Positions 1-64,000 of a DNA stretch of 64,000 nt are shown in pieces (position 1 is the first letter of the stretch; each line of letters begins with the position of its first letter). This DNA comes from Variovorax gossypii (GTDB lineage: Bacteria; Pseudomonadota; Gammaproteobacteria; Burkholderiales; Burkholderiaceae_C): the NCBI RefSeq assembly GCF_003965815.1, contig NZ_RXOE01000001.1:744001-808000 (forward strand). Reading direction: 5' to 3'. Made by a program: the position numbers and the translations under genes. Under the pieces are notes generated by a model, which saw nothing but the letters and a program-made list of their open reading frames with translations, was not told the DNA's origin and ran no database searches.

Positions 1-184
1 GATTCGCGCCCGAGGCGACAAGCGCCTTCAGCTTCTGCAGGTCGCCATGCCATGCGGCCTGGTGCAGCCCGTCGAAGGCCAGCACCTCGGCCGCCAGCGG
101 CGGCACCTGGGCGAGCGCGCCCAGCGGCACGCCCAGCCCGAGCGCGACCGCCAGCACACCCGGCCAGATACCGCGCGCCTTCAT
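1..184 (-). CDS. Ankyrin-repeat protein, exported (partial, 3' end outside window)
   Basis: Only the first 61 codons are visible; the gene runs off the left edge. The translation begins with a typical signal peptide (MKARGIWPGVLAV... ending near ALAQ), followed by a run GLHQAAWHGDLQKLKALV and then SGAN, which is the helix-turn-helix of an ankyrin repeat. The product is therefore probably a periplasmic or secreted ankyrin-repeat binding protein; the partner is unknown. Its ATG overlaps the stop of the upstream HbpS-like gene by one base (TGATG), so the two are probably translationally coupled and functionally linked. The rest of the repeat domain cannot be judged. Confidence 0.75.
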   Translation of the reverse strand, partial: MKARGIWPGVLAVALGLGVPLGALAQVPPLAAEVLAFDGLHQAAWHGDLQKLKALVASGAN

Positions 185-684
185 CAGAGCAGGCCCTTGA
201 CCTTCTCGAGCGCCGCGTTGGCGCACTGCTCGTCGAGGTGGCCGCCGGGCGCGCCGCCCACGCCGACCGCGCCGATCACTTCATTGCCCGACTTGACCGG
301 CACGCCGCCGCCCAGCAGCAGGAAGCCCGGCAGGTACACCAGGTTCGCCGCGCCCGGGTTCTTCTGTGCGCCTTCCATCATGGCCTGCGTGGGGCTCTTG
401 GCCGAAGCCGAAGTCCAGGCCTTGCGCTCGCTCGATGCCAGCGTGTGGGGGCCGGCGTTGTCGGCGCGCTGCACGGCACGCACGGTGCCGGCGCGGTCGA
501 CCACGGTGGCGGCCACGTTGTAGCCGTTGGCCGCGCAGGCCGCCACGGCTTCGGCCGCGATCTGGTTGGCCAGCGCGAGAGACATGTTCTTTTCGGTACG
601 CACTGCCGGTGCGGGCGTCTGGGCCTGGGCGACGGAAGCGGCGAGCAGGACGGCGAGGCTGCCGAGGCGAACGATGGTTTGCAT
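184..684 (-). CDS. Exported GlcG/HbpS-family (DUF336) protein
   Basis: A 166-aa protein with a signal peptide (MQTIVRLGSLAVLLA, cleavage near AQA) and a GlcG/HbpS-type fold. Visible signatures are VVDRAGTVRAVQRAD, SSERKAWTSAS and the C-terminal LLGGGVPV...IGAVGVGGAPG. Family members such as Streptomyces HbpS bind heme extracellularly; others are annotated as GlcG in glycolate loci. The ATG at 684 is preferred over an upstream in-frame ATG at 756 because it starts the signal peptide and has a GGAG about 9 nt upstream. The gene lies 118 nt downstream of the response regulator on the same strand and overlaps the ankyrin gene. Heme binding is inferred from family, not seen. Confidence 0.85.
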   Translation of the reverse strand: MQTIVRLGSLAVLLAASVAQAQTPAPAVRTEKNMSLALANQIAAEAVAACAANGYNVAATVVDRAGTVRAVQRADNAGPHTLASSERKAWTSASAKSPTQAMMEGAQKNPGAANLVYLPGFLLLGGGVPVKSGNEVIGAVGVGGAPGGHLDEQCANAALEKVKGLL

Positions 685-802
685 TGTTTGGTTTCTCCAG
701 TGGATTCGGGTAGTTGCGCCGGCTGTTGCCGACGGCTGCGCCACTGTAGAAAACACGGCCCGCGACGGCCATTCGTACGGCTACGCCCGCCGCTCCGTAG
801 TT

Positions 803-1444
803 CTACGGAGCACCGTCGTCCACCAGCACGGCATAGCGCCGGATCAGCTGCGCGAGTGAATCGCAGTCGAGCTTGGCGAACAGGTTCGCACGGTGCGTCT
901 CGACCGTGCGCGGCGACAGCGCCAGCGTTCGCGCGATCTCCTTGTTGGTCAGCCCCTGCACGATGAAGGCGAGCACCTCGCGCTCCCGCTCCGACAGCTG
1001 CGACACCCTCTCGCGCGCGGCGTTGTCGGCCTGCGAGCGCTCGCGCGAGCGCACGTGCTGGCGCACCGCCTGCTGCAGCGCCTCGAGCAGTTGCTCGTCG
1101 TCCACCGGCTTCTCGAGGAACTCGGCCGCGCCGGCCTTGAAGGCGCGGCGGCACATCTCGACGGTGCCGTGGCCCGTCAGCATGATCACCGGCTGGTCGA
1201 CGCCCTGCGCCACCAGCCGGTCGAGCACCGTGAGCCCGCTGATGCCGGGCATGCGCACGTCGAGCACGATGGCGCCGACGCTCGCGCGGTCGAAGCCGTC
1301 GATGAAGGCCTGCGGGTCAGCCCAGGCCTGCACGCGCAGGCCGACGGTGCCGATCAGCAGCGAGAGGCTGTCGCGCACCGCCTGGTCGTCGTCGATCAGG
1401 TGGATCAGCGGCGATTGCGGCTGATGGGTGTTCGGAATGCTCAT
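803..1444 (-). CDS. FixJ/LuxR-type response regulator
   Basis: A 213-aa response regulator. Residues about 13-125 form a receiver domain with acidic pocket D18-D20, phospho-acceptor D62 in LDVRMPG, and K112 in LEKPVD. Residues about 148-205 form a LuxR-type helix-turn-helix (LSEREREVLAF...TNKEIARTL...TVETHRANL). The overall form is FixJ/TodT-like, so it probably activates transcription when phosphorylated by the upstream kinase. The start codon overlaps the kinase stop by 4 nt (ATGA), which indicates coupled translation. Targets are unknown; the adjacent exported HbpS-like gene is an obvious candidate. FixJ itself controls oxygen-regulated genes, but no oxygen-sensing domain is visible in this kinase. 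Confidence 0.92.
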   Translation of the reverse strand: MSIPNTHQPQSPLIHLIDDDQAVRDSLSLLIGTVGLRVQAWADPQAFIDGFDRASVGAIVLDVRMPGISGLTVLDRLVAQGVDQPVIMLTGHGTVEMCRRAFKAGAAEFLEKPVDDEQLLEALQQAVRQHVRSRERSQADNAARERVSQLSEREREVLAFIVQGLTNKEIARTLALSPRTVETHRANLFAKLDCDSLAQLIRRYAVLVDDGAP

Positions 1445-2928
1445 GAAGACGACGCGACGAGTGGCAGCAGCAAGGTGAAGCGCGCACCGCGCGGCGAGGC
1501 ATTGGCCGCGCTCAGGCTGCCGCCCATGCCGCCGGCCAGCGTTTCGCTGAGGCTCAGGCCGAGGCCCAGCCCGCCTTCGCGCGTGCTGAAGAAGGGTTCG
1601 AAAAGGCGCGGCAGCGCTTCAGGGGCGATGCCGCGCCCGTTGTCGGTCACGGTCAGCACGCCCTCCTGCCCGTTGCGGCCGACCGACACGACGAGGCGCC
1701 GTTCGGCCGCAGGCACGAGGTCGAGCGCCTGTAGCGCGTTCATCAGCAGGTTGTGCACGATCTGCTCGAGCGCCACCGCCTCCGCTTGCACGCGCACAGG
1801 GGCCTGCGCCGTGGCATCGAACTGCGCGGCGACGTCGTGCTTCGCGAACTCGGGCGCGAGCAGGTGCATGGCACTGCGCACGACCTCCTGCAGCACAAGA
1901 GGCCGGGTCTCGCCGCCGGCTTCGGGCCGCTCGATCACGCGGCGCAGGCGCCCCACCACGCCGGCCGCGCGGCGAGCCTGCTCGACCGCCTGCCCCATCG
2001 CGTCGCGTGCGGTGACCAGGTCGGGCGGCTCGTCGTCGAGCAGGCGGCGGGCGGCCTGGGCGTTGGCAAGCACCGCCGTCAGCGGCTGGTTGAGTTCGTG
2101 CGCGAGGCCTGCCGACAGTTCGCCCAGCGCATTGAGCCTGGCGACCTGCCCGAGCCGCAACAGCTCCTCGGCCCGCCGCCGCGCCACGCGCTGGCGCTGC
2201 GCGGCCCACAGGCCCGCCAGCAGCACCGCCATGGCCAGCGCCCAGCCGGCAATGGCGCGCCACGGCAGCTCGCCCCAGCCCACCTGCCGCTCGGCCACGA
2301 GATCGAAAGGCTGGCTCGGCGAGGCCAGTGCCTTGCTCAGGGCGAAACGCCATCCGGTCTCCGGGCTCGTGGACAGAACACCGGGTTGCAGCACCAGCTG
2401 CTGCCCGTCTCGCTGCAGGCTCAGCCGCACGGGGCTGCGCTGCGGGTTCATCGGCCAGTCGCGCCATGGCACGGAGCCGGCCAGGTCGATGTCGAGCGCG
2501 TAGCTGAACGGCGTGGCGCCGATCACCAGCACATAGCGGCCATGGGCCAGGTCGAGCGTTGCCAGCTCGGCGCGCTGCAGGCTGCGCGAACGCGCCTCGG
2601 CCGCTGCCAGCACGGCGGCCTGCGAGCTGTCGGGCCAGGGCTCGTCGCGCTCGCGGCGCTGCACGCGCAGGATCGATGAATACACCGAGGGCAGGCGCTG
2701 CTCGGGATGGTCCGCGCCGGTGCTGGGCTCCAGCAGCGCGAGCGTGGCCAGCACGGCGTCGTACTGCACCATCTGCTGGCTCATGAGGCGGTGCGCGATG
2801 CGCACGTCGGTCTCGAAGTCCTGGTGCATCCGCGCCAGCTCCGAGCGTGCGAGCCACACCGCGCCCACGGCGGTGAGCGCCAGCCATGCCAGCCACCAAC
2901 CGCCTTGCGAACGCAACCACTGTTTCAT
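1441..2928 (-). CDS. Membrane sensor histidine kinase
   Basis: A 495-aa kinase. A transmembrane helix lies at about residues 11-27, a large extracytoplasmic sensor region at about 30-222 and a second helix at 224-243. The HisKA phosphorylation helix carries H277 in GLAHELNQPL. The HATPase domain shows the N box around N397 (NLLMNAL), G1 DNGRG at 429-433 and G2 GLGLGL at 453-458. The sensor region resembles no domain I recognise. An in-frame open stretch continues upstream to 3855, but the ATG at 2928 directly precedes the first membrane helix and the upstream part is antisense to the DUF72 gene. It is the cognate partner of the downstream regulator, with a 4-nt gene overlap. Because the sensor faces the periplasm it could read the exported HbpS-like protein two genes downstream. 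Confidence 0.92.
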   Translation of the reverse strand: MKQWLRSQGGWWLAWLALTAVGAVWLARSELARMHQDFETDVRIAHRLMSQQMVQYDAVLATLALLEPSTGADHPEQRLPSVYSSILRVQRRERDEPWPDSSQAAVLAAAEARSRSLQRAELATLDLAHGRYVLVIGATPFSYALDIDLAGSVPWRDWPMNPQRSPVRLSLQRDGQQLVLQPGVLSTSPETGWRFALSKALASPSQPFDLVAERQVGWGELPWRAIAGWALAMAVLLAGLWAAQRQRVARRRAEELLRLGQVARLNALGELSAGLAHELNQPLTAVLANAQAARRLLDDEPPDLVTARDAMGQAVEQARRAAGVVGRLRRVIERPEAGGETRPLVLQEVVRSAMHLLAPEFAKHDVAAQFDATAQAPVRVQAEAVALEQIVHNLLMNALQALDLVPAAERRLVVSVGRNGQEGVLTVTDNGRGIAPEALPRLFEPFFSTREGGLGLGLSLSETLAGGMGGSLSAANASPRGARFTLLLPLVASSS

Positions 2929-2988
2929 GGCGCGGATTGTGCCCGGCGCCGCGACGCCGCCCGGTTGGCCGAAAATGCGGCAACAGAC

Positions 2989-4074
2989 ATGGCCGACACA
3001 CAGGACTCCCTTTTCCCCGATCTCCCGCGCCCCGAGGACGCATCCGCGGCAGCATCTCCGTCCGCCAAGGCGCAGGCCGCCGAACCTTCCGCGAAGAAGA
3101 AGCCGCGCACCGCGACAGTCGAGCCAGCGCCGACGAATCCGGAACTGGTCGAACTGGCCGCCGCGCTGCCTCCCAACCTGCGGCTGGGTACATCGTCGTG
3201 GAGCTACCCCGGCTGGGCGAACCTGGTGTGGGACGGCGAATACGCCGAGACGGTGCTGTCGAAGAACGGGCTTTCCGCACTCGCGAAGCATCCTCTGTTC
3301 CGCACCGTGAGCGTGGACCGCAACTTCTACCGCGCCCTCACCGCCAGCCAGTACGCGCGCTACGCATCCATGGTGCCCGACGACTTCCGCTTCATGGTGA
3401 AGGCGCCGAGCCTCGTGACCGACGCCACCGTGCGCGACGAAAGCGGCCGGGGCATGCAGGCCAACCCGGTGTTCCTCAGCAGCGAGATCGCTCGGCAGGA
3501 ATTCGTGCTGCCCGCACTGGAAGGGCTCGGCCATCGCATCGGCGTGCTGGTGTTCCAGCTGAGCCCGATCCCGGGGCACATCCTGGCCGACCAGCCCGCC
3601 CTGCTCGCGCGCATCGCGGCGATGCTCGAATCGCTGCCCGACATCAGGTCGACGGCGCCCGACGCGGTGATCGCCGTCGAGGTGCGCGACCCGCAACTGC
3701 TCAACCCTGCCTTCGCCGAGATGTTGCGCAGCGTGGGCGCCACCTTCTGCATGGGCCTGCACGCCAAGATGCCGCCCATCGAAGACCAGCTGCCGATGTT
3801 GCGGGCGCTGTGGCCGGGGCCGCTGGTGTGCCGCTGGAACCTGCACCGGCGCCACGGCCGTTTCGGCTACGAAGACGCCGAGAAGCTCTACGGCCCCTTC
3901 GACAAGATCGTCGACCCCGATCCGGAAACGCGCGCGGCGCTCGCCAAGGTGATCGCCGGCACCACCCGCGCGGGCCAGAACGCCTTCGTCACCGTGAGCA
4001 ACAACGCCGAAGGCTGCGCGCCGCTGACGATCGCGCAGCTCGCGCGGGACATCCTCGAACTGGCGCCGCGTTAG
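2989..4074 (+). CDS. DUF72 (YecE-like) family protein
   Basis: A 361-aa protein. After about 60 residues of Ala/Pro/Lys-rich, probably disordered sequence comes the DUF72 domain, which begins RLGTSSWSYPGW. Further family features are VDRNFYR, FMVKAPS, GVLVFQLSP, AIAVEVRDP-like and the C-terminal FVTVSNNAEGCAPLTI. DUF72 proteins adopt a TIM-barrel-like fold; no biochemical role is established with confidence. The ATG at 2989 is chosen because the open frame upstream (to 2707) is antisense to the histidine kinase. The gene is divergent from the kinase (60 nt apart) and its stop overlaps the end of the convergent RidA gene by 4 nt. Confidence 0.85.
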   Translation: MADTQDSLFPDLPRPEDASAAASPSAKAQAAEPSAKKKPRTATVEPAPTNPELVELAAALPPNLRLGTSSWSYPGWANLVWDGEYAETVLSKNGLSALAKHPLFRTVSVDRNFYRALTASQYARYASMVPDDFRFMVKAPSLVTDATVRDESGRGMQANPVFLSSEIARQEFVLPALEGLGHRIGVLVFQLSPIPGHILADQPALLARIAAMLESLPDIRSTAPDAVIAVEVRDPQLLNPAFAEMLRSVGATFCMGLHAKMPPIEDQLPMLRALWPGPLVCRWNLHRRHGRFGYEDAEKLYGPFDKIVDPDPETRAALAKVIAGTTRAGQNAFVTVSNNAEGCAPLTIAQLARDILELAPR

Positions 4075-4571
4075 CCGATGTTCTGCTTCGCCGCGACCGT
4101 CATCTCGACCTCGACGGTCGCGTTCTTCGGCAGCGCATAGACGCCGACCGCCGTGCGCACATGCACGCCGGCGTCGCCGAACACGCGATGCAGCAGGTCG
4201 GAGGCGGCATCAGCCACTTCGCTCTGCTGCGTGAAATCGGCCGTGCACTGCACGAACACACCCACGCGCAGGACTTTCTCGACGACATCGAGCGAACCGA
4301 GCGCGCGCCGCAGCAGCGCGAGGCTGCGCAGGGCACAGATCTGCGCGCCTTCGCGCGCCTTGTCGAGCGACACAGCGTCGCCCACGCGGCCGGTGACCAC
4401 CACCGTGGTGCCCACGCGCGGCACCTGCCCGCTCAGGTAGATGGTGCGGCCGTCGCGCACCAGCGGCACGTAGTGGCCGCCGGCGATGATCTCGCCGTCG
4501 AAGCTGTGGCCCAGCTCCGCCGCGATCTGGTCGGCGATCTGGTCCCGGGTCTTTTCTGCTGCTGTCGTCAT
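4071..4571 (-). CDS. RidA family (YjgF/YER057c) protein
   Basis: A 166-aa member of the RidA family, whose best-known members hydrolyse reactive enamine/imine intermediates released by PLP enzymes. Visible family features are IYLSGQVPR, the EGAQICALRSLALL helix, and the C-terminal VRTAVGVYALPKNATVEVEM, in which R139 matches the catalytic/binding arginine of RidA. It is longer than E. coli RidA (about 128 aa) because of an N-terminal helix of about 25 residues. The ATG at 4571 (MTTAAEK) is chosen over a longer frame reaching 4694, which would overlap the neighbouring gene. It is convergent with DUF72. The subfamily may not share the canonical deaminase activity. Confidence 0.88.
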   Translation of the reverse strand: MTTAAEKTRDQIADQIAAELGHSFDGEIIAGGHYVPLVRDGRTIYLSGQVPRVGTTVVVTGRVGDAVSLDKAREGAQICALRSLALLRRALGSLDVVEKVLRVGVFVQCTADFTQQSEVADAASDLLHRVFGDAGVHVRTAVGVYALPKNATVEVEMTVAAKQNIG

Positions 4572-4657
4572 GTCGTTTCCGTGAAAGTGAGAGCCATTGT
4601 CGTCAGCTGTTCCGCATCGAAACAGATACAGAAGGCGTCGATGCGAGGCAGAACAGC

Positions 4658-5314
4658 TCAAGCCGCCGAAAGGCCCGATGCGACGTCGGGCCACCGGCCC
4701 AGCACTTCATGCACGCCCTCGCCCACGTGGCTGTCGATCAGTACCAGCGAGGCCGCGGTCCATCGGACAGGTTCTTCCAGCGCGTGCTTCTCGAGCTTGC
4801 GGCGCGCATAGGCCACCGTCATGTGCGGCGTGAACGAGCGCGGGGGCTTCAGGCCCGCGTCGGCCAGCGCCTCGCCCAGGCGCTGCCTGAAGGCCTTCAG
4901 CGCCGAGACGCCTTCGTCATCGTCGGCGCACAGCACGAGCGCGCCCTTGGTGTAGCTCATGGCCTTCTCGAAGACGATGTCGAACGTGGGCGGCACCACC
5001 GACGCCGCAGCCTTGGAGGCCAGCGCGACCTTGTCGGCGGGCACGCTCGGATATCCGCCGAGGTCGAACAGCGTGACATGCAGGCGATGCGCGTCGACTA
5101 ACGTTCCTTTCAGTGCGTGCTGCGAATTCATGCGCTCGCCGAGCGCGGCGATCGATGTTGCGTCGTGCGAGGCGGGAACGATGGCGAAGAAGAGAGAGTG
5201 TTCGAGCGCGGGCGCCACGCGAGGCGCCTTGCTCCGGGGGCGTGGCAAAGGTTTCGGCGGAGGCTCGATACCTGGAAGAAGAAGCTGTTCTGACATGTCT
5301 CGATCATCGCCCAT
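4658..5314 (-). CDS. 2'-5' RNA ligase / phosphodiesterase family (ThpR/LigT-like)
   Basis: A 218-aa protein of the 2H phosphoesterase superfamily. The two catalytic HxT motifs are present: H79-V-T81 (RLHVTLFDLG) and H164-M-T166 (FTPHMTVAY), spaced as in ThpR/LigT. Family enzymes act on 2'-5' or 2',3'-cyclic phosphodiester bonds in RNA. Two in-frame ATGs are possible, 5314 (MGDDRDM) and 5296 (MSEQLLL); the second starts at the conserved-looking part, the first gives the longest product. The N-terminal ~35 residues are Pro/Lys/Arg-rich. It appears monocistronic. The true substrate of this subfamily is not known from the sequence. Confidence 0.85.
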   Translation of the reverse strand: MGDDRDMSEQLLLPGIEPPPKPLPRPRSKAPRVAPALEHSLFFAIVPASHDATSIAALGERMNSQHALKGTLVDAHRLHVTLFDLGGYPSVPADKVALASKAAASVVPPTFDIVFEKAMSYTKGALVLCADDDEGVSALKAFRQRLGEALADAGLKPPRSFTPHMTVAYARRKLEKHALEEPVRWTAASLVLIDSHVGEGVHEVLGRWPDVASGLSAA

Positions 5315-5454
5315 CGATCGGGCTCTTCATCTGCTCTTCAGCAAGCGTCAAGCAGCCCTTCAGGCTGGCTTTCGAGAATCGTTTCACGAGGGTGGCACCG
5401 CAATGCGCAGCCACCTGTCGGATCGATCTCAACCATCCAACCAGGAAACTCATC

Positions 5455-6066
5455 TTGACGAAAACGCAAGCCTGCACAGCCCTTGCAGCAGCCCTTCTGC
5501 TCGGCACCATCTCCACGGCCTCGAGCGCCGCCGGCCCGAACCAGGACACCGGAATCTACGTGGGCGGTGCAATCGGCCGCTCGAGCTACAGCCTCTCGTC
5601 TTCCAACCGCATGCCCGTGCCGTGGGGCGGCCAGAAGAGCAGCAAGGCCGGCACGGCCTACAAGCTGTACGGCGGCTATCGCTTCACCGAGACCTTCGGC
5701 GTGGAAGCAGGCTATGCACGCCTCGGCCGCGTGAGCCAGTGGAGCTCGAACGGCGCCTACTCGCGCCTGCAGGCCGGCACCGGCCAGGTCTTCTACGCGG
5801 CCGCCACCGCCCGCCTGCCGCTGGGCGAATCGTTCGCCCTCAACGGCCGCCTCGGCGTCGCACGCGGGCGCGTCTCCGGCGACAACAACTGGGCGTTGCC
5901 CAGCCAGCGCATCTCGGGCAGCTCGACCGGCATGATGGTCGGCTTCGGCGCGGAGTACCGCGTGACGCAGAACCTGTCGATCACTGCGGACTACGACTAC
6001 TTCGGCAAGCTGTCGAAGCAGGCGAAGGGCGGGATGGTGACTGTGGGTTTGAAGGCGAGCTTCTGA
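5455..6066 (+). CDS. Outer-membrane beta-barrel protein (OmpA/OmpW-like), TTG start
   Basis: A 203-aa exported barrel protein. A signal peptide (MTKTQACTALAAALLL, cleavage near SSA) is followed by alternating amphipathic strands typical of 8-stranded barrels: GIYVGGAIGRSSYSL, YKLYGGYRFTETFGVEAGYARL, SITADYDYFGKL. The chain ends with a C-terminal aromatic (KASF), the signature recognised by the BAM complex. No ATG lies near the signal peptide. The TTG at 5455 has an AGGAA Shine-Dalgarno (5443-5447) 7 nt upstream, so I take it as the start. Function is unknown; barrels of this size act as adhesins, small-molecule pores or resistance factors. Confidence 0.85.
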   Translation: MTKTQACTALAAALLLGTISTASSAAGPNQDTGIYVGGAIGRSSYSLSSSNRMPVPWGGQKSSKAGTAYKLYGGYRFTETFGVEAGYARLGRVSQWSSNGAYSRLQAGTGQVFYAAATARLPLGESFALNGRLGVARGRVSGDNNWALPSQRISGSSTGMMVGFGAEYRVTQNLSITADYDYFGKLSKQAKGGMVTVGLKASF

Positions 6067-6096
6067 GCGTCGCCTCTTTCTTCCGGTGACTCAACG

Positions 6097-6128
6097 ACGC
6101 GGCCTCGCATCAGCGGGGCCGCGTTGCT
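6097..6128 (+). terminator. Possible weak terminator hairpin between convergent omp and guaA
   Basis: An 8-bp GC stem (ACGCGGCC at 6097-6104 paired with GGCCGCGT at 6117-6124) with a 12-nt loop lies between two convergent genes. There is no good T-run on either strand, so activity is uncertain. Confidence 0.35.
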
Positions 6129-6135
6129 TGGTCCA

Positions 6136-7755
6136 TCATTCCCACTCGATCGTCGCCGGCGGCTTGCTCGACACGTCGTAGGTCACGCGGTTGATGCCGC
6201 GCACTTCGTTGATGATGCGCCCCGACACCTTCTTCAGCAGCGCATACGGCAGCTCGGCCCAGTCGGCGGTCATGAAGTCGCTGGTCTGCACGGCACGCAG
6301 CGCGACCACGTAGTCGTAGGTGCGGCCGTCGCCCATCACGCCCACGCTCTTCACGGGCAGGAACACGGTGAAGGCCTGGCTCGTGAGGTCGTACCAGGTC
6401 TTGCCGGTGGCTTCGTCGGTGAAGTTGCGCAGCTCTTCGATGAAGATCGCATCGGCGCGGCGCAGCAGGTCGGCGTATTCCTTCTTCACTTCGCCGAGGA
6501 TGCGCACTCCCAGGCCCGGGCCGGGGAACGGGTGGCGGTACACCATCTCGGGCGGCAGTCCGAGGGCCACGCCCAGTTCGCGCACTTCGTCCTTGAACAG
6601 GTCGCGCAGCGGCTCGAGCAGCTTGAGGCCCAGCTGTTCGGGCAGGCCGCCCACGTTGTGGTGGCTCTTGATGGTGACGGCCTTCTTGCTCTTGGCGCCG
6701 CCCGACTCGATGACGTCGGGGTAGATCGTGCCTTGCGCCAGGAAGGTCGCGCCCTTGTGCCCACCGCCACCGGCCTTGAGCCTGGCGGCTTCCTGCTTGA
6801 ACACGGTGACGAACTCGCCGCCGATGATCTTGCGCTTGGCTTCGGGGTCGCTCACGCCGGCGAGCTTGCCGAGGAACAGGTCGCTGGCATCGACGCGGAT
6901 CACCTTCGCGTGCAGCTTGCCTTCGAACATCTCCATGACCATGTCGCCTTCGTTCAGGCGCAGCAGGCCGTGGTCGACGAACACGCAGGTCAGCTGGTCG
7001 CCGATGGCGCGGTGGATGAGCGCGGCAGCCACGCTCGAATCGACGCCGCCCGACAGGCCCAGGATGACTTCTTCATCGCCCACCTGCTCGCGGATCTTCT
7101 CGACGGCTTCGGCGATGTGGTCGCGCATGACCCAGTCGGGCTTCGCGCCGCAGATGCCGAGCACGAAGCGCTCGAGGATCGCCTTGCCCTGCATCGTGTG
7201 CGTGACTTCGGGGTGGAACTGCACCGCGTAGTAGCGGCGCGCCTCGTCGGCCATGCCGGCGATGGGGCAGCTGTCGGTGCTGGCCATGAGCTTGAAGCCC
7301 GGCGGCAGTTCGGTGACCTTGTCGCCGTGGCTCATCCACACGTTGAGCATGCCGTGGCCTTCGGGGGTGGTGAAGTCGGCGATGTCCTTCAGCAGCGCCG
7401 TGTGGCCATGAGCGCGCACGGCCGCGAAGCCGAACTCGCGCTTGTGGCCGCCCTCGACCTTGCCGCCGAGCTGGTGAGCCATGGTCTGCATGCCGTAGCA
7501 GATGCCGAGCACGGGAACGCCCAGGTCGAACACGGCCTGCGGGGCCTTGTCGGTGGTTTCCTCGTACACGCTGGCGTGGCTGCCGGAGAGGATCACGCCC
7601 TTGAGGTGGCCGTCGGCGGCGTATTCGCGCACCCATTCGTCGGTGACGTCGCAGGGATGCACTTCGCTCAGCACGTGGGCTTCGCGCACGCGGCGTGCGA
7701 TGAGCTGCGTGACCTGCGAGCCGAAATCGAGGATGAGGATCTTGTCGTGTTGCAT
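6136..7755 (-). CDS. guaA: GMP synthase (glutamine-hydrolysing)
   Basis: A 539-aa enzyme converting XMP to GMP using ATP and glutamine, the last step of GMP synthesis. The N-terminal class I amidotransferase domain has the nucleophile C86 in GICYGMQ and the FHPEV histidine/glutamate pair. The ATP-pyrophosphatase domain has SGGVDSS near residue 235. The C-terminal dimerisation domain ends [16 protein letters not shown], as in E. coli GuaA (525 aa). The ATG at 7755 is chosen because the protein begins [14 protein letters not shown]; the frame upstream overlaps the toxin gene. It lies 11 nt downstream of vapC on the same strand and 0.8 kb downstream of guaB, so a guaBA order is kept but interrupted. 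Confidence 0.98.
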
Positions 7756-7766
7756 GGCGAAAGGAC

Positions 7767-8201
7767 TCAGAGCGTTGAAATGTCGAGCAGCTTCACTCCC
7801 GCCTGGGGTGCAGCCTGGATGAGTTGCTCGTCGAAGGTGGCGAGCGGGAGATTGAGCGACTTGGCGAGCCAGAGATAGCCCGCGTCGTAGAGAGACACGC
7901 CGGCATCGATGGCGACGGCAAGCACGGCCTTGTGCTGCGCCGGCGCGAGCTCGTGCAGTTCGACGCGATGGCGGATGGCGTCGAGCACGCTCCACAGCCC
8001 TTCGACCGCAGACGAGGGAATGCGGCCGCTGCGCACGCCGTTGGCGAGGATGTTGGCGCACTCCCATTGCCAGACGTTGGGCGCCTGCGGCTCGACCTCG
8101 TCGCGGCGGATGGCGGCGTAGAGCCTGCGGGTGTGCTCGCTGGCCATGTCTGGAAGCAGCCAGGCGGCCGTGACCGAGGCATCCATGACGAAGGCGGTCA
8201 T
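7767..8201 (-). CDS. PIN-domain ribonuclease toxin (VapC type)
   Basis: A 144-aa PIN-domain protein. The acidic metal-binding residues of VapC nucleases are intact: D7 ([12 protein letters not shown]), E47 (WECANIL), D106 ([10 protein letters not shown]) and D124 (ATFDEQLI). VapC toxins cleave tRNA or rRNA and are held inactive by a co-expressed antitoxin. The ATG overlaps the upstream antitoxin stop by 4 nt (ATGA), the usual coupled arrangement. Just 11 nt separate its stop from the guaA start, so guaA probably shares its transcript. The RNA target cannot be deduced. Confidence 0.92.
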
Positions 8202-8446
8202 TGCTGGCGCCCCTCGTCGAGCAGTGCGCGCGGCTGCGGGCCGGGCTGGATGGTGGCGTGGAGCGCGTCGATCTGGCCCAGCTCGCGCTCGATCTGCTCG
8301 TCGGTGATGACCGGCTTGCGGCGCACCGGCAGCATGCGCACGACTTCCTTGCCGTGGCGGGTGATGCGAACCTCCTCGCCCTTCTCGACCGAGTCGATCA
8401 GGGCCGAGAAGTTGTTCTTGGCTTCGGCGATGCCGATGGATTGCAT
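8198..8446 (-). CDS. Phd/YefM-type antitoxin
   Basis: An 82-aa antitoxin. The N-terminal Phd/YefM DNA-binding domain is clear ([20 protein letters not shown], then [16 protein letters not shown]). It is followed by a C-terminal tail (about 48-82) that would wrap the PIN toxin. Phd-family antitoxins both neutralise the toxin and, with it, repress their own promoter. The gene is the first of the phd-vapC pair and its start codon sits inside the left arm of an inverted repeat (8445-8477). No strong Shine-Dalgarno is visible. Confidence 0.92.
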
Positions 8447-8477
8447 TTGGGCCAGAAAATTTGAATCTGGCCCAAAT
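8445..8477. promoter_or_regulatory. Inverted-repeat operator at the antitoxin start
   Basis: A perfect 12-bp inverted repeat: ATTTGGGCCAGA (8445-8456) and TCTGGCCCAAAT (8466-8477) separated by 9 nt. It overlaps the antitoxin start codon and the likely transcription start. The core TCTGGCC recurs nearby at 8489 and 8508, which fits autoregulation by a Phd-VapC complex. Confidence 0.65.
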
Positions 8478-8505
8478 TTTAAACCCAGTCTGGCCCGACT
8501 TTCAA
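8476..8505 (-). promoter_or_regulatory. Sigma-70 type promoter of the phd-vapC(-guaA) transcript
   Basis: On the minus strand TTGAAA (8505-8500) and TAAAAT (8481-8476) are separated by 18 bp, each matching the sigma-70 consensus at 5 of 6 positions. Transcription would begin near 8469, leaving a very short 5' leader. The -35/-10 spacer contains one TCTGGCC-type half-site and the start region contains the inverted repeat, so repressor binding would block the promoter. Confidence 0.6.
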
Positions 8506-8517
8506 GGTCTGGCCAGA
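8489..8517. promoter_or_regulatory. Additional operator half-sites upstream of phd-vapC
   Basis: TCTGGCCC at 8489-8496 and the perfect 10-bp palindrome TCTGGCCAGA at 8508-8517 repeat the core of the start-proximal inverted repeat. Core copies begin at 8466, 8489 and 8508. The array lies in the 77-bp gap between guaB and the antitoxin gene. Confidence 0.55.
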
Positions 8518-8523
8518 TTAAGC

Positions 8524-9993
8524 TCAGTCGGCGCGGTAGTTCGGCGCTTCCTTCGTGATCTGCACGTCGTGGACGTGGCTCTCACGAATGCCGGCCGTGG
8601 TGATCTCGACGAACTCGGCCTTGTTCTGCATGTCGGCGATGGTCGCGCAACCGCAGTAGCCCATGCTGGCGCGGACGCCGCCGGCCATCTGGTAGACGAT
8701 CGAGACGATCGAGCCCTTGTAGGGCACGCGGCCTTCGATGCCTTCGGGCACGAGCTTGTCGGTGTTGGGGTTGCCGGTGGTCGACTCCTGGAAGTACCGG
8801 TCGGCGCTGCCCTGCTGCATCGCGCCGATGGAGCCCATGCCGCGGTAGCTCTTGTAGCTGCGGCCCTGGTACAGCACGATTTCGCCCGGCGCCTCTTCGG
8901 TGCCGGCGAACATGCTGCCCATCATGACGGTGCTCGCGCCAGCCGCGATGGCCTTGGCGATGTCGCCCGAGTAGCGCACGCCGCCGTCGGAAATCAGCGG
9001 AATGCCCGTGCCCTGCAGCGCGGTTGCGACGCTGTCGACCGCCATGATCTGCGGCACGCCCACGCCGGCCACGATGCGGGTGGTGCAGATGGAGCCGGGG
9101 CCGATGCCGACCTTGACCGCGTCAGCGCCGGCGTCGGCCAGCGCGCGGGCGGCGTCGCCGGTGGCGATGTTGCCGCCGATCACGTCGACCTGCGGATAGT
9201 TCTTCTTGACCCAGCGCACGCGCTCGATCACGCCGGCGCTGTGGCCGTGGGCCGTGTCGACCACGATGGCGTCGACGCCGGCCTTCACCAGCGCCTCGAC
9301 GCGCTCCTCGGTGCCGTCACCCACGCCGACAGCGGCGCCCACGCGCAGGCGGCCGTTGGGGTCGCGCGCGGCATTGGGGAAGCTGGTCTGCTTGGTGATG
9401 TCCTTGACGGTGATGAGGCCCTTGAGCTCCCAGTCGCCGTTGATGACGAGCAGGCGCTCGAGCTTGTGCTTGTTCAGCAGCGCCTTGGCCTCGGCGAGCG
9501 TGGTGCCGTCGGGCACGGTGATGAGCTTCTCGCGCCGCGTCATGATCTCGCTGACGGGCACGTCGTAGCGGCTTTCGAAACGCAGGTCGCGGCCGGTGAC
9601 GATGCCGACCACCTTGCCGGCGTCGACCACCGGGAAGCCCGAGATGCCGAGCTGGTCGGACAGGGCCATCACCTGGCGCACCGAGTGCGTCGGCGTGATC
9701 ACAACCGGATCGCGCAGCACGCCCGACTCGTAGCGCTTCACCCGGGCCACTTCTGCGGCCTGCTGCTGCGCGGTGAGGTTCTTGTGCACGATCCCGATGC
9801 CGCCTTCCTGCGCGATGGCGATCGCGAGGCGGGCTTCGGTCACGGTGTCCATGGCCGCAGAGACGAGCGGCAGGTTCAGCGTGATGTTGCGGGAGAGTTT
9901 GGTGGCGAGGGAGGTGTCCTTGGGCAGGACCTGGGAGAACGCTGGCACCAACAACACGTCGTCGAAGGTGAGCGCTTTGCCGAGAAGGCGCAT
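8524..9993 (-). CDS. guaB: IMP dehydrogenase
   Basis: A 489-aa enzyme oxidising IMP to XMP with NAD+, the rate-limiting step to guanine nucleotides. It begins [19 protein letters not shown], contains the paired CBS domains at about residues 95-205, the phosphate-binding VDTAHGHS and the catalytic loop [15 protein letters not shown] with the active cysteine. It also has the typical C-terminal VPYKGSI...[11 protein letters not shown]. The ATG at 9993 has a GGAG 9 nt upstream; the frame reaching 10095 is intergenic. It is first in the leftward guaB-phd-vapC-guaA series, with a 77-nt gap to the antitoxin. Confidence 0.98.
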
Positions 9994-10014
9994 GGGTGAA
10001 GCTCCAAAAGACGG

Positions 10015-10020
10015 ATTGTA
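10015..10020 (-). promoter_or_regulatory. Candidate -10 element of guaB
   Basis: TACAAT on the minus strand (5 of 6 to consensus), placed about 22 nt upstream of the guaB start. No convincing -35 lies 16-18 bp further up, so this is tentative. Confidence 0.35.
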
Positions 10021-10122
10021 ACGAGGCCTCCGGCCGGTTTGCCGGTCCGGGGCCATTTCCAGACGTTGCAAAAGCACCCAACCCGGATGTTGCAAAAAGT
10101 AAGGCCCGGCTAAACTTCAGGG

Positions 10123-10656
10123 ATGAAATTCGTGCACTGGCTGGTACTGGGATGTGTCGTTGCGCTGCCGCTGTCGGCGAGCGCTCAATGGCAATGGCTC
10201 GACAAGAACGGCAAGAAGGTCTACAGCGACCAGGCTCCGCCGCCCGACGTGCCCGAGAAGAACATCCTGCGCCGCGTAGGCCCGCCGCCGGCGGCGCGGT
10301 CCACCGCGAACCCGAATGTCGACGCGCCGCCCCTGGCGGAAGGCACCGCCGACGCCCCTGCCGCTGCGCCGAAGGCCGCGGCCGCGCCCAAGCCCACGGG
10401 CGTCGACAAGGAACTCGAGGAAAAGACCAAGAAGGCCGAAGCCGAGCAGAAGGCCAAGCAGGCCGCGGAAGAGGCAAAGATCGCGAAGGCCAAGGCCGAC
10501 AACTGCGCCCTCGCCCGCCAGAGCAAGGCCACGGTCGACAGCGGCATCCGGCTGGCGAAGGTCAATGCCAAGGGCGAACGCGAGATCATGGACGACGCCG
10601 CCCGTGCCGCCGAGCAGAAGCGCATTCAGGACGTGATCAACAGCGACTGCAAGTAG
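10123..10656 (+). CDS. DUF4124 domain exported protein
   Basis: A 177-aa protein with a signal peptide (MKFVHWLVLGCVVALPL, cleavage near ASA). A short DUF4124 domain follows (QWQWLDKNGKKVYSDQAPP), a small beta motif common at the N-terminus of periplasmic betaproteobacterial proteins. Residues about 55-130 are Ala/Lys/Glu-rich, probably a charged coiled coil, and the C-terminus has two cysteines (NCALARQ and NSDCK) that could form a disulfide. Function is unknown. It is divergent from guaB and convergent with rnfH. Confidence 0.82.
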   Translation: MKFVHWLVLGCVVALPLSASAQWQWLDKNGKKVYSDQAPPPDVPEKNILRRVGPPPAARSTANPNVDAPPLAEGTADAPAAAPKAAAAPKPTGVDKELEEKTKKAEAEQKAKQAAEEAKIAKAKADNCALARQSKATVDSGIRLAKVNAKGEREIMDDAARAAEQKRIQDVINSDCK

Positions 10657-10672
10657 CGAGGTCGTCCGTCAG

Positions 10673-11011
10673 TCAGTAGCCGGCCTTGCCGCCCTTGCGG
10701 CGGTTCGCGAACAGGCCGGTTCCCTTCGAGCCCTGGCGCTGGAAGCGTTCCCGGCGTGCCACCTTGGGATCCACCGCGAGGGGGCGGCACAGCTCGATGC
10801 GGTCGCCGTCCTTCAGGGCCTGATCCCATTCGACGGCCTTGCCCCAGATGCCCGGCGTCATGGCATGGCGCCAATCCAGATCCGGAAAACGCTGCGAAAG
10901 ATCGCTGGCCCGGACGGCGTCGACCAGCGTCGCGCCCGGTGGGAGATGCAGCACCTGCTCGAACACCTCGCGCGCCGCGGGGGAGCAGCTCAGCGTGACC
11001 TCGATGGTCAT
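10673..11011 (-). CDS. rnfH: RnfH family protein (UPF0125)
   Basis: A 112-aa protein. The first ~90 residues match the RnfH ubiquitin-like beta-grasp family ([19 protein letters not shown], then TPGIWGKAV and [23 protein letters not shown]). The C-terminal tail is basic (RRKGGKAGY). The biochemical role is unsettled; the family is conserved beside ratA and smpB, as here. The ATG at 11011 lies 5 nt after the ratA stop, so ratA-rnfH form an operon. Confidence 0.9.
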
Positions 11012-11016
11012 CGGAA

Positions 11017-11463
11017 TCAGGACGAGCCGTAGACCTGCTCGGCGCGCTTGACGAAGGCCTCGACCAGGCTGGATGCGATGGTGTCGAACACGGGGCCCAC
11101 GAGCGCCTGCAGGGCGAAGTTGCTGAAGCCGTAGCTCAGGTGCAGCTCGACGCGGCAGGCGCGTTCGCCCTCTTCTCCCACGGGCGTGAATTTCCACTTG
11201 CCGTCGAGGTTGGAGAACGGCCCGTCGACCAGCTTCAGCTGCACCTCGCGGCCAGGAACATGGGTGTTGCGGGTGGTGAAGCTCTGGTGCAGCCCGGCGA
11301 AGGCCAGGCCCACTTCGGCCGTCATGCCGGCCTCGTCCTGCTCGATGACGCGGGACTTGTCGCACCACGGGAGAAACTGCGGATACTTCGCCACATCGGT
11401 GACGAGCGCATACATCTCTTCGGCGCTGTACCAGATGAGGACGGACTTGTTGACTGTTTTCAT
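11017..11463 (-). CDS. ratA: RatA/COQ10-type START-domain protein
   Basis: A 148-aa single START/polyketide-cyclase domain protein: [28 protein letters not shown] followed by [10 protein letters not shown] and a C-terminal helix [21 protein letters not shown]. Bacterial members are annotated either as the RatA toxin, which blocks 70S ribosome assembly in E. coli, or as ubiquinone-binding COQ10 homologues. The sequence does not decide between the two. The ATG at 11463 is chosen from the family start; the longer frame to 12213 is antisense to smpB. It is divergent from smpB, the conserved arrangement. Confidence 0.88.
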
Positions 11464-11526
11464 AGAATCGGCACAGCGTGCGCGACGGATTGTATTGAAG
11501 CCATGCAGCCCCCATATTCCCGAGTC

Positions 11527-12003
11527 ATGGCCACCAAGAAACAAGATACCTCCTCCCGCATCGCCGACAACAAGAAGGCTGCCTACAACTATTTCTTCGA
11601 AGAGCGCTTCGAGGCCGGCATGGTCCTGGAAGGCTGGGAAGTCAAGTCGCTGCGCGAAGGCAAGGTGCAGCTCACCGACGGCTACGTGGTGATCCGCAAC
11701 GGCGAACTCTTCGTGCTGGGCTGCCAGATCAACCCGCTCAAGAGCGCCTCCACGCATGTCAACCCCGATTCGATCCGTACCAAGAAGCTGCTGCTGAAGA
11801 AGGACGAGATCCGCCGCCTTACGGCCAAGGTCGAGCAGAAGGGCTACACGCTGGTGCCGCTCAATCTGCACTGGAAGGCCGGCAAGGTGAAGTGCGAGAT
11901 TGCGCTGGCAAAGGGCAAGGCCGAGCACGACAAGCGCGACACCATCAAGGACCGCGAAGGCAAGCGCGAGGTCGAGCGCGCGATGAAGAGCCGCAACCGC
12001 TGA
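11527..12003 (+). CDS. smpB: SsrA (tmRNA)-binding protein
   Basis: A 158-aa SmpB, which binds tmRNA and delivers it to stalled ribosomes (trans-translation). Family landmarks are present: [35 protein letters not shown] split over the first strand pair, the [12 protein letters not shown] segment and the basic C-terminal tail [19 protein letters not shown]. The ATG at 11527 (MATKKQ) is preferred; an in-frame ATG at 11503 would add eight residues. No tmRNA gene was seen in this window. It is divergent from ratA-rnfH. Confidence 0.97.
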
Positions 12004-12025
12004 AGAATCTTTTTTTGCGGACGAT

Positions 12026-12051
12026 GGAATAAAAGCCGCGCCGCGGGCGTT
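12026..12051 (+). promoter_or_regulatory. Possible ECF-sigma-type promoter
   Basis: GGAAT (12026-12030) and CGTT (12048-12051) are separated by 17 nt, resembling the GGAAC-N16/17-CGTT pattern of several ECF promoters. It lies 53 nt upstream of the first COG4315-type gene and in front of the ECF sigma gene, so it could be autoregulated. The match is short and may be chance. Confidence 0.3.
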
Positions 12052-12103
12052 TGTGCGGTTGTCACCGGAAGCACCGGTGTCGCCACCAACAAGGAGTTCT
12101 TCC

Positions 12104-12472
12104 ATGTCGCCTTTCCGCGCATCTTCCGCCGTCCTGCTGAGCGCCCTTCTCGCGCTCCCTGCCTTCGCCCAGCCCAAGCCCGCCGACGGCGCCCTCGTGG
12201 GCCCGAACGGCATGACGCTCTACACCTTCGACAAGGACACGGCCGGCAGCGGCAAGTCGGTCTGCAACGGCGGATGCGCCACCAACTGGCCGCCCTTCAT
12301 GGCGGCCGACGGCGACAAGCCCAGCGGCGACTTCACTATCGTCACCCGCGACGACGGCAAGAAGCAATGGGCAGCCAAGGGCTGGCCGCTGTACTACTGG
12401 GCCAAGGACACCAAGCCCGGCGACAAGACCGGCGACGGCGTCAACGGCACGTGGAAGACCGCCAAGCCCTGA
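12104..12472 (+). CDS. Exported COG4315-type protein (Yx(FWY)xxD motif), copy 1
   Basis: A 122-aa protein with a signal peptide (MSPFRASSAVLLSALLALPAFA). The small repeat domain follows: GALVGPNGMTLYTFDKD, CNGGCATNWPP, DDGKKQWAAKGWPLYYWAKD, KPGDKTGDG. The two Y-x-aromatic-x-x-D motifs (YTFDKD and YYWAKD) and a CNGxC pair are the family hallmarks. No lipobox cysteine is present, so unlike copy 2 it should be soluble in the periplasm. Biochemical function is unknown. It precedes the ECF sigma gene by 42 nt on the same strand and is closely similar to the protein at 13982-14377. SD: AAGGAG 7 nt upstream. Confidence 0.88.
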   Translation: MSPFRASSAVLLSALLALPAFAQPKPADGALVGPNGMTLYTFDKDTAGSGKSVCNGGCATNWPPFMAADGDKPSGDFTIVTRDDGKKQWAAKGWPLYYWAKDTKPGDKTGDGVNGTWKTAKP

Positions 12473-12514
12473 TCCGCCGGCCCTTCCCGCCCTTCGCCCT
12501 CCGCCCTTCGCTCC

Positions 12515-13030
12515 ATGGACGCCCGCCTGCTGGTCGAGCACATCCCGAGCCTGCGCCGCTACGCGCGGGCGCTCACGGGCAATGCGTGGGCGGCGGACGA
12601 CCTGGTGCAGGACACGCTGGAGCGCGCCTGCAGCAAGTGGCGCCTGTGGGTGGTGGGCAGCGACCTGCGGGCGTGGCTCTTCACCGTCATGCACAACATC
12701 TTCGCGAGCCAGGTGCGCCGCACGCCTCCGCCCCACGCCGTGGTGCCGCTCGACGAAGTGGCGCAGGAGGTGCAGGGCATGGCCGACTCCGGCCGCGACC
12801 AGGGCACCGGCATCGACCTGCAGCGCTGCCTGATGCAGTTGCCCGAGGAGCAGCGCGCCGTGCTGCTGCTGGTGACGCTCGAAGACCTGTCGTATGCCGA
12901 AGTCGCCAGGGTGCTCGGCGTTCCGGTCGGCACGGTGATGTCGCGCCTGTCGCGTGCCCGCGTGCGGCTGCAGGAACTGCTGGACGGCGCGTCGCCCGCC
13001 GTGCGCCCCGGCCTGCGCCGCCTCAAGTGA
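12515..13030 (+). CDS. ECF-family RNA polymerase sigma factor
   Basis: A 171-aa ECF sigma factor. Region 2 is visible at about 10-70 (IPSLRRYARALTGNAWAADDLVQDTLERA, LRAWLFTVMHNIF) and region 4 at about 108-160 (LPEEQRAVLLLVTLEDLSYAEVARVL, VGTVMSRLSRARVRLQELL). Such factors are normally held by a cognate anti-sigma factor, and one is encoded 16 nt downstream. Flanking COG4315-type genes are plausible targets. The inducing signal is unknown. Confidence 0.94.
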   Translation: MDARLLVEHIPSLRRYARALTGNAWAADDLVQDTLERACSKWRLWVVGSDLRAWLFTVMHNIFASQVRRTPPPHAVVPLDEVAQEVQGMADSGRDQGTGIDLQRCLMQLPEEQRAVLLLVTLEDLSYAEVARVLGVPVGTVMSRLSRARVRLQELLDGASPAVRPGLRRLK

Positions 13031-13046
13031 AAACTGCCGCAGCATC

Positions 13047-13889
13047 ATGAACCGCCCCGCCCCGCCCCCTACCGACGACGAACTGCACGCCTGGGTCGAC
13101 GGCCAGTTGCCTCCGGACCGCCTTGACGCAGTCGAGCAAGCGATTGCACGCGACCCCGCCGCGGCCGCCAAGGTTGCGGCATGGCACGCGCAACGCGACT
13201 CCCTGCGCCGGCTGCACGGCGAGCTGCTCGACGCGCCCATCCCCGCACCTCTGCTGGGCGCACTGGACCGCCGCCAGCCACGCCGGACGCAGCAACGCAC
13301 TTCGTGGATGCGCTGGGGTGGCCTCGCGGCCGGCCTGCTGGTCGCATTCGCCGCCGGCTGGCTCGGGAATGCGCAATGGACCCAGTGGTCCGCGCCGCGC
13401 GCCAGCGCCCAACTCGCCCATGCGCCGGCCGTGCGGGAGTTCGTTCACGACGCATCGATCGCACACGTCGTCTATGCGCCCGAGAAAAGGCATCCCGTCG
13501 AAGTGGCCGCGTCCGAGCAGCAGCACCTGGTGCAGTGGCTCTCCAGGCGTCTGGACCGTCCGCTGAAAGTGCCCGACCTCTCCAGCCAGGGCTACACGCT
13601 GGTCGGCGGCCGCCTGCTGCCCGGCGAGACCGGGGCGCGCGCGCAGTTCATGTTCGAGGACGCCGCCGGCGAGCGCGTGACGCTCTACATCGGCACCCTC
13701 GACGCCCGCGCCGCCGGCGCGCCGACAACGGCACCTTCCGCCAACGAAACCGCCTTCCGCTTCGCCTCCGAAGGCCCGGTGCCGAGCTTCTACTGGGTGG
13801 ACCAGGGGTTCGGCTACGCCATCGCCGGCAAGCTGCCGCGCGACCTTTTGCTCAAACTCGCGACGCTCGCCTACCGCGATTTGTCGTAA
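13047..13889 (+). CDS. Transmembrane anti-sigma factor
   Basis: A 280-aa protein. The N-terminal cytoplasmic segment (about 9-65: DDELHAWVDGQLPPDRLDAVE, then a helical IARDPAAAAKVAAWHAQRDSLRRLHGE) is typical of anti-sigma domains. A membrane helix follows at about 89-107 (WGGLAAGLLVAFAAGWL), then a periplasmic domain of about 170 residues containing PDLSSQGYTLVGGRLLPG and a C-terminal SFYWVDQGFGYAIAGKLPR. The zinc-binding HxxxCxxC of ZAS anti-sigma factors is absent. It directly follows the ECF gene and should sequester it at the membrane. The periplasmic part may sense the signal. Confidence 0.88.
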   Translation: MNRPAPPPTDDELHAWVDGQLPPDRLDAVEQAIARDPAAAAKVAAWHAQRDSLRRLHGELLDAPIPAPLLGALDRRQPRRTQQRTSWMRWGGLAAGLLVAFAAGWLGNAQWTQWSAPRASAQLAHAPAVREFVHDASIAHVVYAPEKRHPVEVAASEQQHLVQWLSRRLDRPLKVPDLSSQGYTLVGGRLLPGETGARAQFMFEDAAGERVTLYIGTLDARAAGAPTTAPSANETAFRFASEGPVPSFYWVDQGFGYAIAGKLPRDLLLKLATLAYRDLS

Positions 13890-13981
13890 CGACCGCATAA
13901 ACTGCCGGCTCGCGCAATCATCCTGCCCGGCATCCAGTCACCGGCTTGTTTTCGCGATTTTTCAACCGAAGGAGAAACTGC

Positions 13982-14377
13982 ATGAAATTGCTCAGCGCCT
14001 CGATCCTCGCGGCGGCCCTGCTTGCCGGCTGCGGCAGCATGTCCAACAAGACCGCAAGCGCACCCGACACGCCCACCCGCACCGCCGACGGCGTGCTGGT
14101 CGGACCGAACGGAATGACGCTGTACACCTTCACCAAGGACACCGCCGGTGCCGGCACCTCCGCCTGCAACGGCCAGTGCGCAGCCAACTGGCCTCCGCTC
14201 GGCGTGGCGGACACCGCCAAGCCCATCGGCGGCTACACCATCATCATTCGCGAAGACGGCAAGCGCCAATGGGCCTACAAGGGCTGGCCGCTGTACTACT
14301 GGGCCAAGGACGCCAAGCCCGGCGACAAGACCGGCGACGGCTTCGCCAACGGCGCCTGGAAGCTCGCCCGTCCCTGA
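13982..14377 (+). CDS. COG4315-type lipoprotein (Yx(FWY)xxD motif), copy 2
   Basis: A 131-aa lipoprotein. The signal peptide ends in a lipobox LLAGC (cysteine at about residue 17), so the mature protein is lipid-anchored. The domain repeats copy 1 almost motif for motif: GVLVGPNGMTLYTFTKD, CNGQCAANWPP, EDGKRQWAYKGWPLYYWAKD, KPGDKTGDG. It lies 92 nt downstream of the anti-sigma gene on the same strand with an AAGGAG SD, and is followed by a strong terminator. Duplication of the gene around the sigma/anti-sigma pair suggests both copies belong to its regulon. Function is unknown. Confidence 0.9.
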   Translation: MKLLSASILAAALLAGCGSMSNKTASAPDTPTRTADGVLVGPNGMTLYTFTKDTAGAGTSACNGQCAANWPPLGVADTAKPIGGYTIIIREDGKRQWAYKGWPLYYWAKDAKPGDKTGDGFANGAWKLARP

Positions 14378-14402
14378 TCCCCTGCGGACCTGAAGACCCT
14401 GA

Positions 14403-14430
14403 AACGCCGGCACCCGCCGGCGTTTTTTTC
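14403..14430 (+). terminator. Rho-independent terminator after the COG4315/ECF cluster
   Basis: A 9-bp stem AACGCCGGC (14403-14411) and GCCGGCGTT (14416-14424) with a 4-nt loop, running into a T-stretch of seven. It closes the 12.1-14.4 kb gene group. Confidence 0.9.
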
Positions 14431-14513
14431 TTGCCAGCCCTTTCCAGCGTTTCCTGCTCTTCCTGCCGGTTTCCCCGGTACGGCAACGGCACCACCCACG
14501 GCAGAATCCCCGC

Positions 14514-15935
14514 ATGACGCCTGACGCCAACCCGGACGCGTTCCTCGCCCTGCTGACCCAGGGCCTGATCACCGACGCACAGCACGACGCCGCACGCGCA
14601 CACCCCGAGTTCTCCACCCTTCCGCCGTTGCCGAGCCCGGCCCACGCGCTGGCATGGATGCGGGTGCGCGGCCTGGTCACCGAGGAGGAGCAGAACGCGG
14701 CGCTCGACAGGATCGCCGACGACGCCCCTCATGCGGACGACGCGGCCGACACAGCCATCGATGCCGACGACCTCGTCGAACTGGCCGAACAGGGCATCAC
14801 GCACGAGGCCATCGGCGCGCTCTTCAAGGACGCCCTGATCGATGCCGAGACGCGCGACATGGCGCTGGCGGAAACACCCGTCGTGGGCACCGCAGCCGCC
14901 TCCCCTGTCGCCACGCTGGCCTGGCTGGCAACCGACGGCCCACTCGAGAAGGAAGGCTTTGACGCCCTGCGCACCCAGGTCGCGGCCGAGCCGGCCTTTG
15001 CCACGGCCGTCGAGCGCGCCCGCATCGTGACCGAGGCACAGGCCCTGATCGAAGCCGACGAGCAGGCCGCCCGGGCGTGGCAGGCACGCGCGCAGCGCAG
15101 CCGGCGCATCGGCACATGGAAGTTCCTGGCGACCGTGGCGGTGATCGGCGGCGGCATCGGCTGGTATGCGTTCGCCCCGGCGAGCGTGCCGGCCTGCGAC
15201 GCCGCATCCACGCGCAAGACGCTCGACAGCCTGATGCGCCGTGTGAGCATGGACGTGCGCATGCGTCATCTCGACCCGAACGGCGGCACCGTGATCGAGA
15301 CGCCCTCCGTGAGCAGCCTGCGAGAGATCGGCTATCTCAAGCCGGAGCGCGTGCGCGGCTGCATGGCGGTCATGACGCAGGGCGACAGCAAGGAACCGAT
15401 GGCCTACACCATCGGCCCCACGGAGCCCAAGGGCGACGAGATGGTGGTGCGCGGCGCGGACGTGGCCATCGTCGAGGCCCGCTTCGGCAACCTCGATGCC
15501 GACGGCAGGCCGCTCTACAACGCCGAACCCATCGGCCGCGAGGCGATGGAAAAGGCATTCCGCGAAGGCGCCGCCCCGCTCGGAGCAGCCCGGGCCGCCT
15601 CGGCCGCGCGCATGCGTGCGCGCACCGACCCGGGCCTGGTGCGCAAGGACCCGAACCGCTCGCGCGAGATCGCCGAGATCGAACCCACGGGCCCCTGCCG
15701 CAAGCTGGAGGACGGCACGGGCCATGCCTGCCCGCTGGTCGTCGAATACAACGACAGCCTGCTGGGAGCCCTCACGGGCGGCGACAGCTCGCTGCCGGTG
15801 AGGGGTGAATTCACGTTCGTGGAAGACAACGGCAACTGGCGCGTCGGCGACGATTTCGCGCAGACCTTCATGCGCAAGGTGCTCGAGGCCCGCATGGCCG
15901 GCATGGGCGTACCAAGCACGAGCATCCAGCAGTAG
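14514..15935 (+). CDS. Conserved-looking single-pass membrane protein of unknown function
   Basis: A 473-aa protein I do not recognise. Residues 1-200 are acidic and helical and contain four related segments of the form G-L-I/V-T-x-x-x-x-x-x-A: QGLITDAQHDAA (16-27), RGLVTEEEQNAAL (52-64), DALIDAETRDMAL (106-118) and DGPLEKEGFDAL (141-152). Each pair is joined by a SPxxxLAW stretch (41-48 and 130-137). A membrane helix follows at about 202-222. The rest (about 225-473) is extracytoplasmic, with several cysteines and a C-terminal VRGEFTFVEDNGNWRVGDDFAQTF. The repeats recall the helix pairs of GspE/MshE N-terminal domains, but this is only a resemblance. Confidence 0.8.
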   Translation: MTPDANPDAFLALLTQGLITDAQHDAARAHPEFSTLPPLPSPAHALAWMRVRGLVTEEEQNAALDRIADDAPHADDAADTAIDADDLVELAEQGITHEAIGALFKDALIDAETRDMALAETPVVGTAAASPVATLAWLATDGPLEKEGFDALRTQVAAEPAFATAVERARIVTEAQALIEADEQAARAWQARAQRSRRIGTWKFLATVAVIGGGIGWYAFAPASVPACDAASTRKTLDSLMRRVSMDVRMRHLDPNGGTVIETPSVSSLREIGYLKPERVRGCMAVMTQGDSKEPMAYTIGPTEPKGDEMVVRGADVAIVEARFGNLDADGRPLYNAEPIGREAMEKAFREGAAPLGAARAASAARMRARTDPGLVRKDPNRSREIAEIEPTGPCRKLEDGTGHACPLVVEYNDSLLGALTGGDSSLPVRGEFTFVEDNGNWRVGDDFAQTFMRKVLEARMAGMGVPSTSIQQ

Positions 15936-15959
15936 CTCGGCGCGCAGTGCGCCAGCGTG

Positions 15960-16877
15960 TCAGTGCGCGCCCGGCACGGCCGTGTCGGCCACCGTGGTGC
16001 GCCGTCCGCGCAGCGCCAGCAGCTCGTTGAACACCAGCGCACCGATGACCAGCGCGCCGCCGGCCAGCACACTCGGCGCGGGTTGCTCGCCGGCGCCGAT
16101 CCAGGCCAGCGCGATGCCGAAGACCACCTCGAGCAGAGCCAGCAATGCGACCTCTGGTGCCTTCAGCACCTGGGCGCACAGCACCGAAAGAACGCACGGA
16201 ATGGCCAGCTGAAACACGCCCAGGAAGGCCAGCAGCCCGAGATCGTGTGCGCCGGCCTTGAACGGCCAGGCAAACGGCAGCGTGAAGAGCGCGGTGATCA
16301 CCGCGCCAATGAGCACCGCCGGCACTAGGTCGATCCTGTGGCCCTTGGCCTGCGCATGCTGCACCACGGTCCAGTTCGCAGCACCGGCCAGCGGCACGCA
16401 CAGCGCGAGCAGCGTGCCCGCCAGCGACCCGCCTCCGCCCTGCATCAACTGGGTGCCGTACATCCAGCCGATGCCCGCACCCGCGACCACGATGGCCAGC
16501 CAGGTGCGCGCGGGCAGCCTGTGCCCGATGAAGATGCGCGCCGCCAGCGCGGTGAGCAGCGGCCCGAGCGACATGGTGACGAGCACGCTGGCCGTCGAAG
16601 CCAGCGTGAGCGCGACCATGAAGGCCGTGAACATCACGGCCCAGCAGACGCCGGAGATCCAGAGCTCGCGCCCGCCGCGGCGCAGCTGGGAGAACACGGC
16701 GCGTCCGCGCCAAAGCGGCAAGATCACCAGCAGCGCCAGCGTCGTGAAGAGGCTGCGCCAGAAGGTGATCTCGAAACTGTGCGCCTGTGCCAGGTGCCGC
16801 GTGACGACGCCCGCCGTGCCCCACATCAGGGTCACGACGACCATCAGCCAGACGGCGCCGCCGTGCGTCAGGCGCAT
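15960..16877 (-). CDS. DMT-superfamily (EamA) transporter
   Basis: A 305-aa inner-membrane protein with about ten hydrophobic helices arranged as two EamA repeats. The first begins WLMVVVTLMWGTAGVVTRHLA and the second near GLLAFLGVFQLAIPCVLSVLCAQ. The P-E motif of the last repeat appears as KAPEVALLALLEVVFG. Such proteins export amino acids or other metabolites; the substrate cannot be told. The ATG at 16877 begins the first helix. It sits just downstream of the typA operon end (16926) on the same strand. Confidence 0.88.
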   Translation of the reverse strand: MRLTHGGAVWLMVVVTLMWGTAGVVTRHLAQAHSFEITFWRSLFTTLALLVILPLWRGRAVFSQLRRGGRELWISGVCWAVMFTAFMVALTLASTASVLVTMSLGPLLTALAARIFIGHRLPARTWLAIVVAGAGIGWMYGTQLMQGGGGSLAGTLLALCVPLAGAANWTVVQHAQAKGHRIDLVPAVLIGAVITALFTLPFAWPFKAGAHDLGLLAFLGVFQLAIPCVLSVLCAQVLKAPEVALLALLEVVFGIALAWIGAGEQPAPSVLAGGALVIGALVFNELLALRGRRTTVADTAVPGAH

Positions 16878-16925
16878 GGGAGGGAAGAAAGAACGCTGCT
16901 GCTGTATGCGCGAGCAGTCGATCGA

Positions 16926-18764
16926 TCAGCCCTGCATCAGGTCGCGGCTGGCGCGCTTGCGCTCATGCTCCTTCAGGAAGCGCTTGCGCAGGCGCACGCT
17001 CTTGGGCGTGATTTCAACCAGCTCGTCGTCCTCGATGAATTCCACTCCGTATTCGAGCGTGAGTTCGATCGGGGGCGTGATCTTGATCGCGTCTTCCTTG
17101 CCCGAAACGCGGAAGTTCGTGAGCTGCTTGGTACGCGTGGCGTTCACCACCAGGTCGTTGTCGCGGCTGTGAATGCCGACGATCATGCCCTCGTACACCG
17201 GGTCGTTCGCCTTCACGAACATGCGGCCGCGGTCGTCGAGCTTGCCCAGGGCGTAGGTGAAGATTTCACCGTCGTCCATGGAGATCAGCACGCCGTTCTT
17301 GCGGCCACCGATGTCGCCCTTGTGCGGTTCGTAGCTGTCGAAGATGTTGCTGATGAGGCCCGAGCCGCGCGTGAGGTTCAGGAACTCGTTCGTGAAGCCG
17401 ATCAGGCCACGCGCCGGAATGCGGTACTCGAGGCGCACGCGGCCGCGGCCGTCCGGTTCCATGTTGACCAGCTCGCCCTTGCGCTCGCCCAGTGCCTGCA
17501 TCACGCCGCCCTGGTGGCCTTCCTCGATGTCGGCCGTCACGAGCTCGATGGGCTCGTGGCGCTCGCCGTTGATTTCGCGGAACACCACGCGCGGCTTCGA
17601 CACGGCCATTTCGTAGCCTTCGCGACGCATGTTTTCCAGCAGGATGGTCAGGTGCAGTTCACCGCGGCCCATCACTTCGAACACGCCTTCCTCGTCGGTC
17701 TCGTTCACGCGCAGCGCGACGTTGTGCTGCAGTTCCTTCTGCAGGCGGTCCCAGATCTGGCGGCTGGTGACGAACTTGCCTTCGCGGCCGGCCAGCGGGC
17801 TGGTGTTGACGCAGAAGTTCATCGTCAGCGTGGGCTCATCGACCTTCAGCATCGGCAGCGGTGCCGGATTGGCCGGGTCGGTGACGGTCACGCCGATGCC
17901 GATGTCGGCAATGCCGTTGATCAGCACGATCTCGCCGGGGCCGGCCTCGGTGGCCTGCACGCGGTCCAGGCCCTGGAAGGTCAGCACCTGGTTCACGCGG
18001 CCCTTGAGGCTCTTGCCGTCCGGGCCTTCCATGACGACCACGTCCATCATCGGCTTCAGCGTGCCCTGGCTGATGCGGCCCACGCCGATGCGGCCGACGA
18101 AGGTCGAGAAGTCGAGCGCGGAAATCTGCAGCTGCAGCGGCGCGGCCGGGTCACCCTTCTGCGAGGGCACGTGCTTCAGGATGGTGTCGAACAGGGCCGA
18201 CATGTCGGGGCCCCACTGCTCGCCTTGAGCGCCCTCTTCCAGCGACGACCAGCCGTTGATGCCCGAGGCGTACACCACCGGGAAGTCGAGCTGTTCGTCG
18301 GTCGCGCCGAGCTTGTCGAACAGGTCGAAGGCGGCGTTGACCACCTTGTCGGGGTTGGCGCCCGGCTTGTCGACCTTATTCACCACCACGATAGGCTTCA
18401 GGCCCAGCGCCAGCGCCTTCTTGGTCACGAAGCGGGTCTGCGGCATCGGGCCTTCCTGGGCGTCGATCAGCAGCAGCACGCCGTCGACCATCGAGAGAGC
18501 GCGCTCCACCTCGCCGCCGAAGTCCGCGTGGCCGGGGGTGTCGACGATGTTGATGTGGGTGCCCTTCCAGCTCACGGCGCAGTTCTTGGCCAGGATGGTG
18601 ATGCCGCGTTCCTTTTCGATCGCGTTGTTGTCCATCACGGTGTCGACCACCTTCTCGTGCTCGGCGAAGGTGCCCGACTGGCGCAGCAACTGGTCGACCA
18701 TCGTGGTCTTGCCATGGTCAACGTGGGCAATGATGGCGATATTGCGGATTTGCTTGGTACTCAT
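16926..18764 (-). CDS. typA: Ribosome-associated GTPase TypA/BipA
   Basis: A 612-aa translational GTPase of the EF-G superfamily. The G domain is intact: G1 [12 protein letters not shown] near residue 15, G3 [15 protein letters not shown]4 NKVDKPGA. A beta-barrel, two EF-G-like domains and the BipA-specific C-terminus ending in a basic [10 protein letters not shown] follow. BipA assists 50S assembly and stress or low-temperature growth. The start overlaps the truB stop by 4 nt, so it is the last gene of the rimP-nusA-infB-rbfA-truB-typA operon. Confidence 0.97.
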
Positions 18765-19717
18765 GGTGTCGCTTCGGTCTGTTGTGCGTTCAAAAGAATT
18801 TGCTGGATTTCGATGGGGTTCAGCAAGCGCCCCGGAATCAGTTCGCCGGCCTTGACGTGGGCCGTGCCGAGGAAGGCCGGCGGCTGCGTGCCGAAGACGG
18901 CAACCTCATCCGCATCGGCCCAGGCCCCGCGGCGGCGCAGGCCCGAAAGAAAGCGTGCTGCATCTTCCGTGCCCAGCGTGACGCGGCTGTGGCCGTCGAC
19001 GAGCGCTTCGGCCGGCAGCAGCCGGGCCAGGCGCTCTTCCTCGTCCATGGCCTCCAGCGCCTCGATCGTGACGCACTGCGCCTCGACGAAGCCGCCGGTG
19101 GCGATGCGGCGCAGCGAGGTCAGGTGCGCGCCGCAGCCGAGCGCCTCGCCGATGTCCTCGCCGAGGGTGCGGATGTAGGTGCCCTTGCTGACGGAGGCAA
19201 GGATGCGGATGGTGTCTTCGCTTATCGTGCGGATCTCGAGCTTGTGGATCACCACGTCGCGCGGGGCCCGTTCGACCTCCACGCCTTCGCGGGCGTACTC
19301 GTACAGCGCCTTGCCGTCCTTCTTGAGCGCGCTGTGCATCGGGGGCACCTGGCGGATCGGGCCGGTGAACTGCGCCTGCACGCGTTCCAGGTCCTCGGCC
19401 GCGACGTGCACTGGCCGCTCGGCGATCACCTCGCCCTCGGCATCGCCGGTCGCGGTCTTGATGCCGAGGCGGGCCGTGGCTTCATAGGTCTTGTCGGCAT
19501 CCAGATGCAGCTGGCTGAACTTGGTTGCAGCGCCGAAGCACAGCGGCAGCACGCCGGTGGCCAGCGGATCGAGCGTGCCGGTGTGGCCCGCCTTCTCGGC
19601 GCGCAGCAGCCATTTGGCCTTCTGCAGGGCCTGGTTGCTGGAGAAACCCAGCGGTTTGTCGAGCAGCAACACCCCATGCACAGGGCGCCGCTGCACCCGT
19701 GTGCGTGGCGCGTTCAT
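18761..19717 (-). CDS. truB: tRNA pseudouridine(55) synthase
   Basis: A 318-aa enzyme that isomerises U55 in the T-loop of tRNA. The catalytic aspartate is D50 in [17 protein letters not shown]. The [12 protein letters not shown] motif, the [16 protein letters not shown] segment and a C-terminal PUA-like part ([16 protein letters not shown]) are present. Its ATG lies 2 nt after the rbfA stop, and its stop overlaps the typA start. Confidence 0.98.
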
Positions 19718-19719
19718 GG

Positions 19720-20091
19720 CTAGTCGTCTTTCGAGCGCGAAGCGACGGCTTGTGCGATGAGCGCGTTCATGTCGGCCGCGCGCTCGGTGGTGCGGTCGAA
19801 CAAGAAGTGCAGCGTGGGCACGGTGTGGATGTGCAGGCGCTTGAACAGGCCGTTGCGCAGGAAGCCCGCGGCCTGGTTCAGCGCTTCGGTCGTCTCGGCC
19901 ACGTCGCCCGTGAGCAGGCTGAAGAAGATCTTCGCGTGCGCATAGTCGGGCGTGACCTCGACGGCCTGGATCGTGACCATGCCCACGCGCGGATCCTTCA
20001 GTTCGCGCGCGATCAACTCCGTCAGATCACGCTGGATCTGATCGGCGACCTTGAAGGCGCGATTGGGGACGGCGGCTTTTTTCTTGGGCAT
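19720..20091 (-). CDS. rbfA: 30S ribosome-binding factor A
   Basis: A 123-aa KH-type protein that binds late 30S precursors and aids 16S rRNA 5'-end maturation. Recognisable features are [47 protein letters not shown] in two pieces and [16 protein letters not shown]. It lies between infB (24 nt gap) and truB in the canonical operon. Confidence 0.97.
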
Positions 20092-20115
20092 GAACAGCGG
20101 TGCTCCGTACGCTTC

Positions 20116-23088
<2,973 letters not shown>

Positions 23089-23112
23089 ATTGGTTTCGTG
23101 CCTCCATGACCG

Positions 23113-24606
23113 TCACTCTTGGCCGGCGAACCAATGTTCGCGGGCCTTCAAGATGAGGGCTTTGGCGTCATCGGCGCTCTGGCCGGTGATCTCGGTGAGT
23201 TCATCGACCGCGAGGTCGGCAAGGTCGTCACGGGTGTTCACGCCCGCTTCGTGCAGCTTGGGAATCAGCTCGGGGTCCAGGCCCTCGAGGTCGCGCAGGT
23301 CCTGCGACACCGACGACTGGGCCTCGACGCCCTCTTCCTTGGCGATCTCCATGGTCAGCAGCGCATCCTTGGCGCGCGCGCGCAGCTCGTTGATCGTGTC
23401 TTCGTCGAAGGCTTCGATCTCCAGCATTTCGGAGATGGGCACGTAGGCCACTTCCTCGAGGCTGTTGAAGCCTTCCGAAATGAGGATGTCGGCGATTTCC
23501 TCGTCGACGTCGAGCTTCTCCATGAACAGCTTGCGGCTGGCGTCGGTTTCGCTCGCCTGCTTCTGGGCCGATTCGTTGGCGTCCATGATGTTGATCTTCC
23601 AGCCGGTGAGGTCGGAAGCCAGGCGCACGTTCTGGCCGCCGCGGCCGATGGCGATGGCGAGGTTTTCCTCGTCGACCACCACGTCCATGGCGTGCTTTTC
23701 CTCGTCGACCACGATCGACGACACGTTGGCCGGAGCCAGCGCACCGATCACGAACTGGGCGGGGTCTTCGCTCCATAGGACGATGTCCACGCGCTCGCCG
23801 GCCAGCTCGTTGGTCACGGCGTTGACGCGGGTGCCGCGCACGCCGACGCAGGTGCCGATCGGGTCGACGCGCTTGTCGTGCGAGAGCACGGCGATCTTGG
23901 CGCGCGAACCGGGGTCGCGGGCGCAGCTCTTGATTTCGAGCAGGCCCTGCTCGATCTCGGGCACTTCCTGGCGGAACAGCTCGATCATGAATTCGGGAGC
24001 CGAGCGCGACAGGATGATCGGAGCGCCGCGCAGCGTCAGGTCGACTTCCATGATCATTGCGCGCACGCGGTCGCCGTTGCGCAGGTTTTCCTTGGCGATC
24101 ATCTCGCTGCGGCGCAGGCGGCCTTCGACACGGCCGGCCTCGACGATGATGTCGCCCTTGTCCAGGCGCTTGACGGTGCCCACGAAGATCTTGTCGCCGC
24201 GCGACATGAAGTCGTTGAGCAGCATCTCGCGTTCTGCGTCGCGGATCTTCTGCAGGATGACCTGCTTCGCGGCCATGGCGCCGATGCGGCCGATGGGCAC
24301 GGAGTCGACAGCCTCCTCGATGTACTCGCCGACCTCGATGTCGGGCATTTCTTCCTTGGCTTCGAACAGCAGGATTTCCTGGTCGGGCAGCTGCAGGCCG
24401 GCCTCGTCGGGCACGACGTGCCAGCGGCGGAAGGTTTCGTAGTCGCCGCTGTCGCGATCGACCGAGACGCGGATGTCCACGTCGCCCTGATGAAGTTTCT
24501 TGGTGGCTTGCGCCAGCGCGGACTCGACCGCGCCGAAGACAACGTCGCGCTCAACGTTCTTCTCGCGCGAGATCGCATCCACCAACATCAACATTTCGCG
24601 ATTCAT
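23113..24606 (-). CDS. nusA: Transcription termination/antitermination factor NusA
   Basis: A 497-aa protein: N-terminal RNA-polymerase-binding domain ([22 protein letters not shown]), S1 domain near 135-200 ([21 protein letters not shown]), two KH domains ([23 protein letters not shown] in parts, [16 protein letters not shown]), and two C-terminal acidic HhH repeats ([15 protein letters not shown] and [20 protein letters not shown]). NusA modulates pausing, termination and antitermination. The ATG at 24606 matches the family start; the frame to 24711 overlaps rimP. Confidence 0.98.
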
Positions 24607-24622
24607 GCCACCACTCCTCTGG

Positions 24623-25267
24623 TCAGTCCGGAACCTGCGTTCCGTCGTCAATATCCGAAAAACCCGGTTGGGTTTTGGCCTTGCGGCCCTTGAAATCCAC
24701 AATTGGCGCAAGCCGCGCCTCGCGCAACTCGTCCAGCACGAAGCCCAGCGCCTGCAGCGTTGCCGGCGCGCGCTTCTTGCTCACTTTTTGACCCGGCTTG
24801 GGCTCGGGCGCATCGCTCCAGACGATTTGCCAGCCCGGGGCGCCGGCGCCCTCTACCTGTGCGGCCCGCTCCAGCGTGCCGCGAAATTTCTTGCGGTTGG
24901 CAGCCACCTGGCCAGCCGCCGCGGCGCCCATGGGCGCCTTGAGCGTGATGTCGATCACCTCGCCCACGAAACGTTCGAAATCCTGCTCATTGCGAAGCGG
25001 CCGGTCAATACCCGGCGATGACACTTCGAGCCGCTTGTAGTCGACGCCGTCGACCTCGAGCGCGAATTGCAGCTGGCGCGTCACCTTCTCGCAGTCCTCG
25101 ACCGTGACGAAGGGCTCCGGCAGGCCTGCAGCCACAGCTTCCGAGGTGGGGGCTTCCCAGGGCAAATCAATCGTCACGCGCAGCAATCCCCCGGCCGAAC
25201 GTTCGATCTCGACCAGGTCGTAGCCGAGGCCGGCCACGGTTTGTTCCACTACTTGCTGCAATGCCAC
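24623..25267 (-). CDS. rimP: Ribosome maturation factor RimP
   Basis: A 214-aa protein required for 30S maturation. The N-terminal part ([20 protein letters not shown]) and the [12 protein letters not shown] motif are typical. I choose the GTG at 25267 because the family begins about 15 residues before GLGYDLVE and an AAAGG lies about 12 nt upstream. The ATG at 25333 would add 22 residues of unlike sequence. It is longer than E. coli RimP (150 aa) owing to a Gly/Ala/Lys insertion and a C-terminal extension. First gene of the operon. Confidence 0.95.
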
Positions 25268-25360
25268 GTGTTCGAAAGCGCCTTTTAAATGCCCGGCCCT
25301 GCCATCCGCCCGCCACGGATGCCAGATAGCCATGAATGAATGCCTGGAATGGATGGACCA

Positions 25361-25391
25361 AAAAAAACGGGCGGTTGGTACCCGCCCGTTT
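25361..25391 (-). terminator. Rho-independent terminator of the yej-MFS transcript
   Basis: A 10-bp stem AAACGGGCGG (25365-25374) with CCGCCCGTTT (25382-25391) and a 7-nt loop. On the minus strand the stem is followed by a T-run from the A-tract at 25361-25367, so it ends leftward transcription after the MFS gene and insulates the rimP operon. Confidence 0.85.
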
Positions 25392-25456
25392 GGTCGTGAG
25401 CCTCGAATTATATGCTATTTGTGCAATTAATGAAGGGCCTTTGAACGCCCGCGCGG

Positions 25457-26656
25457 CTATTGCCCGGCATTGCCACGCGATTTGAACCAGACCAGCGCAA
25501 ACAGGACCGCTCCCAGCGCCAATGCCGCCGCCGCGACCAGCAGCGGCAACTGGAAAGACCCCGTCCGCTGGGCGAGCGGCGCGGCAAACAGCGGGCCGAC
25601 GATCTGCCCCACCCCGTAGGAAGCCGTCGCGTAGCCGATCAGCCCGGCTGCCGCATTGCCGCGCAGCCGGCGCGCTTCCCGCATCGCGAAAAGGGTGATG
25701 GCGGTGAACGGCATACCCAGCAGGAGACTGCCGAGCGCGAATCCGGCGATGCTCGGCCAGGCCACCGACAGAACGACGCCCAGCGCCTGCAGCGCGTAGG
25801 CGACGGCCAGAAGCAGCCGGTTGTCCCAGTGCGTCGGTGCGCGGGCCCCGATCAATGCGCCCGGAATGATGGCCAGCCCGAACAGCGGCCAGAAGAAGTC
25901 CGGCCAGGACGATCCAGGCAGCGCCTGGCGGGCGATCACCGGCAGGAAAGTGGCGGTGATGATGTAGCCGAAGCCGGCCAGCCCGTAGAGCGCGACCAGC
26001 CAGATCGCGTCGCTGCGGTCGGCCGGCCCGGCCACGCGAGCCGCCGCGGCGGGCGCCGGAGCCGCGCCGCCAGCGGCATGAACGTGCTCGCCGTCATCGA
26101 ATACCCGCCAGATCACGGCAATCAGCACCACCGCCAGGACGCCCAGCCCGATCCAGCCCGCCTCCGAACCCCAGCGCCCGAGCGCGCCGCCGAGCAGGCC
26201 GGTCATGGCGATGCCGATCCCCGGCCCGGTGTAGATCACGCCGGCCAGCGTCGGCGCGTTCGTCTCTGCCAGCCGGCGCAGCCCCCAGCCCGAGGCGAAG
26301 ACGAAGACCCAGGCGCTCATCACGCCCGCCGCCGTGCGCAACACGCCCCAACTCGTGAAGCTGTGCAGCAGCCCCATGCCGACCAGCAGGGCCGCCGTGG
26401 CCACGAGCCCGCCGCGCACCATGCTCGACGCCTTGATGCCGATGGCCGCGCAGCTCACTGCGCCAAGAAAGTAGCCCAGGTAGTTGAGCGAGGCCAGCAC
26501 CCCGCCCGCGGCGAGCTCCAGCTTTCCCTCGTGCAGCATGATGGGCAGCATGGGCGTGAAGGCAAAGCGCCCCAGGCCCATCGCCACCGACAGAGTGACC
26601 ATGCAGGCCAGCGCCGCGCGCCAGGCTCCGCGCCGGTCGCGTCCGATTTCCGACAT
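25457..26656 (-). CDS. YbfB/YjiJ-family MFS transporter
   Basis: A 399-aa, about 12-helix major-facilitator protein. The first helix carries the family signature MGLGRFAFTPMLPIM, and a SASxGxGQIVGP-like motif occurs late (YATASYGVGQIVGPLFA). An Ala-rich cytoplasmic loop (AAGGAAPAPAAAARVAG) joins the halves. The substrate is unknown. It lies 23 nt downstream of the yejF-type ATPase on the same strand and before a strong terminator, so it probably belongs to that operon. Confidence 0.88.
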   Translation of the reverse strand: MSEIGRDRRGAWRAALACMVTLSVAMGLGRFAFTPMLPIMLHEGKLELAAGGVLASLNYLGYFLGAVSCAAIGIKASSMVRGGLVATAALLVGMGLLHSFTSWGVLRTAAGVMSAWVFVFASGWGLRRLAETNAPTLAGVIYTGPGIGIAMTGLLGGALGRWGSEAGWIGLGVLAVVLIAVIWRVFDDGEHVHAAGGAAPAPAAAARVAGPADRSDAIWLVALYGLAGFGYIITATFLPVIARQALPGSSWPDFFWPLFGLAIIPGALIGARAPTHWDNRLLLAVAYALQALGVVLSVAWPSIAGFALGSLLLGMPFTAITLFAMREARRLRGNAAAGLIGYATASYGVGQIVGPLFAAPLAQRTGSFQLPLLVAAAALALGAVLFALVWFKSRGNAGQ

Positions 26657-26679
26657 TTCTCGCAGTCTCCGTTGTTGTT

Positions 26680-28311
26680 CTACTCAAGCAGCGCGGCAGC
26701 CACCAGCTTCTTCGTATATGGATGCTCGGGCGCATCGAGCACGCGCTCGACCTGCCCGGTTTCGAGGATCGCCCCGTCTTTCATCACGATGACGTTGTGC
26801 GCCATCGCGCGAATCACCTCGACGTCGTGCGTGATCAGCAGGTAGCTCAAGCCGCGCTCGCGCTGCAGGCGCTGCAGCAACCCCAGCACCTGCTTCTGGA
26901 TCGTGACGTCGAGCGCGCTGGTGGGCTCGTCGAGCACCAGCAGCCGGGGATCGACGATCAGCGCCCGGGCGATCGCCAGGCGCTGCCGCTGCCCGCCCGA
27001 GAACTCATGTGGATAGCGCTCGAGCAGCGCCGGAAACTGCGTCTCCGTCAGCCCGACATCCGCCAGCGCGGCAAGCGCACGCGCCCGGCGCGCCTCGACG
27101 CCGAGCTCGGGCGCATGCACGCGCAGGCCCTCGCCCACGATCTGCTCCACCGTCATGCGGGGAGAGAGCGACGAGAACGGGTCCTGGAACACCACCTGCA
27201 TCGTGCGGCGCAACGAGAGATCGGAGGCCCGATCGACCGCCCATCCATTGCCCGCGACGGTCAGCGCGCCCTGGTACTTCAGCAGCCCGAGCGCCGCCAG
27301 CGCGAGCGTCGACTTGCCCGAGCCCGACTCGCCGACCACACCCAGCGTCTCGCCGGACGCGATGCGGAAATCCGCCCCCTGCACCGCGACGAACTCGCCC
27401 TTGCGGAACCAGCCGGCGACGCCCGGCCTCGGCACGGGGTAGACCACCCGCAGGGCCTTGGCCTCGATCAGCGGTGCCGCACCCGGGCCGCTAGCGACGG
27501 GCGCCACGTTGCGCTCGGGATGGCTGTCGATCAGCTTGCGCGTGTAGGGATGCTGCGGGGCATCGAACACGGATGCCACCGCGCCATGCTCGACGATATG
27601 GCCGTTCTCCATGACCACCACGCGGTCGGCGAAGCGCCGCACCAGGTTCAGGTCGTGCGTGATGAGCAGCACAGCCATGCCGTACTTGCGCTGCAGGTCG
27701 GCCAGCAATTCGAGGATCTGCGCGCGCACGGTCACATCGAGCGCGGTGGTCGGCTCGTCGGCCAGCAGCAAGCGCGGCTTGCAGGCGAGCGCCATCGCGA
27801 TCATGGCGCGCTGGCGCTGGCCGCCCGACAGCTGGTGCGGAAACGCCCTCGCCCGCCGCGCCGGCTCCGGAATGCCAGTGTCGGCCAGCAATTGCACGGC
27901 AGCCGCCTGCGCCGCGCGCGCCGACAGCCCCTCATGGAGTTCGAGCACCTCGGCGATCTGGTCGCCCACGGTATAGAGCGCGTTCAACGCGGTCATCGGC
28001 TCCTGGAAGATCATGGCGATCTCCTTGCCGCGGATGCCGCGCAGTTCGCGCTCGGGAATCGACAGCAGGTCGCGAGAGCCCTGCACGCGTTCACCACCGG
28101 AGAGTCGCGCCGTGCCGGACAGGTCCGCGTTCTGCACCAGCCGCAGCAGCGACAGCGCGGTGACGGTCTTGCCCGAGCCCGATTCGCCGACGAGCGCGAG
28201 CTTTTCACCGGCGGCCATCCGGAAGTCGATGCCGTGCACGACCTCCTTGCCACCGAAGGCGACGCGCAGGTCCTTCACGTCGAGCAAGGATTGACTGGAC
28301 ATGGTGCTCAT
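26680..28311 (-). CDS. yejF: ABC transporter, duplicated ATP-binding subunit (YejF-like)
   Basis: A 543-aa protein with two complete ABC ATPase domains. Domain 1 has Walker A GESGSGKT, signature LSGGQRQRAMIA and Walker B LLLADEPTTALD; domain 2 has GESGSGKS, FSGGQRQRLAIA and LLVLDEPTSALD. It energises peptide import through YejBE; in E. coli YejABEF takes up peptides and microcin C. The ATG at 28311 overlaps the yejE stop (TGATG); a second ATG at 28302 is possible. The longer frame reaching 28794 is a shadow of yejE. Confidence 0.94.
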   Translation of the reverse strand: MSTMSSQSLLDVKDLRVAFGGKEVVHGIDFRMAAGEKLALVGESGSGKTVTALSLLRLVQNADLSGTARLSGGERVQGSRDLLSIPERELRGIRGKEIAMIFQEPMTALNALYTVGDQIAEVLELHEGLSARAAQAAAVQLLADTGIPEPARRARAFPHQLSGGQRQRAMIAMALACKPRLLLADEPTTALDVTVRAQILELLADLQRKYGMAVLLITHDLNLVRRFADRVVVMENGHIVEHGAVASVFDAPQHPYTRKLIDSHPERNVAPVASGPGAAPLIEAKALRVVYPVPRPGVAGWFRKGEFVAVQGADFRIASGETLGVVGESGSGKSTLALAALGLLKYQGALTVAGNGWAVDRASDLSLRRTMQVVFQDPFSSLSPRMTVEQIVGEGLRVHAPELGVEARRARALAALADVGLTETQFPALLERYPHEFSGGQRQRLAIARALIVDPRLLVLDEPTSALDVTIQKQVLGLLQRLQRERGLSYLLITHDVEVIRAMAHNVIVMKDGAILETGQVERVLDAPEHPYTKKLVAAALLE

Positions 28312-29390
28312 CACTTGTCGGCCTTCCGCGGATCGAGTGCGTCGCGCAGGGCGTCGCCCATGAAGGTCAGCAGCATCAGCGTGAGGACCAGCACGCCGAA
28401 AGTGGAAATCGAGATCCACCAGGCGTCGATGTTGGCCTTGCCCTGGCTGAGCAACTCGCCGAGCGACGGCGTACCCGGCGGCACGCCCAGCCCCAGGAAG
28501 TCGAGCGAGGTCAGCGCCAGGATGGCCGCGCTCATCCGGAACGGCAGGAAGGTGACGACCGGCACCATGCTGTTGGGCAGGATGTGGCGCCACATGATCT
28601 GCAAGTTGCCCACGCCCAGGGCGCGCGCCGCGCGCACGTAGTCCATCTGGCGATTGCGCAGGAACTCCGCCCGCACATAGTCGGCCAGCCCCATCCAGCC
28701 GAACAGGCTCAGCAGGATGAGCAGCAGCGCCACGCTGGGCGCGAAGATCGCGCTGAAGATGATCAGCAGGTAGAGCTCGGGCATCGAGCTCCATATCTCG
28801 ATGAAGCGTTGGAACGCGAGGTCGACCTTGCCGGCGAAGTAGCCCTGGACCGCCCCCGCGGCCACGCCCAGCACCGTGCCGATGGCGGTCAGCGCCAGCC
28901 CGAACAGCACGCTCACCCGAAAGCCGTAGATCAGCTGCGCGAGCAGGTCGCGGCCGCGGTCGTCGGTGCCGAGCAGGTTGTCGCCCGTCGGCGCGGCCGG
29001 GCTCGGCGACTTGGCGAAGTAGTTGAGCGTCTTCGGGCCGTAGGGATTGGGCGCATAGATCGCCCAGTTGTCGCCCCGCGTGATGCGCTCGCGGATGAAC
29101 GGATCGAGGTAGTCCGCCGGCGTCTCGAAGTCGCCGCCGAAGGTCTTTTCGGAGTAGTCCTGCAGTACCGGGAAATAGGTTTTCCCTTCATAGCGCAGCA
29201 CCAGCGGCTTGTCGGTGGAAAGCACCTCGGCGAAGAGGCTCAGCAGCACCATGCACGAGAAAAGCACCAGGCTCCAGAAACCCAGCCGGTTTCGCTTGAA
29301 GCGCAGCCACGCGCGACGGCCGGGCGAGTTGTGGGCGCGGGTGCCAGCTTCGGGCGCACCCGCCCTGTCGGCGCCATCGCGCCCCCGCAT
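28311..29390 (-). CDS. yejE: Peptide ABC transporter permease (YejE-like)
   Basis: About 359 aa. After a short cytoplasmic segment and a first helix (LGFWSLVLFSCMVLLSLFA), a periplasmic loop typical of YejE (about 140 residues, GKTYFPVLQDYSEKTFGGDFE in two pieces) precedes the DppC-type permease core. The EAA loop reads DYVRAARALGVGNLQIMWRHILP. The start is uncertain: ATG 29390 is given, while GTG 29402 or codons further up (frame open to 29459, overlapping yejB) are possible. It forms the membrane channel with YejB. Confidence 0.93.
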   Translation of the reverse strand: MRGRDGADRAGAPEAGTRAHNSPGRRAWLRFKRNRLGFWSLVLFSCMVLLSLFAEVLSTDKPLVLRYEGKTYFPVLQDYSEKTFGGDFETPADYLDPFIRERITRGDNWAIYAPNPYGPKTLNYFAKSPSPAAPTGDNLLGTDDRGRDLLAQLIYGFRVSVLFGLALTAIGTVLGVAAGAVQGYFAGKVDLAFQRFIEIWSSMPELYLLIIFSAIFAPSVALLLILLSLFGWMGLADYVRAEFLRNRQMDYVRAARALGVGNLQIMWRHILPNSMVPVVTFLPFRMSAAILALTSLDFLGLGVPPGTPSLGELLSQGKANIDAWWISISTFGVLVLTLMLLTFMGDALRDALDPRKADK

Positions 29391-29424
29391 TGCATCGTTC
29401 ACACCGGAAACTGCGAACCCGGGC

Positions 29425-30459
29425 TCAATCGAATTTGACACGCGGGTCCACCCATACATAGCAGAGATCGGAAATCAGCTTGGTCACCAGGCCGATCAGC
29501 GTGAAGAGGTAGAGGGTGCCCAGCACCACCGGGTAGTCGCGGCGAATGACGCTCTCGTAGCCCAGCAGGCCCAGCCCGTCGAGCGAGAACAGCGTCTCGA
29601 TCAGCAGCGAGCCCGCGAAGAAAGCGCCGATGAAGGCCGAGGGCAGCCCGGTGATGATCGGGATCAGGGCATTGCGGAACACATGCTTCCAGAGCACCTG
29701 CCTTTCGCCAAGGCCCTTGGCGCGCGCCGTCAGCACGTACTGCTTTCGGATTTCCTCGAGAAAGGCGTTCTTGGTCAGCATGGCCGTCACCGCGAAGCTG
29801 CCAAGCACCATGGCGGTCACGGGCAAAGCGATGTGCCAGAGGTAATCGATGATGCGAGCGCCCCAGCTCAGGTCGTCCCAGTTGGCGGAGGTCAGCCCTC
29901 GCAACGGAAACCACTGCAGCTGCCCGCCGAACACCACCAGCAGCGCGACGCCGAGCACGAACCCGGGGATCGCGTAGCCGACCAGCACGATCAGCGTGCT
30001 GATCAGGTCGAAGCGCGTCCCCGCCCTCACCGCCTTTGCAACGCCCAGCGGCACCGCCACGCCATAGCTGATGAAAAAGGTCCAGAGTCCGAGGCTGATC
30101 GACACCGGCAGCTTTTCCAGGATCAGCGTCCAGACGTCCTTGTTCTGAAAGAAGCTCTTGCCCAGGTCGAAGCGCGCGAACTGTCCGAGCATCTGGAACA
30201 ACCGTTCGTGAGGTGGCTTGTCGAAGCCGTAGAGCGCCTTGATCTGCTCGAGCCGCTTGGGGTCGACGCCCTGGTTGCCGCGGTAGCTGCCGCCGCCGGA
30301 CTCGAATCCGCCGCCGCCCCGTCCCGCCGTCTTGGCTTCGGCAAGGTACTGCTCCACCGGCCCGCCGGGCACGAACTGGATCACCAGGAAGGTCACCAGC
30401 AGCACGCCGAGCAAGGTGGGGATGAACAGCAGCAGGCGCTTGAGGACATAGGAGAGCAC
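29425..30459 (-). CDS. yejB: Peptide ABC transporter permease (YejB-like)
   Basis: A 344-aa DppB-type permease. It begins MLSYVLKRLLLFIPTLLGVLLV, has a charged glycine-rich periplasmic loop (AEAKTAGRGGGGFESGGG) typical of YejB, and the EAA loop QYVLTARAKGLGERQVLWKHV. It ends CYVWVDPRVKFD. It pairs with YejE. A 30-nt gap separates it from the upstream binding-protein gene. Confidence 0.94.
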   Translation of the reverse strand: MLSYVLKRLLLFIPTLLGVLLVTFLVIQFVPGGPVEQYLAEAKTAGRGGGGFESGGGSYRGNQGVDPKRLEQIKALYGFDKPPHERLFQMLGQFARFDLGKSFFQNKDVWTLILEKLPVSISLGLWTFFISYGVAVPLGVAKAVRAGTRFDLISTLIVLVGYAIPGFVLGVALLVVFGGQLQWFPLRGLTSANWDDLSWGARIIDYLWHIALPVTAMVLGSFAVTAMLTKNAFLEEIRKQYVLTARAKGLGERQVLWKHVFRNALIPIITGLPSAFIGAFFAGSLLIETLFSLDGLGLLGYESVIRRDYPVVLGTLYLFTLIGLVTKLISDLCYVWVDPRVKFD

Positions 30460-30489
30460 GGCCGGTTACCTTCTTTTCTCTGTTCGGGC

Positions 30490-32319
30490 CTAGGGGGCCG
30501 ATTCCGCCGACTTGCGAGCCGGCTTGGCCCACCAGGTGCCCATGACCCAGTCCTCGCCGTTGGCGTACGGAGGCATCGGCGCCTTGAACGAGAGCCGCCA
30601 GTCGTCGTAGACGATGCGGTGCGAGCTCAGCGTCCACTGGGGAATGAGGTAGTGGCTGTGCATGATCACCCGGTCGAGCGCACGGCAGGCGGGCAGCAGC
30701 TCGGCCTTGCTGTCGGCGTTGACGATGTCCTTGAGCAAGGCGTCGACCGCCGGCGTCGATACGCCCATGAAGTTGCCGGAGCTTTCCGTCTTCGCCGCCT
30801 TGCTGCCGAAGATCTCGAGCAGCTGCTGGCCGGGGTTGTTGGTGCCCTGGAAGTTGATGGTCGTGATGTCGAAGTCGAAGCGATCGAGGCGCTCCTGGTA
30901 GAGAGCGAAGTCGACGGTCGCGAAGTTCAGGGCGATGCCGAGCTTCTCGAGGTTGCGCATCCAGGGCGATACGGTTCGCACGCCGCCCTCCTTGCTGTCG
31001 AGGTATTCCAGCCTCATCGCCTCGCCCTTGGCGTTGCGAAGCGCGCCGTCGCGGTATTCCCAGCCGGCCTGCTTGAGCAGGTCGCGGGCGCGGCGCAGGT
31101 TGTTGCGAAGCGAATTGCCTTCGCCCTCCGTGGTGGGCGGGGCGTACATCGGACCGAAGCTCGCATCGGGAATCTTGCCGCGCCAGGGCTCGAGCAACGC
31201 CTTTTCCTCGGGCGAAGGCAGCCCCTGGGCCTCGCAGTCCGTGTTGCCGAACAGGTCCTTCACGCGCGGGTAGCCGTTGTAGAACATCTGCCGGTTCATC
31301 CACTCGTAGTCGAGTGCCAAGCCAAGCGCCTCGCGAACGCGCGGATCGCTGAGCCTGTCGCGCCGGCTGTTGAGCACGAAGCTCTGGAAGCCCGCGGGCT
31401 TCTTGTGCGGGAACTCGTGCTTGATGAGCTCGCCCGTGGTGAACCGCTTGCCGTTCACCCGCCTCGCCCAGTCGCCGGCCGAGTAGAAGCTCATCATGTC
31501 GAACTCACCGGCCTTCAACGCCTCGAGCCGGGCCGTGTTGTCCTTGTAGATCTTGACGGTGATGCGGTCGAAGTTGTGGGAGCCGCGGTTCACCGGCAGG
31601 TCGCGCCCCCAGTAGCCGGGGTCGCGCACATAGGTGATGTCCTTGCCGAAGCGCACCGGACCGATCTTGTATGCGCCACTGCCGATGGGAATGTCCATCA
31701 CCACCTGGTCGAAGGGCTTGGCCTTGCCGTTCTCCACGCCCCATGCGCGGCTGAAGACCGGCAGCCCCCCCACGATCAACGGCAGTTCGCGGTTGACCGT
31801 CTTGAAGCGGAAGCGGATGGTCCGCGCATCGAGCACGTCGGCCCCGTCGACCTCCTGCAGCAGCGTCTTGTAGCCCGGCGAGGTGAAGGGGCCGATGAGC
31901 GTGTCGTAGCTGTGCTTCACGTCGGCCGCCTCGACCGGCTTGCCGTTGTGGAACTTCGCCTCGGGACGCAGGCGGAAAGTGACGCTGCGACGATCTGGGG
32001 CCACGGTGACGTCTTCGGCAAGCAGCCCGTAGCCGGAGCCGGTCTCGTCCATCGCGCCGGTCAGCAGCGTGTCGAACATCAGGCTGTCGAGGTAGGCCGG
32101 CGCCGTACCCTTGATCGTGAAGGGGTTGTACTTGTCGAAGGTGGAGACGCGCAGGTTGCTCACCAGCCGCAGCTCGCCGCCCTTGGGCGCATCGGCGTTC
32201 ACGTAGTCGAAGGCCTTGAAGCCGGGGGCGTATTTCAGGTCATCCCAGAGGGCATATCCGTGCGCGGCCCAGGCGGGTACCGCACACACCATCAACCACC
32301 AGACTCCGAGAAGACGCAT
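30490..32319 (-). CDS. yejA: Periplasmic peptide-binding protein (YejA-like, SBP_bac_5)
   Basis: A 609-aa extracellular solute-binding protein with a signal peptide (MRLLGVWWLMVCAVPAWA). Family-5 features include AHGYALWDDLKYAPGFKAFDYVNADAPKGG in parts, the VTFRLRPEAKFHNGKPVEAADV segment and FKTYEW-like TINFQGTNNPGQQL. It would bind oligopeptides or peptide-like compounds and deliver them to YejBE. The ATG at 32319 begins the signal peptide; the open frame beyond overlaps fabI. It is divergent from fabI with only 37 nt between the start codons. Confidence 0.93.
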   Translation of the reverse strand: MRLLGVWWLMVCAVPAWAAHGYALWDDLKYAPGFKAFDYVNADAPKGGELRLVSNLRVSTFDKYNPFTIKGTAPAYLDSLMFDTLLTGAMDETGSGYGLLAEDVTVAPDRRSVTFRLRPEAKFHNGKPVEAADVKHSYDTLIGPFTSPGYKTLLQEVDGADVLDARTIRFRFKTVNRELPLIVGGLPVFSRAWGVENGKAKPFDQVVMDIPIGSGAYKIGPVRFGKDITYVRDPGYWGRDLPVNRGSHNFDRITVKIYKDNTARLEALKAGEFDMMSFYSAGDWARRVNGKRFTTGELIKHEFPHKKPAGFQSFVLNSRRDRLSDPRVREALGLALDYEWMNRQMFYNGYPRVKDLFGNTDCEAQGLPSPEEKALLEPWRGKIPDASFGPMYAPPTTEGEGNSLRNNLRRARDLLKQAGWEYRDGALRNAKGEAMRLEYLDSKEGGVRTVSPWMRNLEKLGIALNFATVDFALYQERLDRFDFDITTINFQGTNNPGQQLLEIFGSKAAKTESSGNFMGVSTPAVDALLKDIVNADSKAELLPACRALDRVIMHSHYLIPQWTLSSHRIVYDDWRLSFKAPMPPYANGEDWVMGTWWAKPARKSAESAP

Positions 32320-32356
32320 GCGAGAATTCTGCCCAAGATTTTCATAAGGCAACCTC

Positions 32357-33139
32357 ATGGGCTTTCTTTCGGGCAAGAAACTGCTGATCACCGGTGTATT
32401 GAGCAATCGCTCCATTGCTTATGGCATTGCCAAGGCCTGTCACGACCAGGGCGCGGAACTCGCCTTCAGCTATGTCGGCGAGCGATTCAAGGACCGTATC
32501 ACCGAATATGCCGCAGACTTCGGCTCGAAGCTGATTTTCGACTGCGACGTGAGCGACGATGCGCAGATCGACAAGCTCTTCGCCGATCTTTCTCAGGCCT
32601 GGCCCAGGTTCGACGGCTTCGTGCACAGCATCGGCTTCGCCCCGCGCGAGGCCATCGCGGGCGACTTCCTCGACGGGCTCTCGCGCGAAGGCTTCAAGGT
32701 CGCGCACGACATCAGCGCATACAGCTTCCCGGCCATGGCCAAGGCGGCCCTGCCCTATCTCAACGACAAGTCGGCCCTGCTCACGCTGACCTACCTGGGC
32801 GCCGAGCGTGCCCTGCCCAACTACAACACCATGGGCCTGGCCAAGGCCTCGCTCGAAGCCTCGGTTCGCTACACGGCCGCCTCGCTCGGCCCCAAGGGCA
32901 TGCGCGTGAACGGCATCAGCGCGGGCCCCATCAAGACGCTGGCCGCCAGCGGCATCAAGGGCTTCGGCAAAATGCTGGCGGCGGTGGCCGACGCATCGCC
33001 GATCCGCCGCAACGTGACCATCGAGGAAGTCGGCAACGTCGCCGCCTTCCTGCTGAGCGACCTGGCCAGCGGCGTGACGGCCGAGATCACCTACGTGGAC
33101 GGCGGCTTCAGCAACGTGGTCGGCGGAATGGCCGAATAA
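32357..33139 (+). CDS. fabI: Enoyl-[acyl-carrier-protein] reductase (NADH)
   Basis: A 260-aa short-chain dehydrogenase catalysing the last reduction of fatty-acid elongation. It has the FabI-type nucleotide motif [13 protein letters not shown] and the active-site pair in [23 protein letters not shown], where the second Tyr and the Lys six residues later match the FabI Y-x6-[19 protein letters not shown] forms the substrate loop. This is the triclosan-sensitive enzyme class. AAGG lies 8 nt upstream of the ATG. A perfect-palindrome terminator follows. Confidence 0.97.
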
Positions 33140-33163
33140 CCCCGCCGACGCCTGCTGCGCTAC

Positions 33164-33186
33164 GGCCGCTCGAGCGGCCTTTTTTC
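33164..33186 (+). terminator. Rho-independent terminator after fabI
   Basis: A 16-bp perfect palindrome (GGCCGCTC and GAGCGGCC, 33164-33179) followed by a six-base T-run. Confidence 0.88.
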
Positions 33187-33206
33187 GCTATTCATTTCAT
33201 AGCAAC

Positions 33207-34049
33207 GTGCTGAACCGCCGCTCCCTGCTGCTCGCCGCCTTCGGCCTGGCCATCGCGCCGGCTGTGCTCGCGCGCGAGTCCGCCCCATTGCTCATGCTGG
33301 CCGAGACATACCGCCCAGGCATGTCGCTGGCGGACTACTGGGTGAGCGAGAAGTACGACGGCGTGCGCGCCTACTGGGACGGCCAGCAGCTCTGGACGCG
33401 CGGCGGCGAGAAGATCGTCGCGCCGGCATGGTTCACCACCCCGCTGCCGACACAGCCGCTCGACGGCGAACTCTGGGCGGGCCGGGGCCGGTTCTCGCAC
33501 GCGGTGTCGACGGCACGCAACCAGACGCCCAACGACATCGCGTGGCACGAGATGCGCTTCATGGTGTTCGACCTGCCCACGCAGCCCGGCGATTTCACGG
33601 CGCGGCTGGCGGCCCTGCGCAAGCTTCTGCCTGTCACCGGCGCACCGTGGGTCGTGCCGGTGCCGCAGGAGCGCGCGACCACGCACGAGGCGCTGCAGGC
33701 GCTGCTCGACAAGACGGTGAAGATGGGCGGCGAAGGCCTGATGCTCCACCGCGGCGCTTCGCTCTACAAGGGCGAGCGCAGCAACGACCTGCTCAAGGTC
33801 AAGCCCTACGAGGATGCCGAAGCCCGGGTGATCGAGCATGTGCCCGGCAAGGGCAGGCATGGCTCCCGGCTGGGCGCGCTGGTGGTCGAGACGCCCGACG
33901 GCAAGCGCTTCAGGCTCGGCACCGGCCTCACCGACGCCGAGCGCGAAAACCCGCCCGCCATCGGCACCTGGGTGACCTACCGCTACAACGGCCTCACCGC
34001 CAAGGGCCTGCCCCGCTTCGCGCGCTTCATGCGGGTGCGCGAGGGCTGA
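33207..34049 (+). CDS. Exported ATP-dependent DNA ligase (LigE-like)
   Basis: A 280-aa minimal ATP-dependent ligase. Nucleotidyltransferase motif I has the adenylated lysine K49 in SEKYDGVRAYW; DGELW is motif III, GGEGLMLH motif IV and LLKVKPY motif V. A short OB-fold domain follows (RLGALVVETPDGKRFRLGTG). The N-terminus is a signal peptide (LNRRSLLLAAFGLAIAPAVLA), as in periplasmic Lig E proteins linked to DNA uptake and extracellular DNA. The start is a GTG at 33207, without a strong Shine-Dalgarno. It lies just after the fabI terminator. Confidence 0.9.
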   Translation: MLNRRSLLLAAFGLAIAPAVLARESAPLLMLAETYRPGMSLADYWVSEKYDGVRAYWDGQQLWTRGGEKIVAPAWFTTPLPTQPLDGELWAGRGRFSHAVSTARNQTPNDIAWHEMRFMVFDLPTQPGDFTARLAALRKLLPVTGAPWVVPVPQERATTHEALQALLDKTVKMGGEGLMLHRGASLYKGERSNDLLKVKPYEDAEARVIEHVPGKGRHGSRLGALVVETPDGKRFRLGTGLTDAERENPPAIGTWVTYRYNGLTAKGLPRFARFMRVREG

Positions 34050-34120
34050 TCGATCGACCCGATCGACCGACCGACCGGGCCGGTATCGGCCCTTCAGCCC
34101 ACCTCAGCCCCGCTGACCGG
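34050..34120. other. Short gap with GACC repeats and a hairpin between convergent genes
   Basis: The gap holds a low-complexity run of GATC/GACC units (about 34050-34076), then a 6-bp hairpin GGGCCG (34077-34082) and CGGCCC (34087-34092). There is no T-run, so termination here would be weak. Confidence 0.4.
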
Positions 34121-36430
34121 TTACTTCGATTCCTTGACGCAGTCCGCGTAGTAGCGCTTCTTGCCCGTCTCGTCGACGCGCGCCACCAGGCCGTGGATGT
34201 CGGTCTCGAAGCCCGGGCACTGCGTGTTGAACTCGCGCGAGAACTTGAGGTAGTCGACGATCTTCTTGTTGAACACCTCGCCCGGAATCAGCAGCGGAAT
34301 GCCCGGCGGGTACGGCGTGATCAGACTGGTGGTGATGCGGCCCTCGAGGTCGTCGATTTCCACGCGCTCGGTCTTGCGGTGTGCAATGTGGGCGAAGGCG
34401 TCGCTGGGCTTCATGGCCGGCGTCAGGTCGCTCAGGTACATCTCGGTCGTGAGGCGGGCCACGTCGTAGCGCGCGTACAGCTGGTGGATGTGGTGGCAAA
34501 GGTCGCGCAGGCCCAGGCGCTCGTAGCCGGGGTGCTGCTGGCAGAACTCCGGCAGGATGCGCCACATCGGCTGGTTGCGCGCGTAGTCGTCCTTGAACTG
34601 CTGCAGCGCCGTCAGCAGCGTGTTCCAGCGGCCCTTGGTGATGCCGATGGTGAACATGATGAAGAAGCTGTAGAGGCCCGTCTTCTCCACGATCACGCCG
34701 TGCTCGGCGAGGAACTTGGTCACCACGCTGGCCGGAATGCCGGTCTCGGCGAAGTTGCCTTCGAGGTCGAGGCCCGGCGTGACGATGGTCGACTTGATCG
34801 GGTCGAGCATGTTGAAGCCGTCGGCCAGTTCGCCGAAGCCGTGCCAGTTGCGCGGCGAATTCTTGCCCTTGCTCTTGCCCTTGGGCTGGCCGTTCTTCTC
34901 GCCGTGCATGATCCAGTCTTCCGCACGGCCGATGCCCTCCTCTACGAGCTTTTCGGGGCCCCAGACCTTGAACCACCACTCGTCCTTGCCGAACTCGTCC
35001 TCGACCTTGCGCATGGCGCGGCGGAAGTCCAGCGCCTCGAGGATGCTCTCCTCCACCAGGGCGGTGCCGCCGGGCGGCTCCATCATGGCGGCGGCCACGT
35101 CGCAGCTCGCGATGATCGCGTACTGCGGGCTGGTCGACGAGTGCATCAGGTAGGCCTCGTTGAAGAGGTCGCGGTCGAGCTGGCGGTTCTGCGAGTCCTG
35201 CACCAGCACATGGCTGGCCTGGCTGATGCCGGCGAGCAGCTTGTGGGTGGACTGCGTCGCGAACACCAGCGACTCCTTCGGTCGCACGCGGCGCTTGCCC
35301 ATCGCGTGGTAGGCACCGTAGAACGGGTGGAAGGCCGCGTGCGGCAGCCAAGCCTCGTCGAAGTGCAACGTGTCGACGTAGCCGTCGAGCATGTTCTTGA
35401 TGGTCTCGGTGTTGTAGATCACGCCGTCGTAGGTCGACTGCGTGAGCGTCATCACGCGCGGCTTGACCTTGTCGGCATCCACGTCGGCCAGCAGCGGGTT
35501 GGCCTTGATCTTGGCCTTGATGGCGCTCTGCTCGAACTCGCTCTTCGGAATGGGTCCGATGATGCCGAAGTGGTTGCGCGTGGGCTTCATGAACACCGGA
35601 ATCGCGCCGGTCATGATGATCGCGTGCAGGATCGACTTGTGGCAGTTGCGGTCGACCACCACCACGTCGCCCGGCGCCACCGTGTGGTGCCACACCATCT
35701 TGTTGCTGGTGCTGGTGCCGTTGGTCACGAAGAAGCAGTGGTCGGCATTGAAGATGCGCGCCGCATTGCGCTCGCTGGCCGCCACCGGGCCGGTGTGGTC
35801 GAGCAGCTGGCCCAGCTCTTCCACCGCGTTGCAGACGTCGGCACGCAGCATGTTCTCGCCGAAGAACTGGTGGAACATTTGGCCCACCGGGCTCTTGAGG
35901 AACGCCACGCCGCCCGAGTGGCCCGGGCAGTGCCACGAGTACGAGCCGTCTTCCGCGTAGTCGATCAGCGCCTTGAAGAACGGCGGCTGCACGCTCTCGA
36001 GGTAGCTCTTGGCCTCGCGGATGATGTGGCGCGCCACGAACTCGGGCGTGTCCTCGAACATGTGGATGAAGCCGTGCAGCTCGCGCAGGATGTCGTTCGG
36101 CAGGTGGCGCGAGGTCTTGGTCTCGCCGTAGATGTAGATCGGCACGTCGGCGTTCTTGCGCCGGACTTCGCCGATGAAGGTGCGCAGGTTCAACACGGCC
36201 GGATCGAGGTCGGGGCCGATGGTGAACTCCTCGTCGTCGATCGACAGGATGAAGGCGCTGGCACGGCTTTGCTGCTGGGCGAACTGGCTCAGGTCGCCGT
36301 AGCTGGTGACGCCCAGCACCTCGAAACCCTCCGTCTCGATGGCCTGCGCGAGCGCGCGGATGCCGAGACCCGAAGTGTTTTCGGAGCGGAAGTCCTCGTC
36401 GATGATGACGATGGGAAAGCGGAATTTCAT
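34121..36430 (-). CDS. Pyridoxal-phosphate Orn/Lys/Arg decarboxylase (biodegradative type)
   Basis: A 769-aa fold-type I decarboxylase. An N-terminal receiver-like wing domain (KFRFPIVIIDEDFRSENTSG) precedes the PLP core with HCPGHSGG and FVTNGTSTSNKMV. The PLP lysine is K397 in TQSTHKLLAG, and the large C-terminal domain contains TPYPPGIPLLIPGE. Length and layout match AdiA/LdcI/SpeC-type enzymes that decarboxylate arginine, lysine or ornithine to polyamines and consume protons. I cannot fix the substrate from sequence alone. The ATG at 36430 starts the wing domain. Confidence 0.93.
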   Translation of the reverse strand: MKFRFPIVIIDEDFRSENTSGLGIRALAQAIETEGFEVLGVTSYGDLSQFAQQQSRASAFILSIDDEEFTIGPDLDPAVLNLRTFIGEVRRKNADVPIYIYGETKTSRHLPNDILRELHGFIHMFEDTPEFVARHIIREAKSYLESVQPPFFKALIDYAEDGSYSWHCPGHSGGVAFLKSPVGQMFHQFFGENMLRADVCNAVEELGQLLDHTGPVAASERNAARIFNADHCFFVTNGTSTSNKMVWHHTVAPGDVVVVDRNCHKSILHAIIMTGAIPVFMKPTRNHFGIIGPIPKSEFEQSAIKAKIKANPLLADVDADKVKPRVMTLTQSTYDGVIYNTETIKNMLDGYVDTLHFDEAWLPHAAFHPFYGAYHAMGKRRVRPKESLVFATQSTHKLLAGISQASHVLVQDSQNRQLDRDLFNEAYLMHSSTSPQYAIIASCDVAAAMMEPPGGTALVEESILEALDFRRAMRKVEDEFGKDEWWFKVWGPEKLVEEGIGRAEDWIMHGEKNGQPKGKSKGKNSPRNWHGFGELADGFNMLDPIKSTIVTPGLDLEGNFAETGIPASVVTKFLAEHGVIVEKTGLYSFFIMFTIGITKGRWNTLLTALQQFKDDYARNQPMWRILPEFCQQHPGYERLGLRDLCHHIHQLYARYDVARLTTEMYLSDLTPAMKPSDAFAHIAHRKTERVEIDDLEGRITTSLITPYPPGIPLLIPGEVFNKKIVDYLKFSREFNTQCPGFETDIHGLVARVDETGKKRYYADCVKESK

Positions 36431-36646
36431 GAGCGGGGCTCCGGACAGGCAGACAGACAGCAATGTGGCGAGGCGCGAAGTGTACGGAATTCGGATGACG
36501 GATCCGGTCGGCTTCGCGCAAGCCATCCGGAGCAGTCAGGCAAGGCCTCTTTTGCAGTCTCCGGCACAGTACCCCTACGCACGGCAAGCGCTTGAAGCGA
36601 ATGCATCAGAATGGCGCGCATCGAACAAGTAACAAGAGGAGTCGAC

Positions 36647-37072
36647 ATGGCGAATTCCACTGTCTGGTGGCTGATTGCGGGGGCGGCCATCGTGGTCGAG
36701 CTGCTCTCGGGCACCGTCTATCTTCTCCTGCTGGCAGCCGGTTTCGCGGCCGCGGCCATCGCGGCGCACCTGGGCTTCGGCACCGTCACCCAACTCATCG
36801 TGGCCGCCGTCATCGGCGTGGGGGCCGTGCTGGTCTGGTACACGATCCAGCGCAAGCGCCCTCCCGCCCCGCCCACCGAAGCCAACCGCGACGTGAACCT
36901 CGACATCGGCGAGACCGTGCAGGTCGATGCCTGGAACCCCGACGGCACGGCGACGGTGCGCTATCGCGGCGCGCAATGGACCGTGATCCAGCGCGCGGGC
37001 CGCACGCCCTCCACCGGCGAGCACCGCGTGGTCGAGGTGGTCGGCAGCCGGCTGGTGGTCGACAAGGTTTAG
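36647..37072 (+). CDS. NfeD-family membrane protein
   Basis: A 141-aa short NfeD protein. Two or three membrane helices occupy about 5-70 (VWWLIAGAAIVVELLSGTVYLLLLAAGF, VTQLIVAAVIGVGAVLVWY in parts). A C-terminal OB-fold follows (DIGETVQVDAWNPDGTATVRYRGAQWTV). NfeD proteins partner SPFH proteins at the membrane, and a QmcA-type SPFH gene follows 40 nt downstream. GAGGAG lies 6 nt upstream of the ATG at 36647, which decides the start over 36611. Confidence 0.92.
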   Translation: MANSTVWWLIAGAAIVVELLSGTVYLLLLAAGFAAAAIAAHLGFGTVTQLIVAAVIGVGAVLVWYTIQRKRPPAPPTEANRDVNLDIGETVQVDAWNPDGTATVRYRGAQWTVIQRAGRTPSTGEHRVVEVVGSRLVVDKV

Positions 37073-37112
37073 TCAGTCCGTCGTAGGTGGAACTCAGAAA
37101 AGGAAGCGCACC

Positions 37113-38057
37113 ATGGAATTCTCGGTACCTCTCATCATCCTGGTCATCGCGATCATCTTCATCAGCCAGTCGGTCAAGTTCGTGCCGCAGCAGAACGCCT
37201 GGATCCGCGAGCGGCTGGGCAAGTACCACGGCACGATGACGCCCGGCCCCAACTTCCTGATTCCGTTCATCGACCGGGTGGCCTACAAGCACAGCCTGAA
37301 GGAAATCCCGCTCGACGTGCCGAGCCAGATCTGCATCACGCGCGACAACACGCAGCTGCAGGTCGACGGCATCCTGTATTTCCAGGTTACCGACCCGATG
37401 CGCGCCAGCTACGGCTCGTCGAACTACATCGTGGCCGTGACCCAGCTCGCGCAGACCTCCCTGCGCAGCGTGATCGGCAAGCTGGAGCTCGACAAGACCT
37501 TCGAGGAGCGCGACGTCATCAATGCCCAGGTGGTGGCTGCGATCGACGAGGCGGCGCTCAACTGGGGCGTGAAGGTGCTGCGCTATGAAATCAAGGACCT
37601 GACCCCGCCCAAGGAGATCCTGCAGGCGATGCAGCGCCAGATCACCGCCGAACGCGAAAAGCGCGCGCTGATCGCCGCCTCCGAAGGCCGCCGCCAGGAG
37701 CAGATCAACATCGCCACCGGCGAGCGCGAGGCCTTCATCGCCCGCTCCGAGGGCGAGAAGCAGGCGCAGATCAACAACGCCCAGGGTGAAGCCGCCGCCA
37801 TCACGGCGGTGGCCACGGCAACTGCGGACGCCATCGAGCGCGTGGCGGCTGCCATCCGCCAGCCCGGCGGCGAGCAGGCCGTGCAGCTCAAGGTGGCCGA
37901 GCGCGCCGTCGACGCCTACGGCAAGGTCGCGGCCGACTCCAAGACCACACTGATCGTGCCCAGCAACATGACCGAAACCGCCACGCTCATCGCTTCGGCG
38001 ATGCGGATGGTGCAGGCCGGCAAGTCTTCGGTGCAAGGTCAGGCAAATCAGGGCTGA
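37113..38057 (+). CDS. qmcA: SPFH/band 7 (QmcA-type) membrane protein
   Basis: A 314-aa protein. An N-terminal membrane helix (FSVPLIILVIAIIFI) is followed by the SPFH domain (KFVPQQNAWIRERLGKYHGT, YKHSLKEIPLDVPSQ, TRDNTQLQVDGILYFQVTD). A long Ala/Glu-rich helix comes next (AEREKRALIAASEGRRQEQI, EGEKQAQINNAQGEAAAI). SPFH proteins form membrane microdomain scaffolds and modulate proteases. It pairs with the upstream NfeD gene and ends 25 nt before tRNA-Ser. Confidence 0.93.
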   Translation: MEFSVPLIILVIAIIFISQSVKFVPQQNAWIRERLGKYHGTMTPGPNFLIPFIDRVAYKHSLKEIPLDVPSQICITRDNTQLQVDGILYFQVTDPMRASYGSSNYIVAVTQLAQTSLRSVIGKLELDKTFEERDVINAQVVAAIDEAALNWGVKVLRYEIKDLTPPKEILQAMQRQITAEREKRALIAASEGRRQEQINIATGEREAFIARSEGEKQAQINNAQGEAAAITAVATATADAIERVAAAIRQPGGEQAVQLKVAERAVDAYGKVAADSKTTLIVPSNMTETATLIASAMRMVQAGKSSVQGQANQG

Positions 38058-38082
38058 ACTGACTGCTACAATCGTGGGCTCA

Positions 38083-38173
38083 GGAGCGGTGGATGAGCGG
38101 TTTAAGTCGCACGCCTGGAAAGCGTGTGAGGGTTAATAGCCCTCCGCGGGTTCGAATCCCGCCTGCTCCGCCA
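38083..38173 (+). tRNA. tRNA-Ser (anticodon GGA)
   Basis: A 91-nt class II tRNA. The acceptor stem GGAGCGG pairs with CTGCTCC (one G-U) ahead of G-CCA. The anticodon stem CACGC/GCGTG encloses the loop CTGGAAA with anticodon GGA at 38117-38119. A long variable arm (TGAGGGTTAATAGCCCTC) and a T-arm CGGGTTCGAATCCCG are present. CCA is encoded. A terminator follows at 38220. Confidence 0.97.
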
Positions 38174-38219
38174 GAGATTGATTGTTCGTAACCGTTCACG
38201 GACACTCGAACGACACAGG

Positions 38220-38252
38220 AAGCCCAGTCGCCACAAGCGCCTGGGCTTTTTT
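38220..38252 (+). terminator. Rho-independent terminator after tRNA-Ser
   Basis: An 8-bp stem AAGCCCAG (38220-38227) and CTGGGCTT (38241-38248) followed by a run of T residues. Confidence 0.85.
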
Positions 38253-38392
38253 GTCGTCCGGCCCTCTCTCCCTCTCTCCGTTTGAAGAACGGCAAGGCGT
38301 TGCTTTGCAACAACCGGGACATGGGCAACCGGCCCCTCCCGTCTGGAGCTACGATCCGAAGGTTCTAATTTCACGCCAGCAAAGGATCCCCG

Positions 38393-38749
38393 ATGGCCGG
38401 AAAACCGCAAAAACCGTCTCGCGGCACGACGCCGCTGGACCAAACCCTGGAAAAGAGCGAACAGGTGGCGGCGGATGTTCAGCGGGCGTCGGACAACCTC
38501 GCCGTGGTGAACACGGTGCTCGAGCAGGAGCTGCCCGAGGAAGTGCAGGTCGGCGAGGTGGCGCAGGCCATCGAGCACACCAGCCAGCTCGAGGAAAAGC
38601 TGGCCAAGTCGGCCGAGAAGCTCGCCGAGGTCAACGCCGCGTTGAGCGAGGAAATCGAGAAGCGCCTCGAGGTGACGGCCGAGCGAGACGAAAGCCAGGC
38701 GCTGGCCGAGAAGCTCAAGGCGAAGATCCGCGCAGAAGGCGCGGACTGA
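38393..38749 (+). CDS. Small coiled-coil protein of unknown function
   Basis: A 118-aa acidic, almost fully helical protein without signal peptide or membrane segment. Residues about 15-112 carry heptad-like hydrophobic spacing rich in Glu, Lys and Ala (LEEKLAKSAEKLAEVNAALSEEIEKRL), indicating a coiled coil. I recognise no family. It stands alone between the tRNA-Ser terminator and an orphan response regulator 90 nt downstream on the same strand. Confidence 0.7.
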   Translation: MAGKPQKPSRGTTPLDQTLEKSEQVAADVQRASDNLAVVNTVLEQELPEEVQVGEVAQAIEHTSQLEEKLAKSAEKLAEVNAALSEEIEKRLEVTAERDESQALAEKLKAKIRAEGAD

Positions 38750-38839
38750 CCTCGCACCGGACCGCGTCCGTATCCCTTCTCCTACGCCGGGCGGGCGTCA
38801 GGCACGCTACGCTATTCGTTCTCAAAGCGAAACCACGGC

Positions 38840-39229
38840 ATGGCCCTCATCACGTTCCTCGTCGAGGACAACAAGACCATCAGGGACAACCTGGTCCCGG
38901 CACTGGAGGATCTGGTCAACGGCCGGGTGGTCGGCTTCGCCGAAACCGAGACGGAAGCCCTGGCGTGGCTCGCCGAACACCCTGATGGCTGGCAACTGCT
39001 GATCGTCGATCTCTTCCTGAAGGAAGGCTCCGGCCTCGGCGTTCTCGGCGGCTGCAGGGACCGCAAGCCCAGCCAGCGGGTGGTGGTGCTCAGCAACTAC
39101 GTGACGGCGGACATCAGGGCGCGCTGCACTGCGCTAGGTGCGGATGCGGTGTTCGACAAGTCGCGCGACCTCGATGCGTTCATCGAGTACTGCAACGCCA
39201 ACCGCCCCTCGGGCCTTGCGCCGCTCTGA
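38840..39229 (+). CDS. Single-domain response regulator (receiver only)
   Basis: A 129-aa stand-alone receiver domain. The acidic pocket is E9-D10, the phospho-acceptor D57 (LLIVDLFLKEGSG), the switch serine S85 (VVVLSNY) and the conserved lysine K107 (AVFDKSRD). No output domain and no adjacent kinase are present. It must act by protein contact, as CheY- or Spo0F-type regulators do, or as a phosphate sink. A bidirectional terminator follows. Confidence 0.88.
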   Translation: MALITFLVEDNKTIRDNLVPALEDLVNGRVVGFAETETEALAWLAEHPDGWQLLIVDLFLKEGSGLGVLGGCRDRKPSQRVVVLSNYVTADIRARCTALGADAVFDKSRDLDAFIEYCNANRPSGLAPL

Positions 39230-39253
39230 CCGCCTGCCATTGAAGCGGGCATG

Positions 39254-39282
39254 AAAAAAGGGCCCGAAGGCCCTTTTCTCTT
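39254..39282. terminator. Bidirectional terminator between the receiver gene and livK
   Basis: A 9-bp stem AAAAGGGCC (39256-39264) and GGCCCTTTT (39269-39277) with loop CGAA. There are A/T runs on both sides, serving both convergent genes. Confidence 0.85.
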
Positions 39283-39297
39283 TTGTGCCGGAGCGAA

Positions 39298-40515
39298 TCA
39301 GCGCACCACGGCGATCTGGGTACGCGCACCACCCTTGTAGGTGTACAGCGTCAGCGCGCCGTTCTTGATGTCGCCCTTCTCGTCGAAGGCGATCGGGCCG
39401 GTCACGCCCTTGTATTGCACCTTGCCGACTTCGGGCAGGTACTTGGCGGGGTCGGACGAACCGGCCTTCACCATGGCTTCGGCCAGCACGTTGACCGCGT
39501 CGTACACGTACGGTGCATAGATCTGCACTTCGACGCCGTTCTTGGTCTTGAACTTGGCCTTGAAGTCTTCCAGCGGCTGCTTGAAGTCGCCGTCCACGCC
39601 GCCGGCTTCCGCGCACACCACCATGTCTTCGCCGATGGCATCGCCAGCCAGCTTCGGCAGCTCGCCGGTGCACAGGCCGTCGCCACCCATGAACTTGACG
39701 TTCAGGCCCAGTTGCTTGACCTGCTTGAGCATCGGGCCGCCGACGGCGTCCATGCCGCCGAAGAACAGCACGTCGGGCTTGGCAGCCTTCAGCTTGGTCA
39801 GGATGGCGTTGAAGTCGGTCGACTTGTCGGTGGTGAATTCGTGGCCCACGATGGTGGCGCCAGCAGCCTTGGCCGCCTTCTCGAACTCTTCGGCGACGCC
39901 CTGGCCGTAGGCGGTGCGGTCGTCGATCACGGCGATGTTCTTGCCCTTGAGCGTTTCGACGGCGTACTTGCCCAGCGTGCCGCCGAGCTGCGTGTCGTCA
40001 GCCACCACGCGGAACGTGGTCTTGAAGCCCTGGCGCGTGTACTTCGGGTTGGTTGCCGAAGGCGAGATCTGGGGAATGCCGGCGTCGCTGTACAGCTTCG
40101 AGGCGGGGATGGTGGTGCCCGAATTCAGGTGACCGACCACGCCGTTGACCTTTTCGTCCACGAGCTTCTGGGCAACGGCCGTGCCTTGCTTCGGATCGCC
40201 TGCGTCGTCTTCGGCGACCAGTTCGAACTTGGCAACCTTGTCGCCAACCTTGAGGCCCTTTGCATTCAGGTCTTCGATGGCCATCTTGGCGCCGAACTCG
40301 TTGTCCTTGCCGAGGTGGGCAATGGGACCGCTGGTAGGTGCCACGTGACCGATCTTGATGACCAGGGTGTCTCCGGCAGGTGCGGGTGCAGGTGCAGCCG
40401 CCGGGGCCGCGGCCGTTGGCGCGGGCGCTGCAGCGGGAGCAGCAGCTTCTTCCTTCTTGCCGCAAGCCACGAGCGTGATTGCAGCCAGTGCGACCGCAGT
40501 CCATTTCAATTGCAT
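39298..40515 (-). CDS. Branched-chain amino-acid-type ABC substrate-binding lipoprotein (LivK-like)
   Basis: A 405-aa periplasmic-binding protein type I. The signal peptide ends with a lipobox around ITLVACGKKEE, then a ~40-residue Ala/Pro linker, then the Leu/Ile/Val-binding fold: IKIGHVAPTSGPIAHLGKDNEFG in two parts, the GVVGHLNSGTTIPASKLYSDAGIP region and PDVLFFGGMDAVGGPM. It would bind branched-chain amino acids or another small ligand. The permease and ATPase genes are not adjacent, so it is an orphan subunit. The ATG at 40515 begins the signal peptide. Confidence 0.92.
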   Translation of the reverse strand: MQLKWTAVALAAITLVACGKKEEAAAPAAAPAPTAAAPAAAPAPAPAGDTLVIKIGHVAPTSGPIAHLGKDNEFGAKMAIEDLNAKGLKVGDKVAKFELVAEDDAGDPKQGTAVAQKLVDEKVNGVVGHLNSGTTIPASKLYSDAGIPQISPSATNPKYTRQGFKTTFRVVADDTQLGGTLGKYAVETLKGKNIAVIDDRTAYGQGVAEEFEKAAKAAGATIVGHEFTTDKSTDFNAILTKLKAAKPDVLFFGGMDAVGGPMLKQVKQLGLNVKFMGGDGLCTGELPKLAGDAIGEDMVVCAEAGGVDGDFKQPLEDFKAKFKTKNGVEVQIYAPYVYDAVNVLAEAMVKAGSSDPAKYLPEVGKVQYKGVTGPIAFDEKGDIKNGALTLYTYKGGARTQIAVVR

Positions 40516-40653
40516 GGGAACCTCCAGAACTTGGATGAAAAGAATAAAAAACACCGGTCGTACGATCCGGGCGCGCAGACCTCGCAAGTTTCGCGCCGCA
40601 GACCAGCGGCACCCTCACGCCCTTCCGACCTGCGGCGCAGTTTAGCCCAGTAT

Positions 40654-41049
40654 TCAGGCCCCGGAAGCTGGCGTAGACCCGGTGTTTTCGCTGAGTTCAG
40701 CGGCCATTGCCTCGATCACAAGCGCGCGCAAAACGGCCTCGATTTCATTGCGCAGACGCGGCACCATCGCATCGAGCTGATGCTGAACGGCAGCTGACAC
40801 GGTGTCGCTCAAACGCTCTTCCAGCGACAGGTCGACGCGCTGCAGCACGCGATGCAGCAACTGCTCTTCGAGGCTGACGATTTCCGCCTGCGAGAGCTGC
40901 GCGGCCGGAGGCAATGCCATCGAACTCGCCGGATCCGGCTGAGGCGCCTGCGCGACCTGCGGCTCGGGACTCGCGGGCTCAGCCGGAACCTCGAGCACCG
41001 TCGTCAGCGTGGGAACGAACCGGGGCGGTGTGCGCAGCGTGCTGGCCAT
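40654..41049 (-). CDS. Small protein downstream of holC (DUF2486-like)
   Basis: A 131-aa protein with an N-terminal FVPTLTTVLEVP motif, a Pro/Ala/Gln-rich middle and a C-terminal helical region (SLEERLSDTVSAAVQHQLDAMVPRLRNEIEAVLRALV). The pattern resembles DUF2486 proteins found near holC in Burkholderiales; that assignment is tentative. The ATG at 41049 lies one base after the holC stop, so translation is coupled. Function is unknown. Confidence 0.75.
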   Translation of the reverse strand: MASTLRTPPRFVPTLTTVLEVPAEPASPEPQVAQAPQPDPASSMALPPAAQLSQAEIVSLEEQLLHRVLQRVDLSLEERLSDTVSAAVQHQLDAMVPRLRNEIEAVLRALVIEAMAAELSENTGSTPASGA

Positions 41050-41050
41050 G

Positions 41051-41491
41051 TCAGGAACTCTTTGCGAAGTCGTGCGGCTGGATGGTGTAGCCACGATCGG
41101 CATAGTGGCGCCAGCGAGAACGGCCGACCTGGCGGTCGTTGGCCTCGTCGCTCACGATGTCGATCATGCGTTCGTAGCGCTCGAAGCCCGCAGGCACTTC
41201 GAGGCCCAGATTCACCAGCATCTCGCGGTGCGGCAGCGAGGCCGCATCGGCTCCCTGCGCCGACAGCACCACGGGCGAGCGCGCGACGACGTGGGCCGGC
41301 GCGTCGTCGCGGCAATGCGCGACGAAGTCCACCGGCGAGAGCTGCCAGAGCGCCGCATCCACCGCGTCGAGCGAGCGCGCATCACCCACCACCACCACGC
41401 GCAGGCCGCGCGTGTTCACGGCCTTGCGAACCAGCCGGCAGGCGTAGTTCAGCTTGTCGCGCGCGTTGTAGTGAAAGCCGATTTCCGTCAC
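41051..41491 (-). CDS. holC: DNA polymerase III subunit chi
   Basis: A 146-aa chi subunit, which links the clamp loader to SSB. Family features are [41 protein letters not shown] in parts and [30 protein letters not shown] in parts. The start overlaps the pepA stop by 4 nt, the common pepA-holC arrangement of proteobacteria. Confidence 0.95.
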
Positions 41492-43008
41492 TTCGCGGAC
41501 CGTGCCTTCTTGCCCGCGGCCTCGGCGGCCTTGGCCTTCCTGGGCTTCGCCTTGCCCGATGCGTCGCCGCTGCCCGCGCGGCTCGTCAGGTAGGACACCA
41601 GCAGGCCCACCGGACGGCCAGTCGAGCCCTTGGCCGCCCCGCTCTTCCAGGCGGTCCCGGCGATGTCAAGGTGCGCCCAGGCGAAGTCACTGGTGAAGCG
41701 TTGCAGGAACTTCGCCGCGGTGATGGCGCCGCCCGCGCGGCCGGCGATATTGGCCACGTCGGCGAAGTTGCTCTTCAGCCCTTCGGCGTAGTCGTCGTCC
41801 AGCGGCATGCGCCAGCAGCGATCCTGCGAGGTTTCTCCGGCGGCTTCGAGCGCGGCGGCGAGCGTGTCGTCGCTGGCGAACAGTCCGCTGCGCACGCCGC
41901 CCAGCGCGATCACGCAGGCGCCCGTCAGCGTGGCGATGTCGATCACCGCGGCCGGCTCGAAGCGCTTGGCGTAGGTCAGCGCGTCGCACAGGATGAGCCG
42001 GCCCTCGGCGTCGGTGTTGAGCACCTCGATGGTCTGGCCGCTCATGCTGGTCACCACGTCGCCCGGCTTCACCGAGCGGCCGTCGTTCATGTTCTCGCAC
42101 GAGGGAATGAGACCGACGACGTTGATGGCGGGCTGGATGTCGCCCAGAGCGCGGAAGGTGCCGAGCACGCTGGCCGCGCCGCACATGTCGAACTTCATCT
42201 CGTCCATCTCGGCAGCCGGCTTGAGCGAGACGCCGCCGGTGTCGAAGGTGATGCCCTTGCCGACCAGCACCACCGGCGCCTGGTCCTTGGGAGCCCCGTG
42301 GTAGCGCAGCACGATGAAGCGCAGCGGCTCGGCCGAGCCCTGGGCCACGGCGGCGAAGGAGCCCATGCCGAGCCTCTCGACCTCCTTCGGGCCCAGCACT
42401 TCGCACTTGATGTTCGGGAGCTTCGCCAGCTCCTTGGCGGCCTCGCCCAGCAGCGTGGGAGTGGCGTGGTTGGCGGGCCGGTTGCCCCATTCCTTGGCGA
42501 GCTCGATGCCCCGGACGGTGGCACGGGCCTGGTCGAACGCGCCGGCGACCGCGGCGGCATCGGCCACGCCGACGGTCAGCTGGCGGATGCTGCGGGGTTC
42601 GGCCTTCGACTTGGTGGTGGTGTAGACATAGCTGGCTTCGGCCGCCGCCGTGACGGCGCAAGCCACCGCAGCGCCGTCGGCGGGCTGCGCGAACACCAGG
42701 GTCACGCGCTTGGGCGCCTGGGCCTTGGCCGCGTTGATCGCCGCGACGACGCCCGTGCGCACCGAGGCCGGCTTGCCGTCGCCGATGGCGGCGAGCACCA
42801 CGCGGGCGGCCACGACGTCTTCCGGACGGTAGAGCGCGAGCAGCTTGCCGGCCTTGTCGGGCAGGTCGCCGGCCTTGCGGGCACTGGCGGCAAGCACCGA
42901 AAGCGGGTCTTTGGAGGCGGGAGGAGCGCTGCCGACGAGCACGATCAGGACATCGGATTTCTCGGCTGCGGCCTGGGAAACGGTGAGGGTCTTGAGTTGA
43001 AAGTCCAT
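41488..43008 (-). CDS. pepA: Leucyl aminopeptidase (cytosol aminopeptidase, M17)
   Basis: A 506-aa dimetal peptidase. The M17 signature NTDAEGRL is near residue 330. The metal and substrate residues [14 protein letters not shown] and [15 protein letters not shown] are present, with the C-terminal [11 protein letters not shown]. It removes N-terminal residues from peptides; in E. coli PepA also binds DNA in site-specific recombination. It ends in a Lys/Ala-rich tail ([21 protein letters not shown] in parts). It is divergent from lptF with 21 nt between starts. Confidence 0.97.
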
Positions 43009-43029
43009 AATCCTTTTTTTCCTCGAACG

Positions 43030-44154
43030 ATGTTATTCCATTCTTCCCTACGCAAGGAGCTGTCCCGCAGCTTCGGAGCGACCCTCGTGGTACTGGTCAC
43101 CATCGTGATGACCATGATGCTCATCCGCACCCTCGGGCTCGCGTCCAAGGGCAGTGTGAACCCGCAGGAGGTGTTCCTGGTCATGACCTACACGGTGCTC
43201 GGCTACATGCCGACCATCCTGAGTCTGAGCCTGTTCATCGCCATCGTCGGCACCCTCTCGCGCATGTACCGCGACAGCGAGATGGTCATCTGGTTCTCCA
43301 GCGGGCGCGGCCTGGCCGACTTCGTCAAGCCGCTGTTCCGCTTCGCCTGGCCGGTGCTGATCCTGATCGCCGTGATGGCGCTGGTGGGCTGGCCCTGGGC
43401 CAACTCGCAGACCATCGGCATGCGCAAGCAGTACGAGCAGCGCAGCGACATCGAGCGCGTGGCGCCGGGTGAGTTCCGCGAATCCGCCGGCCGGGTGCGC
43501 GTGTTCTTCATCGACAAGGAGACGCCGGACAACTCCAAGGCCACCAACGTCTTCATCTGGTCGATCGAGCGCAACATGCAGATCACCACCTCGGCGCGCA
43601 GTGGCAGCATCGAGAACATCGGCGATTCGCGCTACCTGCTGCTCAACAACGGCCAGCGGCTCGAGCAGCCGATGGCGGCCACCGGCCTGAAGATCAGCGA
43701 GTTCAAGACCTACGGCACCCGCGCCGGCGGCAACTCCGGCCTGGTCAACGACGCGACGCCGCCGCGCGCGCGCACGACGCTGTCCCTGCTGACCGACGCC
43801 GGCGCCCCCAGCCGTGGCGAACTGGCCTGGCGCATCGGCATGCTGCTGGCGGCCGTCAACTTCGTGCTGCTGGCGCTGAACGTGTCCAGCGCCAACCCGC
43901 GCGTCGGCCGCAGCGGCAACCTGCTGCTCGCGCTGTTCGCGTTCGTCGTCTACTACAACATGCTCAACCTGGGTCAGAGCTGGATCAGCTCAGGCAAGTA
44001 CGGCATGGGCGGCTTCATGCTGATGCTGCACGGCGGCGTGCTGCTGATCAACCTGGCATGGCTCGGCGCTCGCCAGAACAACTGGGGCCGGCGGATCAGG
44101 TCGAACCCGTCGACTCGCGCCGTGTCGCCCACACCCAAGATCGAACCCACGTGA
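43030..44154 (+). CDS. lptF: LPS export ABC transporter permease LptF
   Basis: A 374-aa inner-membrane subunit of the LptB2FGC complex that extracts lipopolysaccharide. It begins [22 protein letters not shown], with TM helices at both ends and a periplasmic beta-jellyroll between (about 120-270). The ATG at 43030 starts the family N-terminus. Its stop overlaps the GTG of lptG. Confidence 0.95.
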
Positions 44155-45263
44155 AAACGATAAGACGCCTGATCTACGTCGAGGTGCTCAAGGCCGTCGC
44201 GTTCGTGACGCTCGGCTTCCTGTGCCTCTTCTTCTTCTTCGACTTCGTCGACGAACTGCAGTCCATCGGCAAGCCCGACAGCCTGAACTACGGGCCCGCG
44301 CAGGCGCTGGTCTACGTGACCCTGCTGGTCCCGAGCCATCTCTACGAACTGCTGCCGATCACCGTGCTGATCGGCTCGATCTTCGTCATGGCCCGGCTGG
44401 CGCAGAGCTCCGAATACACCATCCTGCGCACCAGCGGGCTGGGCCCCTGGCGCGCGCTGCGCACCCTGCTGCTGCTGGGCATCGGCTTCGTGGTGCTGAC
44501 CTTCGCCATCGGCGACTACGTGGCGCCGGCTTCCGAGCGCACGGGCCAGCTGCTCAAGGCCAGGTACCAGGGCACCTACTCGCTGGCCGGCAACACGGGT
44601 GCCTGGCTCAAGGAAAAGCGGGACAACGCCTCCTACGCCGTGAACGTGCTGGCCATCGACCGCAAGGGCGCGCTGAAGAACCCACGCATCTTCGAGTTCG
44701 ACGACAACGGCTACATCAAGACCCAGATCGTCGCCGCCTCGGCCACCATCGGCAACGACGGCCACTGGCTGCTCACCGACGTTGCCGAGCAGAAGTACGA
44801 CACCCGCAGCTCGGCGGAGCAGGCGCACATCGTCACCACCAAGATCCCGCAGGTGAACTGGCCGACCTCGCTGACCGGGGAAATGGTGTCGGTCGCGCTG
44901 CTTCGCCCCGACCGGATGAGCACTATCGACCTGTTCGACTACATCCGCCACCTCGACGCCAACGGCCAGACCGCGCAGCGCTACGAGATCGAGTTCTGGC
45001 GCAAGGTGTTCTACCCGCTGTCGTGCCTGGTGATGGTGGTGCTCGCCCTGCCCTTCGCCTACCTGCACTTCCGCCAGGCCGGCATCACCACCTACGTGTT
45101 CGGCGGCGTGATGATCGGCATCAGTTTCTTCCTGCTGAACAACGTGTTCGGCTACCTGGGCAATCTCAGCAACTGGTCGCCCTGGCTCACGGCGGCGGCA
45201 CCCGGGATGATCTATTCGGTGATGTCGCTCACGGCCTTCAGCTGGCTCGTGCTGCGACGATGA
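44151..45263 (+). CDS. lptG: LPS export ABC transporter permease LptG
   Basis: A 370-aa partner of LptF. It begins with a GTG (44151) overlapping the lptF stop (GTGA): the translation reads [20 protein letters not shown], the canonical LptG start. There are six helices around a periplasmic domain; motifs include VPSHLYELLPITVLIGSIF and LARLAQSSEYTILRTSG in parts. Its stop overlaps the next gene's ATG. Confidence 0.96.
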   Translation: MKTIRRLIYVEVLKAVAFVTLGFLCLFFFFDFVDELQSIGKPDSLNYGPAQALVYVTLLVPSHLYELLPITVLIGSIFVMARLAQSSEYTILRTSGLGPWRALRTLLLLGIGFVVLTFAIGDYVAPASERTGQLLKARYQGTYSLAGNTGAWLKEKRDNASYAVNVLAIDRKGALKNPRIFEFDDNGYIKTQIVAASATIGNDGHWLLTDVAEQKYDTRSSAEQAHIVTTKIPQVNWPTSLTGEMVSVALLRPDRMSTIDLFDYIRHLDANGQTAQRYEIEFWRKVFYPLSCLVMVVLALPFAYLHFRQAGITTYVFGGVMIGISFFLLNNVFGYLGNLSNWSPWLTAAAPGMIYSVMSLTAFSWLVLRR

Positions 45264-45622
45264 CGCGGGGCATCGTCCTGCTGGCGCACGGCTCGCGCGA
45301 CGAGCGTTGGCGCCAGCCCATCGAGGCCGTTGCCGCGCGGGTGCTAGCCGACGAGCCCGATGCCCGCGTGGCCTGCGCCTACATGGAACTGGCCGAGCCC
45401 GACCTGCCCACGGCCGTGGCGACGCTGGTTGCCGACGGCGCCACCGCCATCCGCGTCGTTCCTCTCTTCCTGGGAATGGGCAAGCACGCCCGCGAAGACC
45501 TGCCGCACCAACTCGATGCGCTGCGCCAGCGCTGGCCCGCCATCGGCTTCACGCTTGCCCGGATCGTGGGTGAAGAGCCCGAACTGGTCGATCTCCTGGC
45601 AAGGATTGCGGTCAAATCCTGA
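45260..45622 (+). CDS. Short CbiX/SirB-type chelatase
   Basis: A 120-aa single-domain CbiX-family protein. The metal/tetrapyrrole histidines are H10 (LLAHGSRD) and H76 (FLGMGKHAREDLP). Small homologues act as homodimeric sirohydrochlorin ferro- or cobaltochelatases, making siroheme or cobalamin. The ATG overlaps the lptG stop by 4 nt. A cysB-type regulator lies 63 nt downstream. Siroheme is the cofactor of sulfite reductase, so the pairing with cysB is suggestive. Confidence 0.9.
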   Translation: MTRGIVLLAHGSRDERWRQPIEAVAARVLADEPDARVACAYMELAEPDLPTAVATLVADGATAIRVVPLFLGMGKHAREDLPHQLDALRQRWPAIGFTLARIVGEEPELVDLLARIAVKS

Positions 45623-45652
45623 ACATCCGGCAATTTCAATAGATTCTGAAGG

Positions 45653-45681
45653 CATAATGAATTCCGCAATAAGACGGAATT
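45653..45681 (+). promoter_or_regulatory. Candidate cysB promoter with overlapping inverted repeat
   Basis: CATAAT (45653-45658, 5 of 6 to the -10 consensus) is followed by a 7-bp inverted repeat AATTCCG (45660-45666) and CGGAATT (45675-45681) with an 8-nt spacer. The repeat covers the expected start site, a position suited to autorepression. No good -35 is visible. Confidence 0.4.
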
Positions 45682-45685
45682 TGAT

Positions 45686-46627
45686 ATGAATCTGCATCAG
45701 TTCAAGTTTGTTCAGGAAGCCGTGCGGCGCAACCTGAACCTCACCGAGGCGGCCAAGGCGCTGCACACCTCGCAGCCCGGTGTATCCAAGGCCATCATCG
45801 AACTCGAGGAAGAACTGGGCGTCGAGATCTTCGCGCGCCACGGCAAGCGGCTGAAGCGCGTCACCGAGCCGGGCCAGCACGTCATCGCCAGCATCGAGCT
45901 CATCATGCGCGAGGTGGGCAACCTCAAGCGCATCGGCGAGCAGTTCAGCGCCCAGGACAGCGGCACCCTCTCCATCGCCACCACCCACACCCAGGCGCGC
46001 TACGTGCTGCCGGTGCCGGTGGCCAACCTGCGCGAAGCCTACCCCAAGGTCAACGTGAGCCTGCACCAGGGCTCGCCCGACCAGGTGGCACGCATGGTGA
46101 TCGACGAAATCGCTGAGATCGGCATCGCCACCGAGTCGCTCGACGGCTACGCCGAGCTGGTGACCCTGCCCTGCTACGAATGGCAGCACGTGCTGGTGCT
46201 CCCCAAGGACCACCCGCTGGCCTCCAAGGAGCGCATCTCGCTGGAAGACCTGGCGAGCGAGCCGATCATCACGTACCACCCGTCGTTCACCGGCCGCACG
46301 CGCATCGACCACGCGTTCGCGCAGAAGAAGCTCACGCCGCGCATCGCGCTCGAAGCCATCGACTCGGACGTGATCAAGACCTACGTGCGCCTCGGGCTGG
46401 GCGTGGGCATCGTGGCCGAAATGGCTGTGCGCGACGAGTCGAATGCCGACCTCGTGGTGCGCCCGATGGGCCATGTGTTCGGCCAGAATATCGCGCGGGT
46501 CGCGTTCAAGCGCAGCGCCTATCTGCGCAACTTCGTCTTCAAGTTCGCGGAGCTGCTCTCCGACCGCCTCGACCGCAACCTGATCGCCAAGGCCTTGAGC
46601 GGCCACCAACAAGACTACGAGCTGTAA
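45686..46627 (+). CDS. cysB: LysR-type regulator of the CysB/Cbl group
   Basis: A 313-aa regulator. The HTH is at about 1-60 (LNLTEAAKALHTSQPGVSKAI), and the effector domain has the CysB-type stretch TTHTQARYVLP and LHQGSPDQVARMV. A C-terminus with an AYLRNFVFKFAELL helix follows. CysB activates sulfate and thiosulfate assimilation genes when O-/N-acetylserine accumulates. Separating CysB from Cbl/SsuR paralogues by eye is not certain. Confidence 0.93.
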   Translation: MNLHQFKFVQEAVRRNLNLTEAAKALHTSQPGVSKAIIELEEELGVEIFARHGKRLKRVTEPGQHVIASIELIMREVGNLKRIGEQFSAQDSGTLSIATTHTQARYVLPVPVANLREAYPKVNVSLHQGSPDQVARMVIDEIAEIGIATESLDGYAELVTLPCYEWQHVLVLPKDHPLASKERISLEDLASEPIITYHPSFTGRTRIDHAFAQKKLTPRIALEAIDSDVIKTYVRLGLGVGIVAEMAVRDESNADLVVRPMGHVFGQNIARVAFKRSAYLRNFVFKFAELLSDRLDRNLIAKALSGHQQDYEL

Positions 46628-46786
46628 ACAGGATCACCCCCAGGCTTCGCGCACTTCGTGTCGCTTCGCCACCCCCTCCCGGGGGCAACACCTGCGGCCC
46701 GGCAAAGCCGGTTCCGCGGTGTTTCTGGAAGAGGCAGCGACGAGCAAGTGGCATGCGGAACAACAGTTGAAGAAATCACAAACATC
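46628..46786 (+). repeat. Dispersed-type intergenic repeat element
   Basis: The spacer between cysB and the aminotransferase is a C/G-rich patch with internal dyads (CCCCTCCCGGGGG near 46671, and GCCCGGCAAAGCCGG near 46697). It resembles a short repeat I have seen scattered between genes in Comamonadaceae. It is open in the aminotransferase frame upstream of that gene's ATG, so it can be mis-annotated as coding. No second copy is visible in this window. Confidence 0.5.
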
Positions 46787-47953
46787 ATGAGCACGCCACC
46801 ACGCACACCCGAAGTCGGCACCAAGCTGCCGGCCGTCGGCACCACCATCTTCACCGTGATGTCGGCGCTGGCCGCCGAGAAGAACGCGGTCAACCTGGGC
46901 CAGGGCTTCCCCGATTTCAACTGCGACCCGAAGCTGCTCGAGGACGTGACGGCCGCGATGGCGGCAGGCCACAACCAGTACCCGCCGATGCCGGGCATTC
47001 CGGCGCTGCGCGAAGCCATCTCGGCCAAGATCTCGGCGCAGTACGGCCATGACTACAGCCCGGCCACGGAGATCACCGTCACAGCCGGCGCCACGCAGGC
47101 GATCATCACGGCCATCCTCGCGGTGGTGCGTCCGGGCGACGAGGTGATCGTGCTCGAGCCCTGCTACGACAGCTACGTGCCCAACATCGAGCTGGCCGGC
47201 GGCAGCGTGGTGCGGGTGCCGCTGGTGCCGGGCACTTTCCGCCCCGATTTCGACAAGATCGCCGCCGCGCTCACGACTCGCACGCGCGCCATCATCATCA
47301 ACACGCCGCACAACCCGAGTGCCACGGTCTGGACCGAAGCCGAGATGCGGCGGCTCGAGGAGCTGCTCGCGCCCACCGACGTGTTCGTCATCAGCGACGA
47401 GGTCTACGAGCACATGGTGTTCGACGCCGCCCGCCACGAGAGCGTGGCGCGCTTCCCGGGCCTGGCCGCGCGCAGCTTCATCGTCAGCAGCTTCGGCAAG
47501 ACCTATCACGTCACCGGCTGGAAGGTCGGCTACGTGGCCGCGCCGGCCCCGCTGATGGCCGAGTTCCGCAAGGTGCACCAGTTCAACGTGTTCACCGTGA
47601 ACACGCCGATGCAGCACGCGCTCGCGCAATACATGGCCGAGCCGAAGCCCTACCTCGAGCTGCCGGCCTTCTACCAGCGCAAGCGCGACCTGTTCGCCGC
47701 GGGCCTGGCCGAGAAGACCCGCTTCAGGCTGCTGCGCAGCGAGGGCAGCTACTTCCAGTGCGTCGACATCTCGGAGGTGAGCGACCTGTCCGAGGCCGAG
47801 TTCTGCCTGTGGCTCACGCGCGAGATCGGCGTGGCCGCCATTCCGCTGTCGGCCTTCTACGGCAACGGCTTCGACCAGCGGGTGGTGCGCTTCTGCTTCG
47901 CCAAGAAGGACGAGACGCTGCTGGCCGCGCTGGACCGCCTGGCGCGGCTCTGA
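46787..47953 (+). CDS. PLP-dependent aminotransferase (class I/II, YbdL/methionine type)
   Basis: A 388-aa fold-type I aminotransferase. The PLP lysine is K238 in SSFGKTYHVTGWKVGY; VNLGQGFPDF, TAGATQAI, INTPHNPSAT and FVISDEVYEHM are typical of the KAT/YbdL group that uses methionine, glutamine or aromatic donors. The ATG at 46787 (MSTPPRTPE) is chosen because the in-frame extension to 46658 is translated repeat sequence. The donor/acceptor is not determined. Confidence 0.92.
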   Translation: MSTPPRTPEVGTKLPAVGTTIFTVMSALAAEKNAVNLGQGFPDFNCDPKLLEDVTAAMAAGHNQYPPMPGIPALREAISAKISAQYGHDYSPATEITVTAGATQAIITAILAVVRPGDEVIVLEPCYDSYVPNIELAGGSVVRVPLVPGTFRPDFDKIAAALTTRTRAIIINTPHNPSATVWTEAEMRRLEELLAPTDVFVISDEVYEHMVFDAARHESVARFPGLAARSFIVSSFGKTYHVTGWKVGYVAAPAPLMAEFRKVHQFNVFTVNTPMQHALAQYMAEPKPYLELPAFYQRKRDLFAAGLAEKTRFRLLRSEGSYFQCVDISEVSDLSEAEFCLWLTREIGVAAIPLSAFYGNGFDQRVVRFCFAKKDETLLAALDRLARL

Positions 47954-47975
47954 GGGCCGCACGCTCGGCAACCGG

Positions 47976-48371
47976 ATGGCCATCACGATGAACAGGCCGC
48001 GCCGGGTGCTTCTTGCACTGGCGCTCTCGTTCGTCGTGGCGGGCATGCTCTCGCCCATCGTGCCGTCGATGGCCGGCAAGCCGTACTCGGTGATCGACGT
48101 GGTCCACAGCCTGCTCATCGGAGCCCTCTGCTACACGTGGTGCCGGGCAGACGGCCTGGAGCGCGGCGTGCTGCCGCCAGGACGCTCGGCGCTGCTGGCC
48201 GGCCTGTTCCCGCCGCTGGGGGTGCCCCTCTATTTCTTCCGTACCCGGCCCATCGCCAGGGCGTTCGTCGCGACCCTTGGCGCGATCGGCTTCCTGGTCG
48301 TGTGCACCGTGCTGTCCGGCCTCTGCGCCATCGCCACCGCCGCACTGTTCGGGAAGCCCCTGCCCGAATGA
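47976..48371 (+). CDS. Small integral membrane protein of unknown function
   Basis: A 131-aa hydrophobic protein with about four helices (VLLALALSFVVAGMLSPIV, VIDVVHSLLIGALCYTW, SALLAGLFPPLGVPLYFF, AFVATLGAIGFLVVCTVLS). No family is recognised. Its stop overlaps the next gene by 4 nt. Confidence 0.75.
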   Translation: MAITMNRPRRVLLALALSFVVAGMLSPIVPSMAGKPYSVIDVVHSLLIGALCYTWCRADGLERGVLPPGRSALLAGLFPPLGVPLYFFRTRPIARAFVATLGAIGFLVVCTVLSGLCAIATAALFGKPLPE

Positions 48372-48820
48372 AGAATCCGGTCACGATCCTGAGGCTCGTT
48401 TTCGGTGCAGTGGCCGTGGTGTTGTGCGGCGTCGCCTGGCTGCTGCACCACAACACGACTTCCTTCATCGCATCAGCAAGCCGCACGCAGGGTGAGGTGA
48501 TGCGGCTGCTCTACGTGGAAAGCTCGAAGCGCAACGAATCGGGCACCTGGAAGCCGCTGGTGCGCTTCAAGGCGCCGTCGGGCGAGATCATCGAGTTCGT
48601 GCCCTCGAGCAGCAGCAGCCCGCCTTCCTACGAAGTGGGCGAGACGGTGAACGTCTTCTTCGACCCGGAGAACCCGCAGGACGCCCGTCTCGACGGCTTC
48701 TTCTCGCTGTGGGGCGGCGCGACCATCACGGGCGGCCTGGGCCTTGTTTTCCTGCTGGTGACGGCGGGGCTGCTGTTCGTGCCTGCGAGCGCACCGGCAA
48801 AGCGCCGACGCCCACGGTAG
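48368..48820 (+). CDS. DUF3592-like membrane protein
   Basis: A 150-aa protein. An N-terminal helix (LRLVFGAVAVVLCGVAWLL) precedes an extracytoplasmic beta-domain typical of DUF3592 (SRTQGEVMRLLYVESSK, PLVRFKAPSGEIIEFVPSSS, YEVGETVNVFFDPENPQDARLD in parts). A C-terminal helix and a basic end (AKRRRPR) follow. Function is unknown. It overlaps the upstream membrane gene (ATGA). Confidence 0.82.
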   Translation: MKNPVTILRLVFGAVAVVLCGVAWLLHHNTTSFIASASRTQGEVMRLLYVESSKRNESGTWKPLVRFKAPSGEIIEFVPSSSSSPPSYEVGETVNVFFDPENPQDARLDGFFSLWGGATITGGLGLVFLLVTAGLLFVPASAPAKRRRPR

Positions 48821-48918
48821 GACGTTGCCTGACCACCGGAGGGGCTACCCTCCGGCCTCCCACGCGACACGACAGGGCGAGCATGAAAGCTCATCACAAC
48901 AACGCCCAGGAGACAAAC

Positions 48919-49077
48919 ATGTCGCTCTCGTTCATTCTGCTGATCGTCCTGATCCTGCTGCTGATCGGCGCATTGCCAAGCTGGGGCTACAGCCGCGCGT
49001 GGGGCTACGGGCCCAGTGGCGGCCTTGGCCTGGTCGTGCTGATCGTGGTGATCCTCGTGCTCATGGGGCGCATATAG
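48919..49077 (+). CDS. DUF3309-type tiny membrane protein
   Basis: A 52-aa protein with two hydrophobic helices (MSLSFILLIVLILLLIGAL and GLVVLIVVILVLMGRI) around a Tyr/Trp/Gly-rich loop (PSWGYSRAWGYGPSGG), the DUF3309 pattern. AGGAG lies 7 nt upstream of the ATG at 48919. Function is unknown; homologues are often stress-induced. Confidence 0.85.
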   Translation: MSLSFILLIVLILLLIGALPSWGYSRAWGYGPSGGLGLVVLIVVILVLMGRI

Positions 49078-49112
49078 GCCTTGCGGCCATCGCGCCCCGA
49101 ACACGAAAAAGG

Positions 49113-49140
49113 AAAAGCCCGCGCGAGCGGGCTTTTCTTC
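49113..49140. terminator. Bidirectional terminator between DUF3309 and hrpA
   Basis: A 10-bp stem AAAAGCCCGC (49113-49122) and GCGGGCTTTT (49127-49136), loop GCGA, with A/T tracts on both flanks. The flanking genes are convergent. Confidence 0.88.
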
Positions 49141-49157
49141 GTCCGGCAAACCCGTCG

Positions 49158-52100
49158 TCAGGCCTGCAGCTGCGTCCAGGCCTTGTCGAGCCGCTTCACG
49201 CTCACAGGCTGCGGCGTGCGCAACTCCTGCGCGAAGAAGCTCACGCGCAACTCCTCCAGCAGCCAGCGGAATTCGAGCATGCGTTCGTCCACCACGCCCT
49301 TGCGCTCGGCCACCAGCCGCCAGTAGCGCTGGTCCTGCGGCTTCAGCTCGGCCAACTTGCCGGCGTCGCGCGCCGGGTCCGCGCGCAGCTTGTCGAGCCG
49401 CAGCACGATCGCCTTCAGATACCGCGCGAAATGCTGCAGCTGCGTCCACGGCGCCTCGGCGATGAAGCGCTTGCCGACGAGGCGCTGAAGCTGCTGCGCG
49501 GCATCCTGCACGGCGTCGGGCTGGATCTTGGTGTCCTTGATCTTGCGCGCGGCCGCGGCGTACTCGACGAGGATGGCCGACGCGAGCCGCGCCACCTCGT
49601 TGGCGATCAGCGTGAGGCGGCCACGGCCCTCCTCCAGCCGACGCTTGAACGCGAACTCGTCGGTCGGCAGCGGCTCCTGCAGGAAGGCCCGGTCGATCGC
49701 CACGTCGATGATCTGGGCGCGCAGCTCCTCCGAGGTACCCAGCGGCATGTAGGCCACCGACATCTTCTGCAGGTCGGGGATATTCTTCTCGAGATACTTG
49801 AGCGCGTCCTTGAGCTGCAGCGCGAACAGGCGGCGCAGCCCGGCCCGATGCTTCGCGGCGGCCACGGCGGGCTCGTCGAACACCTCGATGGTCACGGCGT
49901 CGCCTTCGTCGCGCAGTGCCGGGAAACCGATCAGCGACTGCGATCCGCGACGCACTTCCATCAACTCGGGCAGCTCGCCGAAGGTCCAGGCCGTGTAGCG
50001 CTGGCCGGCCGGCAGCGCGGCGGGTGCGGGTGCATCCGCCGCCTTCGAGGACTGCTTCGGGCGGTCATCCGGCGCAGCGCCGGCTGCCTTCTTCTCCGGC
50101 GACGCCTTGACGTTCAGCCCCGCCAGCGCCTGGAAGGCCCCTCGAGCCTGCGCACCCAGCTCGGCCTTCAGCGCACCGAGGTTGCGCCCCATGCCCAGCT
50201 GCCGGCCATGCTCGTCGATCACGCGCAGATTCATGAACAGGTGCGGCGCCAGCATGTCGAGCTTGAAGTCGGCGCGCTTGACGTCGATGCTGGTCATGTC
50301 GCGCACGCGCTTGAGCAGCACGTCGGTCAGCGAGCCGGTGCCGAACAGTTCGGGCACGGACAGCTCTTCCGCCAGCTTCGAGGCCGACTCGGGCAGCGGC
50401 ACCAGCCGCGAACGCGGGCGCTGCGGCAGGCTCTTGAGCAGCGCCTGGATCTTGTCCTTGAGCATGCCCGTCACCAGCCACTCGCAGCGCTCCTCGCTCA
50501 CCTGGTTGAGCACGAAGAGCGGCACGCTGACGGTGAGGCCGTCCTTCGCGTCGCCGGGCTCGTGCAGGTAGCTCGCAGCGCAATCGACGCCGCCGAGCCG
50601 CAGCGTCGGCGGAAACGACTGCGTGGTGATACCCGCCGCCTGGTGGCGCATGAGCTCGTCGCGCGTCAGGAACAGCAGGCGCGGCTGCTCCTTCGACGCC
50701 TGGCGGTACCAGTTCTCGAAGCTGGTGCCGCTGGCCACGTCGGCGGGCAGCTGTGCGTCGTAGAAGGCGAAGATCAGCTCGTCGTCGACCAGCACGTCCT
50801 GCCGGCGCGACTTGTGCTCCAGCCCCTCGACCTCGCGCACCAGCTTGCGGTTGGCCTGAAGGAACGGGAACCGGCATTCCCACTGGCCGCCGACCAGCGC
50901 CTCGCGGATGAAGATCTCGCGCGCGGCAACGGGGTCTACGCGCGTGAAGTCGACGCGCCGGCCGCTGTACACCACGAGCCCGTAGAGCGTCGCGCGCTCC
51001 AGCGCCGAGACCTGCGCGCCCTTCTTCTCCCAGTGCGGATCGAGCAGCTGCTTCTTCAGCAGGTGCCCCGCCACCTGTTCGAGCCACTGCGGCTCGATGT
51101 TGGCGATGCCGCGCCCGAAGAGCCGCGTGGTCTCGACCAGCTCGGCCGCAACGATCCAGCGCCCGGGCTTCTTCTTCAGATGCGCGCCGGGGTGCCGGTA
51201 GAACTTGATGCCGCGGGCACCGAGGTAGGCCTCGTCGTCCTCCAGCTTCCAGCCGATGTTGCCCAGCAGGCCCGACAGCATCGACATGTGCAGCGCCTCG
51301 TAGCCAGCCGGCTCGGCGTTGATGCGCCACTTGTGCTCGGTGACCACGGTGAGCAGCTGCGAATGGATGTCGCGCCATTCGCGCACGCGGCGGATGTTGA
51401 TGAAGTTCTGCCGCAGCAGCTGCTCGTACTGCCGGTTGCTGAGCTTGTGGGTGTCGCCATGGCCGCCGCGCGCGTCGGCGATCCACTTCCACAGCCGCAG
51501 GTAGCCGCTGAACTCGCTCTTCTCGTCGTCGAACTTCGAGTGCGCCTGGTCGGCCTGCTGCTGCGCGTCCATCGGGCGGTCGCGCACGTCCTGCACGCTG
51601 AGGGCCGAGGCGATGATGAGCACTTCTTCGAGCGCGCTGCGCGAGCGGGCTTCGAGAATCATTCGGCCCACGCGCGGATCCAGCGGCAGCTTCGACAGCT
51701 CGGCGCCGGTGTGCGTGAGCTCGTTGGCGTCGTCGACCGCACCCAGTTCGTTGAGCAGCTGGTAGCCGTCGGCAATCGCTCGCGGCGACGGCGCCTCCAG
51801 GAACGGGAAGCGCGCCACGTCGCCCAGGCGCAGCGACTTCATGCGCAGGATCACGCCCGCCAGCGAGGAGCGAAGGATCTCGGGGTCGGTGAAGCGCGGG
51901 CGGCCCTCGAAGTCCTTCTCGTCGTAGAGCCGGATGCAGATGCCGTTCGCCACCCGGCCGCAGCGGCCCGCGCGCTGGTTGGCGGCCGCCTGGCTGATCG
52001 GCTCGACCAGCAGCTGCTCGACCTTGCTGCGAAAGCTGTAGCGCTTGACGCGCGCCGTGCCCGTATCGATCACGTAGCGGATGCCCGGCACCGTGAGCGA

Positions 52101-53018
52101 GGTCTCGGCCACGTTGGTTGCGAGCACGATGCGGCGGCCCGTGTGGCCGTCGAAGATGCGGTCCTGCTCGGGGCCCGACAGCCGCGCGAACAGCGGCAGC
52201 ACTTCGGCGCTGCGCAGCAGCGGCTGGTGGCTCAGGTGGCGGCGCAGATGGTCGGCCGCCTCGCGGATCTCGCGCTCGCCGGGCAGGAAGACGAGGATGT
52301 CGCCCGCGTTGTGCGGATCGCGCCAGAGCTCGTCGACCGCGTCGGCGATGGCGTCGTTCAGGTCGTGCTCGCGCGATTCCTCGAAGGGCCGGTAACGCTG
52401 CTCCACCGGGTAGGTGCGGCCCGAGACGAAGATGGTGGGCGCCGGGCCTTTCGCCGAGGCGAAGTGCTGCGCGAAGCGGTCGGCGTCGATGGTGGCCGAG
52501 GTGACGATGACTTTCAGGTCAGGCCTGCGCGGCAGGATCTCGCGCAGGTAGCCCAGCAGGAAGTCGATGTTCAGCGAGCGCTCGTGGGCCTCGTCGATGA
52601 TGAGCGTGTCGTAGGCCTTCAGCAGCGGATCGGTCTGCGTCTCGGCCAGCAGGATGCCGTCGGTCATCAGCTTGACGGAGGCGTCGCGCGACAGGCGGTC
52701 CTGGAAGCGCACCTTGAAGCCGACCACGTCGCCCAGCGGCGTCTTCAGCTCTTCGGCGATGCGCTTGGCCACCGAGCTCGCGGCGATGCGGCGCGGCTGC
52801 GTGTGGCCGATGAGCCGGCCCTTGCCCGGCTCGGCATTGAGCTTGCCGCGGCCCAGCGCGAGGGCGATCTTCGGCAGTTGCGTGGTCTTGCCCGAGCCCG
52901 TCTCTCCGCAGACGATCACGACCTGGTGCGCCGAGATGGCGGCCATGATCTCGTCGCGCCTGCTCGATACAGGAAGCGATTCGGGAAATTCGATGCGAAG
53001 TGGTGTGGTGGTCGTCAA
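49158..53018 (-). CDS. hrpA: ATP-dependent RNA helicase HrpA (DEAH box)
   Basis: A 1286-aa DEAH helicase, close to E. coli HrpA (1300 aa). Walker A is CGETGSGKTTQLPK near residues 37-49; motif II is DEAH (LIIDEAHERSLN); motif III is SAT (IVTSATID); motif VI is QRAGRCGR. The winged-helix, ratchet and OB-fold domains and the HrpA-specific C-terminal DUF3418 region follow. HrpA resolves stalled or collided ribosomes and affects mRNA processing. It begins MTTTTPLRIEFPESLP. Confidence 0.97.
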   Translation of the reverse strand: MTTTTPLRIEFPESLPVSSRRDEIMAAISAHQVVIVCGETGSGKTTQLPKIALALGRGKLNAEPGKGRLIGHTQPRRIAASSVAKRIAEELKTPLGDVVGFKVRFQDRLSRDASVKLMTDGILLAETQTDPLLKAYDTLIIDEAHERSLNIDFLLGYLREILPRRPDLKVIVTSATIDADRFAQHFASAKGPAPTIFVSGRTYPVEQRYRPFEESREHDLNDAIADAVDELWRDPHNAGDILVFLPGEREIREAADHLRRHLSHQPLLRSAEVLPLFARLSGPEQDRIFDGHTGRRIVLATNVAETSLTVPGIRYVIDTGTARVKRYSFRSKVEQLLVEPISQAAANQRAGRCGRVANGICIRLYDEKDFEGRPRFTDPEILRSSLAGVILRMKSLRLGDVARFPFLEAPSPRAIADGYQLLNELGAVDDANELTHTGAELSKLPLDPRVGRMILEARSRSALEEVLIIASALSVQDVRDRPMDAQQQADQAHSKFDDEKSEFSGYLRLWKWIADARGGHGDTHKLSNRQYEQLLRQNFINIRRVREWRDIHSQLLTVVTEHKWRINAEPAGYEALHMSMLSGLLGNIGWKLEDDEAYLGARGIKFYRHPGAHLKKKPGRWIVAAELVETTRLFGRGIANIEPQWLEQVAGHLLKKQLLDPHWEKKGAQVSALERATLYGLVVYSGRRVDFTRVDPVAAREIFIREALVGGQWECRFPFLQANRKLVREVEGLEHKSRRQDVLVDDELIFAFYDAQLPADVASGTSFENWYRQASKEQPRLLFLTRDELMRHQAAGITTQSFPPTLRLGGVDCAASYLHEPGDAKDGLTVSVPLFVLNQVSEERCEWLVTGMLKDKIQALLKSLPQRPRSRLVPLPESASKLAEELSVPELFGTGSLTDVLLKRVRDMTSIDVKRADFKLDMLAPHLFMNLRVIDEHGRQLGMGRNLGALKAELGAQARGAFQALAGLNVKASPEKKAAGAAPDDRPKQSSKAADAPAPAALPAGQRYTAWTFGELPELMEVRRGSQSLIGFPALRDEGDAVTIEVFDEPAVAAAKHRAGLRRLFALQLKDALKYLEKNIPDLQKMSVAYMPLGTSEELRAQIIDVAIDRAFLQEPLPTDEFAFKRRLEEGRGRLTLIANEVARLASAILVEYAAAARKIKDTKIQPDAVQDAAQQLQRLVGKRFIAEAPWTQLQHFARYLKAIVLRLDKLRADPARDAGKLAELKPQDQRYWRLVAERKGVVDERMLEFRWLLEELRVSFFAQELRTPQPVSVKRLDKAWTQLQA

Positions 53019-53135
53019 GGCAAAACAGTCGTCGGGCCGGCGCGGCGGGCAAACCGTCGATTATCGGCGCGCACCGCGCCTGTTGCACGGCATCCACATC
53101 GCGCGGTTTCGTTGCAACACGATCCGTAAATAGTC

Positions 53136-53164
53136 TTTACTCAATTGCAAACCGCCACTACGAT
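53136..53164 (+). promoter_or_regulatory. Possible sigma-70 promoter upstream of the AAA+/M41 gene
   Basis: TTTACT (53136-53141) and TACGAT (53159-53164) with exactly 17 bp between. Each matches consensus at 4 of 6. Transcription would start near 53171, next to the ATG of the small ORF. Confidence 0.4.
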
Positions 53165-53171
53165 CGCGTCC

Positions 53172-53267
53172 ATGTCCTATCGCCTTGCCCCCATCACCTT
53201 GCGCCGTCGCTGCGCAAGCCGTGCGCCCAGTGCGCACGGGCGGGTCAAGTTGCCTCGTCCTGCCTGA
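53172..53267 (+). CDS. Possible leaderless 31-aa leader peptide
   Basis: A 31-codon ORF reading MSYRLAPITLRRRCASRA followed by PSAHGRVKLPRPA. It is Arg-rich with one Cys, and it would be translated without a leader if the promoter at 53136-53164 is real. It ends directly before a hairpin. The composition is ordinary for the frame in high-GC DNA, so coding status is unproven. Confidence 0.3.
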   Translation: MSYRLAPITLRRRCASRAPSAHGRVKLPRPA

Positions 53268-53298
53268 CCGAAGCTTCGCGCACGTTCGCGCGCTTCGG
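53268..53298 (+). promoter_or_regulatory. Hairpin after the small ORF
   Basis: CCGAAGC (53268-53274) pairs with GCTTCGG (53292-53298), with an inner CGCG/CGCG pairing. It begins one base after the small ORF stop and has no T-run, so it is not a simple terminator. Confidence 0.4.
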
Positions 53299-53432
53299 AC
53301 ACAGAAGCGCCGCAACCGACACCCACAGCGTCCCGAAAGCCGACTCCTTCATGCCGAAGGAGCGGCCGCCTTTCCGTACCTGTGTACCTGTATGAACGGC
53401 TCCAGGAGCCGAAGAAAAAGAAAAACCAGATC

Positions 53433-55424
53433 ATGTCCAAAGACATCCGCTCCCAACTGCATGCCGAGCTCGCCGAGCGCACTCGCCATCTGCAAACCGT
53501 CGCCGAAGCACTGAAGACCGAGCTCTTCGGCATCGACGACATCATCGATCGCGTGATCGATTCGCTTCGCGCCTGGTATGTGCTGCCGCAGCTCATCAGC
53601 CGCCCCGTCATCGTCTGCCTCTGGGGTCTCACCGGCACCGGCAAGACGCAGCTGGTGCGCAGGCTCGCGCAGCATCTGGGCTTCTACGACCGCTTCATCG
53701 AAGTGCAGATGGACGGCTTCAGCCATGGCTCGGGCTATCACAGCGGCGGCTCCATCTCGGCCATGCTGGCCGAGTCGGGCATTGCCGAAGGCATGCCCGG
53801 CATCCTGGTGCTCGACGAGTTCCAGCGCTTCCGCACGGTGGAAGGCAACGGCAGCGACGCCAAGGTCGAGCGCTACCAGGACGTGTGGGCGCTGCTGTCC
53901 GACGGCCGCCTGCCGCCCGCGCTCTCGATGCTCGGCGAGATCGAGTCCTCGCTCGCGTACGCCGAGTACACGCAGGACCGCGACGGCACCGAAAAGAAAA
54001 AGGAAGACAAGAAGCGCAAGCTGCACCTGTCGCCCTGGGAGGCGCGCGAGGTGAAGCGCTGCCTGAAGCTCTCCGAGACGCTGCTGCAGATCATGGCGTG
54101 GAAGCCCGCCGAGGTGCACGCGCGCCTGCGCGCCTTCCGCGACACCCAGCAGAGCTGGGAAACCGACTACAGCAAGCTGCTGGTGTTCGTCTCGGGCAAC
54201 CTCGACGAGATGTACGCCGAGACGGCCCAGCGCGTCGAGGACTGCGACACCGACGCCGACATCTTCCACGAGCTGACGAAGAAGCTCTCGGTCATCGACG
54301 TGAAGAAGGCGCTGGCCGAACGCTTCCGCCCCGAGCAGATCGCCCGCCTGGGCAACAACCACGTGATCTACCCCTCGTTCAACCGCGCGACCTACGTGCG
54401 CCTGATCCTGTCGATCTGCGACCGCTACGTGGCCGAGATCCAGGAAAGCTCCGGCGTGCGCTTCGTGCTGGACGCGAGCGTGTACGAGCAGATCTACGCC
54501 AACGCCGTGTTTCCGGCGCAGGGCACGCGTCCGCTGTTCTCGTCGATCCACGCAATCCTGAGCGCCACGCTGGTCAACGCCGCGCTGTGGGCGCTGGAGC
54601 AAGGCGCCAACGGCAGCGAACCCGTGTGGCTCACGCTGGACGCGGGCGTGTCGGCCATCACCGCGAAGTACCGCAAGGCGCGCCGCCAGTTTCCGGTCAC
54701 GCTGGAGCTGAACCGCCTCAAGCAGCGCTCGAGCGAGGACTTCCGCGCCCTGCTCGCCGTGCACGAGGCCGGTCACGGCGTGGTGTACGGCCTGCTCTTC
54801 GCCCGCGCGCCGCAGGAGATCAAGATCAACGTGGCCTCGTTCGAGGGCGGCTACAACAGCTACGAGCAGCGCAAGGCCTGGTCGAGGGAGAACCTGCGCG
54901 ACCACATCTGCGTGAGCCTCGCGGGCCGCGCCGCCGAGCAGCTGGTGTTCGGCGAGCAGGCCTGCACCACGGGCGCCACGCAGGACTTCATGCAGGCGAC
55001 CGCCCAGGCCGCGCAGTACGTGCGCCACTTCGCCTTCGGCACGCGCCTGAGCCGCACCGACGTGGCGAACGACCCGAACGACAACGTCAACACCGACATC
55101 GCCGCGACCACCCCCGAGATCGAGGCGCTGCTGGAGCAGGAGCACGCCCGCGCGCTCGCGCTGCTGGACGCCCATACGCCGGCGCTGATGGCGGTGGTCG
55201 ACGCGCTGCTGCGCCACGGTTCGATCGCCCCATCGGAGCTGGCCGGGATGCTCGGGCTGCCGGACCCGGTGTCCGGTGCCGGCGGCGCGGCCACGGACGC
55301 CTACGCGGCGCTGCTGGCGAGCTTCCGCGCCGATCGTGTCGGCCTGCCGCCGCCTTCGCCGCCCGGCGGCGGTGGCGGCGCCATCCCGGCGAGCGCGGCC
55401 CGCGTGCTGCGCGCGATCGCCTGA
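53433..55424 (+). CDS. AAA+ ATPase fused to FtsH-type (M41) zinc metallopeptidase, soluble
   Basis: A 663-aa protein without signal peptide or membrane helix. The ATPase (about 30-380) has Walker A GLTGTGKT (65-72), Walker B ILVLDEF (124-130), sensor-1 N256 (VFVSGN), an arginine-finger segment ERFRPEQIARLG (296-307) and a sensor-2 stretch GTRPLFSSI with R366. These last two are ClpB-D2/ClpX-like, not FtsH-like. A Lys-rich insert lies at 186-196. The C-terminal part (about 435-605) is an M41 peptidase: zinc site H444-E445-A-G-H448, third ligand D518 in TTGATQDF, and LAGRAAEQLVFGE. The last 60 residues are Gly/Pro-rich. The ATG at 53433 is preferred; a GTG at 53382 would add 17 residues. Confidence 0.88.
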   Translation: MSKDIRSQLHAELAERTRHLQTVAEALKTELFGIDDIIDRVIDSLRAWYVLPQLISRPVIVCLWGLTGTGKTQLVRRLAQHLGFYDRFIEVQMDGFSHGSGYHSGGSISAMLAESGIAEGMPGILVLDEFQRFRTVEGNGSDAKVERYQDVWALLSDGRLPPALSMLGEIESSLAYAEYTQDRDGTEKKKEDKKRKLHLSPWEAREVKRCLKLSETLLQIMAWKPAEVHARLRAFRDTQQSWETDYSKLLVFVSGNLDEMYAETAQRVEDCDTDADIFHELTKKLSVIDVKKALAERFRPEQIARLGNNHVIYPSFNRATYVRLILSICDRYVAEIQESSGVRFVLDASVYEQIYANAVFPAQGTRPLFSSIHAILSATLVNAALWALEQGANGSEPVWLTLDAGVSAITAKYRKARRQFPVTLELNRLKQRSSEDFRALLAVHEAGHGVVYGLLFARAPQEIKINVASFEGGYNSYEQRKAWSRENLRDHICVSLAGRAAEQLVFGEQACTTGATQDFMQATAQAAQYVRHFAFGTRLSRTDVANDPNDNVNTDIAATTPEIEALLEQEHARALALLDAHTPALMAVVDALLRHGSIAPSELAGMLGLPDPVSGAGGAATDAYAALLASFRADRVGLPPPSPPGGGGGAIPASAARVLRAIA

Positions 55425-55483
55425 TTCGGCCCGGTCGGGCCGGGTCAGGCAAATGGCTTTTCATGAATGCACAATCACGCCCC

Positions 55484-56830
55484 ATGTCCACCGTCTTCAA
55501 TTTCACCTTCGTGCCCTGGTTCCGCTCGGTCGCGCCTTACATCCATACGCACCGCGGTAAGACTTTCGTGGTCGGGCTCGCGGGCGAGGCGATCGCGGCG
55601 GGCAAGCTGCAGAACATCGCGCAGGACCTGGCGCTGATCCAGAGCATGGGCGTGAAGATCGTGCTGGTGCATGGCTTCAGGCCGCAGGTCAACGAGCAGC
55701 TCGCGGCCAAGGGGCACGAGGCGAAGTATTCGCACGGCATCCGCATCACCGACGAGGTGGCGCTCGACTCCGCCCAGGAAGCCGCCGGCCAGCTGCGCTA
55801 CGAGATCGAGGCCGCTTTCAGCCAGGGCCTGCCCAACACGCCGATGGCGGGCTCCACGGTCCGGGTGATCTCGGGCAACTTCATCACCGCGCGCCCGGTG
55901 GGCGTGGTCGACGGGGTGGACTTCAAGCATTCGGGCCTGGTGCGCAAGGTGGACGCGGCCGGCATCCGCCGCACGCTGGATTTCGGCGCAATGGTGCTGA
56001 TGTCGCCCTTCGGCTTCTCGCCCACCGGCGAAGCCTTCAACCTGACGATGGAAGAAGTCGCCACCAGCGTCGCCATCTCGCTGCAGGCCGACAAGCTGAT
56101 CTTCCTGACCGAGATTCCGGGTATCCGCATTGACAGCGAGCTGCCCGAGAGCGACGACAACCCGATCGACACCGAGCTGCCGCTGGACGCCGCCGAGAAG
56201 CTGCTGGCCTCTCTGCCGCCGCCGCAGAAGCCGACGGACACCGCCTTCTATCTGCAGCACTGCGTGAAGGCCTGCAAGGCCGGCGTGGAGCGCAACCACA
56301 TCCTGCCATTTGCCCTCGATGGCTCGCTGCTGCTGGAGGTGTACGTGCACGACGGCGTCGGCACGATGGTGATCGACGAGAAGCTCGAGAGCCTGCGCGA
56401 GGCCTCGGTGGACGACATCGGCGGCATCCTGCAGCTGATCGAGCCCTTCGAGCGCGACGGCACGCTGGTCAAGCGCGACCGCACCGAGATCGAGCGCGAC
56501 ATCCACCAGTACACGGTGGTCGAGCACGACGGCGTGATCTTCGGCTGCGCGGCGCTCTACCCGTACCCCGAGGCGCGCACCGCCGAGATGGCCGCGCTCA
56601 CGGTGTCGCCGCAATCGCAGTCGCAGGGCGACGGCGAGCGCATCCTCAAGCACATCGAGCACCGCGCCAAGGCCATGGGCCTGGAAAGCATCTTCGTGCT
56701 CACCACGCGCACCATGCACTGGTTCCTCAAGCGCGGCTTCCAGCAGGTCAACCCCGACTGGCTGCCCGAGGCGCGCAAGCGCAAGTACAACTGGGACCGC
56801 AAGAGCCTGGTGCTGGTCAAGAAGATCTAA
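55484..56830 (+). CDS. argA: Amino-acid N-acetyltransferase (N-acetylglutamate synthase)
   Basis: A 448-aa enzyme for the first step of arginine synthesis. An amino-acid-kinase-like domain (about 1-300: RSVAPYIHTHRGKTFVVGLAG, VLVHGFRPQVNEQL) is followed by a GNAT domain (about 305-448: GGILQLIEPFERDGTLVKRDR in parts, MAALTVSPQSQSQGDGERIL). The ATG at 55484 places the N-terminus as in E. coli ArgA (443 aa); an ATG at 55463 would add seven residues. The kinase-like domain usually mediates arginine feedback inhibition. Confidence 0.96.
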   Translation: MSTVFNFTFVPWFRSVAPYIHTHRGKTFVVGLAGEAIAAGKLQNIAQDLALIQSMGVKIVLVHGFRPQVNEQLAAKGHEAKYSHGIRITDEVALDSAQEAAGQLRYEIEAAFSQGLPNTPMAGSTVRVISGNFITARPVGVVDGVDFKHSGLVRKVDAAGIRRTLDFGAMVLMSPFGFSPTGEAFNLTMEEVATSVAISLQADKLIFLTEIPGIRIDSELPESDDNPIDTELPLDAAEKLLASLPPPQKPTDTAFYLQHCVKACKAGVERNHILPFALDGSLLLEVYVHDGVGTMVIDEKLESLREASVDDIGGILQLIEPFERDGTLVKRDRTEIERDIHQYTVVEHDGVIFGCAALYPYPEARTAEMAALTVSPQSQSQGDGERILKHIEHRAKAMGLESIFVLTTRTMHWFLKRGFQQVNPDWLPEARKRKYNWDRKSLVLVKKI

Positions 56831-56875
56831 TTCCAGCCCTCGTCCCCCGTAGGAACACACAAGGAGACTGCCCCG

Positions 56876-57514
56876 ATGACGCTCGCAACCGCCCTGCTCT
56901 TCGCCATCGTGGCTTTCGCCGCCATCGCCACGCCCGGCCCCACGGTGCTGCTGGCACTGAGCAACGGCTCCCGGCACGGCGTGCGGCGAGCGCTGCCGGG
57001 CATGCTGGGCGCGGTGCTGTCCGACTTCGTGCTGGTAGGCGCCGTGGCCCTGGGCCTGGGAGCGCTGCTGGCGGCGTCGGAATTCTGGTTCTCGATGCTG
57101 AAGTGGGTCGGCGCGGTGTACCTCGCCTGGCTGGGCCTGCGGATGCTGCGCTCCAAGGGCGGCTTCCACCTGCCGGCGGCGGACGCGGCGCCTTCGGTCT
57201 CGGCGGGCGAGAGCCGGCGCATCTTCTTCAAGTCCTTCCTGGTGGCGGTGACCAACCCCAAGGGCTACATCTTCTGCTCGGCGCTGCTGCCGCAGTTCAT
57301 CGACCCATCGGCCGCACAGGCGCCGCAGTACATCGTCATCGCCCTGATATTCGCGGCGCTAGACATGGCCGTGATGCTGGCCTACGCCTTCGTGGGCGCC
57401 CGGGCGATCCGGCTGCTGACCGTGTCGGCCACGCGCTGGATCGACCGCGCCTGCGGCGGCATGCTGCTGGCGCTGGCCGGCTCGCTGGCTTTCTATCGCC
57501 GCAGCGCGACCTGA
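56876..57514 (+). CDS. LysE/RhtB-family amino-acid exporter
   Basis: A 212-aa inner-membrane protein with about six helices. The LysE/RhtB signature is at the N-terminus (ATPGPTVLLALSNGSRHGVRRALPG). NPKGYIFCSALLPQF is the second family motif. Exported substrates include lysine, arginine, homoserine or threonine. It follows argA by 45 nt on the same strand with an AAGGAG site upstream, which makes a basic amino acid plausible but unproven. Confidence 0.92.
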   Translation: MTLATALLFAIVAFAAIATPGPTVLLALSNGSRHGVRRALPGMLGAVLSDFVLVGAVALGLGALLAASEFWFSMLKWVGAVYLAWLGLRMLRSKGGFHLPAADAAPSVSAGESRRIFFKSFLVAVTNPKGYIFCSALLPQFIDPSAAQAPQYIVIALIFAALDMAVMLAYAFVGARAIRLLTVSATRWIDRACGGMLLALAGSLAFYRRSAT

Positions 57515-57588
57515 CGGCGCCCCGCCCCAGCCCCCTGCAGCCGGCCTCCGCGAGTAGCCGCTTCGCCGGGAGCGGTAAGACCTGTCAC

Positions 57589-57594
57589 CGATAA
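57589..57594 (+). promoter_or_regulatory. Candidate -10 element of dapC
   Basis: GATAAT (5 of 6 to consensus) ends 8 nt before the dapC ATG at 57603, which would give a nearly leaderless mRNA. No clear -35 partner is present. Confidence 0.3.
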
Positions 57595-57602
57595 TCCCGG
57601 CC

Positions 57603-58823
57603 ATGAATCCCCTGCTTTCCCGGTTGCAACCCTACCCCTTCGAGCGGCTGAAGCAGCTGTTCGCGGGCGTCACGCCCAGCCCCGAGTTCCCGGCCATCAG
57701 CCTGGGCATCGGCGAACCCAAGCACGCCACGCCGGGCTTCATCAAGGACGCGCTGAGCGCCAGCCTCGGCGCCCTGGCCGCCTACCCCGCCACCGCCGGC
57801 GACCTGAAGTTGCGCACCGCCTTCACCGGCTGGCTCAAGACCCGCTACAGCCTCGCCCTCGACCCGGCCACGCAGGTGCTGCCCGTCAACGGCTCCCGCG
57901 AGGCGCTGTTCTCGCTGGCCCAGACGGTGGTCGACCCGACCGCCTCGCCGCAGCCGGTGGTGCTGTCCCCCAATCCGTTCTATCAGATCTACGAGGGCGC
58001 GGCCCTGCTCGCCGGTGCCGAGCCGTACTACGTGCCCAGCGTGCCCGCGCGCAACTTCGCGGTCGACTGGGACAGCGTGCCCGAGGAGGTCTGGGCCCGC
58101 ACGCAGCTGGTTTTCGTGTGCTCGCCGGGCAACCCGACCGGCGCCGTGATGGCGCTGGACGAGTGGAAGAAGCTCTTCGCGCTTTCCGACCGCCATGGCT
58201 TCGTGATCGCTGCAGACGAGTGCTACAGCGAGATCTACTTCCGCGACGAGCCCCCGCTCAGCGGCCTCGAGGCCTCGGTCAAGCTCGGCCGGCCCGACTT
58301 CCGCAACCTGATCGCGCTGACCTCGCTGTCCAAGCGCAGCAACGTGCCCGGCCTGCGCAGCGGCTTCGTGGCGGGCGACGCGGCCATCATCAAGAAATTC
58401 CTGCTCTACCGCACCTACCACGGCAGCGCCATGAGCGGCGCCGTGGCCGCGGCCAGCATCGCGGCCTGGGGCGACGAGTCGCACGTGGTCGACAACCGCG
58501 CCCAGTACCGCGCCAAGTTCGCGGCCGTCACGCCGCTGCTGGAGCCGGTGCTCGACGTGCGGCTGCCCGACGCCAGCTTCTACCTCTGGGCCGGCGTGCC
58601 CGAAGTGTGGGCTGGCGACGACGAAGCCTTCGCCCGGGAGCTCTACGCTCAATACAATGTGACGGTTTTGCCGGGGAGCTATCTGGCGCGCGAGACGACG
58701 TACGGCGCGCACAGCACGAATCCCGGCCGTGGCCGCATCCGCATGGCGCTTGTGGCCGAAACGGCCGAATGCGTGGAGGCCGCAGAGCGCATCGTCCGCT
58801 TCTGCAAGGACGCCCGCCGCTGA
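57603..58823 (+). CDS. dapC: Succinyldiaminopimelate transaminase
   Basis: A 406-aa PLP aminotransferase of fold type I. The PLP lysine is K244 in [32 protein letters not shown] and [14 protein letters not shown] are group signatures of DapC. It converts N-succinyl-2-amino-6-ketopimelate to N-succinyl-LL-diaminopimelate. dapD follows at 43 nt, and dapE two genes later, which supports the assignment. Confidence 0.94.
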
Positions 58824-58866
58824 TCCGCTTCGCTTTCCTGCTCCCATTTTTCACCCGAGACTCTCC

Positions 58867-59700
58867 ATGACCCAGCAACTGCAACAAATCATCGACGCCG
58901 CGTGGGAAGACCGCGCCAACATCTCGGTCGCCGCCTCGTCGGCCGAAGTGCGCGACGCCGTCGAGCACGTCATCACCGAACTCAACAACGGCAAGCTGCG
59001 CGTGGCCACCCGCGAAGGCGTGGGCAAGTGGACCGTGCACCAGTGGATCAAGAAGGCCGTGCTGCTGTCGTTCCGCCTGAAGGACAACGAGCAGATCCAG
59101 GCCGGCTCGCTCGGCTTCTACGACAAGGTGCCGACCAAGTTCTCGCACCTGTCGGCCAACGAACTGAAGGACTCGGGCGTGCGCATCGTGCCGCCGGCCG
59201 TGGCCCGCCGCGGCAGCTTCATCGCCAAGGGCGCGATCCTGATGCCCTCGTACGTGAACATCGGCGCCTATGTGGGCGAAGGCTCCATGGTCGACACCTG
59301 GGCCACCGTGGGTTCGTGCGCGCAGGTCGGTGCCAACGTGCACCTGTCGGGCGGCGTGGGCCTCGGCGGCGTGCTGGAGCCCCTGCAGGCCAACCCGACC
59401 ATCATCGAGGACAACTGCTTCATCGGCGCGCGCTCCGAAGTGGTCGAAGGCGTGATCGTCGAAGAGAACTCCGTGCTCGGCATGGGCGTGTACATCGGCC
59501 AGAGCACCCCGATCTTCAACCGCGACACCGGCGAGATCTCGTACGGCCGCGTGCCGACCGGCAGCGTGGTCATCAGCGGCAACCTGCCCAAGAAGACCAA
59601 GTCGGGCCAGGACTACAGCACCTACGCCGCGATCATCGTGAAGACGGTCGACGCGCAGACCCGCTCGAAGACCAGCCTGAACGACCTCCTGCGCGACTGA
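58867..59700 (+). CDS. dapD: Tetrahydrodipicolinate N-succinyltransferase
   Basis: A 277-aa left-handed beta-helix acyltransferase: N-terminal helical domain ([20 protein letters not shown]) and hexapeptide repeats ([45 protein letters not shown] in parts). It succinylates tetrahydrodipicolinate in the lysine/diaminopimelate pathway. It lies between dapC and pilU on the same strand. Confidence 0.97.
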
Positions 59701-59710
59701 TAACTCCCCG

Positions 59711-59738
59711 CCGGCCCCTCTTCCGGGGCCGGTTTTCT
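59711..59738 (+). terminator. Possible terminator after dapD
   Basis: An 8-bp stem CCGGCCCC (59711-59718) and GGGGCCGG (59725-59732), loop 6 nt, followed by TTTTCTT. It may terminate or attenuate before pilU. Confidence 0.65.
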
Positions 59739-59781
59739 TCAGAGTCCCAGAGAAAACAACAGCACCCGAGGAGAGAGACCG

Positions 59782-60930
59782 ATGAACATGATGGAACGGC
59801 TTCTTCGTCTGATGGCCGAGCGCAAGGCATCCGACATCTATCTCTCTGCCCACTCTCCGGTGCTGATCCGCATCAACGGCATCTGCCTGCCCGTCAACGC
59901 GCAGGTGCTGCCGCCCACGGCGCCCCTGGCGCTGCTGTCCGAGGTGGTGCCCGCCGCGCGCATCCAGGAACTGGAGAGCACGGGCGAACTGAACATGGCC
60001 GTCCACATCGAGGACGCCGGCAACTACCGCGTGAGCGCCATGCGCCAGCGCGGCACCTATGCGGTGGTGGTGCGGCACATCGCCTCCACGATTCCCAGCT
60101 TCGACGAGCTGAACCTCCCGGACATCCTGAAGACGCTCATCATGGAGCGACGCGGGCTGATCCTCATGGTCGGCGCCACCGGCGCTGGCAAGACCACCAC
60201 GCTGGCCTCGATGCTCGACTACCGCAACGAGCACGCCAGCGGCCACATCCTCACGGTCGAGGAGCCGATCGAGTTCACCTACACCAACAAGAAGTCGGTG
60301 GTGAACCAGCGCGACGTGGGCAGCGACACCACCTCGCTGCAGACGGCGCTGAAGAACGCGCTGCGCCAGGCACCCGACGTGATCCAGATCGGCGAAATCC
60401 GCGACCGCGACACCATGTCCGCCGCCATCGCCTATGCGCAGTCGGGCCACCTGTGCGTGGCCACGCTGCACGCCAACAACAGCTACCGCGCGCTGAACCG
60501 CATCCTGAGCTTCTACCCCGTCGAGGTGCGCCCCACGCTGCTGGGCGACCTGGGCGGCGCGCTGCGCGCCATCGTGTCGCAGCGCCTGCTGCGCACGCCG
60601 GTGGGCGGGCGCGTGCCGGCGCTGGAAGTCATGCTCAACACCGCTCTGGTGGCCGAGCTGATCGAGAAGGGCGACTTCTCCGGCGTGAAGGAGGCCATGG
60701 AGAAGTCGATGGCCGAAGGCTCGCAGACCTTCGAGGAAGACATCGCCCGCCTCATCGTCGAGGAGCGCGTGACGCGCGAAGAGGGCCTGTCGCAGGCCGA
60801 CTCCCCCACCAACCTCATGTGGCGCCTGCAGAACCGCGCGGCGCCCAAGCAGCAGGTCGACGACCGCAATCTCACCGACCAGGTCGACGAACCCACTTTC
60901 ACCGACATCACGCTAGACGTGAAGTTCTGA
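59782..60930 (+). CDS. pilU: Type IV pilus retraction-type ATPase (PilU-like)
   Basis: A 382-aa PilT/PilU-family hexameric ATPase. Walker A is GATGAGKT (131-138), the Asp box and Walker B run [10 protein letters not shown] and VIQIGEIRD, and His boxes include [14 protein letters not shown]. The C-terminal tail rich in Asp/Thr ([14 protein letters not shown]) fits PilU rather than PilT, which ends earlier. PilU aids PilT-driven pilus retraction. It sits between dapD and dapE, away from pilT or other pil genes in this window. Confidence 0.9.
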
Positions 60931-60946
60931 ACCCAGCCTTTTCCCG

Positions 60947-62128
60947 ATGTCCCGTACGCTCCAGCTCGCCGAACAACTCATCTCGCGCCCTTCCGTCACC
61001 CCCGACGACGCGGGCTGCCAGCAGATCCTCGGCGAGCGGCTGGCGCGACTCGGCTTCACGCTGGAGACCATCGAGAGCGGCCCGGCCGACTTCCGGGTGA
61101 CCAACCTGTGGGCGGTGCGCCGACCCGCGAACGCGAAGGCCGCCACGAAGACGCTCGTGTTCGCCGGCCACACCGACGTGGTGCCCACCGGCCCCGTCGA
61201 GCAGTGGACCAGCCACCCGTTCACGCCCACGCACCGCGACGGCAAGCTATACGGCCGCGGCGCCTGCGACATGAAGACCTCGGTCGCGGCCTTCGTCACC
61301 TCCATCGAGGAGTTCCTGCAGGCGCAGCCCGAGCCGAAGCTCACGCTGGCCCTGCTGCTCACCAGCGACGAGGAAGGCCCCGGCGTCGACGGCACCGTGG
61401 TCGTCTGCAATGCGCTGGCCGCGCGCGGCGAAACCATCGACTACTGCATCGTCGGCGAGCCCACCGCGGTGGAGCGCTGCGGCGACATGATCAAGAACGG
61501 CCGCCGCGGCACCATGAGCGGCAAGCTCACGGTCAAGGGCGTGCAGGGTCACATCGCCTATCCGCACCTGGCGAAGAACCCGGTGCACGCGGTGGCGCCC
61601 GCGTTGGCCGAACTGGTGGCCATCAATGCCGCCGGCGGCTGGGACGCGGCGAGCAACCCGTACTTCCAGCCGACCAGCTGGCAGATCAGCAACTTCCACG
61701 CAGGCACCGGCGCGAGCAACGTGATTCCGGGCAGCGCGGTGATCGACTTCAACTTCCGCTTCTCGACCGAGTCCACGCCCGAGTCGCTGCAGCAGCGCGT
61801 GCATGCCGTGCTCGACGCGCACAAGGTCGACTACACGCTCGCCTGGACCATCGGCGGCCTGCCCTTCCTGACCACGCCGGGCGAGCTGGTCACTGCCGTG
61901 CAGGACGCGATCCGCGAAGAGACCGGCATCGAGACCGAGCTGTCGACCAGCGGCGGCACCAGCGACGCACGCTTCATCGCCAAGATCTGCAGGCAGGTGG
62001 TCGAGCTGGGCCCGGTGAACGCCAGCATCCACAAGATCGACGAGCACATCGACGTGGCCGAGATCGAGACGCTGAAGAACCTCTACCTGCGCACCATCAA
62101 GCGGCTCGATGCCGCGCTCGCCAGCTGA
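60947..62128 (+). CDS. dapE: Succinyl-diaminopimelate desuccinylase
   Basis: A 393-aa M20 zinc peptidase-family enzyme releasing succinate to give LL-diaminopimelate. The metal-site motifs are [38 protein letters not shown] and a C-terminal [14 protein letters not shown]. coli DapE has 375 aa. The stop shares one base with the prmB start (TGATG), so the two are coupled. pilU ends 16 nt upstream. Confidence 0.97.
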
Positions 62129-63009
62129 TGAGCACCGTCATCGAACTCATCGAGTCGGGCGCGAAGCGGCTGGAAGAAGCCGGTGTCGCCTTCGGTCACG
62201 GCACGGCCAATGCCTTCGACGAGGCTGCCTGGCTGGTGATGTGGCGCCTGAAGCTGCCGCTGGACGACCTCGACGGCGTGGCCGACACGCCCGTCTCGCC
62301 CGCGGACGCGGGCAAGGTGAATGCGCTCATCGAGGAACGCATCGCCACGCGCAAGCCCGCCGCCTACCTCACCAAGGAAGCCTGGCTGCAGGGCGTGCCC
62401 TTCTACGTGGACGAACGCGCCATCGTGCCGCGCAGCTTCATCGCCGAGCTGATCGCCGACGGAACCATCGACTACTGGCTGGGCGAACACACGCAGCGCG
62501 TGCTCGACCTGTGCACCGGCAACGGCAGCCTCGCCGTGCTGGCGGCGCTCACGTACCCGGAAGTGACGGTGGACGCGGCCGACCTGTCGGTCGAGGCCCT
62601 CGAGGTCGCCGCCATCAACGTCACCCGCCATGAGCTGGACGCGCGCGTCAGGCTGGTCGAATCGGACGGGCTGAAGAACCTGCCCGGTCCCTACGACCTG
62701 GTGCTGTGCAATCCGCCCTACGTGAACAGCGCCAGCATGGCCGCCCTGCCGGCCGAATACCGCGCTGAGCCCGAGCTGGCGCTGGCCGGCGGCACCGACG
62801 GCATGGACTTCGTGCGCCAGCTGCTCGCCGATGCGCCCTCGCGCATGAGCGAACAGGCAGTGCTGGTGCTGGAGATCGGCAACGAGCGCGAATACTTCGA
62901 GGCGGCCTTTCCGCATCTCGAAGTCTTCTGGCTCGAGACCTCGGCGGGAGAGGACCAGGTCCTGCTGGTGACGCGCGACGCCCTGGTGGCCGGCGCCGGC
63001 GTGCGTTAG
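62128..63009 (+). CDS. prmB: Ribosomal protein L3 N5-glutamine methyltransferase
   Basis: A 293-aa class I SAM methyltransferase modifying a glutamine of ribosomal protein L3. The SAM motif is VLDLCTGNGSLAVLAA, and the catalytic NPPY (VLCNPPYVNSASM) is diagnostic of glutamine methyltransferases of the PrmB/PrmC group. AYLTKEAWLQGVPFYVDERAIVPRSF in parts favours PrmB. Its ATG overlaps the dapE stop. Confidence 0.95.
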   Translation: MSTVIELIESGAKRLEEAGVAFGHGTANAFDEAAWLVMWRLKLPLDDLDGVADTPVSPADAGKVNALIEERIATRKPAAYLTKEAWLQGVPFYVDERAIVPRSFIAELIADGTIDYWLGEHTQRVLDLCTGNGSLAVLAALTYPEVTVDAADLSVEALEVAAINVTRHELDARVRLVESDGLKNLPGPYDLVLCNPPYVNSASMAALPAEYRAEPELALAGGTDGMDFVRQLLADAPSRMSEQAVLVLEIGNEREYFEAAFPHLEVFWLETSAGEDQVLLVTRDALVAGAGVR

Positions 63010-63159
63010 CTGCGCCCGCCCGAACCCCTTTCCGCCGCTTTCTCGCAGCCATTGGCTGCGAAACCCCATTCACCGGGCCATTTCCCGCACCTTCCCGCGC
63101 CTTCCTGCGCAATTCCCCGCGCCTTTGCCCCTTTTTCCGGGGCCCGAAGGGCCGGGCGG

Positions 63160-63165
63160 GATAAT
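63160..63165 (+). promoter_or_regulatory. Candidate -10 element of the ABC-F gene
   Basis: GATAAT (5 of 6) lies 21 nt upstream of the ATG at 63187. A GC-rich dyad precedes it; no good -35 is seen. Confidence 0.3.
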
Positions 63166-63186
63166 CGCCCCTACGGTTCCTCTTTC

Positions 63187-64000
63187 ATGATCACTCTCAA
63201 GAACGTCATTCTTCGCCGCAGCGCCAAGGTCCTGCTCGACGGCGCCACGGTCACCCTCAACCCCGGCGAGAAGGTCGGGCTGGTGGGCCGCAACGGCGCC
63301 GGGAAGTCGACCCTCTTCGCCCTGCTCAACGGCTCGCTGCACGAAGACGGCGGCGATTTCTCCATCCCGAAGCAGTGGCGCATGGCCCAGGTGGCGCAGA
63401 ACATGCCCGAGACCGAGGATTCGGCCACCGACTTCGTGGTGGGCGGCGACACCCGTCTCACCGAGCTGCGCGAGTCGCTGGCCGCCATCGAGGCCGCCTA
63501 CGCCGAGAACCCCGACGATGCCGACATCGGCATGGAACTGGCCCACGCCTACACCGACCTGGCCGATGCCGGCGAGCACGACGCCGTGCCGCGCGCCCAG
63601 GCCCTCATCCTCGGCCTGGGCTTCAAGACGCACGAGCTCGACGCGCCCGTCAACAGCTTCTCCGGCGGCTGGCGCATGCGCCTGCAACTGGCCCGCGCGC
63701 TGATGTGCCCGAGCGACCTGCTGCTGCTCGACGAACCCACCAACCACCTGGACCTGGACGCCCTCGTCTGGCTCGAAGCCTGGCTGCAGAAATACCCGGG
63801 CACCATGATCGTCATCAGCCACGACCGCGAGTTCCTCGATGCCGTGACCGACGTCACCCTGCACATCGCCAACGCCCAGCTCACGCGCTACGGCGGCAAC
63901 TACAGCAAGTTCGAGGACATGCGCGCGCTGCAGATGGAGCAGCAGCAGCAGGCCTTCGCCAAGCAGCAGGACAAGATCGCCCACCTGCAGAAGTTCATCG
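63187..64000 (+). CDS. ABC-F family ATPase (YheS/Uup-like), partial
   Basis: The first 271 codons of an ABC-F protein; the gene continues beyond the right edge. The first ABC domain has Walker A VGRNGAGKST near residue 36, signature FSGGWRMRLQLARAL and Walker B LLLLDEPTNHLDLD. It then enters the inter-domain linker helix rich in Gln (MEQQQQAFAKQQDK). No transmembrane domain is present. ABC-F proteins act on ribosomes; the tool-sharp linker start and SGGWRMR resemble YheS. The second ATPase domain is not visible. Confidence 0.93.
   Translation, partial: MITLKNVILRRSAKVLLDGATVTLNPGEKVGLVGRNGAGKSTLFALLNGSLHEDGGDFSIPKQWRMAQVAQNMPETEDSATDFVVGGDTRLTELRESLAAIEAAYAENPDDADIGMELAHAYTDLADAGEHDAVPRAQALILGLGFKTHELDAPVNSFSGGWRMRLQLARALMCPSDLLLLDEPTNHLDLDALVWLEAWLQKYPGTMIVISHDREFLDAVTDVTLHIANAQLTRYGGNYSKFEDMRALQMEQQQQAFAKQQDKIAHLQKFI

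Follow-up and report, generated by a model that had tools for sequence, protein, structure and literature searches.

M41 peptidases are best known from membrane-anchored proteases with a classical AAA motor, and Clp-type unfoldases use a GYVG pore loop. An aspartate acting as a zinc ligand has been described for YME1L, and the HCLR clade of AAA+ proteins is treated in the same source (PMC12994072, in the part available). Clp and FtsH proteins have also been reported in large phages (available parts of PMC9723584 and PMC6892783), among them an FtsH-like protein of Pseudomonas phage MIJ3 that is homologous to one of phage PA5oct (PMC6892783). An M41-related HHpred match is noted for a replication protein of an Ochrobactrum jumbo phage (PMC7139368, available part), and the main texts of PMC13282480 and PMC9723584, in the parts available, treat the proteases of large phages without FtsH. 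An earlier reading of the DNA considered here, made from the sequence only, had allowed that homologues of its hybrid protease might already be characterised; among the literature matches listed, with most subscription papers and all bioRxiv preprints out of scope, no Clp-D2-M41 fusion is described.

The stretch of DNA analysed (the window) comprises 64,000 nucleotides of Variovorax gossypii. One of its genes encodes a ClpB-D2-type AAA+ ATPase joined to an M41 zinc peptidase, which apparently represents a new, undescribed AAA+ protease family that is neither FtsH nor Clp. The frame runs uninterrupted from the ATG at 53433 to a stop ending at 55424, giving 663 residues, and all the motif residues cited by the sequence-only reading stand where it placed them, ERFRPEQ occupying residues 296-302. 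The features of the locus are as follows, with conservation counted over 67 aligned homologues.

49158..53018, minus strand: divergent upstream neighbour and conserved context, presumably an HrpA-like DEAH helicase; beside the gene in 21/22 Variovorax loci
53433..55424, plus strand: whole gene, ClpB-D2-type AAA+ ATPase plus M41 zinc peptidase; open frame of 663 aa plus stop
53457..54695, plus strand: AAA+ module with small domain, about residues 9-421; VIA-align to Skd3 7ttr_D, family HMM best on ClpB D2
53625..53648, plus strand: Walker A GLTGTGKT, residues 65-72; K71 and T72 invariant (67/67)
53715..53756, plus strand: pore-loop-1 position, residues 95-108, without canonical GYVG, from alignment with Clp D2
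53802..53822, plus strand: Walker B ILVLDEF, residues 124-130; D128 invariant, E129 in at least 90% of 67
53910..54173, plus strand: helical insert at the pore-loop-2 position, residues 160-247, from the alignment and the helices of the model
54198..54200, plus strand: sensor-1 asparagine N256, invariant (67/67)
54246..54269, plus strand: DTDADIFH, residues 272-279, between sensor 1 and arginine finger; A275 and D276 in at least 90% of 67
54321..54350, plus strand: arginine-finger segment RFRPEQIARL; R305 invariant (67/67), aligns with ClpB D2 FRPEF(L/I)NR
54522..54536, plus strand: sensor-2 GTRPL, residues 364-368; G364 and R366 invariant (67/67)
54732..55238, plus strand: M41 peptidase domain, residues 434-602; Pfam PF01434, E 1.3e-19
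54762..54776, plus strand: HEAGH zinc/catalytic motif, residues 444-448; H444, E445 and H448 invariant (67/67)
54984..54986, plus strand: third zinc ligand D518, its role assigned by homology to the YME1L aspartate ligand; invariant (67/67)
55275..55421, plus strand: variable Gly/Pro/Ala-rich C-terminal tail, residues 615-663; poorly conserved, pLDDT of blocks 57-84
55463..56830, plus strand: downstream neighbour and conserved context, presumably ArgA-like; downstream in 22/22 Variovorax loci

The alignment behind these counts holds 57 of 63 non-redundant reading frames together with 10 Burkholderiales proteins, and 48 of its 67 rows are viral. The six frames left out were L128 and L155 (contig ends), L154 (incomplete N-terminus), L177 (ATPase only), and L179:13058 and L181 (true Clp ATPases).

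An HMM built from the 67 ATPase parts scores highest on ClpB D2 (56.7 bits), followed by ClpA D2 (39.2), Lon (29.4), ClpV (28.5), ClpX (25.1) and HslU (22.7, from one sequence); the best of 25 FtsH-type AAA domains reaches 18.4 bits and places FtsH last of these seven reference groups, which were named by their motifs. The alignment likewise pairs RFRPEQxxR and GxRP with segments of ClpB D2. In an unrooted ATPase tree of 63 rows, built from 24 of the 67 family members and, for most reference groups of more than six rows, from alternate rows, and carrying a program warning of long branches, the family rows form one group (SH-aLRT 99) that joins the D2 domains of ClpA, ClpB and ClpV and phage Clp proteins (SH-aLRT 90), with FtsH, Lon and ClpX apart. 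Local profile-profile comparison extends over 278 columns with ClpB D2 (E 4.8e-13) and over 84 columns, from Walker A to Walker B only, with FtsH AAA (E 4.8e-9); since the latter E-value is much the same as the 3.7e-9 found for both ClpA and Lon and surpasses those of ClpV and ClpX, this comparison singles out ClpB D2 and leaves the other groups unranked.

Curated models give a coarser picture of the same module. The generic Pfam AAA family PF00004 matches residues 61-146 of the V. gossypii protein (E 4.5e-7, 30.8 bits, above the cut-off of 21.2), and the ATPase part draws matches to the NCBIfam models of ClpA and ClpB at scores far under their curated cut-offs. Across the 67 members Pfam recognises M41 in 67, PF00004 in 52, AAA_14 in 43, ClpB_D2-small in 39, Torsin in 17 and AAA_2 in 10; the V. 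gossypii protein has no match to ClpB_D2-small (PF10431) at E 1, though 39 members do. Among PDB sequences, FtsH-type proteins match best, though restricted to the C-terminal part; for the N-terminal part there are weak matches to ClpE and ClpB (E 0.01-0.1) and likewise to Lon and proteasomal AAA proteins. The large and small AAA+ domains are of the ClpB/Hsp100 D2 type by tree, structure, alignment and HMM; the 663 residues hold a single Walker A and a single AAA module, not the two modules of ClpB/Hsp100, which are accompanied by an N-domain and, in ClpB, by an M-domain. By HMM score and tree the module is not the classical-clade AAA of the FtsH family, though PF00004 matches 52 of the 67. 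Taken together, the sequence and model comparisons indicate that the ATPase module is nearest to Clp D2 domains and not to FtsH.

A relationship to Lon was considered and rejected. The peptidase is M41, Pfam finds no Lon peptidase at E 1 in the 663-aa protein, the NCBIfam lon model touches only ATPase residues 15-83 (E 0.042) and no serine-lysine peptidase of the Lon type, and Lon scores below ClpB D2 for the ATPase.

In the C-terminal half, Pfam Peptidase_M41 covers residues 434-602 at 71.2 bits against a cut-off of 29.9 and is matched at E 0.001 in every member, while the NCBIfam FtsH model reaches residues 428-600 only, far under its curated cut-off. The HExxH motif and the distal aspartate are present in 67/67 (H444, E445, H448, D518), forming a putative zinc site. 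In the M41 tree, the check that the sequence-only reading had proposed, the family's domains group together and apart from FtsH (SH-aLRT 93 and 96), which fits a single fusion event.

An AlphaFold2 model computed from the 67 sequences has a pLDDT of 86.8 and a pTM of 0.83, lowest in the tail around residues 640-650; an earlier model from 28 close homologues (pLDDT 57) was set aside. VIA-align superposes residues 10-420 on Skd3 7ttr_D (Z 22.0, 301 residues, rmsd 3.4), and Skd3, ClpB, ClpC and ClpA as a set give Z 20-22 and rmsd 3.3-4.6 over about the same range, with ClpX close behind ClpB at Z 20.4. Residues 432-618 match AFG3L2 6nyy_F (Z 20.6, 183 residues, rmsd 3.4). In a viral structure library the top three rows are giant-virus M41 or FtsH-like proteins (rmsd 11-13), and single parts are matched by a Clp ATPase of a phage and by a phage M41 protein of 214 residues. 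The highest 19-residue hydropathy is 1.56, compared with 2.09 for the genome's own FtsH and 3.21 for the FtsH of PA5oct; by this measure there is no transmembrane helix, including the N-terminal one of the FtsH family. Values above 1.6 occur in six of the 67 members (maximum 1.85), and the top three lie at residues 354, 398 and 440, not at the N-terminus.

These results bear out the sequence-only reading in its central proposals: HMM scores, tree and structure agree on an M41 peptidase joined to a ClpB-D2-type and not an FtsH-type ATPase, M41 is recognised over its cut-off at 434-602 and ClpB D2 scores best for the ATPase, FtsH stands apart in the tree and last of seven by HMM where clustering with it had been named as the outcome that would tell against novelty, and the protein appears soluble, with no membrane segment. 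The energy-dependent protease that it proposed is a plausible activity, about which the missing GYVG loop counsels caution; this absence and the viral location of most homologues are points beyond that reading.

Among cellular genomes the gene has a narrow and uneven distribution. A single-protein scan of bacterial genome contigs returned 32 loci, 29 of them full-length (22 Variovorax, 5 Comamonas, 1 Ramlibacter, 1 Cupriavidus), the other three matching one part only; with 29 of 32 loci being full-length homologues, the hybrid frame is judged not to be a chance product. In 61 related genomes the full-length protein occurs in 11 of 37 of the same genus, its own included, and in 0 of 24 others; further matches there are M41 stretches, and those inspected belong to FtsH-type proteins. 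In the wider scans scoring was confined to the three or four best first-look candidates of each genome, which makes their tallies lower bounds: at least 31 of 299 genomes, from at least 21 of 141 genera, match at the level of the window's family; at least 3 of 369 carry a full-length protein at class level, namely the own genome and two of one gammaproteobacterial family; and at least 2 of 398, both of the window's genus, at phylum level. In that same gammaproteobacterial family, 13 of 63 genomes carry the hybrid protein. Beyond Pseudomonadota the cellular search consisted of the single-protein genome-contig scan. The single-protein and alignment scans rest on short peptide patterns, and divergent relatives are therefore missed. 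In a plasmid collection no record covers 80% of either query, the V. gossypii protein or L087. Soluble-looking M41 proteins with a classical AAA module were seen on Rhizobium and Bosea plasmids (L057, L059).

Within Variovorax the setting is stable. The sole locus that lacks the upstream hrpA-like gene, L010, lies on a contig that is too short, and an argA-like gene is also found downstream, further off, in Ramlibacter (L020). The conserved flanks fit vertical inheritance in Variovorax. An ATG stands 64-74 codons 5' of Walker A in all 22 Variovorax loci, and no promoter was called from an upstream alignment of 15 Variovorax sequences.

Most of the homologues found sit on uncultivated viral contigs, some of them of huge phages. 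A scan of IMG/VR with a first alignment gave 6 loci, and with five of these added to the alignment it gave 64, several near-identical, which include the earlier six. Both domains are present in 62 of the 64; L128, L154, L155 and L172 are incomplete, L177 consists of the ATPase alone, and L181 belongs to the ordinary Clp ATPases. Single-protein scans reached less far, L115 finding no viral relative and L116 only its own contig. From the 64 loci, 40 viral records were picked for examination, of which 18 are at least 200 kb, with sizes up to 548 kb. Terminase PF03237 was found in 12 of the 40 (11 over cut-off) and also in 6 of 14 cellular controls, tail sheath PF04984 in 7 (2 over cut-off) and in 3 of 14 controls, and T4-type capsid PF07068 in 10 (9 over cut-off) and in 0 of 14 controls. 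Any of the three hallmarks occurs in 11 of 40 over cut-off and in 15 of 40 at E 0.001, leaving 25 of 40 with none of these three families at that threshold. The phage nature of 9 to 11 of the 40 records is thus well supported by these profile matches; the remainder, viral according to IMG/VR, could be fragmentary, too divergent or of another nature. For the four proteins tried, PHROGs v4 offers no family that spans the fusion: the M41 part is matched by phrog_30773, stretches of the ATPase by phrog_4871, and short ATPase stretches by two further families. No INPHARED phage record covers 80% of the V. gossypii protein, L113, L122 or L156.

Of the 67 rows of the family tree, the 10 from Burkholderiales cluster into a single clade (95) and the 9 gammaproteobacterial ones into a second (100); both clades lie nested within a set of 47 viral rows, and two changes between cell and virus suffice to explain the pattern. 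The sister of the Burkholderiales clade is L111, a short contig with a viral label. With no root in the tree and an uneven composition, the direction from phage to cell is suggested by the greater viral diversity; the two bacterial clades would accordingly represent two entries from phages. The sequence-only reading had spoken of an FtsH peptidase that lost its membrane anchor. The absence of an anchor holds, whereas its loss is only one possible history: the trees have no root, and in them the ATPase half falls with Clp proteins, which are soluble, so that they accommodate equally well a soluble Clp-type ATPase that acquired an M41 domain.

This distribution raises the question of a role in phage-bacterium conflict, either as a phage protein directed at proteins of the host or of its defences and afterwards retained by bacteria, or as a bacterial defence protease copied by phages. 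The predominance of viral contigs would suit such a role, as would the patchy cellular copies in the window's family and weak local PADLOC matches. The best of these, however, to DolB (which we take to denote the Dodola system; E 9.8e-6), covers residues 17-133 only and amounts to neither a whole-protein match nor one accompanied by a partner. Moreover, in 49 viral loci no neighbour cluster occurs in more than 5 (BLASTP 1e-5, some loci incomplete), and the Variovorax copy lies between hrpA-like and argA-like genes. We regard a role in conflict as rather unlikely.

The ATPase is remodelled in comparison with Clp. None of the 67 members has a GYVG pore loop, and the GAPPGYVG pore-1 stretch is missing by comparison with nine Clp D2 domains; a short loop at that position carries an aromatic residue in 54 of 67. 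The interval from the DGR turn to sensor 1, which we take to be the pore-loop-2 position, measures 85-182 residues in the 67 members versus 11 in the nine Clp D2 domains. Between sensor 1 and the arginine finger, presumably where ClpA and ClpX carry their IGL/IGF-type ClpP-docking loop, the aligned stretch of the family reads DxDADxFH. Since GYVG is missing in 67/67, processive threading is not assured. The ATPase might instead open or remodel a particular complex in which M41 makes limited cuts, the protein then being a non-processive, ATP-controlled maturation protease. The large and very length-variable insert at the pore-loop-2 position would accord with this, and so would L177, which has the ATPase and no M41. 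Yet the residues of the nucleotide cycle (K71, T72, D128, N256, R305, R366) are invariant, the aromatic residue is mostly kept in the short loop, and M41 follows directly after the small domain as in FtsH; we consider limited maturation improbable.

That the protein could be a diverged soluble FtsH, its AAA domain Clp-like in look only, is largely contradicted and very improbable. The M41 half is clearly of the FtsH type, soluble-looking classical-AAA M41 proteins do exist (L057, L059), PF00004 is widespread in the family, and over the full chain FtsH and its kin rank first in Foldseek (rmsd about 10-14) and FtsH 3kds_F ties for the top in VIA-align (Z 22.0, rmsd 6.9). FtsH leads the Foldseek ranking, however, because both domains are shared, and the last place of FtsH in the HMM comparison, the 84 columns against 278, the RFRPEQxxR and GxRP segments and the tree all separate the two. 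A decaying or inactive remnant is scarcely credible: some relatives are broken or incomplete (in the family-level scan at least G1037, in two frames, and G1158, a fragment; G1178 has a stop inside the matched stretch), but pairwise dN/dS is 0.13, 0.19 and 0.28 against three Variovorax relatives (0.42 against Ramlibacter), the active sites are invariant, and the gene is open and beside the argA-like gene in 22/22 Variovorax loci.

We consider it likely that the protein is a soluble single-chain AAA+ zinc protease in which a ClpB-D2-type ring feeds M41 peptidases, a mainly viral enzyme with two entries into bacteria. The ring, presumably a hexamer, would hydrolyse ATP and pull or feed substrate to an M41 peptidase ring behind the motor, as in FtsH; because the peptidases are on the same chains as the motor, neither ClpP nor a membrane would be needed. 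Substrate would probably be gripped by the helical pore-loop-2 insert together with the short remnant of pore loop 1, and the Variovorax copy would be under selection and passed on stably at the hrpA-argA locus. A working ATP cycle is suggested by the invariance of the Walker, sensor and arginine-finger residues, and a working zinc site by that of H444, E445, H448 and D518; the family is real and conserved, and probably an active AAA+ protease family. The hexamer, ATP-driven degradation, the substrate path, the direction of transfer and a role in remodelling the host proteome are features that we infer. A fuller scenario is tentative, possible yet somewhat short of likely: a Clp-D2 motor born in huge phages would have given up GYVG and ClpP docking, taken on a covalent M41 chamber and come to grip by its pore-loop-2 insert, would rework the proteome of infected cells, and would have been domesticated by bacteria at least twice.

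The presence of an M41 peptidase on a soluble Clp-type motor shows that motor and chamber can recombine across AAA+ clades in nature, and the hybrid offers a test of how far threading depends on the GYVG loop. Some uncultivated huge phages would thereby possess a protease complete in itself, in addition to the Clp and FtsH proteins known from large phages, and Variovorax provides a culturable handle for studying it.

Compared with known systems, the hybrid shares with FtsH, YME1 and AFG3L2 an M41 domain placed directly after the AAA small domain on one chain, with HExxH and a distal aspartate, and differs from them in an AAA module nearest to Clp D2, the lack of a transmembrane segment and the pore-loop-2 insert. 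With the D2 domains of ClpB, Hsp104, Skd3, ClpA and ClpC it has in common the large and small subdomains, the FRPEQxxR finger, the GxRP sensor 2 and structural Z scores of 20-22, whereas its single AAA module, missing GYVG, DxDADxFH in the docking-loop stretch and covalent M41 set it apart. Like Lon, it would combine ATPase and peptidase on one soluble chain, but the peptidase is M41 zinc rather than Ser-Lys and the Lon ATPase scores below ClpB D2. Phages MIJ3 and PA5oct likewise place an M41 protease on a jumbo phage (PMC6892783, available part); the PA5oct protein is a membrane FtsH with a classical AAA domain, and that of MIJ3 is known here by its description. Finally, the Rhizobium and Bosea plasmid proteins resemble the hybrid in an M41 domain with no N-terminal anchor apparent by eye, but they carry a classical AAA module, and their M41 domains fall outside the group formed by the hybrid family.

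Among the relatives of the Burkholderiales copies of the hybrid gene, which encodes a predicted soluble ClpB-D2-type AAA+ ATPase fused to an FtsH-type M41 zinc peptidase, a copy with 54% identity occurs on each of two short contigs labelled viral, L111 (14.7 kb) and L112 (15.6 kb). In the family tree, all Burkholderiales copies have L111 as their sister. By eye, genes resembling phage structural genes lie near the hybrid copy in both contigs, and toxin-antitoxin-like genes lie near that of L111.

On another contig labelled viral, a ClpB-type ATPase is encoded at L179:13058-14968, a few kilobases away from that contig's own ClpB-M41 hybrid. On a further viral-labelled contig, genes that we take to encode an ABC-transporter permease and ATPase occur close to the hybrid at L149:13753-16021. 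Genes similar to this transporter pair were found in 4 of 49 loci, and contigs of this type represent either unusual phages or mislabelled sequences. A further family member, on viral-labelled contig L177 (7989-9305; 439 aa), contains the ATPase; visual inspection of all three forward frames over the 1.4 kb to the contig end revealed no M41 domain.

In bacteria, two loci of one gammaproteobacterial family (L086 and L087) have the hybrid gene flanked by what are presumably hisF and hisE, immediately before the presumed tatA and tatB. One genome from the family to which V. gossypii belongs has a copy of the gene split over two frames (G1037:C22:21501-23373).

Outside the hybrid family, Rhizobium and Bosea plasmids encode soluble-looking M41 proteins with a classical AAA domain (L057:3693-5669 and L059:3663-5720). 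On the 3' side of both genes, immediately adjoining or after one small gene, lies a metallophosphoesterase gene, with which the M41 gene possibly forms a two-gene unit. Phage PA5oct (L117), in turn, has a small proteostasis cluster: about 5 kb of its genome encode a membrane FtsH together with Hsp20, ClpS and an "FtsH-interacting integral membrane protein".
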